DNA from: a virus
Strand: one strand, 5' to 3'
Virus record (IMG/VR): IMGVR_UViG_3300009027_001117
Coordinates: 1-34,436 of that record
Length of the DNA stretch: 34,436 bases
This document shows positions 1-34,436 of this stretch, piece after piece; position 1 is the stretch's first letter, and each line of letters starts with the position of its first letter. The translations under genes were made by a program, and so were the position numbers. A model generated the notes under the pieces. It ran no database searches and was not told where the DNA came from. It worked only from the letters and a program-made list of their open reading frames with translations.

Positions 1-642
1 ATGATCCCATTTGGGGACTTTAAGGTTGTATTACTAGATGAAGCAGATTACTTATCACCAAACGCTCAAGCAGCTCTCCGTGGGGTTATGGAGGAGTATC
101 ATACTACTGCTCGTTTCATTCTTACTTGTAACTATCCAAATCGTGTTATACCCGCTTTGCACAGTAGGTGTCAAGGTTTCCACATTGCTAAGATTGACCA
201 AACTGAATTCACGGCTAGAGTTGCTGAAATTCTTATCAGCGAAGGTGTTACTCCTGATTTGGATACGCTTGATACATACGTAAAAGCAACATATCCAGAC
301 TTGCGTAAGTGTATCAACACTGTACAAATGAATTCAGTTGACGGTGTGTTGAACAAACCCAATGAAGGTGACACAGGCGAAAGCGACTGGAAACTTGATA
401 TGGTTGAGTTGTTTAAAGCAGGCAAAATTCAAGAAGCACGTAAGCTACTATGTGGTGCTATTCGTCCAGAAGAAATGGAAGAAGTGTATCGTTGGTTGTA
501 CGACAACATTACACTGTTTGGTGAAGAAGAAAAACAAGACCAAGCAGTACTAACAATCAAACAAGGGATGGTTGATCACACACTAGTGGTTGACCCTGAG
601 ATTAACTTAGCGGCAACGCTTATTAGATTAGCGAGGTTATAG
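1..642 (+). CDS. 44: Sliding-clamp loader large subunit (gp44-like), C-terminal part
   Basis: AAA+ ATPase subunit that opens the gp45 clamp and loads it on primer-template DNA. The visible 213 residues hold the Walker B segment VVLLDEAD (about residues 9-16) and the SRC arginine-finger motif (55-57) in LHSRCQ, followed by the helical collar domain. The Walker A loop is missing because the gene begins before the window, so the first ATG in the window is an internal Met and not the start; roughly the first third is absent. The stop codon overlaps the GTG of the ferredoxin gene by one base. The small loader subunit gp62, which follows gp44 in T4, is not found in this window. Identification as clamp loader is firm; gp44 rather than a bacterial DnaX/RFC-type subunit is supported by gp43 and gp45 in the same window. 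Confidence 0.9.
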
Positions 643-989
643 TGACATATCTAGTAACAGAAAATTGTATAAAATGTAAACATACAGACTGTGTTGAAGT
701 CTGTCCTGTAGACTGTTTTTACGAAGGTGAAAATTTTTTAGTAATTAATCCAAACGAATGCATAGATTGCGGAGTATGTGTTCCAGAATGTCCGATTGAT
801 GCAATTGTAGCTGACCACGAGTTAGAAGAACCTGAGCGAATAAAATGGATCGAAATAAATGAAAAATATTCAGACATTTGGCCTGTAATTACAGAATCAA
901 AAGGTTCACTACCAGATGCAGTTGATTGGGAAGATGTAGAAGGAAAACTAGAAATGTTGTCACCGGAACCCGGAGAAGGAGACTTATAA
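642..989 (+). CDS. fdxA: 7Fe ferredoxin ([3Fe-4S][4Fe-4S], FdxA type)
   Basis: Small soluble electron carrier, 115 residues. The N-terminal half carries nine cysteines in the order of Azotobacter ferredoxin I: C9, C17 and C50 match the [3Fe-4S] ligands, C21, C40, C43 and C46 the [4Fe-4S] ligands, and C12 and C25 the two free cysteines. The blocks [13 protein letters not shown] and [16 protein letters not shown] are nearly the proteobacterial consensus, and the C-terminal extension (W-P-x-I-T, then D-W-E-D-V-E-G-K-L) also matches FdxA. The start is GTG, overlapping the gp44 stop by one base. Nothing here identifies its redox partner. A 7Fe ferredoxin next to DNA replication and dTMP genes is unusual in a phage and suggests capture from a proteobacterial host (inference). 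Confidence 0.93.
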
Positions 990-1478
990 TTGATTAGAGC
1001 AATCTTAGCTTGTGATGACACAGGCGGCGTAAGCAAAGATGGTACACTACCGTGGCCTAACAATTCAACAGACTTAAAATGGTTTAAGGAAAATACAGCA
1101 GGACATATTGTTGTAATGGGGTCTACTACTTGGGACGATCCCCATATGCCTCGTCCCTTACCAAATAGACAAAATGTACTTGTAACTACTCGTTCCAATG
1201 AATATACAGGCGCCCATGATTATATTAACGGTGATCTTAAAGATCAAATAGGATTATACGCAGATAACAATCCAGGTTTAATTACTTGGATTATTGGTGG
1301 CCCGAACATTATCGAACAAACACTAGGCATTATTGATGAATTTTATCTAAGCCGTATTCCAGGTGAATACGATTGTGATACTTTCTTACCTTTAGGAAAA
1401 ATTGCTACATTGTTTGAACTAGACTGGGAAGAAAAACACCCAGAAGTAACATTTCAAATTTGGAAAAAACGTAAATGA
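990..1478 (+). CDS. folA: Dihydrofolate reductase
   Basis: NADPH-dependent reduction of dihydrofolate to tetrahydrofolate, regenerating the cofactor used up by thymidylate synthase next door. The 162-residue length is normal. Visible family features are the N-terminal strand IRAILACDDTGGVSKDGTLPWP (read in two parts: substrate loop and the PW turn), the acidic D in STDLKWFK, VVMGSTTW (phosphate-binding region, cf. VMGRxTW), the Arg-rich turn PRPLPNRQNVLVTTR and the WIIGGPNI glycine turn. The start is TTG at 990, placed just after the ferredoxin stop, with a strong GGAGAAGGAGA Shine-Dalgarno about 7 bases upstream. The last codons overlap the thyA ATG by four bases, so translation is probably coupled. 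Confidence 0.92.
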   Translation: MIRAILACDDTGGVSKDGTLPWPNNSTDLKWFKENTAGHIVVMGSTTWDDPHMPRPLPNRQNVLVTTRSNEYTGAHDYINGDLKDQIGLYADNNPGLITWIIGGPNIIEQTLGIIDEFYLSRIPGEYDCDTFLPLGKIATLFELDWEEKHPEVTFQIWKKRK

Positions 1479-2341
1479 AACAATATCTTGACGCATTAGA
1501 ACACATATTAGAAAACGGCAAGGATCGTAATGATAGAACAGGTGTAGGAACACGTGGTGTTTTTGGCTATCAAATGCGTTTTGATTTGCGCAAAGGATTT
1601 CCTGCTGTTACAACTAAAAAACTTGCTTGGCGTAGTGTAGTAAGTGAACTACTTTGGATGCTAGAAGGATCTAGTGATGAACGCAGACTAGCAGAAATAC
1701 ATTATGGTAAGCCTAGAGAAGAACTTGTAGGTAAAACTACTATTTGGACTGCTAACGCAGATGCACAAGGTAAAGATTTAGGATACATTAACGACGATAC
1801 TACTAAAGACCTAGGTCCTGTATATGGTCATCAATGGCGCAAGTGGGATGCACAACTTGGTTTTGTTGATCAGATTGCAGAAGTACTAGAAAATATGTAT
1901 TACAACCCAGAAAGTCGTAGACATATTGTAAGTGCTTGGAATGCAGATCGTGTAAATGTAATGGCTTTACCGCCTTGTCATACATTATTCCAATTTCATA
2001 TACAAGACGGAGAACTAAGTTGTCAATTGTATCAACGTAGTGCAGATATGTTTTTAGGTGTTCCTTTTAATATTGCTAGTTACAGTCTACTTACTCACAT
2101 GTTTGCACAACTATTAAATCTTAAGGTTGGTGATTTCGTATGGACAGGTGGTGATTGTCATATTTATCAAAATCATATGGAACAAGTTAAAGAGCAAATT
2201 ACTAGACAACCTAGAGAATTACCAGAATTATTAATGCCCCAGTTTGCTAATTTAGAAGAATTAGTAAACACAAAACCTACTGATTATGAATTAATTAGAT
2301 ATGATCCTATGGATAGTATCAAAGCACCGATGGCGGTATAA
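1475..2341 (+). CDS. thyA: Thymidylate synthase ThyA
   Basis: Methylates dUMP to dTMP with methylene-tetrahydrofolate. The 288-residue protein has the phosphate-binding Arg (R21, in DRTGVGT), the LLWMLEGSSD helix, the catalytic Cys (C168) in ALPPCHTLFQF, the second phosphate Arg block QRSADMFLGVPFNIASY and the GDCHIYQNH motif near the C-terminus. Start ATG overlaps the DHFR stop (ATGA). With DHFR before it and dCMP deaminase downstream this forms a dTMP supply set for a DNA-replicating AT-rich phage. It is classical ThyA, not the flavin-dependent ThyX often carried by marine cyanophages. Confidence 0.97.
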   Translation: MKQYLDALEHILENGKDRNDRTGVGTRGVFGYQMRFDLRKGFPAVTTKKLAWRSVVSELLWMLEGSSDERRLAEIHYGKPREELVGKTTIWTANADAQGKDLGYINDDTTKDLGPVYGHQWRKWDAQLGFVDQIAEVLENMYYNPESRRHIVSAWNADRVNVMALPPCHTLFQFHIQDGELSCQLYQRSADMFLGVPFNIASYSLLTHMFAQLLNLKVGDFVWTGGDCHIYQNHMEQVKEQITRQPRELPELLMPQFANLEELVNTKPTDYELIRYDPMDSIKAPMAV

Positions 2342-2342
2342 T

Positions 2343-2561
2343 ATGTTTAATAATGACGAAGATTATGAACTACAAAAAGAAGCAAAAGAAGTTGCTCGTA
2401 AAACAATGCAAATGGATGATTGGGAACGTTATGTAGAAGGTGCAGCATTTAAAATTTTGAAACTTGAAAGAGAGGTACAGCGTCTCAAGTATAATTTTTA
2501 TCTTGCAGCATTCTTACTTTTTGGTTTGCCTATTATATTAGCAGTACTAGGCATTAGATGA
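2343..2561 (+). CDS. Small single-span membrane protein, unknown
   Basis: A 72-residue protein starting at ATG 2343, one base after the thyA stop. In-frame codons reach back to 2301 but lie inside thyA, so the ATG is preferred. The N-terminal 50 residues are charged and helical with a heptad-like stretch (AFKILKLEREVQRLKYN), and the C-terminus is one hydrophobic span (YLAAFLLFGLPIILAVLGI, about residues 52-71). This is a tail-anchored layout. I do not recognise the family. The stop overlaps the next ATG by four bases. Confidence 0.7.
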   Translation: MFNNDEDYELQKEAKEVARKTMQMDDWERYVEGAAFKILKLEREVQRLKYNFYLAAFLLFGLPIILAVLGIR

Positions 2562-2800
2562 AACATATAAGTGCATACTTTGATCAAGTAGAAACTGCAC
2601 ATGAAAAGTTTGCGTGGTGGCCTGTACGCAGCAGTTTTAGTAAAAAGCTAATATGGTTTAAAAAATATGTGCTGCTTGAAATTACATATGACGATATGGG
2701 ACGTCCTCCAATTAAAGGACGTAGCTGGAACTTAATATATACTCAACACGAGTATCTTCTATATTTGTTAAAGAAAGGAAAAAATGGGGAGAATTACTGA
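2558..2800 (+). CDS. Hypothetical protein, 80 aa
   Basis: Unrecognised 80-residue protein rich in aromatic residues and lysine (FAWWPVRSSFSKKLIWFKKYVLLEITYDD). It has no signal peptide or membrane span. The ATG overlaps the preceding stop (ATGA) and its end overlaps the following gene by 17 bases. Reality as a gene is supported by this tight packing and the shared strand; function unknown. Confidence 0.65.
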   Translation: MKHISAYFDQVETAHEKFAWWPVRSSFSKKLIWFKKYVLLEITYDDMGRPPIKGRSWNLIYTQHEYLLYLLKKGKNGENY

Positions 2801-3041
2801 TCCTTATTCAGGAAAACAAAAGTTTTTTAAAGGGAAAGGTCGTAAAGGAAATAAAAAATTAGACGAGTATCAAAAAACTTTATTACAACAAGAACACAAT
2901 AACAAATTAGAAGAAGCTGGTAAGCTCAACCAAACAAGGCAAAAACCGTTAAAAGGTAAAGCACTAAAAGAATACCAAGTAAAAATGAAAGCACTAAAGA
3001 TGCAACGCTATTACGGAATACAACCAAAGAATAAACAGTAA
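2784..3041 (+). CDS. Small basic protein, 85 aa, unknown
   Basis: Lysine- and glutamine-rich protein with a long amphipathic helix (YQKTLLQQEHNNKLEEAGKL) and a KGKALKEYQVKMKALKMQRYYGI C-terminal half (listed here as two adjoining pieces of one helix). The net positive charge suggests nucleic-acid binding (inference only). A GGAAAAA run precedes the ATG. It overlaps the gene before by 17 bases and the next start by one base. Confidence 0.6.
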   Translation: MGRITDPYSGKQKFFKGKGRKGNKKLDEYQKTLLQQEHNNKLEEAGKLNQTRQKPLKGKALKEYQVKMKALKMQRYYGIQPKNKQ

Positions 3042-3793
3042 TGGAAGATCGTTATACACTTAATTATGATCCTAACAATCTCTTATTAGTCTTAGGTGAC
3101 AGCTGGTCATGGGGAGATAGTTTAAAAAATCGAATTCAAGACACCTATGCATCTATACTAGCAAAAAAACTAGATTTTAGTCTTATTAATAATAGTGTAT
3201 GTGGTTGTAGTAATTTCGATATGCTAGATCGATTGAGTCAAGAATTAAAAAATATTGATGCAAAAAAATATAATAAAATTATTATTATTCTTGGATTAAC
3301 TGAAACAGGCAGAGAGTGGCACAGATATCAAATTCTAACAAACGACATTGATAATAAGTTTAAAATGATTGAACAAAGCACAGTTGATCGTATAGATTTT
3401 TTATCAAAATTACTTCCAAATAATGTTCAACTTATTGTTAGTAGAAATTTTACAAATTTTTATCCAGAAACAACTTTACATAATAATAAATTTTTTACTC
3501 GTAAAATTTGGTGTGAAATAATATCACAAAAATGTAAAGTTGAATGGCCTATAACGTATGGTCCTATTAGTGGCTGTGTTTTTGAACCTATGCTTTCTCG
3601 TTATAAAAATGATGCTAGTTTTAAATCTTGGTTTTCTGAAAAAATAGACCTTGCACAAAAAACTTGGGATTGGTTAGACAACAGTCCTTATAATTATAAA
3701 AAGTTCACTAAACATCCAACCGAAGAAGGTCATGTTTTATGGGCAGAGTATTTGTTGCTTTTGATAAAGGAATTTAAGTTAAATGAAAAGTAA
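3041..3793 (+). CDS. SGNH/GDSL-like hydrolase family protein (copy 1 of 3)
   Basis: 250-residue protein with a GDSL-type block I in LLLVLGDSWSWGDS (candidate nucleophile S21), an inner strand followed by GLTETGREW (about where block III sits) and a C-terminal HPTEEGH that resembles the catalytic-His block V. SGNH enzymes are esterases, lipases or carbohydrate deacetylases; the substrate cannot be told here. Two divergent relatives lie at 15267 and 18841, sharing G-x-S-W-x-(W/Y)-G and a C-terminal G-H or H-P-T-x-x-G-H. The usual block V Asp (D-x-x-H) is not obvious. No signal peptide, so action in the cytoplasm or on the virion is more likely than secretion. Confidence 0.65.
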   Translation: MEDRYTLNYDPNNLLLVLGDSWSWGDSLKNRIQDTYASILAKKLDFSLINNSVCGCSNFDMLDRLSQELKNIDAKKYNKIIIILGLTETGREWHRYQILTNDIDNKFKMIEQSTVDRIDFLSKLLPNNVQLIVSRNFTNFYPETTLHNNKFFTRKIWCEIISQKCKVEWPITYGPISGCVFEPMLSRYKNDASFKSWFSEKIDLAQKTWDWLDNSPYNYKKFTKHPTEEGHVLWAEYLLLLIKEFKLNEK

Positions 3794-4220
3794 GTTTATA
3801 AATGCATATATGGACGTTGCTGAACGTTTTGCACAACTAAGTTCAGCAAAGCGTTTACAAGTAGGTGCGATTGTTGTAAAGGATGATCGCATTATCAGTA
3901 TTGGCTACAATGGTATGCCTAGTGGATGGGATAATTGCTGTGAAGAATGGGATGGTGAGGATGAATGGGGGAACACCATTACTAAAAGTAAAAAGGAAGT
4001 GCTTCATGCAGAATCAAATACGATTGCTAAACTTGCCCGATCTTCTGAAAGTGGTGAAGGGGCAACTATTTTTATTACACACGCACCTTGCATAGATTGT
4101 GCTAAACTAATCTATCAAAGCGGAATAGCCACTGTGTACTACAAAAATGAATATCGTAGTACACAGGGCATAGATTTTCTTAAAAAGTCAGGTGTTGTTA
4201 TTCATCACCATAAACTTTAA
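3783..4220 (+). CDS. cd: dCMP deaminase
   Basis: Zinc enzyme converting dCMP to dUMP, the substrate of the thymidylate synthase upstream. The 145-residue protein carries the cytidine-deaminase signature: H75-A-E77 (Zn ligand and proton shuttle) and P102-C103-x-x-C106 (Zn ligands), in LHAESN and APCIDCAKL. The N-terminus (AxRxxxAxxSxxKRxQVGAIVV layout) and GYNGMPSGWDNCCE match T4 Cd and its bacterial homologues; the extra C52/C53 region is the place where family members often bind a second zinc. Start ATG overlaps the SGNH gene by 11 bases. The 3' end overlaps the convergent phoH gene by 23 bases. Confidence 0.95.
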   Translation: MKSKFINAYMDVAERFAQLSSAKRLQVGAIVVKDDRIISIGYNGMPSGWDNCCEEWDGEDEWGNTITKSKKEVLHAESNTIAKLARSSESGEGATIFITHAPCIDCAKLIYQSGIATVYYKNEYRSTQGIDFLKKSGVVIHHHKL

Positions 4221-4917
4221 GAACTTCTTTTACGGCTTGATGTCTTTCTATATCTCCTTGGCCAAAGTTGACTATGTCAATGTACGATGAGTCTGAGTTT
4301 GTTAAACGATTAGTGAAATCGATAAGTCCGTTATCTTTTAACCTATCTGCTTGAGCTAAATCTCCTGTTACACACATCTGACTACCTTCACCTAAACGTG
4401 TTAGTAGCATTTTCATTTGATTTTGCGTAGCATTTTGCATTTCATCAGCTAAAATAAATGCATTTTTAAAGGTACGTCCACGCATATAAGCTAATGGAGC
4501 GATTTCAATTATACCTTCTTCTATCATACCTTCAATTTGTCTTGCGTCAAAATATTCACGCAGCACATCAAATATCGGTCTTGTCCATGGAGCCATTTTT
4601 TGTTCTAGCGTTCCTGGTAAAAACCCAAGATCTTCGTCAACTGACACAGCTGGTCTAGTTACAATAATCTTGTCAACTTTACCTTCCTTAAACAATTTAA
4701 CTGCGACCTGAACTGCAAGTAATGTTTTGCCTGTGCCTGCAGGACCAATTCCAAATACTATGTCTTTAGAATCGTCTAACAGTTTAACCACATATGATTC
4801 TTGTGATTTATTTCTAGGAAGTATTGTAACTGATTGTTTTTTTTGATGATTATTAAAATTTACTACGTTTGAATAGTTTTGACTTGCACGTGATTGTGCT
4901 TTTTTCTTTGCACCCAT
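4198..4917 (-). CDS. phoH: PhoH-like ATPase
   Basis: P-loop ATPase of the PhoH family, very common in marine phages; its cellular role (RNA metabolism, phosphate stress) is unsettled. The 239 residues show Walker A GPAGTGKT (58-65), TRPAV (86-91), the RGRTF segment, Walker B FILADEMQNAT (155-164) and the sensor TGDLAQAD (184-191). The N-terminal 40 residues are basic and low in hydrophobics. It is the only gene on the minus strand. The start is supported by a perfect AAGGAGGA Shine-Dalgarno at 4924-4931. It has its own TATAAATA promoter and a structured leader, so it is probably a monocistronic unit. The 3' end runs 23 bases into the convergent dCMP deaminase gene. Confidence 0.95.
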   Translation of the reverse strand: MGAKKKAQSRASQNYSNVVNFNNHQKKQSVTILPRNKSQESYVVKLLDDSKDIVFGIGPAGTGKTLLAVQVAVKLFKEGKVDKIIVTRPAVSVDEDLGFLPGTLEQKMAPWTRPIFDVLREYFDARQIEGMIEEGIIEIAPLAYMRGRTFKNAFILADEMQNATQNQMKMLLTRLGEGSQMCVTGDLAQADRLKDNGLIDFTNRLTNSDSSYIDIVNFGQGDIERHQAVKEVLKVYGDE

Positions 4918-4942
4918 TAAAGATCCTCCTTTTGGATGTGGA

Positions 4943-4981
4943 GTAGGGTAGTTTGTGTTCCGTAGAACTCAGTTGCCCTAC
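4943..4981 (-). promoter_or_regulatory. Structured 5' leader of phoH
   Basis: Read on the minus strand, the leader begins GTAGGG (4981-4976) and is closed by CCCTAC (4948-4943), a perfect 6-bp stem. Inside it sits GTTC-TACG-GAAC (4968-4957), a 4-bp stem capped by a C(UACG)G tetraloop, one of the most stable RNA loops known. The Shine-Dalgarno lies outside, 12 bases downstream. A 5'-terminal structure of this kind could protect the message from decay or bind a regulator; neither is shown. Confidence 0.5.
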
Positions 4982-4986
4982 AAAAG

Positions 4987-4994
4987 TATTTATA
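4987..4994 (-). promoter_or_regulatory. T4-type late promoter for phoH
   Basis: On the minus strand the octamer reads TATAAATA, the exact T4 late-promoter consensus, 70 bases upstream of the phoH ATG. With a normal spacing the transcript would begin near 4981, exactly at the first arm of the inverted repeat described for the leader. Use as a late promoter is inferred from T4. Confidence 0.6.
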
Positions 4995-5058
4995 CGACTA
5001 CACACTTTAAAAACACATACTTTATCTTTCTTTTAAAAAAATATAAGTATCCCTTTCA

Positions 5059-5066
5059 GATAAATA
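5059..5066 (+). promoter_or_regulatory. Candidate late promoter GATAAATA
   Basis: GATAAATA, one mismatch from the T4 late consensus TATAAATA, ends 25 bases before the ATG at 5092 and faces away from the phoH promoter. The same octamer precedes the gene at 8076, and AATAAATA precedes 15967 and 19747 at similar distances, which supports a phage-specific RATAAATA element. The 174-base gap between phoH and 5092 holds only these divergent promoters and the phoH leader. Confidence 0.5.
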
Positions 5067-5091
5067 ATACTAATAGACAATAGGTTAACCA

Positions 5092-5610
5092 ATGTACGAC
5101 TCACTAGACATAATTAAAAATATCGAATCTATATATGATTCTAATACAGCGTTTAACGTTCTTAAAGACTTTGAAAGAGTGTTAGATCATTTAGATTTAT
5201 ATGTATACGCTAATTGGCCAGAAGGTGAATTGGCAGAAGGACCTAAGATTGATAGACATTGGGTCACTTGTTCATTTATGTGGCCAGAAGATAAAATGCC
5301 AGATCCGATGGGCGGAAAACGTCTATTAGATTATGATTGCAAAGTAAAATACAAAAAAACTAGTATTATACTTCCTAGAAAAATTGAATCACCGGATGAT
5401 ATTCGTCCTGGTACTAAAAAAGGTAAACTAGATAGACATCCTATTTGGGTTGTTGAAATTCAGATGCCTAAAAAACTTATTATGGATATTTACACAGGGT
5501 ACATGCAAGATATTAATCTAAGTGCAGAAACACCTATGCCTCAAGCGCCTGAAATGCAGCCAGCAGAAGAAGCTTCTCAAGAAACAGCACCCGAAGGAGA
5601 AAGTGTATGA
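5092..5610 (+). CDS. Hypothetical protein, 172 aa (late, possibly structural)
   Basis: Unrecognised protein behind a candidate late promoter. Residues 1-140 look globular with alternating strands and helices (YVYANWPEGELAEGP, WVTCSFMWPEDKMPDP, KVKYKKTSIILPRKI). The last 30 residues are a low-complexity tail of Pro, Glu, Ala and Gln (MPQAPEMQPAEEASQETAPE). No signal or membrane segment. The stop overlaps the next ATG by four bases, so the two are probably translated together. The position ahead of the lysis block and the late promoter suggest a virion or assembly role (inference). Confidence 0.75.
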   Translation: MYDSLDIIKNIESIYDSNTAFNVLKDFERVLDHLDLYVYANWPEGELAEGPKIDRHWVTCSFMWPEDKMPDPMGGKRLLDYDCKVKYKKTSIILPRKIESPDDIRPGTKKGKLDRHPIWVVEIQMPKKLIMDIYTGYMQDINLSAETPMPQAPEMQPAEEASQETAPEGESV

Positions 5611-6326
5611 CTTTGAAAGCAGGAGATCTAAGAGACTTGTTAAACAAAGTAGTAGAAATTGATTCTCATAAAAGTAAAATGGGGAATGATTCAGATATTG
5701 TTGTAGTTACACTAAGCACACTTACTAAAGAATCAGCAGACGATTTAAGTAGTTTTATAGAAAGAGGATATTCTTTTGTACTTGACGCTGATGCCACACC
5801 GGGTGAAACAAGTGACGGAACATATAAAGTTTTTATAGAAATTGAACGAGACGGAGAAGCAGCAGCAAACATTATAGAAATGGTAGATGGCATTTCAAAA
5901 TTATCTAATATGGATGATCTTAGATTTAGATATTATAAAAACTTTAAAAGTAAAGAGTTAAATGCAACTAACTTAGAAGAAGTACTTCCTACAACAGCAG
6001 ACGACTATGATGTAGCAATACAAGAAGGAAGAATGCAAAACTATAAAAATTTCTTTAATAAAAGTTTTGTGGAAGATGTGTATATGGAAGATGATATGAT
6101 AGTAATTAACAAAGCATATGCTGATCCAGTTGCATTTAATTTTATAGATTTTGGACCAACACAAGAGACACTAGATTCTATAAACGAATCATTTAATGCT
6201 GACGACTTTGCAGAAATTATATTTCTTTCAAAATATGTCGGCGACTACAATATAACTAAATATGGACACAAGCTAACCTTTGAAAACCAAGGAAATACGC
6301 TTGTTGTAGAAAGAGTTGTAGTATAA
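5607..6326 (+). CDS. Hypothetical protein, 239 aa
   Basis: Unrecognised acidic protein, translationally coupled to the gene before it (ATGA overlap). It alternates strand-like and helical stretches (DIVVVTLSTL, SFVLDADATPG, YKVFIEIERDG, LRFRYYKNFK, KLTFENQGNTLVVERVVV) with no membrane span, Cys or known motif. The strand-rich ends and the partner gene suggest a structural or assembly factor, but that is context only. Confidence 0.75.
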   Translation: MTLKAGDLRDLLNKVVEIDSHKSKMGNDSDIVVVTLSTLTKESADDLSSFIERGYSFVLDADATPGETSDGTYKVFIEIERDGEAAANIIEMVDGISKLSNMDDLRFRYYKNFKSKELNATNLEEVLPTTADDYDVAIQEGRMQNYKNFFNKSFVEDVYMEDDMIVINKAYADPVAFNFIDFGPTQETLDSINESFNADDFAEIIFLSKYVGDYNITKYGHKLTFENQGNTLVVERVVV

Positions 6327-6336
6327 AGGACAAACA

Positions 6337-7185
6337 ATGGCAGTAGAAGATTTTAAATTTGAATTCACCGAAGAAATGGTGATTGAAATGCTTCGCGGAA
6401 ACGAAGAAGCAGAAGATTGGTATGACGCAATGTGCGAAATACTTCCACTATGGGAAATGGACACGCCGGAGCGTGTAGCAATGTTTATTGCACAATGTGG
6501 ACACGAATCAAATAACTTTAAAGTACTAAGTGAAAATTTGAACTACAGTGCTAAAGCACTTGATAGTTTATTTGGCAAGTATTTTAAGAGAGCAGGTAGA
6601 GATGCACAAGAATATCACAGACAGCCTCGCAAGATTGCAAACGTTATTTACGCAAACAGAATGGACAACGGTGACACAGAAAGCGGTGATGGTTGGACTT
6701 TCCGCGGAGGCGGCATACTTCAGCTTACTGGACGTTACAACTATACCAAGTTCGCAGAAGAAATGGAAATGTCACCGGAAGAAGCAGTAGAATATGTGCG
6801 CACTAAAAAAGGCGCACTTGACTCAGCTTGCTGGTTTTGGGATACAAACGGTCTAAACAAGTATGCAGATGCGTGTGATGTTAAAGGTGCAACAAAGCGT
6901 ATCAACGGTGGATACATTGGACTAGAAGATCGTGAGAAGCACTACAAACACGCTATGGAAGTACTAGGCGGAGACTGGGAGCCTGGCAAAATTGAATATG
7001 AAACAATTCGCCTAGGTTCTAAAGGACCAACTGTTAAAGCAGTACAAGAAGAATTAGAAATTGGTGCAGACGGCATCTTTGGTAGAGGTACAGAAGCACA
7101 CGTTAAGACTTGGCAAGAGGAAAATGGGCTAACACCAGATGGTATTATGGGTCCTCAAAGTCTTAAATTAATGTTTGGGGAATAA
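6337..7185 (+). CDS. Endolysin: GH19 lysozyme/chitinase domain plus peptidoglycan-binding domain
   Basis: Cell-wall hydrolase that releases progeny. Residues about 10-205 form a GH19 domain: FIAQCGHESNNF holds the likely catalytic Glu (E57), with a second acid at E66 (LSENLNY). YANRMDNGD, the GDGWTFRGGGILQLTGRYNY core, and the C-terminal W-F-W-D and RINGGYIGLEDR segments are all characteristic. Residues about 217-280 are a PG_binding_1 domain (LGSKGPTVKAVQEEL, GADGIFGRGTEAHVKTWQ, LTPDGIMGPQSL). No signal peptide is present, so export needs a holin. An AAAGGA element lies upstream of the ATG. It is followed two bases later by the spanin genes. Confidence 0.93.
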   Translation: MAVEDFKFEFTEEMVIEMLRGNEEAEDWYDAMCEILPLWEMDTPERVAMFIAQCGHESNNFKVLSENLNYSAKALDSLFGKYFKRAGRDAQEYHRQPRKIANVIYANRMDNGDTESGDGWTFRGGGILQLTGRYNYTKFAEEMEMSPEEAVEYVRTKKGALDSACWFWDTNGLNKYADACDVKGATKRINGGYIGLEDREKHYKHAMEVLGGDWEPGKIEYETIRLGSKGPTVKAVQEELEIGADGIFGRGTEAHVKTWQEENGLTPDGIMGPQSLKLMFGE

Positions 7186-7187
7186 AA

Positions 7188-7691
7188 ATGAAACTGTCAG
7201 GGATACTTTTAATTGTTATTATGACGATGGGCGGCATAGGATACTGGTACTATACTGATACACAGCGGACTATTGCTGTTCTAACTGAAAACAATGCAAA
7301 ACTTGAACTGGCAGTTGCAACCAACGAAGAAACAATCAAAACAATGGCGGCGGATTTTGCTGCCGCCAATAATGAATTAAAAAGAGTTAACGAAGAGTTT
7401 AATGCTATTCGTCAACAAAACAACAGACTAGCAAGCAAACTTGCTGATTTTGATCTGGCATTACTAGCAGCAAACAAGCCAGCTTCAATCGAACGTGCTG
7501 TAAATAGAGGTACTGCAAACGCAGCTAGATGTTTTGAATTACTAGCAGGTGCTGCACTAACAGAGGAAGAGAAAAATGCAAAGAATGGCGAGTCTTTTAA
7601 CAAAGAGTGCCCTTGGCTTTATGATAATTATAAGTCTAGCGGCATGCTCAACGACACCACGAGCAATAACAGTAACCAGCAAACCAATTGA
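7188..7691 (+). CDS. Rz: Inner-membrane spanin (Rz-like)
   Basis: 167-residue protein with an N-terminal membrane anchor (residues about 4-22, SGILLIVIMTMGGIGYWYY) followed by a long periplasmic helix with coiled-coil heptads (NNAKLELAVATNEETIK through QQNNRLASKLADFDLALL). C115 and C141 could form disulfides. Its position directly after the endolysin, and the lipoprotein gene that starts inside it in another frame, are the classic Rz/Rz1 arrangement: the two proteins span the periplasm and disrupt the outer membrane. This implies a Gram-negative host. Family assignment rests on architecture, since spanins hardly conserve sequence. Confidence 0.8.
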   Translation: MKLSGILLIVIMTMGGIGYWYYTDTQRTIAVLTENNAKLELAVATNEETIKTMAADFAAANNELKRVNEEFNAIRQQNNRLASKLADFDLALLAANKPASIERAVNRGTANAARCFELLAGAALTEEEKNAKNGESFNKECPWLYDNYKSSGMLNDTTSNNSNQQTN

Positions 7692-8046
7692 TAAACCTGA
7701 GTTAGTGTTACCTGGTGTTGACCCTGTCAACATGCGCCGTGTTGAATGGGTTGTTATCAACCAAGAAAACATGGAAGAAAAGATTGCTGAACTTACAGCA
7801 GGTGGCGCTCCTCTAGCTATGTTTGTACTAACAGCACAGGGTTACGAAAACCTAGGTTTAAACTTCTCTGACATCCGTGCAATGGTACAGCAACAACAAC
7901 AAATTATTCTTGCATACGAAAACTACTACAAAGAAGCAAACAAAGCTCTTGACGATGCAGAAGCTCAACGTCAAGCAGAAGAAGCAGAAGATGCTGCACG
8001 AGAAGCAAAACTCAATAAAGGTATAGACCTAAATCCATTTGATTAA
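7576..8046 (+). CDS. Rz1: Outer-membrane lipoprotein spanin (Rz1-like)
   Basis: 156-residue lipoprotein. The N-terminus is a signal peptide (basic residues, then ALGFMIIISL) ending in the lipobox L21-A-A-C24, so C24 would be acylated and S25 at +2 favours outer-membrane sorting. The rest contains a helical segment (MVQQQQQIILAYENYYKEA) and a highly charged C-terminal helix. The gene begins 116 bases before the end of the i-spanin gene in a different frame, with GAGGAAGAG as Shine-Dalgarno at 7563-7571. It is longer than lambda Rz1 (60 aa), so it may carry a periplasmic helical stalk. Confidence 0.78.
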   Translation: MQRMASLLTKSALGFMIIISLAACSTTPRAITVTSKPIDKPELVLPGVDPVNMRRVEWVVINQENMEEKIAELTAGGAPLAMFVLTAQGYENLGLNFSDIRAMVQQQQQIILAYENYYKEANKALDDAEAQRQAEEAEDAAREAKLNKGIDLNPFD

Positions 8047-8048
8047 AC

Positions 8049-8056
8049 GATAAATA
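8049..8056 (+). promoter_or_regulatory. Candidate late promoter GATAAATA
   Basis: GATAAATA in the 29-base gap after the o-spanin gene, ending 19 bases before the ATG at 8076. It is identical to the element before 5092. A T4-type late promoter function is inferred. Confidence 0.5.
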
Positions 8057-8075
8057 CATTAGCGGAGGGTAGCTA

Positions 8076-8438
8076 ATGGAAATGATAAGCCGCATGTTTG
8101 GTGACACGCTGTGGATATACACAGCAATAGCTGGATCGCTGTTGGGCGCAGCATTTTTAGCGTGGTTTAGAAATACACACGCAGCATTATACTTAATGTC
8201 TAAATTTGATGCACTACTAGATAGTCTAGTAGATCGTTTTGGTTGGGACTTCCTTCAAGACGATCCAAATGCTTGGCGTAAAAGATATCCAAAAGTTACT
8301 AAAAAAATAGATGAGTTAGAAGAACGCATTCGTCAATTAGAAACTGACAGTCATCCTCCAAAAGAATTATACGAATTTGAAGTTTGGCCTGAGCTAGATG
8401 CTAGGCTAAAAGCATTGGAGAAGAAGCGTGGAAAATGA
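8076..8438 (+). CDS. Membrane-anchored coiled-coil protein, holin candidate
   Basis: 120-residue protein with one hydrophobic span near the N-terminus (about residues 10-29, LWIYTAIAGSLLGAAFLAW) and a helical, charged C-terminal domain with a leucine heptad run (KKIDELEERIRQLETD). Single-span phage holins such as T4 T share this layout, and the gene lies directly after the endolysin and spanins. A strong GGAGGG Shine-Dalgarno and its own late promoter precede it. It could equally be an unrelated small membrane protein. Confidence 0.65.
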   Translation: MEMISRMFGDTLWIYTAIAGSLLGAAFLAWFRNTHAALYLMSKFDALLDSLVDRFGWDFLQDDPNAWRKRYPKVTKKIDELEERIRQLETDSHPPKELYEFEVWPELDARLKALEKKRGK

Positions 8439-8844
8439 AATAATGGGTGCAGGGGGCGTAGGGCTCGAAATAGCAGAACTAGCAATGCCATTTATCGGAG
8501 CATTAGTTGCATTAGTTGTAACACTAATGTTCAAAGACTATGCAACAAAAATTGCAAAGGGTATGGCATTTAAAATGAACCCTGCTTTTAAAGAAGGTGA
8601 CAAAGTTATACTAGACGGTGAAAGAGCTCTTATTGTAAAAATAGGAAATACTGAAACAGTATTTGGTATACACAAAGCTAGTGGAGAATTTAAAGGCGAT
8701 TATATTTGGCGATATGTACCAAATGAAAGAATACCTGCACTAAAGATTGAAAAGATAATTTTTGATGCGACTCCAGAAGTAAATGAGAGACGTATTAATG
8801 AAAATGGGCATAAGATCGACGAACTTATTAAGGAGGGAAAATAA
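8428..8844 (+). CDS. Membrane protein with MscS-like beta-domain signature
   Basis: 138 residues. One hydrophobic span (about residues 10-34, LEIAELAMPFIGALVALVVTLMF) is followed by an amphipathic helix and then KEGDKVILDGERALIVKIGNTETVF (in two parts: GDxVxLDG turn and VxxIGxxxT). This resembles the entry to the beta-domain of small mechanosensitive (MscS) channels, which follows directly on their pore helix. The MscS sensor helices are absent, so this would be a minimal pore module. I chose GTG 8428, overlapping the previous gene by 11 bases with GGAG upstream; ATG 8443 is the alternative. Placement among lysis genes makes a pinholin or channel role possible. Confidence 0.6.
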   Translation: MENEIMGAGGVGLEIAELAMPFIGALVALVVTLMFKDYATKIAKGMAFKMNPAFKEGDKVILDGERALIVKIGNTETVFGIHKASGEFKGDYIWRYVPNERIPALKIEKIIFDATPEVNERRINENGHKIDELIKEGK

Positions 8845-9266
8845 TGCCACGTAGAAAACCAGAAGAACTAGAAAGCGCAGTACCAGCAGCTGATCCAGCA
8901 CCAGCACCAGCACCAGCGCCTGAAGTATCATACGAAAGAATGACAATTGATAGAGGTGCAGTTCCTGAAAGTGCTGATATGAATGGTGACGGACATATTA
9001 CTAAGCAAGAAATGGAAATGCATTTAGAATTCAAACGTAAAGAGCTAGAAGACCAAGATGCTATGCGTGATGCACAGCGTTCAATGGCTTGGTTTGCTCT
9101 ATTTGGTATGTTACTGTATCCATTTGCAGTTGTAGCAGCTAGTTATTTCAACCTAGATAATTCAGCAACTGTCCTTGGATCAATGGCAGCAACATACTTT
9201 GTTTCAGTTGCAGCAATTGTGATGGCATTTTTTGGTGCTAACGCTTACTCTGCTAAAGGCAAATAA
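8844..9266 (+). CDS. Two-span membrane protein with an EF-hand, holin candidate
   Basis: 140 residues in three parts. Residues 1-30 are a charged start plus an Ala-Pro run. Residues 45-56 are a perfect EF-hand loop (DMNGDGHITKQE: Asp1, Asn3, Asp5, Gly6, Ile8, Glu12), so Ca2+ binding is expected. Residues 81-101 and 108-132 are two membrane spans with a short polar turn. Two-span class II holins have this hairpin. A single EF-hand usually needs a partner, so the protein may oligomerise. The ATG overlaps the previous stop by one base and follows an AAGGAGGGAAA Shine-Dalgarno. Whether the EF-hand faces the cytoplasm or periplasm cannot be told. Confidence 0.7.
   Translation: MPRRKPEELESAVPAADPAPAPAPAPEVSYERMTIDRGAVPESADMNGDGHITKQEMEMHLEFKRKELEDQDAMRDAQRSMAWFALFGMLLYPFAVVAASYFNLDNSATVLGSMAATYFVSVAAIVMAFFGANAYSAKGK
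8895..8918 (+). repeat. CCAGCA hexamer repeat, four units
   Basis: Three perfect CCAGCA units followed by CCAGCG code for the Pro-Ala run of the EF-hand membrane protein. Short in-frame repeats like this can gain or lose units by slippage without breaking the frame. Confidence 0.8.
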
Positions 9267-9282
9267 TCACTACTGTTAATAT

Positions 9283-9321
9283 GTAATAGTCCATGCGATA
9301 AGTAGTAGTATGGACTATTAC
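9283..9321 (+). promoter_or_regulatory. Hairpin enclosing the dnaJ start codon
   Basis: GTAATAGTCCAT (9283-9294) and ATGGACTATTAC (9310-9321) are perfect 12-base inverted complements. A further G-U and C-G pair (9295/9309, 9296/9308) extend the stem to 14 bp with an 11-base loop. The second arm is the first four codons of dnaJ, so the ATG is fully paired. No U-tract follows, so it is not an intrinsic terminator. No Shine-Dalgarno is seen in the loop. ACTACT at 9269-9274 could pair with AGTAGT in the loop and compete. Translational control of dnaJ is the simplest reading. Confidence 0.6.
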
Positions 9322-10155
9322 TCTATTCTAGGTGTTTCTAAAAATGCTTCTGAAAAAGAAATAAGATCTGCGTACAAAAAGAAAAGTATGCAACACCATC
9401 CTGACCGCGGTGGCAACGAAGAAGAATTTAAACGAGTAAACGAAGCATATAGCACACTAAAAGATCCTCAAAAAAGAGGAATATACGATCATTCACAAAC
9501 TGCTGGCGCCGGCGGGTTTCATTTTAATAGTAATAATTTTTCTAATGGGCAAAATCCTTTTTCTGGAACACCTTTTGATCATATATTTGGACAAGGATTT
9601 GCTCAACAACATAGCAGAACACCGAGAAATAGAGATATACATGTTAGAGCCGAAATGGATTTAGCAGATGTATTAACTGGTAAAAATGTTGTAATACAGT
9701 ATAGAACACAAAGAGGTAGAATAGAAACTGTCACTGTTGACATTCCACCTGGTGCCAAACATGGCGACACAGTGAGATATACAGAACTAGGAGACGATGG
9801 ATACGGCCAATATCCTAGAGGTGATTTACACGTTAAGTTATATGTAAAAAAACTTAAAGATTGGGAGCGAGATGGCAATAATTTAATTACCAAAAAATAC
9901 ATAAATGTATTTGACTTATTGTTAGGATGTGTTACAATAGTTACTACGTTAGACAAAAAAAATGTAAAACTTACAATTCCACAAGGCACAAAAATAGGTC
10001 AAACATTCAATATTCCAGGATATGGAATACCAGATTTACACACAGGCAAAAAAGGAAATTTGTATGTAACAATTGATGCAAATATGCCAATAATAAAAGA
10101 CGAATCTATACTACAACAGATTCGAGACATAAAGAATAAAACAAAAGGTGAATAA
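9310..10155 (+). CDS. dnaJ: DnaJ-family co-chaperone (type II, no zinc finger)
   Basis: 281 residues. Residues 1-63 are a J domain with the HPD tripeptide at 30-32 (helix II/III loop), which stimulates the ATPase of host DnaK. Then comes a Gly/Phe-rich linker (about 65-105, GAGGFHFNSNNFSNGQNPF) and the C-terminal substrate-binding domains (VRAEMDLADVLTGKN, VDIPPGAKHGDTVRY, GDLHVKLYVKKL). The four CxxCxGxG zinc motifs of type I DnaJ are absent, so it resembles CbpA. No DnaK is encoded in this window, so it would redirect the host chaperone. It overlaps clpA by one base, which implies a joint chaperone and unfoldase unit. Confidence 0.93.
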   Translation: MDYYSILGVSKNASEKEIRSAYKKKSMQHHPDRGGNEEEFKRVNEAYSTLKDPQKRGIYDHSQTAGAGGFHFNSNNFSNGQNPFSGTPFDHIFGQGFAQQHSRTPRNRDIHVRAEMDLADVLTGKNVVIQYRTQRGRIETVTVDIPPGAKHGDTVRYTELGDDGYGQYPRGDLHVKLYVKKLKDWERDGNNLITKKYINVFDLLLGCVTIVTTLDKKNVKLTIPQGTKIGQTFNIPGYGIPDLHTGKKGNLYVTIDANMPIIKDESILQQIRDIKNKTKGE

Positions 10156-12404
10156 TGGTTGAACCAAGCAAAGAATTACAAATAGTTTTTGATAAAGCTA
10201 TTAGAGATGCAAAAAATTTAAGACACGAATATGTAACACTAGAGCATTTAGTGTATGCAATTCTTTGTGAAGAAAAATTTTCTAATCTACTTACTGCATA
10301 TGGTGCTAATATTGAGTATATTAAATCTAATATTGAACAGTATTTGCGCAACGATCTAGAAAACATAAAAATTGATACAAAAAAATTCAAACCAAAAAAA
10401 ACAAGCACTGTAGAAAGAGTATTGAATAGAGCTTTTACACAGACTCTTTTCGCTGGTAGAACCACAATAGAATTAACTGATCTAATTTTAAGTGTTTTGC
10501 ACGAGAAAAAAAGTATTTCGGTGTATTACTTAGAAAAAGGCGGCGTAGATAAGTCTTCTTTTGGAGAATTTTTAGACGACGAACAACTAATTGGTGCTGA
10601 AGAAGATGACGAATTATCTTCAGAAGCAAAACGTGCATTACGTGCATTTACTTCTAATCTTAATGATCAAGTTAAAAAAGGAAAAGTAGATCCAATTATT
10701 GGACGCTCAGATGAACTAGAAAGTCTTGCACTTGCTCTTGGACGCCGTAATAAAAATAATGTACTAATGGTAGGAGACCCTGGCGTAGGTAAAACTGCTA
10801 TTGCAGAAGGTCTTGCTTACAAAATTGTAAACAACGAAGTTCCTGAGTTCTTAAAGGAATATAAAGTATATAATCTAGATATTGGTAGTATGCTTGCTGG
10901 TTCAAAATATCGTGGTGATTTTGAAGAACGGTTTAAACTTGTTATACATGCACTAACTAAACAAGGCAAAACTATTATGTTTGTCGACGAAGCACACATG
11001 ATGATGGGTGCAGGTGCCGCTGGATCGAGTAATGCAAATGATATGGCAAACATGCTTAAACCTGCACTAACTAAAGGTGATTTAAAAGTAGTTGCGAGCA
11101 CAACTTGGGAAGAATATCGCAAGTACTTTGAAAAGGATCGTGCGCTAATGCGTCGATTCCAGCGTGTAGTAATTGACGAACCGACAACAGAAAGTACAAA
11201 AGATATTTTACGTGGTTTGAAAAAATATTACGAAGATTATCACGGTACAGAAATTACAGATGATGCAATTGATGCTGCTGTTAAATTAAGTGTAAAATAT
11301 CAAACTGATAAAAAATTACCTGATAAAGCAATTGATCTAATTGATGTAGCATGTAGTAGATTTAAAGTTAATAATCAAAGTGAAAATATTATAGTAGGCG
11401 AAGCTGAAATACAATTTGAACTTGCAAAAATGTTAAAATTGCCAGCGGAACAAGTTGCTGAAAAAGAAACAGAAAACCTTGCTAATCTAGAAAACAATCT
11501 TAAAAAGGTTGTGTTTGGCCAAGATGACGCAATTGAATCAATTGTTGATAAAATACTTGTTAGTCAAGCAGGACTTAAACCAGATGATAAGCCTATTGGT
11601 GCGTTTGTGTTTATGGGCCCAACGGGCACAGGTAAAACTGAAACTGCTAAGGCACTTGCTAAAAATCTTGGGGTACAACTTGTACGTTTTGATATGTCAG
11701 AATACATGGAAAAACATTCTGTTGCTAAATTAATTGGTTCACCTCCAGGTTATGTAGGACACGAAGAAAACGGTGGACTATTAATTACCAAATTACAAGA
11801 ACATCCTAATTGTGTACTATTGTTAGACGAAATAGAAAAAGCACACCCCGACGTTTCGCAAATTCTATTACAACTTATGGATAATGGTAAAGTTACAGGT
11901 TCGCAAGGCAAAGAAGCAGATGCTCGTAACTGTACTCTTATTCTTACAACTAACCTAGGTGCTGCCCAAGCAGAGAAAAACTCAATTGGGTTTGACAGCG
12001 AAGAAAGTTACGATTATGAAGATACAGAACTAAAGCGTTTCTTCGCTCCAGAATTCCGCAACAGACTTGACGGTGTAATTACATTTGCTAAACTAAGCAA
12101 AGAAGTAATGATGAAAATTGTTGGTAAGTTCCTGCTTGAACTTAAGAACATGGTTGTTGATAAAAACATTTCTATTAAGATTACAGATGATGCACTTGAT
12201 TATCTAGTAGACAAAGGATTTGATCCTAAAAATGGTGCCCGTCCATTACAACGTGTAATTGACAAAGATATTAAACGTCCTTTATCACGCCAAATCTTGT
12301 TTGGTGATCTAAAGAACGGTGGCACAGTTACAGTTGATTTAAAGGATAATTCAATTGTTCTACACACTGCGGAAAAAGAAGAACTTTTAAATGGACATAC
12401 TTGA
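10155..12404 (+). CDS. clpA: ClpA-type AAA+ unfoldase
   Basis: 749 residues, close to bacterial ClpA (758 in E. coli). Residues 1-140 are a Clp N-domain (HEYVTLEHLVYAIL), the part that binds adaptors such as ClpS in ClpA. AAA-1 has Walker A GDPGVGKT (207-214), Walker B IMFVDEAH and arginine finger region. There is no long middle coiled coil, so it is ClpA and not ClpB. AAA-2 has Walker A GPTGTGKT (488-495), IGSPPGYVG pore loop and VLLLDEIEKAH. NSIGFDSE places an I-G-F tripeptide at about 611-613, the loop that docks on ClpP. No ClpP or ClpS is encoded here, so it probably works with host ClpP. The last 14 bases overlap the next gene. Confidence 0.95.
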   Translation: MVEPSKELQIVFDKAIRDAKNLRHEYVTLEHLVYAILCEEKFSNLLTAYGANIEYIKSNIEQYLRNDLENIKIDTKKFKPKKTSTVERVLNRAFTQTLFAGRTTIELTDLILSVLHEKKSISVYYLEKGGVDKSSFGEFLDDEQLIGAEEDDELSSEAKRALRAFTSNLNDQVKKGKVDPIIGRSDELESLALALGRRNKNNVLMVGDPGVGKTAIAEGLAYKIVNNEVPEFLKEYKVYNLDIGSMLAGSKYRGDFEERFKLVIHALTKQGKTIMFVDEAHMMMGAGAAGSSNANDMANMLKPALTKGDLKVVASTTWEEYRKYFEKDRALMRRFQRVVIDEPTTESTKDILRGLKKYYEDYHGTEITDDAIDAAVKLSVKYQTDKKLPDKAIDLIDVACSRFKVNNQSENIIVGEAEIQFELAKMLKLPAEQVAEKETENLANLENNLKKVVFGQDDAIESIVDKILVSQAGLKPDDKPIGAFVFMGPTGTGKTETAKALAKNLGVQLVRFDMSEYMEKHSVAKLIGSPPGYVGHEENGGLLITKLQEHPNCVLLLDEIEKAHPDVSQILLQLMDNGKVTGSQGKEADARNCTLILTTNLGAAQAEKNSIGFDSEESYDYEDTELKRFFAPEFRNRLDGVITFAKLSKEVMMKIVGKFLLELKNMVVDKNISIKITDDALDYLVDKGFDPKNGARPLQRVIDKDIKRPLSRQILFGDLKNGGTVTVDLKDNSIVLHTAEKEELLNGHT

Positions 12405-13107
12405 AACAAAAAAGTTATTTTATAACAAGTATGCCTATAAAATTGTAATCTATAATCGTTTAGCAAGCATATTTAGATCTGAGTTGCAACGTGGAAACAA
12501 ACTATCCTTTGCAAGAGCAGAATTGGATCGTATGCATGCAGAATACGAAAATGGGTTTCCAATAACAAAGCGTGTTTTTAGATCGGATACAATAATACCT
12601 ACTGAAGATTTTTTTGATGCGCAAGATGTTTATAAAATCTTAAAAAAAACTTCTAACGAGTATATGATTAGAATTGGTATTGGGAATGATCTAATCATAT
12701 ACTCTCATAGTAAAGAATTTTTATTATCTATAAGTAAAAAAGTGAGATCTACTAATATTAAGTTTTATGAACCACATGTTGATATTAAGGACTTTTTAGA
12801 GAAAAATAAAGATGTTGTTATAGTTAAAAATCAACCAAAATTTCCTATAAAAGTTATACTTGGTAGGAAAAAATCTGGTTCAATAGATTTAGCTAATTGG
12901 TTAAAATTAAATCATGATAAAAGCAAGGTCGGAAATAAAACCTTGTCTTATTTAGAAGAAAGTTCATATGTTGACGGTTTATACTTTTATGTGCGCGACG
13001 AAAAAGTATTACAGTTAGTTTATCTTATGTGTGGCGATAATATTAGAAAAATTGAAAAACTAGTTTGGCAACACGAAATAGATAAATATAAGTATGGCAG
13101 CGAATAG
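12391..13107 (+). CDS. Hypothetical protein, 238 aa
   Basis: Unrecognised lysine-rich protein starting inside the end of clpA. The N-terminal part is helical and basic (YKIVIYNRLASIFRSELQRG), followed by mixed alpha/beta segments (MIRIGIGNDLIIYSHSKEF, KDVVIVKNQPKFPIKVILG) and a C-terminal helix with a single Cys. No membrane span or catalytic motif is visible. Its codon use is AT-rich like its neighbours. Overlap with both flanking genes (14 bases each) supports it being a real part of the operon. Confidence 0.75.
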   Translation: MDILETKKLFYNKYAYKIVIYNRLASIFRSELQRGNKLSFARAELDRMHAEYENGFPITKRVFRSDTIIPTEDFFDAQDVYKILKKTSNEYMIRIGIGNDLIIYSHSKEFLLSISKKVRSTNIKFYEPHVDIKDFLEKNKDVVIVKNQPKFPIKVILGRKKSGSIDLANWLKLNHDKSKVGNKTLSYLEESSYVDGLYFYVRDEKVLQLVYLMCGDNIRKIEKLVWQHEIDKYKYGSE

Positions 13108-13438
13108 TGAAATAATTTTATCAGCACAAACACACCCTGGAGACAGCACGACAGAGGCTGTAACAGGTGACAAATTCAAAGGTGACGGTTACTACGGTCG
13201 TAGTGACGGTCTTCATACCGTTCAATATACATATACAGAATTAACTGGAACAATTGTTATTGAAGCAACTCTAGCAATTGAGCCGGGAGATAGTGACTGG
13301 TTTTATGTTCATTCCTATGTTGCAGCGCAAGAGACTTCAAGTAAAATCCAAAGTATTACAGGCAATTACGTTTGGATTAGAGCAAAATTATACAACTGGA
13401 CCGACGGTACAATCAATTCAATAGTATTAAATCATTAA
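13094..13438 (+). CDS. Probable virion protein, all-beta, 114 aa
   Basis: 114 residues, rich in Thr, Ser, Tyr and Gly with repeated strand-turn patterns (VQYTYTELTGTIVIEATLA, WFYVHSYVAAQ, ITGNYVWIRAKLYNWTDGT). It has no Cys, signal or charge-rich helix. This looks like a jelly-roll or beta-sandwich capsid-decoration or tail protein; assignment rests on composition and position in the late region. It starts within the last codons of the preceding gene. A GATAAATA at 13081-13088 lies upstream but too close to be a convincing promoter. Confidence 0.65.
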   Translation: MAANSEIILSAQTHPGDSTTEAVTGDKFKGDGYYGRSDGLHTVQYTYTELTGTIVIEATLAIEPGDSDWFYVHSYVAAQETSSKIQSITGNYVWIRAKLYNWTDGTINSIVLNH

Positions 13439-13447
13439 GGTAAAGAT

Positions 13448-14017
13448 ATGGAACACTTTGTAAGAATAGTAATGGAAAAACAAGAAGGTGCACAATTATT
13501 AGATGAAAGCATCTTTGTAGAACAAGAAATTTACGAAACTGAGCAAGGTGCTACAGTATACGAAATTGCACTTCCTCGCCAACTAGATGAAGAAGAAGCA
13601 GACGAGTATGCTAATCGTTTAGCAAACTATATGTTTGAACAAGGCTACGAAGACTTTGATATTGAAATCTCAAACGAGATAGGCGAAGATATTACAGAAG
13701 AAACATACGACGGTGATGATTTCTTTTTAGAGTACGGTGTTATGTGGTTCAACGAAGATGACGACGAATTAGATGAAGCAGAATATCAAGGACGTAAAGT
13801 TAAACTAGGCAAGCCAATGCGTGGTGATGTTAAGAAGTTTAAAGTGTACGTCCGTGACCCAAAGACTAAGAATGTTAAAAAAGTTAACTTTGGCGATCCT
13901 AACATGAAGATTAAAAAGTCTAACCCAGCACGTAGACGTTCATTCCGTGCAAGACACAACTGTGATAATCCAGGTCCACGTACAAAAGCACGTTACTGGT
14001 CATGTAGGAAGTGGTAA
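13448..14017 (+). CDS. Probable prohead/virion protein with acidic N-half and basic Cys-tagged C-half
   Basis: 189 residues with sharply split charge. Residues 1-110 are strongly acidic (LDEEEADEY, FNEDDDELDE). Residues 111-189 are basic, ending in RRRSFRARHNCDNPGPRTK and ARYWSCRKW, with two cysteines (C172, C186) in a short aromatic and Arg-rich tag. The junction reads L-D-E|A (108-111), which fits the T4 gp21 prohead-protease rule (I/L)-x-E|(A/G/S). A processed protein with an acidic propeptide and a DNA-binding mature part is therefore possible. Similar basic Cys tags occur in the 739-residue protein downstream. RBS AAGGTAAAG precedes the ATG. Confidence 0.7.
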   Translation: MEHFVRIVMEKQEGAQLLDESIFVEQEIYETEQGATVYEIALPRQLDEEEADEYANRLANYMFEQGYEDFDIEISNEIGEDITEETYDGDDFFLEYGVMWFNEDDDELDEAEYQGRKVKLGKPMRGDVKKFKVYVRDPKTKNVKKVNFGDPNMKIKKSNPARRRSFRARHNCDNPGPRTKARYWSCRKW

Positions 14018-14018
14018 C

Positions 14019-14339
14019 ATGCGTTTATTTGAATTTGAAAGAAAAGAAGTTCCATTTGACGTAGTCGATGATGTTGCAATATACATGCGTAATGATCCTA
14101 TGATTTATCGTAAACAACTATTTCCTGCAATAATGCGTATGAAAGATTCTTATATGCAAGGTTCTGCGCCTGATGCTAACGAGTGTTTAGGTGAAGCTTG
14201 CGGCAATGCAATGGAATCATACTGTAGTAAATTTAAATTAGGTTCGCCTGAAAATGTTTTCAAACAAGACGACAAAGATGCACTAATACAAAAGTTATTT
14301 TCTGAAGAAATGAAAATGATCAAAGATGGAGCATACTGA
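14019..14339 (+). CDS. Small late protein, 106 aa, unknown
   Basis: Starts at ATG 14019, one base after the previous stop and behind GTAGGAAGTGG; in-frame codons further upstream overlap the preceding gene and are less likely. The protein begins MRLFEFERKEVPFDV, similar in pattern to the short hydrophobic-acidic N-termini of its neighbours, and has a C-E-A-C-G cysteine pair in NECLGEACGNAMESYC. It is helical with no membrane span. The ATGA overlap couples it to the nucleotidyltransferase gene. Confidence 0.7.
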   Translation: MRLFEFERKEVPFDVVDDVAIYMRNDPMIYRKQLFPAIMRMKDSYMQGSAPDANECLGEACGNAMESYCSKFKLGSPENVFKQDDKDALIQKLFSEEMKMIKDGAY

Positions 14340-15055
14340 TGTTATTAAGAGAACTGTTCGAAGCACCGTCTAAAAAAGCAGTTCTTGCTTTTGGTAGGTT
14401 AAATCCTCCAACTATTGGTCATGCAAAATTAGTAGATACACTGAAATCGTATGAAGGTGATCATTACCTTTTTCTTTCTCAAAGTCAAAAACCAAAAACA
14501 GATCCACTAGACTTTCCAACTAAAATAAAATTTGTAAAAAGTTTTTTTCCTGACATAAATGTTGGACATCAAAATGTTCGCACACCAGTTCAAGCACTAG
14601 AAATGCTACAAAATTTAGGATATACTGATATAATTTTTATTGCTGGTTCGGATAGAGTAGATGGTTTTCAGAAACTGTTCGATACATACAATGGTCAACC
14701 AGACAAGTCTGGTAATATTCCATTTAGTTTTAAAACAATTAAGGTAGCAAGTGCAGGCGAGCGTGACCCAGATGCTGGTGATGTAAGTGGCATGAGTGCT
14801 AGTAAAATGAGAGCATTAGCAGCACAGGGCGAACTAGAAAGTTTCGCACAGGGTGTACCAGATAAAAAACTAGCAAAAACGATGTACGATGCTGTACGTA
14901 AAGGTATGGGTATTAAAGATACTGAAACTGTAGAAGATGTTAGTCCAAAAGACGAGAAAAAGTTCCATAACGAATTAGACAAACTTGTTCACAAGTATTT
15001 TGGAGATTCTCCAGACGAGGAGAAGATGAAAAAGAAAATGAAAAAGGCTTACTAA
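14339..15055 (+). CDS. Nucleotidyltransferase of the cytidylyltransferase/NMNAT superfamily
   Basis: 238 residues. The core is a Rossmann-type nucleotidyltransferase: LAFGRLNPPTIGHAKLVD holds the (T/H)-x-G-H nucleotide-binding motif (T25-I-G-H28), and SGMSASKMRALA matches the C-terminal S-(S/A)-x-x-(I/M)-R signature. The closest general match is NMN/nicotinate adenylyltransferase or a phage cytidylyltransferase; the substrate is not determined. The N-terminus MLLRELFEAPS ends in L-F-E|A, a candidate capsid-targeting and cleavage sequence. The last 30 residues are very basic (KMKKKMKKAY). Its place among late genes suggests an enzyme carried in the virion (inference). A second, unrelated-looking cytidylyltransferase lies at 28384. 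Confidence 0.8.
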   Translation: MLLRELFEAPSKKAVLAFGRLNPPTIGHAKLVDTLKSYEGDHYLFLSQSQKPKTDPLDFPTKIKFVKSFFPDINVGHQNVRTPVQALEMLQNLGYTDIIFIAGSDRVDGFQKLFDTYNGQPDKSGNIPFSFKTIKVASAGERDPDAGDVSGMSASKMRALAAQGELESFAQGVPDKKLAKTMYDAVRKGMGIKDTETVEDVSPKDEKKFHNELDKLVHKYFGDSPDEEKMKKKMKKAY

Positions 15056-15270
15056 TGGATGAACTTGATTATATTAAAAAACTAGCAGGTATTAATGAGT
15101 TCAAAGGTTACACAGAATATACTCTTGAAGATATGAGTCAGACTGCAACTGACTTAAAGCAAATAGAAAAAGATCGAGGTATTAAACCAGGTGACAAAGA
15201 ATGGTTTGAATTATGGTTTAGTAAGCCATACATGACAGGACATACTTTTAGAGGACGTAAGAAAAAATGA
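15055..15270 (+). CDS. Small late protein, 71 aa
   Basis: 71 residues beginning MDELDYIKKLAGINEFKGY, an amphipathic helix ending I-N-E|F, then an acidic middle and a basic C-terminus (TGHTFRGRKKK). It overlaps the previous stop by one base (TAATGG) and the next start by four bases. No known domain. A scaffold or internal head peptide is conceivable. Confidence 0.65.
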   Translation: MDELDYIKKLAGINEFKGYTEYTLEDMSQTATDLKQIEKDRGIKPGDKEWFELWFSKPYMTGHTFRGRKKK

Positions 15271-15962
15271 AGATAGCCGTTTTTGGCTGTTCTTGGACTT
15301 ATGGTGTTCCAATTGAGTGGTCACAAAAAATTACTTCATCTAAGTATCAACACAATATTCCTAATAATGATTTTGTAAACTGGACTAGAGAATTAGGCAA
15401 ATTAGATTCTAGTTTAGAAATTTATAATTATGCAGTACCTGGTACAAACATTGAATTTAGTTTAGGTATGCTTGAAAGATATTTAAAAAACCCATATTGT
15501 GATATTACAGTTTTTCAAGCGACTAGACCTTATAGATATACCTATTGGGAACAAAATTTTGATGAAAAGTTACACTTTAAAAAGTTTGAAGAAAATGTAT
15601 ACCAATTTAGTGAAAGTTTATTAAACCATGTTACTATAGTCGATCATCACGAAGATAATAATTCTATTTTGGACCTAATTAAACATACAGATTCTGACAG
15701 TAAATATGTAAAAAATTATTTTAAAAATACTAGTTACGAAATGTTTGAAAATACATATAGAGCAGTTTTAGAATATGTAAATCGTAATACTGACATATGC
15801 TTTGCACACGAGTCTAATCAATATATAACAAATATAGAAGATATATTAGGCAACGATACTTTTAATAATTATTGTTGCGACATAGGAAAACATTTTGGAC
15901 ACACTGGCGCAAAATGGCAAGCCAAATGGTTATTAGATAAAATAAATACGTATAGAGGATAA
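15267..15962 (+). CDS. SGNH/GDSL-like family protein (copy 2 of 3)
   Basis: 231 residues opening with KIAVFGCSWTYGVPIEW, which has Cys in place of the Asp of GDS and keeps the candidate nucleophile Ser. It continues with a strand plus FQATRPYRYTYW, and ends with GKHFGHTGAKWQAKWLL, whose G-H-T-G stands where block V His is expected. The family is shared with 3041 and 18841, but identity between copies is low apart from these blocks. Loss of the block I Asp is common in related sequences and need not abolish activity. GAGGA lies upstream of the ATG. Confidence 0.6.
   Translation: MKIAVFGCSWTYGVPIEWSQKITSSKYQHNIPNNDFVNWTRELGKLDSSLEIYNYAVPGTNIEFSLGMLERYLKNPYCDITVFQATRPYRYTYWEQNFDEKLHFKKFEENVYQFSESLLNHVTIVDHHEDNNSILDLIKHTDSDSKYVKNYFKNTSYEMFENTYRAVLEYVNRNTDICFAHESNQYITNIEDILGNDTFNNYCCDIGKHFGHTGAKWQAKWLLDKINTYRG
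15941..15948 (+). promoter_or_regulatory. Candidate late promoter AATAAATA
   Basis: AATAAATAC within the last codons of the SGNH gene, ending 18 bases before the ATG at 15967. It would supply the 739-residue SOD-containing protein and its followers. It is one mismatch from the T4 consensus and matches the spacing of the other RATAAATA elements in the window. Confidence 0.45.
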
Positions 15963-15966
15963 TAAC

Positions 15967-16212
15967 ATGAGCTTAAAAACTTGGTGGCAGCGTATAACAC
16001 GAGAAGAATATGAACTTATTATTACTGTTCCTGGCGAAGTAACAATTCATGCTGACGGTGGACGTACCGAAAAAAAGTCTCAACAAATATACCATGCAAA
16101 AAAGTTAATTAAAACTACTCCTAAACATTTTGTGTTTATAGATATGAACGGCAAACGTAATGAAATTAAATTTTTAGATCCTGTAGTATTTCACGTAGTA
16201 AAGATTTGGTAA
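15967..16212 (+). CDS. Hypothetical protein, 81 aa
   Basis: 81 residues, strand-rich and basic, beginning MSLKTWWQRITREEYEL, followed by ELIITVPGEVTIHADGG and KHFVFIDMNGKRNEIKFL. It looks like a compact beta-barrel with aromatic ends. No Cys or membrane span. It sits one base before the ATG of the large SOD-containing gene and behind a GAGGATAATAAC Shine-Dalgarno. Confidence 0.7.
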   Translation: MSLKTWWQRITREEYELIITVPGEVTIHADGGRTEKKSQQIYHAKKLIKTTPKHFVFIDMNGKRNEIKFLDPVVFHVVKIW

Positions 16213-16213
16213 T

Positions 16214-18433
16214 ATGAAGTGGCGCGACATAAAAGAAGATGGTAGAATAGTCAAAGGTGTTAACACTACTGTTGACGTGGGCACTGATGAGATCAAAAAG
16301 CAGGCAGCAAAATTTGGATTTAAGGTAGACAAGGACGGACGTCCACAAAATCATCCAACTAAAATTAAAGGTAAATCAACTAATGTATTGTTTAATCTAG
16401 GATTAGCAGAAAGTGTTGCTATTAAGTTTGAACGTACAGACGAGTATGACATACTCCATATTAAAGAAAAAGGTAAAAACCGTGTAGAAGTACGTGGCAA
16501 AAAAGGATACGAAAGCGGCAACTACGATCCTAAAGACAAGTTACACCGTGTATTAGATAAACTAGGTAAGGCTGCTAATATAAGTGAACTTATGAACGGA
16601 GAAACTGTTGTCCTTAATCCTAAACATCCAGACGGTCCTCGTGCTATCAAAACAGTAACATCTGAATGTCCTAGGACCAAAGCATCTAGTTGTCAATGCG
16701 AAAGTGTTAACAAAGTAACAGAAGCACAAGAAACTGTAACAGCAGTATGTGAATTATATCCTAATGACAATGTTGAAGGGACAATCCTATTTAAGCAACA
16801 ACCTAATAAACCTACATTAATAATTGGAGAAATCAAAGGATTATCTCCGGGCAAGCATGGTTTTCATATACACGAATTCGGCGATTTAAGTAAAGGTTGC
16901 GAAAGTGCAGGTGGACACTACAACCCAGATAGAATAGATCATGGAGATTTATCTAAAGGTCATGTTGGTGATTTAGGTAATATTACAGCAGACGAGAACG
17001 GAATAGCAGAAATCCGTATAGTTGCTAAACGAGTAGACTTATTAGGTGAAAGAAGTGTTGTCGGCAGGTCTGTTGTAGTGCATAGTGATGTTGATGATCT
17101 AGGCAGAGGCGACAACGAAGAAAGTTTAAAAACCGGTAATGCAGGCGATAGATTAGCTTGTGGAGTAATCGTTATGAAAGAAACAGTTAATGAAACAACA
17201 GTATATTCTAGAGACGAATTACCACAAATTAAAAACAAACAATTATCAAAACTAAAACATACTATAGAAACAGTTGCGCTTGCAGATATAATACCTGTGC
17301 AAGAAGAACGTATTGTAGAAAATTTTAAACGTCAAGTTGATAATATTGTTGCTGGCAAGTATAAACCAATTATTGTTGATTATAATAATAAAATTGTAAA
17401 TGGCCATCATAGATACACTGCACTGGAAATGCTAGGCTATGAAAGTATAGAAGTTGCACGTTTGCCTTGGAGTTTGGAAACAATATTAGAAAAGTGGAGT
17501 CAAAAATATAAGCGTAGTATTAATTGCAACAATCCTAAAGGCTTTTCGCAGAAAGCACATTGTCAAGGACGTAAGAAAAAAGAAAGTATAGAAGAAGGTA
17601 AATTAAAATCTAAATCATATAAAAAAGCAGTTAAAGCAGCAGCAATGCAAGGTAAACGTCCTAAGAAAAAACTTAAAACAAAATTCAGTGAAAACTTTGC
17701 TAAAGCAGCAAAAGAAGATTTACTTGCATACAAGAGAATTATAGGACTTGCTAAAAAGGCTTATGAAACTAATGAAATAGATCCTTACTTTTATGATGCA
17801 GTTAAAATCACTTTTGATATGAACTTGTATAAAAAAAATCCTAAACTTTTAAGCACACTTTTAAAAGTAGGCAGAAACCTAGCCAAAGAAGATTGGCCGG
17901 AAGTTGTTCAAGATATTAAGAAAAATACAGGCATTGATTTAGAAGCACATATTAGTGAAAACTTTGCTGAAGGAAATTTACTTGCTAATCCACAGAATAG
18001 TGTGTTAGTAAAAAAAGAATATCCTTACGATTGGTATAAAATTGGCACACAGATTGCTAATCTTGACAATGTATCTCAACATATAAAGGATAGAAATAGA
18101 CAAGATATCTATATTCAATTCTTTGGTGGAGAAAAAGAAAAAGAATTTATGATGAAAAAGTTAGGTGCTATTGGTTACGATGTTCAAGACGCTGACGGTT
18201 ATCGTGATATGCACTTTGATGAGAATACTGAAGGTAGTTACATCCTTAGAATTAGAGAAAACTTTGCTGATGGTAAAACAGATAGTAAAAGCAGACCAGG
18301 GCGTGTAAAGCGTTCAGGTGCTAGTTGTAATGGCAGTGTAACAGCATTACGCAAACGTGCTAAGAATGCAAGTGGTGAGAAGGCTAAGATGTACCACTGG
18401 TGTGCTAATATGAAAAGCGGAAGGAAAAAGTAA
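16214..18433 (+). CDS. 739-aa multidomain virion-type protein with complete Cu,Zn superoxide dismutase and ParB-like domain
   Basis: Modules in order. (a) 1-66: N-terminal region with KGVNTTVDVGTDEIKKQAAK, ending L-A-E|S. (b) 67-170: unknown, strand-rich. (c) 173-322: Cu,Zn superoxide dismutase. Cu ligands H218, H220, H235 and H290, Zn ligands H235, H243, H250 and D253, disulfide C229-C316 and the guiding Arg R313 are all present. (d) 352-425: ParB/sulfiredoxin-like fold (KIVNGHHRYTALEMLGY). (e) 433-455: basic Cys tag (INCNNPKGFSQKAHCQG). (f) 491-581 and 582-681: two modules each opening ENFA. (g) 682-739: basic tag with C705 and C730. The gene is between two late-type neighbours. Candidate gp21-type sites (I/L-x-E) lie at module joints: 64-66, 459-461, 580-582 and 680-682. 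Processing and packaging are inference; the SOD domain is firm. Confidence 0.9.
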   Translation: MKWRDIKEDGRIVKGVNTTVDVGTDEIKKQAAKFGFKVDKDGRPQNHPTKIKGKSTNVLFNLGLAESVAIKFERTDEYDILHIKEKGKNRVEVRGKKGYESGNYDPKDKLHRVLDKLGKAANISELMNGETVVLNPKHPDGPRAIKTVTSECPRTKASSCQCESVNKVTEAQETVTAVCELYPNDNVEGTILFKQQPNKPTLIIGEIKGLSPGKHGFHIHEFGDLSKGCESAGGHYNPDRIDHGDLSKGHVGDLGNITADENGIAEIRIVAKRVDLLGERSVVGRSVVVHSDVDDLGRGDNEESLKTGNAGDRLACGVIVMKETVNETTVYSRDELPQIKNKQLSKLKHTIETVALADIIPVQEERIVENFKRQVDNIVAGKYKPIIVDYNNKIVNGHHRYTALEMLGYESIEVARLPWSLETILEKWSQKYKRSINCNNPKGFSQKAHCQGRKKKESIEEGKLKSKSYKKAVKAAAMQGKRPKKKLKTKFSENFAKAAKEDLLAYKRIIGLAKKAYETNEIDPYFYDAVKITFDMNLYKKNPKLLSTLLKVGRNLAKEDWPEVVQDIKKNTGIDLEAHISENFAEGNLLANPQNSVLVKKEYPYDWYKIGTQIANLDNVSQHIKDRNRQDIYIQFFGGEKEKEFMMKKLGAIGYDVQDADGYRDMHFDENTEGSYILRIRENFADGKTDSKSRPGRVKRSGASCNGSVTALRKRAKNASGEKAKMYHWCANMKSGRKK

Positions 18434-18540
18434 TGGATTGCAAATGCGAAAATTGCGGGTGTGAACATCACTGCGGAACAGAATGCAAAGATTGTAAAAA
18501 CGATGTTTGCCAAAACTGCAAGTGTGAACACTGTAAATGA
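18433..18540 (+). CDS. Metallothionein-like Cys-rich miniprotein, 35 aa
   Basis: A 35-codon gene whose ATG overlaps the stop of the SOD-containing gene by one base. Eleven of 35 residues are Cys (3, 5, 8, 10, 14, 18, 21, 26, 29, 31, 34), in C-x-C and C-x-x-C spacing with two His (12, 13) and Lys/Glu/Asp between, and no hydrophobic core (MDCKCENCGCEHHCGTECK is the first half). This is the composition of metallothioneins, which bind Cu+, Zn2+ or Cd2+ in thiolate clusters. It is not a clear homologue of cyanobacterial SmtA. Translational coupling to a Cu,Zn SOD makes a metal-storage or metal-delivery role attractive (inference). A disulfide-rich structural peptide is the alternative. Confidence 0.7.
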   Translation: MDCKCENCGCEHHCGTECKDCKNDVCQNCKCEHCK

Positions 18541-18644
18541 TAGATATAGAATATTACGTTAAAAAATTAAAAGATCACGAAACACAACGGCTAAGTACTA
18601 ACGAACGTAATAATTTTTGGAGACAATATAATGAAAATAAATGA
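18537..18644 (+). CDS. Small ORF, 35 aa, unknown
   Basis: MIDIEYYVKKLKDHETQRL and onwards, 35 residues, starting with an ATGA overlap at the stop of the Cys-rich gene and ending 14 bases inside the next gene. It is charged and helical. Gap-free packing between two genes supports translation, but it is short and could be incidental. Confidence 0.45.
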   Translation: MIDIEYYVKKLKDHETQRLSTNERNNFWRQYNENK

Positions 18645-18837
18645 ATTTGCAACAGCAGGCGCTACTAGTGCAGGTAATGTTGCATCAGTTGCTAGTGTTC
18701 CAGGTGCTAAACGTAAAGTAAAAAAAGATAAAAATGGAATACCTAAAGCACCACAAGCTCTAAATCCGGACGGAACTGCTAAAAACGCACAAGACATAGA
18801 CAAAAATTTAATGGGCGGCAAAACTATTAAAAGGTGA
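18631..18837 (+). CDS. Small Ala/Lys-rich late protein, 68 aa
   Basis: 68 residues: MKINEFATAGATSAGNVASV, then a basic segment (PGAKRKVKKDKNGIPKAP) and a polar tail. The opening I-N-E|F is similar to the T4 internal-protein capsid-targeting sequence (short hydrophobic-acidic leader ending in E), and the Ala/Lys-rich mature part resembles small T4 internal head proteins in composition. GGAGA at 18619-18623 supports the ATG. The function is inferred from composition only. Confidence 0.65.
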   Translation: MKINEFATAGATSAGNVASVASVPGAKRKVKKDKNGIPKAPQALNPDGTAKNAQDIDKNLMGGKTIKR

Positions 18838-18840
18838 TTA

Positions 18841-19734
18841 GTGACAAATTTATTAATAACCTTTGGTTGCAGTTGGACATGGGGTGTTGGAATTTTTTAT
18901 GAAGATGGTATGTCTTCAAAAGAGTATTTTGACCATCCTGTTGTTTATAAGCCTGAAGGAACTTTCAGACAAATACTATCAGAAAAATGGAAATGTAAAA
19001 ATTTAAACTTTTCTACCGGTGCTAGTAGTAATCAAAAACAATTTAGATATGCCAAACATTTTTTTGCAAGCGATGAATTTCTTAAATTAAAAAAAGAATA
19101 TAAAAACATCACAGTTTTATGGGGCATTACATCTACTGCTAGAAATGAAATATGGGATTTTAAAAATAAAGATTTACAAAATTTAATCTTTACTAATCCA
19201 GGTAATAATCAATATACTTTTACTGTAAAAGAATGGACTAGATATTTCTATAATCACGAAAACGAAGTTTTTACACTTGCAAAAGATATGAATTTTTTTA
19301 ACAGTTATTTTGAATCATTAGGTATAAAAAATTATTGGTTTGATACTTTTAATCATCACGATTATAGTAAAGAACATCCCGCTTTAAAATTTCAAGCAAC
19401 AAATGAAAAACATCAAAATGAAGATAATTGGCACAAGCTAGAAAATGATGTTATTTTAAACGAAATAAAATTAAAAAGTTTAAAATCATCGAATAACATA
19501 AAAAATATGTTATTTGATAATCAACAACCTAGAGATTTGTGCAGTTTATTGTGTAAAGAATATAATATAGATTATATAGATAATAATTATCATACTAGTT
19601 CATTTTCGGAAGATAGTAATAGAATAAAGTTTTTAGTCAATAATAATATACTTAATCCACACAGCTATCATCCTACAAAATTAGGTCATCAAACTATTGC
19701 TAATTTAATACATAAAGAAATAAATACATTATAA
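18841..19734 (+). CDS. SGNH/GDSL-like family protein (copy 3 of 3)
   Basis: 297 residues with GTG start behind AAAGGTGATTA. It opens NLLITFGCSWTWGVGIF, with the Ser nucleophile position retained; a strand followed by WGITSTARNEIW corresponds to the T-x-x-x-R block of copies 1 and 2; it ends HSYHPTKLGHQTIANL, close to HPTEEGHVLWA of copy 1. The central part has many Asn, Lys, Tyr and Phe, as expected for a very AT-rich gene. The three copies form one paralogous family by motif order. No signal peptide. Substrate unknown. Confidence 0.62.
   Translation: MTNLLITFGCSWTWGVGIFYEDGMSSKEYFDHPVVYKPEGTFRQILSEKWKCKNLNFSTGASSNQKQFRYAKHFFASDEFLKLKKEYKNITVLWGITSTARNEIWDFKNKDLQNLIFTNPGNNQYTFTVKEWTRYFYNHENEVFTLAKDMNFFNSYFESLGIKNYWFDTFNHHDYSKEHPALKFQATNEKHQNEDNWHKLENDVILNEIKLKSLKSSNNIKNMLFDNQQPRDLCSLLCKEYNIDYIDNNYHTSSFSEDSNRIKFLVNNNILNPHSYHPTKLGHQTIANLIHKEINTL
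19719..19726 (+). promoter_or_regulatory. Candidate late promoter AATAAATA
   Basis: AATAAATACATT at the 3' end of the SGNH gene, ending 20 bases before the ATG at 19747, which also has a good ACAGGAG Shine-Dalgarno. It has the same spacing as the other RATAAATA elements. Confidence 0.45.
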
Positions 19735-19746
19735 CAGGAGTTTAAT

Positions 19747-20577
19747 ATGTCTTTGCAATTCAAACATGGTTCTTATACCACTAAAAACTTTGACATGTGT
19801 GCAGATGCTGTAAAAGAATTTAACAAGGCTGCAAAAGATGAAAAAGTTGATAAACAAAAAATGCTTAAGGCTGCTAGAGCAGTTGACAAATACTTAGGTA
19901 TGGAAAAGAAAGCAAAAGAAAAGGGTAGTGCAACAAATGCCCAATTAGATTCATTTATGAATGCTGTAGAAGATGCAAAGACAGCAATCTCAGATGCAGG
20001 ATTAAAGGGGCACACTTATCACAAGTGGCATGTAGCAGATATGAAAAAATACGCAAAAGAAGAAGTTAAAGAAGGTTTAGGCGACATGGCGCACATGGCT
20101 GAAAAAGACCATGAGGTGCAAATGGCTCGTGCAGACCTGTACAAAATAGCAAAATATTCAATTAAATTACACGAAATGTTAAAAGGTGTTTCAGAAGCCG
20201 AAGGCTTAGAAGGTTGGGTACAATCAAAAATTACCAAAGCAGCAGACTATTTAGGTTCAGTATATCATCATTTAGATTATGAACAAGCAACTGGTGAGCT
20301 AGGTGAAGGCAAGTCGCCTCACAAGAAAGGTACTAAAGCATACAAGAAACATATGGCTGCAATGCATGCTGAAAGTGCAAACGATCCATATAAGGCACAA
20401 CTACGTGCTAAGTTAGCTGAAAAAACTAACGAAAGAAGCCTAACCAAAGGTGAAGAAGGCAAGCGTGAAAAGTATGTCAAGGGCATGAAAAAAGCCAAAG
20501 GCGACTTTAAAAAACGCTACGGTAAAGACGCAGAAGCAGTAATGTACGCAACAGCAACTAAGATGGCCAAGAAATAA
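19747..20577 (+). CDS. Probable prohead-core or internal virion protein, 276 aa
   Basis: Highly charged, Lys-, Ala- and Met-rich helical protein with no membrane span. Residues about 120-185 form a more conserved-looking helical block (EVQMARADLYKIAKYSIKLH, GWVQSKITKAADYLGSVYHHL), and the last 50 residues are very basic (KGMKKAKGDFKKRYGKDAE). Acidic-basic helical composition, a late promoter and the genes around it suggest a scaffold or DNA-associated internal head protein. V-K-E|G near residue 113 is a possible prohead-protease site. The TAATGG overlap couples it to the next gene. Confidence 0.65.
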   Translation: MSLQFKHGSYTTKNFDMCADAVKEFNKAAKDEKVDKQKMLKAARAVDKYLGMEKKAKEKGSATNAQLDSFMNAVEDAKTAISDAGLKGHTYHKWHVADMKKYAKEEVKEGLGDMAHMAEKDHEVQMARADLYKIAKYSIKLHEMLKGVSEAEGLEGWVQSKITKAADYLGSVYHHLDYEQATGELGEGKSPHKKGTKAYKKHMAAMHAESANDPYKAQLRAKLAEKTNERSLTKGEEGKREKYVKGMKKAKGDFKKRYGKDAEAVMYATATKMAKK

Positions 20578-21239
20578 TGGATTACCATAAACTACAACAA
20601 CAACTATTTGAAATGGATCCTAGTGATCCTAGAGAAGATTTAGCAAAATTGCAACAGGCTGCACAAGGCGGCGGAATTGATAATGTTGCTCCTATTAAAA
20701 ATTATCTAGAAGAAAGTGTTGTAGTCGAAGAAGGATCAATACCATTAGGCATAGACAGTATTGCAGATTTTGCTGCATTAGCAGGTGTTAAACTAGAAGA
20801 AGGCGAACGCTGGGATAGATTTAAAGCAGCAGCAAAACATGGTGTAGATAATTATAACACTGTCAAAGCATTACGACCAAATCTAGATAAAAATAAAATT
20901 AAAAAACCAGGCGAAGAACCAGCAGATAGTACTGATAAAAAGAAGTTTTCTACTAAAAAACCAAATATAAATCAAGATAAAGTAGAAGCACTTGAGGCTA
21001 GAGTTGCATACTTAGAAAGTGTTATAGAAACTTTAATAGAAGCAGACGATCGTAAAATTAAACCACGTGATCCTAACGCACAAACACTAAACGATTTACG
21101 TAAGAGTGGTGCAATGGGCGCACATAAAGATAAAAAGAAACTAGCAAAACAAGGCTACTCAAAACACAAAGGCAAATCACAATATGAATCTATCAAAGAC
21201 GAGCTATGGGCACGTTTAAATGAATTTAATAAATCTTAG
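20577..21239 (+). CDS. Probable prohead-core or internal virion protein, 220 aa
   Basis: Charged helical protein opening MDYHKLQQQLFEMDPSDPRE. It contains four tripeptides that fit the T4 prohead-protease rule at segment borders: L-F-E (10-12), L-E-E|S (44-47), L-E-E|G (73-76) and L-I-E|A (153-156). A coiled-coil stretch lies at 135-156 (VEALEARVAYLESVIETLIE) and the C-terminal quarter is basic (AHKDKKKLAKQGYSKHKGK). L-x-E is common in helices, so the sites are suggestive only. It overlaps the previous stop by one base and the next start by 20 bases. Confidence 0.65.
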   Translation: MDYHKLQQQLFEMDPSDPREDLAKLQQAAQGGGIDNVAPIKNYLEESVVVEEGSIPLGIDSIADFAALAGVKLEEGERWDRFKAAAKHGVDNYNTVKALRPNLDKNKIKKPGEEPADSTDKKKFSTKKPNINQDKVEALEARVAYLESVIETLIEADDRKIKPRDPNAQTLNDLRKSGAMGAHKDKKKLAKQGYSKHKGKSQYESIKDELWARLNEFNKS

Positions 21240-21852
21240 ACCAAAATTTACTGACTCACCTTATCTAACAAACCCAATCCAGCAACTAGACGCAGAAACA
21301 TTACCCTTACGTGACTTTGATAAAGACGGTTACGAAGTTCCTGCACCTTTAGAACTAGCATATTATCACACAAACAATGTAATTATGAATACTGAAATAC
21401 AGTATCATATTGCGCCTGTACAAGAATGGTTCACAGATACTGAAAACAGTGAACTCGGCTTAGTATTAGATCACTGCATGATACTAACACGCTATGCCCT
21501 TGCAGGTGAAGCAAGAGAACAATTAGAAAAAGTAGCAAAGAATCGTCCTATTGTAAACAAACTATTAAGTATTAAACCTAAATACGGTATAGATTTTTCA
21601 CTTGACTATGTAACACATGATGTTATAATGGAAGTAATACATATAGAGCAGGACTTTACTACTCTAGAAGAAGCAAACGCTGCAAAAGAACGACTAGAAC
21701 ACATAATTGATACTACAGATTGGTATCAAGGTGTTATAGATCTACAAAGCAGAAAACACGAATGGGAAAATTTGTCAAGCGATGATCACTCAGACTACAA
21801 AGCACAATTTTTCGGTTGGCACAGAGCGTTTGACAACAAAAAAGTATTTTAA
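21220..21852 (+). CDS. Hypothetical late protein, 210 aa
   Basis: Unrecognised. N-terminal part begins MNLINLRPKFTDSPYLTNP, then FDKDGYEVPAPLELAYYHTN, followed by a helical centre (CMILTRYALAGEAREQLEKV) and a C-terminal half with long charged helices (EQDFTTLEEANAAKERLEHI). No membrane span, one Cys. Last member of the plus-strand virion-type block before the radical SAM gene; a three-base gap separates them. Confidence 0.7.
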   Translation: MNLINLRPKFTDSPYLTNPIQQLDAETLPLRDFDKDGYEVPAPLELAYYHTNNVIMNTEIQYHIAPVQEWFTDTENSELGLVLDHCMILTRYALAGEAREQLEKVAKNRPIVNKLLSIKPKYGIDFSLDYVTHDVIMEVIHIEQDFTTLEEANAAKERLEHIIDTTDWYQGVIDLQSRKHEWENLSSDDHSDYKAQFFGWHRAFDNKKVF

Positions 21853-21855
21853 TTT

Positions 21856-22836
21856 TTGGAACCTAATTTGAGCGTACCTGATCTAGAAAGAGCAGTCGTT
21901 GAAGTGTTTGGTGGCTGTAATTATAAGTGTCAAATGTGTCCACAGACTACCGGAAGAGGTAAAGAGTGGACACGGAAGATGCCAATAGATATGTTTATTA
22001 ATATATTAGACCAACTTCCTGGTAAACCTGTTATTAACTTAGAAGGGTCAGGTGAGCCTACTATGGCAAAAGACTTGCCTAATTATATTGAAGAATGTAC
22101 TAAGCGAGGATTTCCTAGCTTTATGTACAGCAACGGTAGTTTTTTTAGTGGTCATTTTATGCAAGAGTGTATTGATGCAGGCTTAAGATTTGCTAGATTT
22201 AGTTGTATAGGTTATAACAAAGACAAGTATAAACAATGGATGGCCGTAGATAACTTTGAGTTGTTAAAAACAAACATAATAAAAGCCAAAGAATACATCA
22301 AGGAAACTAATAGTAAATGTGTAGTTAGTAGTTATCATCTAATATTAGATAATAATCAAGTTGACTATGAAATCGATCAATATAGAAATAATTTTATTGG
22401 CCCTACAGGTACAATAGGTTATATATGGAAAATGCACAACTGGAGCGGAAACTATCAACCTTTATATCTACGTGATCCTAGTAAGCGTAGAACTTGTGGC
22501 CGGCCATTTGCTCCTGAAATTACAATACGTAGTGGAGGTAACGGAGGATTAAAAGGTGCAGTTACGCCTTGCTGTCAAACAATGGGTCCTCCAAATGAAA
22601 CTTTAAGTGTACTAGGTCATGTACAAAATCAAACCATAGAAGAAATATGGTATGGCGACGAATACAATAAACTTCGCAAAGCACATGAAATGAAAGATTT
22701 TGATAGTATTGATTATTGTAAAAATTGTGACTTTTTATACGATGATCCAGAAGTACTTGTTTGGTCAAATGATAAACAAGCAAGCACAGATTACATGCTT
22801 GGAACAAAATTTAGTCTAAAAGAGTACATGAATTAA
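21856..22836 (+). CDS. Radical SAM enzyme with SPASM-like C-terminus
   Basis: 326 residues. The radical SAM cluster motif C21-x3-C25-x2-C28 lies in FGGCNYKCQMCPQTTGRG; the G-x-G-E-P motif appears as EGSGEPT. The C-terminal part has further cysteines (about 239-240 in TPCCQTMG, and CKNC at about 288-291) that fit an auxiliary-cluster SPASM or twitch domain, followed by an I-E-E-I-W segment typical of SPASM proteins. Enzymes of this type modify peptides or carry out dehydrogenation of sugars and alcohols; the substrate is unknown. Start is TTG 21856 (TTG 21868 possible), with no clear Shine-Dalgarno. It is not QueE, which has a different Cys spacing. Confidence 0.85.
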   Translation: MEPNLSVPDLERAVVEVFGGCNYKCQMCPQTTGRGKEWTRKMPIDMFINILDQLPGKPVINLEGSGEPTMAKDLPNYIEECTKRGFPSFMYSNGSFFSGHFMQECIDAGLRFARFSCIGYNKDKYKQWMAVDNFELLKTNIIKAKEYIKETNSKCVVSSYHLILDNNQVDYEIDQYRNNFIGPTGTIGYIWKMHNWSGNYQPLYLRDPSKRRTCGRPFAPEITIRSGGNGGLKGAVTPCCQTMGPPNETLSVLGHVQNQTIEEIWYGDEYNKLRKAHEMKDFDSIDYCKNCDFLYDDPEVLVWSNDKQASTDYMLGTKFSLKEYMN

Positions 22837-22837
22837 C

Positions 22838-23455
22838 ATGAGAACTCTTGAATTTTTTGAAACAGATATAGATACTATAAACAAACATTTCTATTCTCGC
22901 AGCCCTTCTAATATTTTAGAACACTGTGTAAATAAAGTATTTGCTAATGGTAAAATAGTAGATACTAAGACTCGTAAATATAGAGAAATTAATCATATAA
23001 ATGCTTTTTATGAATTGCAAAAAGAATTATCTTCTGGTAAAAAACTAGAAGATCCTCTTTGTTTAAGTTATTGGAGTACTAATGTACATCAACTTACTGT
23101 CGGAAAAGCAAGAATGGCACTAACTGAAGTATATAAACTTCCTGTTGTGCTAATTGTAGACAATTTTTCCGGCAAGAAATTTGCAAAAAAATTTAATTTA
23201 AAAAGAATAGAATACGACACAACTAATTTTATAAGATGGGAAGCAAGTATTCAACATTTTAAAAATAAACCTTGGTTTAGAAATTTAGAAAAGCAATACA
23301 GAGATATAAATCTAATACAGTTTTTAGCTGATAGAGATAATTATCAAAGACCTACAAGCACTATATTTCATTTAGATAATGATAAAGTGTATTGTGAAAA
23401 TGAAAAATTTTTAGAAAAGAAAAATAACAAATGGTTTTTTTCAAATTTAACTTGA
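22838..23455 (+). CDS. Hypothetical protein, 205 aa
   Basis: Unrecognised basic protein, one base after the radical SAM gene. The middle contains LSYWSTNVHQLTVGKARMAL followed by a strand-rich PVVLIVDNFSGKKF; the H-x-x-x-G-x-x-R arrangement slightly recalls ParB-like folds, but this is weak. Many Asn, Lys, Phe and Tyr. It ends at 23455, inside the -35 box of the promoter of the next gene. Confidence 0.7.
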   Translation: MRTLEFFETDIDTINKHFYSRSPSNILEHCVNKVFANGKIVDTKTRKYREINHINAFYELQKELSSGKKLEDPLCLSYWSTNVHQLTVGKARMALTEVYKLPVVLIVDNFSGKKFAKKFNLKRIEYDTTNFIRWEASIQHFKNKPWFRNLEKQYRDINLIQFLADRDNYQRPTSTIFHLDNDKVYCENEKFLEKKNNKWFFSNLT

Positions 23456-23480
23456 CAAAAAGAAAAACACATTGTATACT
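23452..23480 (+). promoter_or_regulatory. Consensus sigma-70 promoter for the DsbA-like gene
   Basis: TTGACA (23452-23457), 17-base spacer, TATACT (23475-23480). The -35 is perfect, the -10 has one mismatch, and the spacer is optimal. Transcription would begin near 23487, about 25 bases before the ATG at 23512, which has a good AAGGAGAT Shine-Dalgarno. A promoter for host RNA polymerase before the phage alters it, so likely early. Confidence 0.75.
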
Positions 23481-23511
23481 AATATAAAATATATACCATA
23501 AGGAGATAAAA

Positions 23512-23772
23512 ATGGGATCTCGTACCTACGGCGCTGAAGAAAAAGCAAAACTAGAACGACTAGTAAAAGAAGGTGTAACTGTATTACAAGAAGTAGAAGA
23601 TTTAAACACAGGCTTAAAAGAAACTGTAAAGGCTGTTGCAGAAGAACTTGATATTAAACCTAGTCTTATTAACAAGGCAATTAAAATTGCACAGAAACGT
23701 GACTGGGATTCACACGCAGATGCGTATGACGATCTCGAAACTCTTATCACTACGTTAGGGTATGATAAATGA
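23512..23772 (+). CDS. dsbA: DsbA-like double-stranded DNA-binding late-transcription protein
   Basis: 86 residues. The N-terminal helix with a leucine heptad (KAKLERLVKEGVTVLQEVED), the central TVKAVAEELDIKPSLINKAI and the acidic C-terminus parallel T4 DsbA (89 aa), which binds DNA at late promoters and enhances late transcription. Length and helix order agree; a direct alignment would be needed to be certain. It has its own consensus sigma-70 promoter, which fits a regulator made early. The stop overlaps the ATG of the oxygenase gene by four bases. Confidence 0.7.
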   Translation: MGSRTYGAEEKAKLERLVKEGVTVLQEVEDLNTGLKETVKAVAEELDIKPSLINKAIKIAQKRDWDSHADAYDDLETLITTLGYDK

Positions 23773-24371
23773 TAGAATCTGATGTTGAAAAGTTTGAAGA
23801 TTTTATTGAGGTATACCACAACGTAGTATCTCCAGAATTTTGTAACGATACTATTGCACATTATAATGCATTAGAACGAACAAGACGTGCATATTCTAGA
23901 CAAGAATCTGAAGGTGCTGCTTATACTGATAAAACAGGCGGAGTAGCATTTCTAACTGATGATCCAAATTTACAAAATTTTGATGTAACAGGCGAGATTT
24001 TATATCAATTTCACAATGCTAGTGCAGAATGTTTTAAACATTATGCAGAAAAGTTTGGTATTCTTTCACAACATCAACTTACTATGAATCATAATGTACA
24101 ATTACAAAAAACGCCTAGAACAGGCGGCTATCATATTTGGCATTTTGAAAACAGCGGCGGCGGGAGTCATAAAAGAGCATTGTTTGTACAACTTTATCTT
24201 AACACGATTGACGAAGGTGGCGAAACGGAATTCTTATACCAAAGTAAACGTATTCCGGCTGTCCAAGGAAGTATGTTGATATGTCCTGCTGGTTTTACAC
24301 ATACACACAGAGGAAATCCTCCTCTAAAAGGAAACAAGTTTACAATTAATTCATGGGTAGAATTTACTTAA
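23769..24371 (+). CDS. 2-oxoglutarate/Fe(II)-dependent oxygenase
   Basis: 200 residues with a C-terminal double-stranded beta-helix: metal-binding H-x-(D/E) is most likely H125-F-E127 (YHIWHFENSGGG), the distal His is H178 or H180 in GFTHTHRG, and R181 or K190 would bind the 2-oxoglutarate carboxylate. LNTIDEGGETEF and GSMLICPAGFTH match prolyl-4-hydroxylase-type family members that are frequent in marine T4-like phages. Substrate unknown; proposals for relatives include protein hydroxylation and DNA-base chemistry. Use of Glu in place of Asp in the H-x-D motif is tolerated in some members. Confidence 0.85.
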   Translation: MIESDVEKFEDFIEVYHNVVSPEFCNDTIAHYNALERTRRAYSRQESEGAAYTDKTGGVAFLTDDPNLQNFDVTGEILYQFHNASAECFKHYAEKFGILSQHQLTMNHNVQLQKTPRTGGYHIWHFENSGGGSHKRALFVQLYLNTIDEGGETEFLYQSKRIPAVQGSMLICPAGFTHTHRGNPPLKGNKFTINSWVEFT

Positions 24372-24586
24372 TGCAAAAGCCTTATCAATGGTTAGCTTGG
24401 TTTAGTACAACAGCATTGTTATCAGCAGCTCTGTTAGCCGCTTTCAATGTCTACCCTTTGTATATATACGCATTTATTGTTAGTAATAGTCTATGGACAC
24501 TAATAGGTATTTTGTGGAAAGAAAAAAGTTTAGTCGTAATGAATACAGGACTAACTATAATATATGTAGCAGGATTAGTGCTATAA
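24371..24586 (+). CDS. Small membrane protein, 71 aa
   Basis: Starts at ATG 24371, overlapping the oxygenase stop by one base; an ATG at 24353 in the same frame is possible but has no better ribosome site. Two to three hydrophobic spans: about residues 8-29 (LAWFSTTALLSAALLAAFNV), 32-50 and 55-71. Almost no charge, no Cys. It ends 59 bases before the polymerase start. A membrane role cannot be narrowed further. Confidence 0.65.
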   Translation: MQKPYQWLAWFSTTALLSAALLAAFNVYPLYIYAFIVSNSLWTLIGILWKEKSLVVMNTGLTIIYVAGLVL

Positions 24587-24605
24587 TCGCCCAAGAGGCA
24601 AGTAG

Positions 24606-24644
24606 ATGGTTAAGTTGGCCATAAGCAACGAAGGAGAAAAATGA
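24606..24644 (+). promoter_or_regulatory. Leader of gp43: 12-codon mini-ORF and small hairpin
   Basis: A mini-ORF (MVKLAISNEGEK) ends in TGA at 24642-24644, immediately adjoining the polymerase ATG at 24645. Inside it GTTG (24614-24617) and CAAC (24626-24629) form a 4-bp stem with an 8-base loop GCCATAAG just before the AAGGAGA Shine-Dalgarno. T4 gp43 represses its own mRNA by binding a hairpin with an 8-base loop in the same place, so this may be an operator. Loop sequence differs from T4. Confidence 0.4.
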
Positions 24645-27317
24645 ATGCCATACGTTGATGCGATGTTCGATCGTGATCAAGATATTATACGTGTCGTAGA
24701 ACGCCGTGACGGCAAAAGACACTATACAGAATATCCTGCAAAATATACATTTTACTATGAGGATCCAAGAGGCAAGTACAAAAGTGTGTACGGCGATCCT
24801 CTTACACGCATTGTCTGTAAGAACACAAAAGACTTTCGCAAAGAAGTTGCTATAAACAAAAGCAAGAAATTGTTCGAAAGCGACATCAATCCAATCTTTC
24901 AATGTTTAAGTGAACACTATCTCAATCAAGATGCTCCTAAACTAAACATTGCGTTCTTTGATATCGAGACGGACTTTGATCCAGAGCGTGGGTTTGCTGA
25001 TCCAGCAGACCCATTTATGCCCATTACATCTATAAGTGTATACTTACAGTGGATGGAAACAATGGTATGTCTTGCTGTTCCACCCAAAACACTCACAATG
25101 GAGCAGGCAAAAGTAGAACTTGAAGGCATTGAAAATGTAATGCTGTTTGAGAAAGAAGGTGACATGATTGACACGTTCTTAACACTGATTGAGGATGCTG
25201 ATATTTTATCAGGTTGGAACAGTGAAGGTTATGATATCCCATATACTGTAAACAGAACAAGCCGTGTGTTATCTAAAGATGACACAAGACGTTTTTGTTT
25301 GTGGGGACAGTTGCCTAAGAAGCGTGAATATGAAAAATACGGAAAGCAAGCAGTTACATTTGATCTAGTAGGTCGTGTACACTTAGACTCATTAGAACTA
25401 TATCGCAAGTACACATATGAAGAACGTCACTCATATCGCTTGGATGCAATTGGTGAAATTGAAGTAGGCGAAAACAAAGTGCCATATGAAGGCACACTGG
25501 ATCAGTTGTACAACAATGACTTCCGCAAGTTTATTGAATATAACATTCAGGATACTGCACTGCTAGACAAACTGGACAAGAAGCTACGCTTTATTGATCT
25601 AAGCAATAGCATTGCACACGAGAACACTGTGTTGCTACAGACTACAATGGGTGCTGTTGCTGTTACAGAGCAAGGTATTATCAACGAAGCACACAACAGA
25701 GATTTGCGAGTACCTAACCGTCCAAAGCGTGATGACACAGAAAGCACACAAGCAGCAGGTGCGTATGTTGCGTTTCCTAAAAAAGGTTTGCACAAGTATA
25801 TTGGTTCAATGGATTTGAATTCACTGTATCCATCAGTAATTCGTGCATTGAATATGGCTCCGGAAACTATTATAGGACAGATACGTCCTGAAATTACAGA
25901 TGCTCGTGTACATGAAGATATGACACTAAAGAAAAAGTCATTTGCAGGTAGTTGGGAAGGACGCTTTAATGTTGAAGAATACGACATAGTTATGGAGAAG
26001 CGCAAAGATGTTGCACTTACTGTTGATTGGGAAGATGGACGTTCAGACGTACTAAGTGGTGCAGAAATTTATCAACTTATTTTTGACAGTCAAATGCCAT
26101 GGATGTTGAGTGCAAATGGCACAATCTTTACAACAGAGTTTGAAGGTGTTATTCCAGGTATTCTAAAGCGTTGGTATGCAGAACGTAAAGAACTACAAAA
26201 GAAACTTAAAAAAGCCAAAGACGCAGGTCTTGATGCGGAAATTGAGTATTGGGACAAACGACAATTGGTTAAGAAAATTAATCTTAACAGTCTATATGGT
26301 GCTATTCTCAATCCTGGTTGTCGTTTCTTTGATAAACGCATTGGCCAGTCTACTACACTAACAGGTAGACAAATTGTTAAGCATATGAGTGCAGAAGTTA
26401 ACAAAGTTATTACAGGCGAATATGATCATGTAGGCAAAAGTGTTATCTATGGCGATACTGATTCTGTGTATTTTAGTGCATGGCCTGCTCTCAAAGATGA
26501 TGTAGAATCAGGCAAACTTGACTTTAATATTGACAAGTGTATTGCACTATATGACCAAGTGTGTGAACAAGCAAACACAACATTTCCAGACTTTATGGTG
26601 CGAGCATTTCACTGTCCAAAAACAAGAAGTGATGTTATTGCCGCAGGTAGAGAAATTGTTGCACAAAGTGGACTGTATATTACTAAGAAGCGTTATGCGG
26701 CATTGGTAATTGATAATGAAGGATTCCGCACAGACGGTGACGGCAAGCCAGGCAAAGTAAAAGCAATGGGCTTGGATCTGCGTAGATCAGATACTCCTGT
26801 GTTTATGCAGAAGTTCCTGAGTGAATTGCTGCTAATGGTGCTTACTGATGTCCCACAAGAAGATGTGCTACAGCGTATCACAGAATTCCGCAAAGAGTTT
26901 GAACAGCGTCCGGGATTTGAAAAGGGTTCGCCAAAACGTGCTAATAAAATTGGACACTATCAACGTCTTGAAGAAAAGCAAGGTAAAGCAAATATGCCTG
27001 GACACGTAAGAGCAAGCATTAACTGGAACACACTCAAGCGTATGAACGGTGACAAGTATTCGCAAGAGATTGTAGATGGTATGAAAGTTATCGTTTGTAA
27101 ACTCAAACCAAATCCACTAGGTTATACTAGTGTAGCATATCCAACAGATGAACTACGTTTGCCAGAGTGGTTCAAAGAACTTCCGTTTGATGATGCAGCA
27201 ATGGCAGAAACAATTATTGATAACAAACTAGACAACTTGATCGGTGTGCTAAATTATCCTCTAGAAGATACAAAGCAACACAACACCTTCTCAAGTTTAT
27301 TTGATTTTGGAGACTAG
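24645..27317 (+). CDS. 43: DNA polymerase, family B (gp43-like)
   Basis: Replicative polymerase of 890 residues (T4 gp43 has 898). Proofreading exonuclease: Exo I D106-x-E108 (FFDIETDFD), Exo II in GWNSEGYDIPY, Exo III Y-N-I-Q-D. Polymerase: motif A SMDLNSLYPSVIR, motif B KKINLNSLYGAIL, motif C YGDTDSVYFS, plus the K-K-R-Y-A block in the thumb. The C-terminus (SSLFDFGD) is the clamp-interacting peptide that docks on gp45. All catalytic residues are present and there is no intein or split. Start ATG is supported by AAGGAGAAAA. It precedes the sulfotransferase-like gene by one base. Confidence 0.97.
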   Translation: MPYVDAMFDRDQDIIRVVERRDGKRHYTEYPAKYTFYYEDPRGKYKSVYGDPLTRIVCKNTKDFRKEVAINKSKKLFESDINPIFQCLSEHYLNQDAPKLNIAFFDIETDFDPERGFADPADPFMPITSISVYLQWMETMVCLAVPPKTLTMEQAKVELEGIENVMLFEKEGDMIDTFLTLIEDADILSGWNSEGYDIPYTVNRTSRVLSKDDTRRFCLWGQLPKKREYEKYGKQAVTFDLVGRVHLDSLELYRKYTYEERHSYRLDAIGEIEVGENKVPYEGTLDQLYNNDFRKFIEYNIQDTALLDKLDKKLRFIDLSNSIAHENTVLLQTTMGAVAVTEQGIINEAHNRDLRVPNRPKRDDTESTQAAGAYVAFPKKGLHKYIGSMDLNSLYPSVIRALNMAPETIIGQIRPEITDARVHEDMTLKKKSFAGSWEGRFNVEEYDIVMEKRKDVALTVDWEDGRSDVLSGAEIYQLIFDSQMPWMLSANGTIFTTEFEGVIPGILKRWYAERKELQKKLKKAKDAGLDAEIEYWDKRQLVKKINLNSLYGAILNPGCRFFDKRIGQSTTLTGRQIVKHMSAEVNKVITGEYDHVGKSVIYGDTDSVYFSAWPALKDDVESGKLDFNIDKCIALYDQVCEQANTTFPDFMVRAFHCPKTRSDVIAAGREIVAQSGLYITKKRYAALVIDNEGFRTDGDGKPGKVKAMGLDLRRSDTPVFMQKFLSELLLMVLTDVPQEDVLQRITEFRKEFEQRPGFEKGSPKRANKIGHYQRLEEKQGKANMPGHVRASINWNTLKRMNGDKYSQEIVDGMKVIVCKLKPNPLGYTSVAYPTDELRLPEWFKELPFDDAAMAETIIDNKLDNLIGVLNYPLEDTKQHNTFSSLFDFGD

Positions 27318-27318
27318 T

Positions 27319-27897
27319 GTGACTAAAAGAATATATTCACATGAAATTGGTAAATGTACAAAAGTTTATAATAACGCTCTAGTATATATTCCAAAAAATG
27401 CATCTACTCTTTTACGAAATTGGTGTCAAAAGCAGACAGATACTAATATAAGCGATTCTAATTATTTAGATTTTGAAGTTGACAAATATTATGTACTTAT
27501 ACGAGATCCTTTTGATAGATGGGTAAGCGGAGTAACAGAGTATTATTATAGAAATAAATTTCAAGTAGAACATATATTAGATCGTATAGAAATGATAGAA
27601 TTTGACGAGCATACTACTCCACAAAATCAATTTTTAAATTTTGATTATACTAAAAATACTGTTTTTGTACCTATGGATAGAAAGGGAATAGGTTATTTAA
27701 ATAATAAATTTTTAAAATATCCTCATCATCCTATAAACAAATATAATTCTAAAAGTAGCATAAGAAAAATAAAATTTAAAAATTTATTGTTAAAAAAAAT
27801 ACAAGAACAGCCTAGTTTAAAAGATAAAGTAATAGAATTTTATAAACAAGACTATGAAATTATAGAAAATTACTTTGATAGGATTTCTATCTTATGA
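27319..27897 (+). CDS. Sulfotransferase-like protein
   Basis: 192 residues from GTG 27319, preceded by TTGGAGA. VYIPKNASTLLRNW (IPKNAST at 24-30) matches the 5'-phosphosulfate loop of PAPS-dependent sulfotransferases, and YVLIRDPFDRWVSGV (RDPFDRW at 62-68) the 3'-phosphate-binding block. The order, 34-residue gap and size match sulfotransferase family 2-type proteins that sulfate carbohydrates. No membrane anchor. Next to genes for activated-sugar chemistry, it may modify a glycan on host or virion surface (inference). A four-base ATGA-type overlap links it to the next gene. Confidence 0.7.
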   Translation: MTKRIYSHEIGKCTKVYNNALVYIPKNASTLLRNWCQKQTDTNISDSNYLDFEVDKYYVLIRDPFDRWVSGVTEYYYRNKFQVEHILDRIEMIEFDEHTTPQNQFLNFDYTKNTVFVPMDRKGIGYLNNKFLKYPHHPINKYNSKSSIRKIKFKNLLLKKIQEQPSLKDKVIEFYKQDYEIIENYFDRISIL

Positions 27898-28283
27898 CAG
27901 AACACGAACAAATGATAAAAGACGAGTACAAAGAGACATCTAGAGAAAATCGTGCGTCTCAGCTTGCGGCAGAATTGTCAAAAGAACGTAAACGTCTTAA
28001 ACAAGAGCTTGCAGAACTACAACACGAAGTTGAAGATCTAACACCTACAACACCTACTGGTACAGTAGACTGGTATGTAAAATGGGTAAGTATGGTACTT
28101 GCTGTAATAGGTGTATTTTCAATTAGTGCAGGATTTACTATGTATGGACAAATAGCATATATTCTTAGTTCAATAGGCTGGGTATTTGTAGGTATGCAAT
28201 GGAGTGATAGAGCAATTATGATAGGATCTAGTATTAGCGGCACAGCAGTTGCTATGAATCTAGTCCAAGGACTAACACAATGA
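27894..28283 (+). CDS. Membrane protein with N-terminal coiled coil, 129 aa
   Basis: Residues 1-50 are charged, with a clear coiled coil (ELSKERKRLKQELAELQHEV). Residues about 60-125 hold two or three hydrophobic spans (VSMVLAVIGVFSISAGF, IAYILSSIGWVFVGMQW, IMIGSSISGTAVAMNLV). No Cys or known motif. Tightly packed with both neighbours. Function unknown. Confidence 0.7.
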   Translation: MTEHEQMIKDEYKETSRENRASQLAAELSKERKRLKQELAELQHEVEDLTPTTPTGTVDWYVKWVSMVLAVIGVFSISAGFTMYGQIAYILSSIGWVFVGMQWSDRAIMIGSSISGTAVAMNLVQGLTQ

Positions 28284-28387
28284 AAATAAAAGTAGAAGTA
28301 GAATTTGATACAGAAAAAACACAAGACGAAGAACTAATGCAAAAGCTATTAGAACTTCTTGAAGAATTAAGGGAGCAGTTAGAATGA
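28280..28387 (+). CDS. Acidic 35-aa miniprotein
   Basis: MKIKVEVEFDTEKTQDEELM and an acidic Leu-rich helix to the end. Its ATG overlaps the previous stop and its stop overlaps the ATG of the cytidylyltransferase, both by four bases, the same junction used by the established genes here. It fills the gap exactly, which supports it being translated. Strand plus helix, function unknown. Confidence 0.55.
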   Translation: MKIKVEVEFDTEKTQDEELMQKLLELLEELREQLE

Positions 28388-28830
28388 AAGTAGGATTTAC
28401 TTGTTCAACTTTTGATTTGCTACACGCAGGTCATGTACAAATGTTACGAGAAGCAAAAGATCAGTGTGATTATTTAATATGCGGATTACAAGTAGATCCA
28501 AACTTAGATAGATCTGAGAAGAACTCTCCTATACAAACTATTGTTGAACGTTACACACAACTCAAAGCAGTTGGTTACGTAGATGAAATTATTCCGTATG
28601 GTACTGAAAGAGACCTAGAAGATATCTTGACAATGTATCATATTGATGTTAGAATATTAGGAGAAGAGTATAGAGACAAAACGTTTACCGGTAGAGCTAT
28701 ATGTGCTAAACGTGGAATTGAACTATATTTTAATAAACGTGATCATAGATTTTCATCTAGCGATCTAAGAGCAAGAGTTGCAGAAAGACATACACATGGG
28801 AATGAATTCAGTCGGCAGAAAACTAAGTGA
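28384..28830 (+). CDS. Cytidylyltransferase (glycerol-3-phosphate or related)
   Basis: 148 residues, complete nucleotidyltransferase fold: GFTCSTFDLLHAGHVQML has the H14-A-G-H17 CTP-binding motif; R-Y-x-Q-L-K-A-V follows the TagD pattern; and FSSSDLRARV at the C-terminus matches the S-T-(S/T)-x-(I/L)-R block. TagD-type enzymes make CDP-glycerol or a similar CDP-activated alcohol. With the phosphomannomutase-like and epimerase genes downstream this suggests activated sugar or lipid precursor synthesis. The C-terminal tail RHTHGNEFSRQKTK overlaps the next gene. Confidence 0.85.
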   Translation: MKVGFTCSTFDLLHAGHVQMLREAKDQCDYLICGLQVDPNLDRSEKNSPIQTIVERYTQLKAVGYVDEIIPYGTERDLEDILTMYHIDVRILGEEYRDKTFTGRAICAKRGIELYFNKRDHRFSSSDLRARVAERHTHGNEFSRQKTK

Positions 28831-28969
28831 CGAAGATCAAAAATTAGTTGATGAGTATTTAAAAAAAGGTGGGACTATTAAAAAAGGTGTAAGTGGTCAA
28901 CGAACCGAAGATATTGAATTTAAAAACGGATTTTACGGTAAACGTAAAAAACAAAGTAAGGCAGAGTAA
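28796..28969 (+). CDS. Small basic protein, 57 aa
   Basis: Start taken at ATG 28796 (ATG 28802 is two codons on); upstream in-frame codons lie within the cytidylyltransferase gene. The protein begins MGMNSVGRKLSDEDQKLVDEY, continues KKGGTIKKGVSGQRTEDIEF and ends GFYGKRKKQSKAE. Charged and compact, unknown function. It overlaps the previous gene by 35 bases in another frame. Confidence 0.6.
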   Translation: MGMNSVGRKLSDEDQKLVDEYLKKGGTIKKGVSGQRTEDIEFKNGFYGKRKKQSKAE

Positions 28970-28971
28970 CA

Positions 28972-29112
28972 ATGAAGTATTTTTTTATATTATTAGCATT
29001 TATCTTAGGATGGATTGCAGGAACATATACACATCCTTATGAACAATGCAAACGTGTGTATGTTATAGCCGAAGATATTGGCGAATGCGTTTGGCTTAAG
29101 GAAGATCTTTGA
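28972..29112 (+). CDS. 46-aa membrane-anchored protein with two Cys
   Basis: MKYFFILLAFILGWIAGTYT followed by a short polar domain with C26 and C39. One N-terminal span or uncleaved signal places the Cys pair in the periplasm. It begins two bases after the previous stop and its TGA overlaps the next ATG by one base. No known family; a disulfide-bonded periplasmic microprotein is likely. Confidence 0.55.
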   Translation: MKYFFILLAFILGWIAGTYTHPYEQCKRVYVIAEDIGECVWLKEDL

Positions 29113-29276
29113 TGTGGACACTTTGGATTGTTAGCACTATTATCGGAAGTGCAGAACCTAAATACACTCGCTATGATACATATGAAACTAAAATGGCTTG
29201 CCAAATAGAGTGGCATCTTGTTACTATGGATTTTACTGAAGACGAAGTAGCGTATTGTGAAGGACCAGATGAATAA
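29112..29276 (+). CDS. 54-aa protein, possibly exported, with two Cys
   Basis: MWTLWIVSTIIGSAEPKYTR has a short hydrophobic start and an S-x-A that could be a signal peptidase site; the mature part has C30 and C49. Its layout mirrors the preceding 46-residue gene. It overlaps the start of the phosphomannomutase-like gene by eight bases. Function unknown. Confidence 0.55.
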   Translation: MWTLWIVSTIIGSAEPKYTRYDTYETKMACQIEWHLVTMDFTEDEVAYCEGPDE

Positions 29277-29976
29277 ATTTATTTTTGATGTAGACGGAAC
29301 ACTAACTCCTAGTAGAGGAAAGATAGATAAAGAATTTGCAGCATGGTTTGAGCATTTTGCAACACATAATGCTTGCTATTTTGTAACCGGATCTGATAAG
29401 ATAAAAACAGTTGAGCAAATAGGTTTACCGATTTATAATCTCGCTATTAGAGTTTATAATTGCAACGGTAATGATGTTTGGGAACAGAACGTAAATGTTC
29501 GTACAAATGAATGGATACTACCTGAAGATGCACATGCATATTTGAGTGACGAACTTTGTGCAAGTGCATTTCCTTTGCGTACAGGATTACACTTTGAACA
29601 TCGGCCAGGTATGTGTAATTTTAGTGTTGTAGGACGCAATGCTACACAAAAACAACGTGCAGAGTATGTAACCTGGGATAAAGATTTTGACGAACGTGTT
29701 TATATTGCTCATAACTTTAATCAACTGTTTCCAGAGCTTGAAGCAAAAGTAGGTGGCGAAACAGGAATTGATATTGCACCAAAAGGAGCAGACAAAAGTC
29801 AAATTTTAAATGACTTTGATAAAGATGATGTTATTGTGTTCTTTGGCGATGCAATGCACCAAAACGGTAACGATTATCCATTAGCACAGGCTAATATAAA
29901 AGGAGAAAATTATCATGTGCAAGATTGGAAAGACACATGGAGGAAATTAAATGAAAATTTTAATAACAGGTCATAA
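29269..29976 (+). CDS. Phosphomannomutase-like HAD phosphatase/mutase
   Basis: Start at ATG 29269 (AGGA 7 bases upstream); a GTG at 29257 in frame is less likely. The 235-residue protein has HAD motif I FDVDGTLTP (nucleophile D7, general acid D9), GSDKIK-type motif II region, HRPGMCNFSVVGRNAT and VGGETGIDIAPKGADKSQIL, both typical of eukaryotic-type phosphomannomutase (alpha-PMM, HAD-IIB cap), and motif IV VIVFFGDAMHQNGND. alpha-PMM interconverts mannose-6-P and mannose-1-P, feeding GDP-mannose. A sugar phosphatase is the alternative. It overlaps the epimerase gene by 26 bases. Confidence 0.8.
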   Translation: MNKFIFDVDGTLTPSRGKIDKEFAAWFEHFATHNACYFVTGSDKIKTVEQIGLPIYNLAIRVYNCNGNDVWEQNVNVRTNEWILPEDAHAYLSDELCASAFPLRTGLHFEHRPGMCNFSVVGRNATQKQRAEYVTWDKDFDERVYIAHNFNQLFPELEAKVGGETGIDIAPKGADKSQILNDFDKDDVIVFFGDAMHQNGNDYPLAQANIKGENYHVQDWKDTWRKLNENFNNRS

Positions 29977-30676
29977 AGGATTTATAGGCACACAGCTTTG
30001 TAAGTTCTTAAAAGACTACGATATTATAGGTCTTGATGTAAAAGAACATGAAGATCAAGATATACTAACTTGCGAATTACCTGATGTAGATATGGTTATA
30101 CACCTTGCTGGTATAGGCGGTGTTAGAGAAAGCATGGACAATCCAAAACGCTATTGGTATAATAATGTAGAAGGCACAAAACGTATACTAGAAAGATATA
30201 AAAATATTCGTGTATTAGTTGCTGGATCCAGTTCGCAATACGAACCACATCTTAATCCTTATGCTGCAAGCAAAAATATAATAGAATACATTCCTCACTC
30301 TAATGTTTGTTTTATGCGATTTCATACTGTTTACGGTGATATTCCTAGAGCAAATATGTTTTTTGACAAACTGTTAAACAATAAGCTTGAATATGTTACT
30401 AATCATGAAAGAGATTTTATACACATAGAAGATTTGTGCAATGCTATTGGAATGATTATGAACGACAATAGAATACAAGGTCCTATTGATATTGGCACCG
30501 GAACTTGTGTAAAAATTTCAAATATAAGACCAGATTTGCCTATTCGCCTAAATACACCGGGGGAAAGACAAAGGACACAAGCTAATATTATGAAATTGTC
30601 AAGTTTAGGTTGGAAACCAAAACACACTGTAAAAGAATTTTTAAAAAATAAAGGTTTCTTGTATGAAGAAATTTGA
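29951..30676 (+). CDS. NAD-dependent sugar epimerase/dehydratase
   Basis: Extended-SDR protein: MKILITGHKGFIGTQL has the G-x-x-G-F-I-G Rossmann loop (7-13), HLAGIGGV, the Ser of the triad in AGSSSQYE (93-95) and the Y104-A-A-S-K108 catalytic pair. RFHTVYGDIPRANMFFD and DFIHIEDLCNAI are the substrate-binding features of UDP- or GDP-sugar epimerases. At 241 residues it lacks some C-terminal sequence of full-length relatives (about 310-330), so the substrate domain is reduced. AGGAAATTAA precedes the ATG. The sugar is not identifiable. Confidence 0.88.
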   Translation: MKILITGHKGFIGTQLCKFLKDYDIIGLDVKEHEDQDILTCELPDVDMVIHLAGIGGVRESMDNPKRYWYNNVEGTKRILERYKNIRVLVAGSSSQYEPHLNPYAASKNIIEYIPHSNVCFMRFHTVYGDIPRANMFFDKLLNNKLEYVTNHERDFIHIEDLCNAIGMIMNDNRIQGPIDIGTGTCVKISNIRPDLPIRLNTPGERQRTQANIMKLSSLGWKPKHTVKEFLKNKGFLYEEI

Positions 30677-31217
30677 TGCAGTTTTGTTAGTTGATTGTTG
30701 GACTCCGAATTTTTGGAAAGACGATGAAAGAGCAAGAAAACAAAAAAAGTTTCACAATAGTCTTTTATCATTTTTAAGAACACAAGAATTTGATCAAGTG
30801 TTATTTGCAACAAAAGGCTTACCTGAAACCCAAACTGATCCTCGTTTAAAATATAAATTACATAGCAAAACAAAATCTAATAGCGAATTACATATTGAAG
30901 ATATTGTTTCGTATTACGATTTGTACAAAAATTTGCAAGATAAAAGTAATATACTTTTAGGTGGCGCAGCATGGCAAATGTGTGTTCACGGAAATCATAT
31001 AGGATTGTATGAATTAATGGATGAAAAAAATCTTACAATTCTTTCACATCCTTCTATGGTAGATAGTTTTATTGACGACGAAGAGCCTGTTACTAAACAA
31101 GACTTTGAAAATGATTGGATGATTACATGGTTCGAACGTGGCGATGGTTTTTATCATGCCAGTCATAGAAAGCATATAACAAAGTCTTTTAGAAAAATTG
31201 ATGTTGACAAAACATAA
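30663..31217 (+). CDS. Hypothetical protein, 184 aa, isochorismatase-like pattern
   Basis: Two features recall cysteine hydrolases of the isochorismatase fold: an N-terminal strand ending in Asp (AVLLVDCWTPNFW, D11) and a strand-turn with Cys near the end of the core (ILLGGAAWQMCVHGNHIGLY). A Lys for the D-K-C triad is not certain, so this is a weak assignment. It overlaps the epimerase gene by 14 bases, and its last codons contain the -35 box of the gp45 promoter. It may be a partner in the same pathway. Confidence 0.6.
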   Translation: MKKFDAVLLVDCWTPNFWKDDERARKQKKFHNSLLSFLRTQEFDQVLFATKGLPETQTDPRLKYKLHSKTKSNSELHIEDIVSYYDLYKNLQDKSNILLGGAAWQMCVHGNHIGLYELMDEKNLTILSHPSMVDSFIDDEEPVTKQDFENDWMITWFERGDGFYHASHRKHITKSFRKIDVDKT

Positions 31218-31232
31218 AAAATGTAATATAAT
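31204..31232 (+). promoter_or_regulatory. Perfect sigma-70 promoter for gp45
   Basis: TTGACA (31204-31209), 17-base spacer, TATAAT (31227-31232): both boxes match the bacterial consensus exactly. The start would lie near 31239, giving a short leader with ATGGAG Shine-Dalgarno before the ATG at 31258. It implies strong, immediate transcription by host polymerase for the clamp and probably for the TGT-like gene behind it. Confidence 0.8.
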
Positions 31233-31257
31233 AAATTAAATCAATGGAGAAATACAA

Positions 31258-31986
31258 ATGAAAGATATTTTACAAGACGTAGTAGCACATACTCATGCAC
31301 TAGGATTTCTTAGTCTAGTTAAAGTTAGCAACGACGAAGGCACAGCAATTGATTCAATGGCAGAAGACCGTAGTGTTATTTTGTCAGCAGAAACACATTC
31401 ACCCGTAGCAGAGTTTGTAGGCACATTTGGTATGCCTAACTTAGATAAACTTGCATTGCATTTAAAAAATCCAGAGTACAAAGACAATGCAAAAATTGAT
31501 GTAGTACAAGCAGAACGCAACGGCGAAACTATTCCAACACACATTCACTTTGAAAATGCAGCAGGCGATTTTGAAAATGATTACCGCTTTATGAATAAAG
31601 CAATCATTGAAGAAAAACTAAAAACTGTTAAGTTCAAAGGCGCAAGTTGGAATGTAACACTACAACCTAGTGTAGCAAGCATTGCACGTATGAAGCTCAT
31701 GAGTGCAGCACATAGTGAAGAGCCTACATTCAATGTTAAAACTGTAGACGGTAACTTAGTATTTTCGTTTGGTGATGCTAGTACACACGCAGGTGAGTTT
31801 GTATTCCAACACGGTGTAGAAGGTGCGCTACAACACATCTGGAGTTGGCCAGTAGCGCAGGTACAAAGTATTTTGAGCTTAGACGGCGATTTGACCATGA
31901 GCATTTCAGATCAAGGTGCTATGAAGATTAGCGTAAACTCAGGTATGGCAACATACGATTACATCCTACCAGCACAGAGTAAGTAA
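31258..31986 (+). CDS. 45: DNA polymerase sliding clamp (gp45-like)
   Basis: 242 residues (T4 gp45 has 228), with the two-domain PCNA-like clamp pattern of repeated strands and helices. Recognisable regions include the AVV-type N-terminal helix (VVAHTHALGFLSLVKVS), LDKLALHLKNPEY, and the C-terminal strand with KISVNSGMATYDYILPAQ typical of T4-like clamps. It encircles DNA for gp43 and, in T4, also activates late transcription. The polymerase C-terminus at 27300 should bind it. Only four bases separate it from the next gene, and a perfect sigma-70 promoter lies in front. Confidence 0.9.
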   Translation: MKDILQDVVAHTHALGFLSLVKVSNDEGTAIDSMAEDRSVILSAETHSPVAEFVGTFGMPNLDKLALHLKNPEYKDNAKIDVVQAERNGETIPTHIHFENAAGDFENDYRFMNKAIIEEKLKTVKFKGASWNVTLQPSVASIARMKLMSAAHSEEPTFNVKTVDGNLVFSFGDASTHAGEFVFQHGVEGALQHIWSWPVAQVQSILSLDGDLTMSISDQGAMKISVNSGMATYDYILPAQSK

Positions 31987-31989
31987 AAT

Positions 31990-33537
31990 ATGCGCAAAGA
32001 CTTAACTGCATCACAAAATGACTACGCTAGATTTCTCCCAGCACTAAGTGGCTTCTATGCCACTTACGTGGGCAAACAGCGTTATAACGAATATGTAGAT
32101 AAGTCACGTATCCCTTCAAACTTTACACACGGTGTAGAGAGTTTAAACTATCTTAACAAGCAAGAAGGTCAATTCCAGTACCAGTGGACACTTTACTCTG
32201 CAGGACACGCTGAACTAGACATTAACAAACATGCACCTAAAGAAGATATGGTGCGTAATAGAGATAGACAAAACTCTTGGATACTAGGCGACTCAGGTGG
32301 TTTCCAGATTGGTAAAGGCGTGTGGGAAGGTGACTGGAAGAATCCTAATTGTCCTAAAGCACAAAAGAAAAGAGAACAAGTTCTCCGTTGGATGGATGCT
32401 TATATGGACTATGGTATGATCCTTGATATTCCTGCCTGGGTATGTCGCTCGCCTGCGGGTAGAGAAGCAACTGGTATTACTAGTTATATGGAAGCTGTTG
32501 AAGGCACATACATTAACAATGACTACTGGATTGCTAATCGTACAGGTGCTTGTAAGTTCTTAAATGTTCTACAGGGTGAGAATCACGCTGAAGCAGATGA
32601 CTGGTATGATCGTATGAAAAAGTACTGTGATCCTAAGCAGTATCCAGACAATCACTTTAATGGTTGGGCAATGGGTGGACAGAATATGTGTGATGTACAT
32701 CTAGTGCTTAAACGTATTGTAACTATGCATTTTGACGGTTTGCTAGAAAAAGGCATTCACGATGTAATGCACTTCTTAGGAACATCAAAGCTAGAGTGGG
32801 CTTGTTTGCTTACTGACATTCAACGTGCTGTACGGAAAAACTATAATGAAAACTTTACTATTACCTTTGACTGTGCTAGTCCTTTCCTCGCAACCGCGAA
32901 CGGACAGATCTACATTCAAAACGAAACTGAAGACAGAAGCAAATGGACGTATCGTATGGTGCCGTCAGTTGACGATAAGAAATATGCTACAGACAACCGT
33001 ATCTTTAGAGACGCTGTTATATCAGATGGGATATTTAAAAACTTTGAAGACTCACCGCTTACCGCTGAACTCAAAGTATCAGACGTTTGCACTTATGCTC
33101 CAGGAGACTTAAATAAAATAGGTAAAGAAGGAAAGACATCGTGGGATAGTTTTAGTTACGCTATCCAAATGGGACATAATGTGTGGAGCCACATAAATGC
33201 AGTGCAAGAAGCTAACAGACAATACGACAATGGATGCATTCCGAGAATGCTTGTCCAAGAACGTTTTGATAGAATCTTGTTCAAAGATGTTGTGAACGAA
33301 ATTTTTGCAAAAGACAATAAAGACGCTGCTCTTGCACTAATTGAAGAATATTCTAAGTTTTGGATGGCTATTCCAGGTACACGAGGTGCAGTAGGTAAGA
33401 AAACTGTAAACGCTAGTACACACTTTAATGCGCTTTTTGACGTAGAAGAACCAGAGACAGAAAATGATCACGAAGATGGTTTATTCACAGAAGCAGAGGA
33501 ACATAAATTGGAGGAAATGGAGAATGAGCAACTATGA
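31990..33537 (+). CDS. dpdA: TGT-superfamily base-exchange enzyme, DpdA-like
   Basis: 515 residues with the order of tRNA-guanine transglycosylase motifs: ILGDSGGFQIGKG (D101, general base), MILDIPAW (D146, base recognition), KFLNVLQGE (Q195), GWAMGG (229-230) and FTITFDCASPF (D294, nucleophile). HNVWSHINAVQEANR matches the TGT helix after the zinc site. The C-x-C-x2-C zinc cluster of TGT itself is not present; only C367 is nearby. Phage relatives named DpdA insert 7-deazaguanine bases into DNA, and gp45 is directly upstream, so a DNA role is more likely than tRNA. No queC, queD, queE or folE is in the window. Confidence 0.75.
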   Translation: MRKDLTASQNDYARFLPALSGFYATYVGKQRYNEYVDKSRIPSNFTHGVESLNYLNKQEGQFQYQWTLYSAGHAELDINKHAPKEDMVRNRDRQNSWILGDSGGFQIGKGVWEGDWKNPNCPKAQKKREQVLRWMDAYMDYGMILDIPAWVCRSPAGREATGITSYMEAVEGTYINNDYWIANRTGACKFLNVLQGENHAEADDWYDRMKKYCDPKQYPDNHFNGWAMGGQNMCDVHLVLKRIVTMHFDGLLEKGIHDVMHFLGTSKLEWACLLTDIQRAVRKNYNENFTITFDCASPFLATANGQIYIQNETEDRSKWTYRMVPSVDDKKYATDNRIFRDAVISDGIFKNFEDSPLTAELKVSDVCTYAPGDLNKIGKEGKTSWDSFSYAIQMGHNVWSHINAVQEANRQYDNGCIPRMLVQERFDRILFKDVVNEIFAKDNKDAALALIEEYSKFWMAIPGTRGAVGKKTVNASTHFNALFDVEEPETENDHEDGLFTEAEEHKLEEMENEQL

Positions 33538-33733
33538 AACAGAAGAAGATAAACTTCGAGCTCATTACGAGGAATTAGAGAGAAAACATAGAGAACTTGA
33601 CAACGAGCTAATCGAACGTTATAATAATCAAACAGTAACAGACGAAGTTCGTAGAATGAAAACTATGAAACTCTATTTAAAAGACGAAATGCATCGTATT
33701 AACGCTTACTTGATACAAAAAGGCTTAGAATGA
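33524..33733 (+). CDS. YdcH-like (DUF465) small coiled-coil protein
   Basis: 69 residues from ATG 33524, behind GGAAATGGAG; upstream in-frame codons lie inside the TGT-like gene. The sequence has the YdcH layout: H-x-x-L-x-x-x-H-x-x-L-D (AHYEELERKHRELDNELIER), then a loop and KTMKLYLKDEMHRINAYL (K-L-x-L-K-D-E). Function of YdcH is unknown. It overlaps the preceding gene by 14 bases and the next by four. Confidence 0.7.
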   Translation: MSNYETEEDKLRAHYEELERKHRELDNELIERYNNQTVTDEVRRMKTMKLYLKDEMHRINAYLIQKGLE

Positions 33734-34260
33734 AAAGAGATTACGAAAACGGTGAACACGACGATGTTGTGTTCTTTACAGGCATTGAAGTAGAACGTAC
33801 ACCTGCTTACGGCAAGAAAACACTATTTGTAACTGGCGTTCAAGATATTGAAACAGTGTTTGAACATTTTGCAACACAAGAATGTGAGCATATTTTCTTT
33901 GGTGCTAATCATAGTTTTAATCCTGGCGTTAATTTTCCAAAAGATGCAGATGCATGGGAAGAATGGGAAAACATGATTGAATACTTTTTAGAAAAGGGTG
34001 TACCTTGTACACTAGATGTTCCGTTCAGTCACGCAGAAGCATTACTAGAAACTACAATGATTGAAACAGATTTGTTTATTCCACAAATCCGCATTCCACT
34101 TCCTTACATCAAGCAATATAATTATAACACTATGATTAAAATCGATGACAGAGATTTTAAAGCAACTAATCCAGGTGTTTGGTGTCATAGACTACACAAT
34201 CTAATGGACGATAAAAAATTCACTGATTGGAGTGAATACGAACTTGACAAACCTCTATAA
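33730..34260 (+). CDS. Hypothetical protein, 176 aa, downstream of the DpdA-like gene
   Basis: Unrecognised. Alternating strands and helices: DDVVFFTGIEVERTPAYGKK and TLFVTG, then CEHIFFGANHSFNP, an acidic helix (DADAWEEWENMIEYFLEK), VPCTLDVPFSHAEALLE and FIPQIRIPLPYI. Several His, Cys and Asp in the strands could form a metal or catalytic site. No signal or membrane span. Tightly coupled to the YdcH-like gene. Adjacency to a base-exchange enzyme suggests a partner in DNA modification, but there is no direct evidence. Confidence 0.75.
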   Translation: MKRDYENGEHDDVVFFTGIEVERTPAYGKKTLFVTGVQDIETVFEHFATQECEHIFFGANHSFNPGVNFPKDADAWEEWENMIEYFLEKGVPCTLDVPFSHAEALLETTMIETDLFIPQIRIPLPYIKQYNYNTMIKIDDRDFKATNPGVWCHRLHNLMDDKKFTDWSEYELDKPL

Positions 34261-34278
34261 AGAAAGTATAGTAATAAT

Positions 34279-34436
34279 ATGCAAGAACGATATTATGAAT
34301 ATATGAAACGTAGAATGAAAGAAGAAGATAAAAAAATGTCAATGCAAAATGCAGAACGTAGTATTTGGGTAACCTTTTCAAAAGAAGGGGTACATATGTA
34401 CCCAGGTGCTGACACAGATCCTAAACTAGCAACTGG
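34279..34436 (+). CDS. Hypothetical protein, N-terminal 52 residues (cut by window end)
   Basis: Begins MQERYYEYMKRRMKEEDKKM, a charged helix, followed by SIWVTFSKEGVHMYPGADTD, a strand-turn region. The frame is open to the last base. Weak AGTATAGTAATAAT region upstream, no strong Shine-Dalgarno. Unknown function; probably continues the operon. Confidence 0.6.
   Translation, partial: MQERYYEYMKRRMKEEDKKMSMQNAERSIWVTFSKEGVHMYPGADTDPKLAT

Follow-up and report, generated by a model that had tools for sequence, protein, structure and literature searches.

Genomic context of the dnaJ gene

The window, by which we mean the whole stretch of DNA analysed (34,436 nt), is a jumbo-phage (marine giant phage) fragment from IMG/VR record IMGVR_UViG_3300009027_001117. 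Its DNA polymerase is closest to those of Sinorhizobium phage Phosso (50% identity) and Agrobacterium phage Atu_ph07 (47%). A dnaJ gene on the plus strand (9310-10155) encodes a protein of 281 aa with a DnaJ domain (Pfam PF00226, 7e-23) and a DnaJ C-terminal domain (PF01556, 1.6e-33). The gene sits between a lysis cassette, comprising an endolysin, nested Rz/Rz1-like spanins, and small probable membrane proteins, and a gene for a ClpA/B-type AAA+ ATPase. Within the cassette, the endolysin, which carries a peptidoglycan-binding domain, precedes the nested inner and outer spanin genes (7188-8046, plus strand; Rz-like phrog_739 and phrog_812).

The gene directly upstream of dnaJ encodes a small probable membrane protein (8844-9266, plus strand), and its stop codon (9264-9266) lies 16 nt before the hairpin described below. 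On the other side, the start of the ATPase gene (10155-12404, plus strand) overlaps the dnaJ stop and has its own Shine-Dalgarno (SD)-like AAAGGTG; this gene is probably on the same transcript as dnaJ. An ATAAATA late-promoter-like site (8050-8056, plus strand) upstream of the gene at 8076 is a possible source of read-through RNA into dnaJ.

A stable hairpin covers the dnaJ start codon

The element at the dnaJ start spans 39 nt (9283-9321) and folded in silico at -19.2 kcal/mol, with a z-score of -6.9. The segments GTAATAGTCCAT (9283-9294) and ATGGACTATTAC (9310-9321, codons M-D-Y-Y) form 12 contiguous Watson-Crick pairs without a mismatch, and the pairs G9295·T9309 and C9296-G9308 lengthen the stem to 14. 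The complete 5' arm is GTAATAGTCCATGC (9283-9296, plus strand), and the 3' arm, GTATGGACTATTAC (9308-9321, plus strand), consists of the last 2 nt before the ATG and dnaJ codons 1-4. The loop measures 11 nt (9297-9307).

A sequence-only reading of this DNA had described a 12-14 bp hairpin that joins codons 1-4 to the segment just upstream, with neither a U-tract nor an SD in the loop, and our analysis bears out this description. No U-tract follows the hairpin, and no SD was found between 9297 and 9309. The occluded start codon proposed in the same reading was also recovered: the probability that the AUG is unpaired was about 0.0015 in read-through RNA versus 0.57 in RNA starting at the predicted +1 (means of the 40 group-1 sequences defined below). 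Sequestration of the start by a stable RNA helix in read-through RNA is thus indicated by both thermodynamics and conservation.

Perfect inverted repeats of at least 12 bp with a loop of at most 20 nt occurred twice in the window and not once in 12 dinucleotide shuffles. A 15-bp perfect inverted repeat, GAGTATATGATTAGA / TCTAATCATATACTC, lies at 12658-12704 (plus strand) within the ORF 12391-13107, with a z-score of -3.4 as RNA. An Rfam search over 8000-13500 returned nothing relevant and no match to a thermometer family. An intrinsic terminator at the dnaJ hairpin was rejected, as the hairpin has no U-tract and is absent from the terminator-like sites.

The sequence ACTACT is indeed present at 9269-9274. 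The switch in which it would pair with AGTAGT in the loop did not hold up, for the real combination reached -2.92 kcal/mol versus -2.91 kcal/mol when the loops were swapped between relatives. Directly after the upstream stop, the motif TAATCA-N-TACT(AAC/GTTAA) (9264-9279) recurs in most group-1 junctions; no covariation between this motif and the loop was seen in group 1.

The pairing is conserved in part of the relatives

A protein search of viral contigs yielded 23 relatives with 15 distinct dnaJ junctions. A pattern scan for TAARTA-N5-ATGGAYTAYTAY, which placed no constraint on the 5' arm or on third codon positions, brought the total to 85 distinct junctions. A scan of cellular genomes for the dnaJ junction gave 0 matches, and none of the cultured phages in the collection matched it at the DNA level.

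The junctions fell into two groups. Group 1 comprises about 40 distinct junctions with the same hairpin (mean z -5.3), and its DnaJ proteins are strongly diverged. Group 2 comprises 44 distinct junctions with the same promoter-like motif and spacing, but with a weak and variable 8-bp hairpin that often leaves the AUG in the loop (mean z -1.3). Because about half of the relatives, those of group 2, have only weak hairpins, strong sequestration is not universal and belongs to part of the clade. Two junctions, L009 and L150, lack this hairpin; in them, other helices (19 bp and 10 bp) join the upstream region to later codons. Among ten related contigs, the 5' arm occurred only at the dnaJ gene of the five that belong to group 1.

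Within group 1, 93.9% of cells were paired, versus 23-51% for slid partners. The covariation score was 0.162 versus 0.131±0.008 after shuffling and was reached by 0 of 500 shuffles, although such counts overlap phylogeny and the independent pairs were too few for significance in tree-corrected pair tests. All inferred changes in the arm core (-23 to -16), about 18 on the DnaJ tree, are either A→G with U as the partner or C→U with G as the partner, and the four T/G positions at which a transition would break the pair are invariant in 39 aligned sequences. Since only these pair-preserving changes occur, it is the coding-strand RNA that folds and not a DNA palindrome. A palindrome recognized by a binding protein was rejected on the same grounds, as variation restricted to G·U points to single-stranded coding-strand RNA. 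At the core pair -24/+9, an A-U→G-C double change was found in two junctions (L007 and L081), and the pair is broken in a third (L069).

The coding side of the stem is constrained as well. Codon 2 is GAC in 41/41 group-1 sequences versus 33/44 of the others (p 5e-4), and codon 3 is TAT in 38/41 versus 23/44 (p 3e-5); in group 2 the synonymous sites of the 3' arm vary freely, and in group 1 they are frozen. The sequence-only reading had named the comparison of the arms in relatives as its check, and the outcome, conserved arms with pair-preserving changes, favours the hairpin. Judged by this pattern of substitutions, the pairing of the hairpin is selected, and selected as RNA.

In group 2, pairing with TACTAG at codons 6-8 was found in 7/7 junctions of a sub-type that has C at -5, versus 1/37 of the remainder, with tree-corrected pairs too few for significance. 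Across the dnaJ junctions L063-L181, the DnaJ tree and the type of upstream junction disagree, with at least 7 well supported switches. This interspersion of the groups on the tree suggests frequent recombination between the dnaJ body and the 5' junction, which makes the counts of changes given above approximate.

The hairpin loop resembles a late promoter

The loop contains GATAAGTA (9297-9304, plus strand; core ATAAGTA, 9298-9304), a T4-type late-promoter-like element that is followed by a 5-nt spacer (9305-9309, plus strand) and then the ATG. In ten related contigs, ATAAATA was the top enriched upstream 7-mer (64 occurrences versus 0.9 expected), and ATAAGTA was enriched upstream as well (16 versus 0.8). 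In the dnaJ promoter, G usually stands in place of the consensus A, and ATAAGTA is also found at leader distance before several other genes in several contigs. The arrangement TAARTA-N5-ATG was present in 15/15 distinct junctions from the protein search.

The distances from motif to start codon were bimodal: one class lies at exactly 5 nt and the other at about 17-34 nt, and intermediate values were rare. The 5-nt class is made up mainly of dnaJ and the 13094 gene, along with a small number of other genes, and a TAAATA variant with unchanged spacing occurs in L008 and before the 13094-type gene. Matches to a gp55-like late sigma factor were found in three large relatives (G010, G011, and G013), Atu_ph07, and Phosso; none was found in the partial 126-kb contig G001, whose junction is identical to that of the window.

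The TATA box of T4 late promoters is numbered -13 to -6. This 8-bp box lies about one helical turn before +1 (PMC2988020). Given the 5-nt spacing, the T4 late geometry predicts a start site at 9310, so the A of the AUG would itself be +1 and the mRNA would be leaderless. Read as DNA, the hairpin loop looks like a gp55-type late promoter with a predicted activity and start site. By its position between the arms, a transcript from GATAAGTA would lack the 5' arm.

The gene at 13094 (13082-13435, plus strand, with its upstream motif; 114 aa, phrog_13657) has GATAAATA ending exactly 5 nt before its ATG, an arrangement seen in at least 6 relatives, and is predicted to give a second leaderless late mRNA. 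No hairpin was found at this gene. When 143 late-promoter sites were tested, the five strongest promoter-flanking helices were those of the five group-1 dnaJ junctions; the proposed hairpin lock is particular to dnaJ. The arm was rejected as a general late-promoter element, as a profile of 76 sites was little conserved upstream of the CG that precedes ATAAATA. On the minus strand of G001:C1, near 102118, a late gene (MSRPKPNILLEK...) has a 10-bp helix joining the region upstream of its ATAAATA promoter to the ATG and is a weaker candidate for the same lock.

Proposed mechanism and alternative explanations

We propose, with a probability of roughly 0.74, that the element is a translation lock of the T4 gene e type, in which dnaJ would be translated only from RNA begun at its own promoter, apparently as a leaderless message. 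The proposal draws on T4 gene e, which has the same anatomy and whose long transcripts are translated ~100-fold less, by a documented hairpin mechanism in early RNA (PMC3014915). At dnaJ, read-through RNA from upstream, for example from ATAAATA at 8050, would hold both arms and form the hairpin 9283-9321, burying the SD-less AUG and presumably leaving dnaJ untranslated. The predicted start of transcription from the loop promoter GATAAGTA is the A of the AUG or a base adjacent to it. Because the 5' arm lies upstream of this promoter, the resulting RNA would be without it, no hairpin would form, and the AUG would be accessible. The predicted dnaJ RNA begins AUGGACUAUUAC and may be translated with no leader or almost none. 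DnaJ, probably together with the ClpA/B-like ATPase, would then be made only when its own promoter fires. The case is assembled from sequence, namely the RNA pairing, its conservation, the promoter-like loop, the fixed spacing, and the late sigma factor in relatives.

The simple T4 logic of early off and late on need not apply here, because the upstream genes carry late promoters too. For the same reason, a role in keeping dnaJ apart from read-through of the lysis cassette is as likely as one in early/late timing.

The sequence-only reading had offered a thermometer or translational coupling and had overlooked the late-promoter-like loop 5 nt before the ATG, which is a better explanation than the thermometer, the switch, or the coupling. 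A chaperone gene with an occluded start would suit an RNA thermometer that opens at high temperature, but the uninterrupted 14-bp stem kept the AUG closed in silico from 4 to 60 °C (open probability at most 0.02 even at 60 °C), and mutations in the relatives preserve the pairing instead of keeping it marginal; we regard this explanation as highly improbable. Coupling, in which ribosomes terminating on the upstream gene would be needed to open the hairpin and with it dnaJ, accords with a stop codon 16 nt before the hairpin and a dnaJ without an SD. In 38/40 group-1 members with a detected upstream ORF, however, the stop ends at least 18 nt before the arm core (7 nt in the other two), and coupling is unlikely because the stop is thus mostly beyond the footprint, roughly taken, of a terminating ribosome. 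Coupling would also not account for a late-promoter motif at a constant 5 nt from the ATG, and the arrangement is different in Atu_ph07 and Phosso, where dnaJ overlaps the gene upstream or follows it directly.

Slightly less probable than coupling is a role in RNA processing or stability. The hairpin would then be a cleavage site, or would shield the 3' end of the lysis-cassette mRNA upstream of it, and the dnaJ start would be freed by processing and not by a promoter. A long perfect stem between two cistrons and the wobble pattern, which shows that the coding-strand RNA folds, would agree with this role; it would not explain why the late-promoter motif is enriched and exactly spaced, the terminator-like U-tract is missing, and the arm extends into coding sequence. 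It is still less probable that the TAAGTA box is a ribosome-binding motif instead of a promoter, with a hairpin that merely down-regulates dnaJ. The fixed distance to the ATG fits such a motif, and weak pairing of UAAG with the 16S tail is conceivable. Against it, members of this word family also stand 17-34 nt before genes with a GGAG-type SD of their own, and the spacing is unchanged where the variant is TAAATA, as in L008 and the 13094-type gene.

On the scale of the clade, we lean slightly towards a broader view. This mostly marine, uncultured jumbo-phage clade may express a few of its genes from leaderless late mRNAs and may have re-evolved the gene e lock in a leaderless form. In that form, loop, promoter, and start codon would coincide, and RNA would be translatable only if it began at the AUG itself. 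If the proposal is true, the gene e strategy is a general way for phages with gp55-type late promoters to deal with transcriptional read-through and not a T-even peculiarity, and it is here tied to leaderless translation. The locus would also be a clear testable case in which promoter, RNA structure, and start codon occupy the same bases. It would further suggest that the phage DnaJ, encoded with its ClpA/B-like partner beside the lysis genes, has to be tightly controlled in timing or amount.

Comparison with known systems

T4 gene e was refolded as a positive control, and TATAAATA formed its hairpin loop. In both genes, a hairpin in read-through RNA buries the start region, the late promoter (a predicted one at dnaJ) forms the loop, and the late RNA is without the 5' arm (PMC3014915 for gene e). 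The two differ in that gene e has its SD in the 3' arm and keeps an SD leader on the late RNA, whereas dnaJ has no SD and its 3' arm includes codons 1-4. A retained SD need not be expected of every case. Moreover, the start site predicted for dnaJ is the AUG itself, and the gene encodes a chaperone behind a lysis cassette, unlike T4 e, which encodes lysozyme.

Sequestered translation starts are listed together with e for T4 soc, gene 49, I-TevI, and Aeh1 mobE, and in I-TevI a 5' arm close to the late promoter governs whether translation is early or late (PMC3014915). These examples concern other genes, hosts, and a different phage family, and none is called leaderless in that source. For jumbo phage CBB, ATAAATA was proposed as a late promoter, and CBB and GAP32 resemble the dnaJ clade in having this word before structural genes and a gp55-like sigma factor; in the parts of that report available to us, a start-codon hairpin was not found (PMC5259590). 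We read the dnaJ lock as the already known gene e design, here in a new gene and a new clade and in an apparently leaderless variant.
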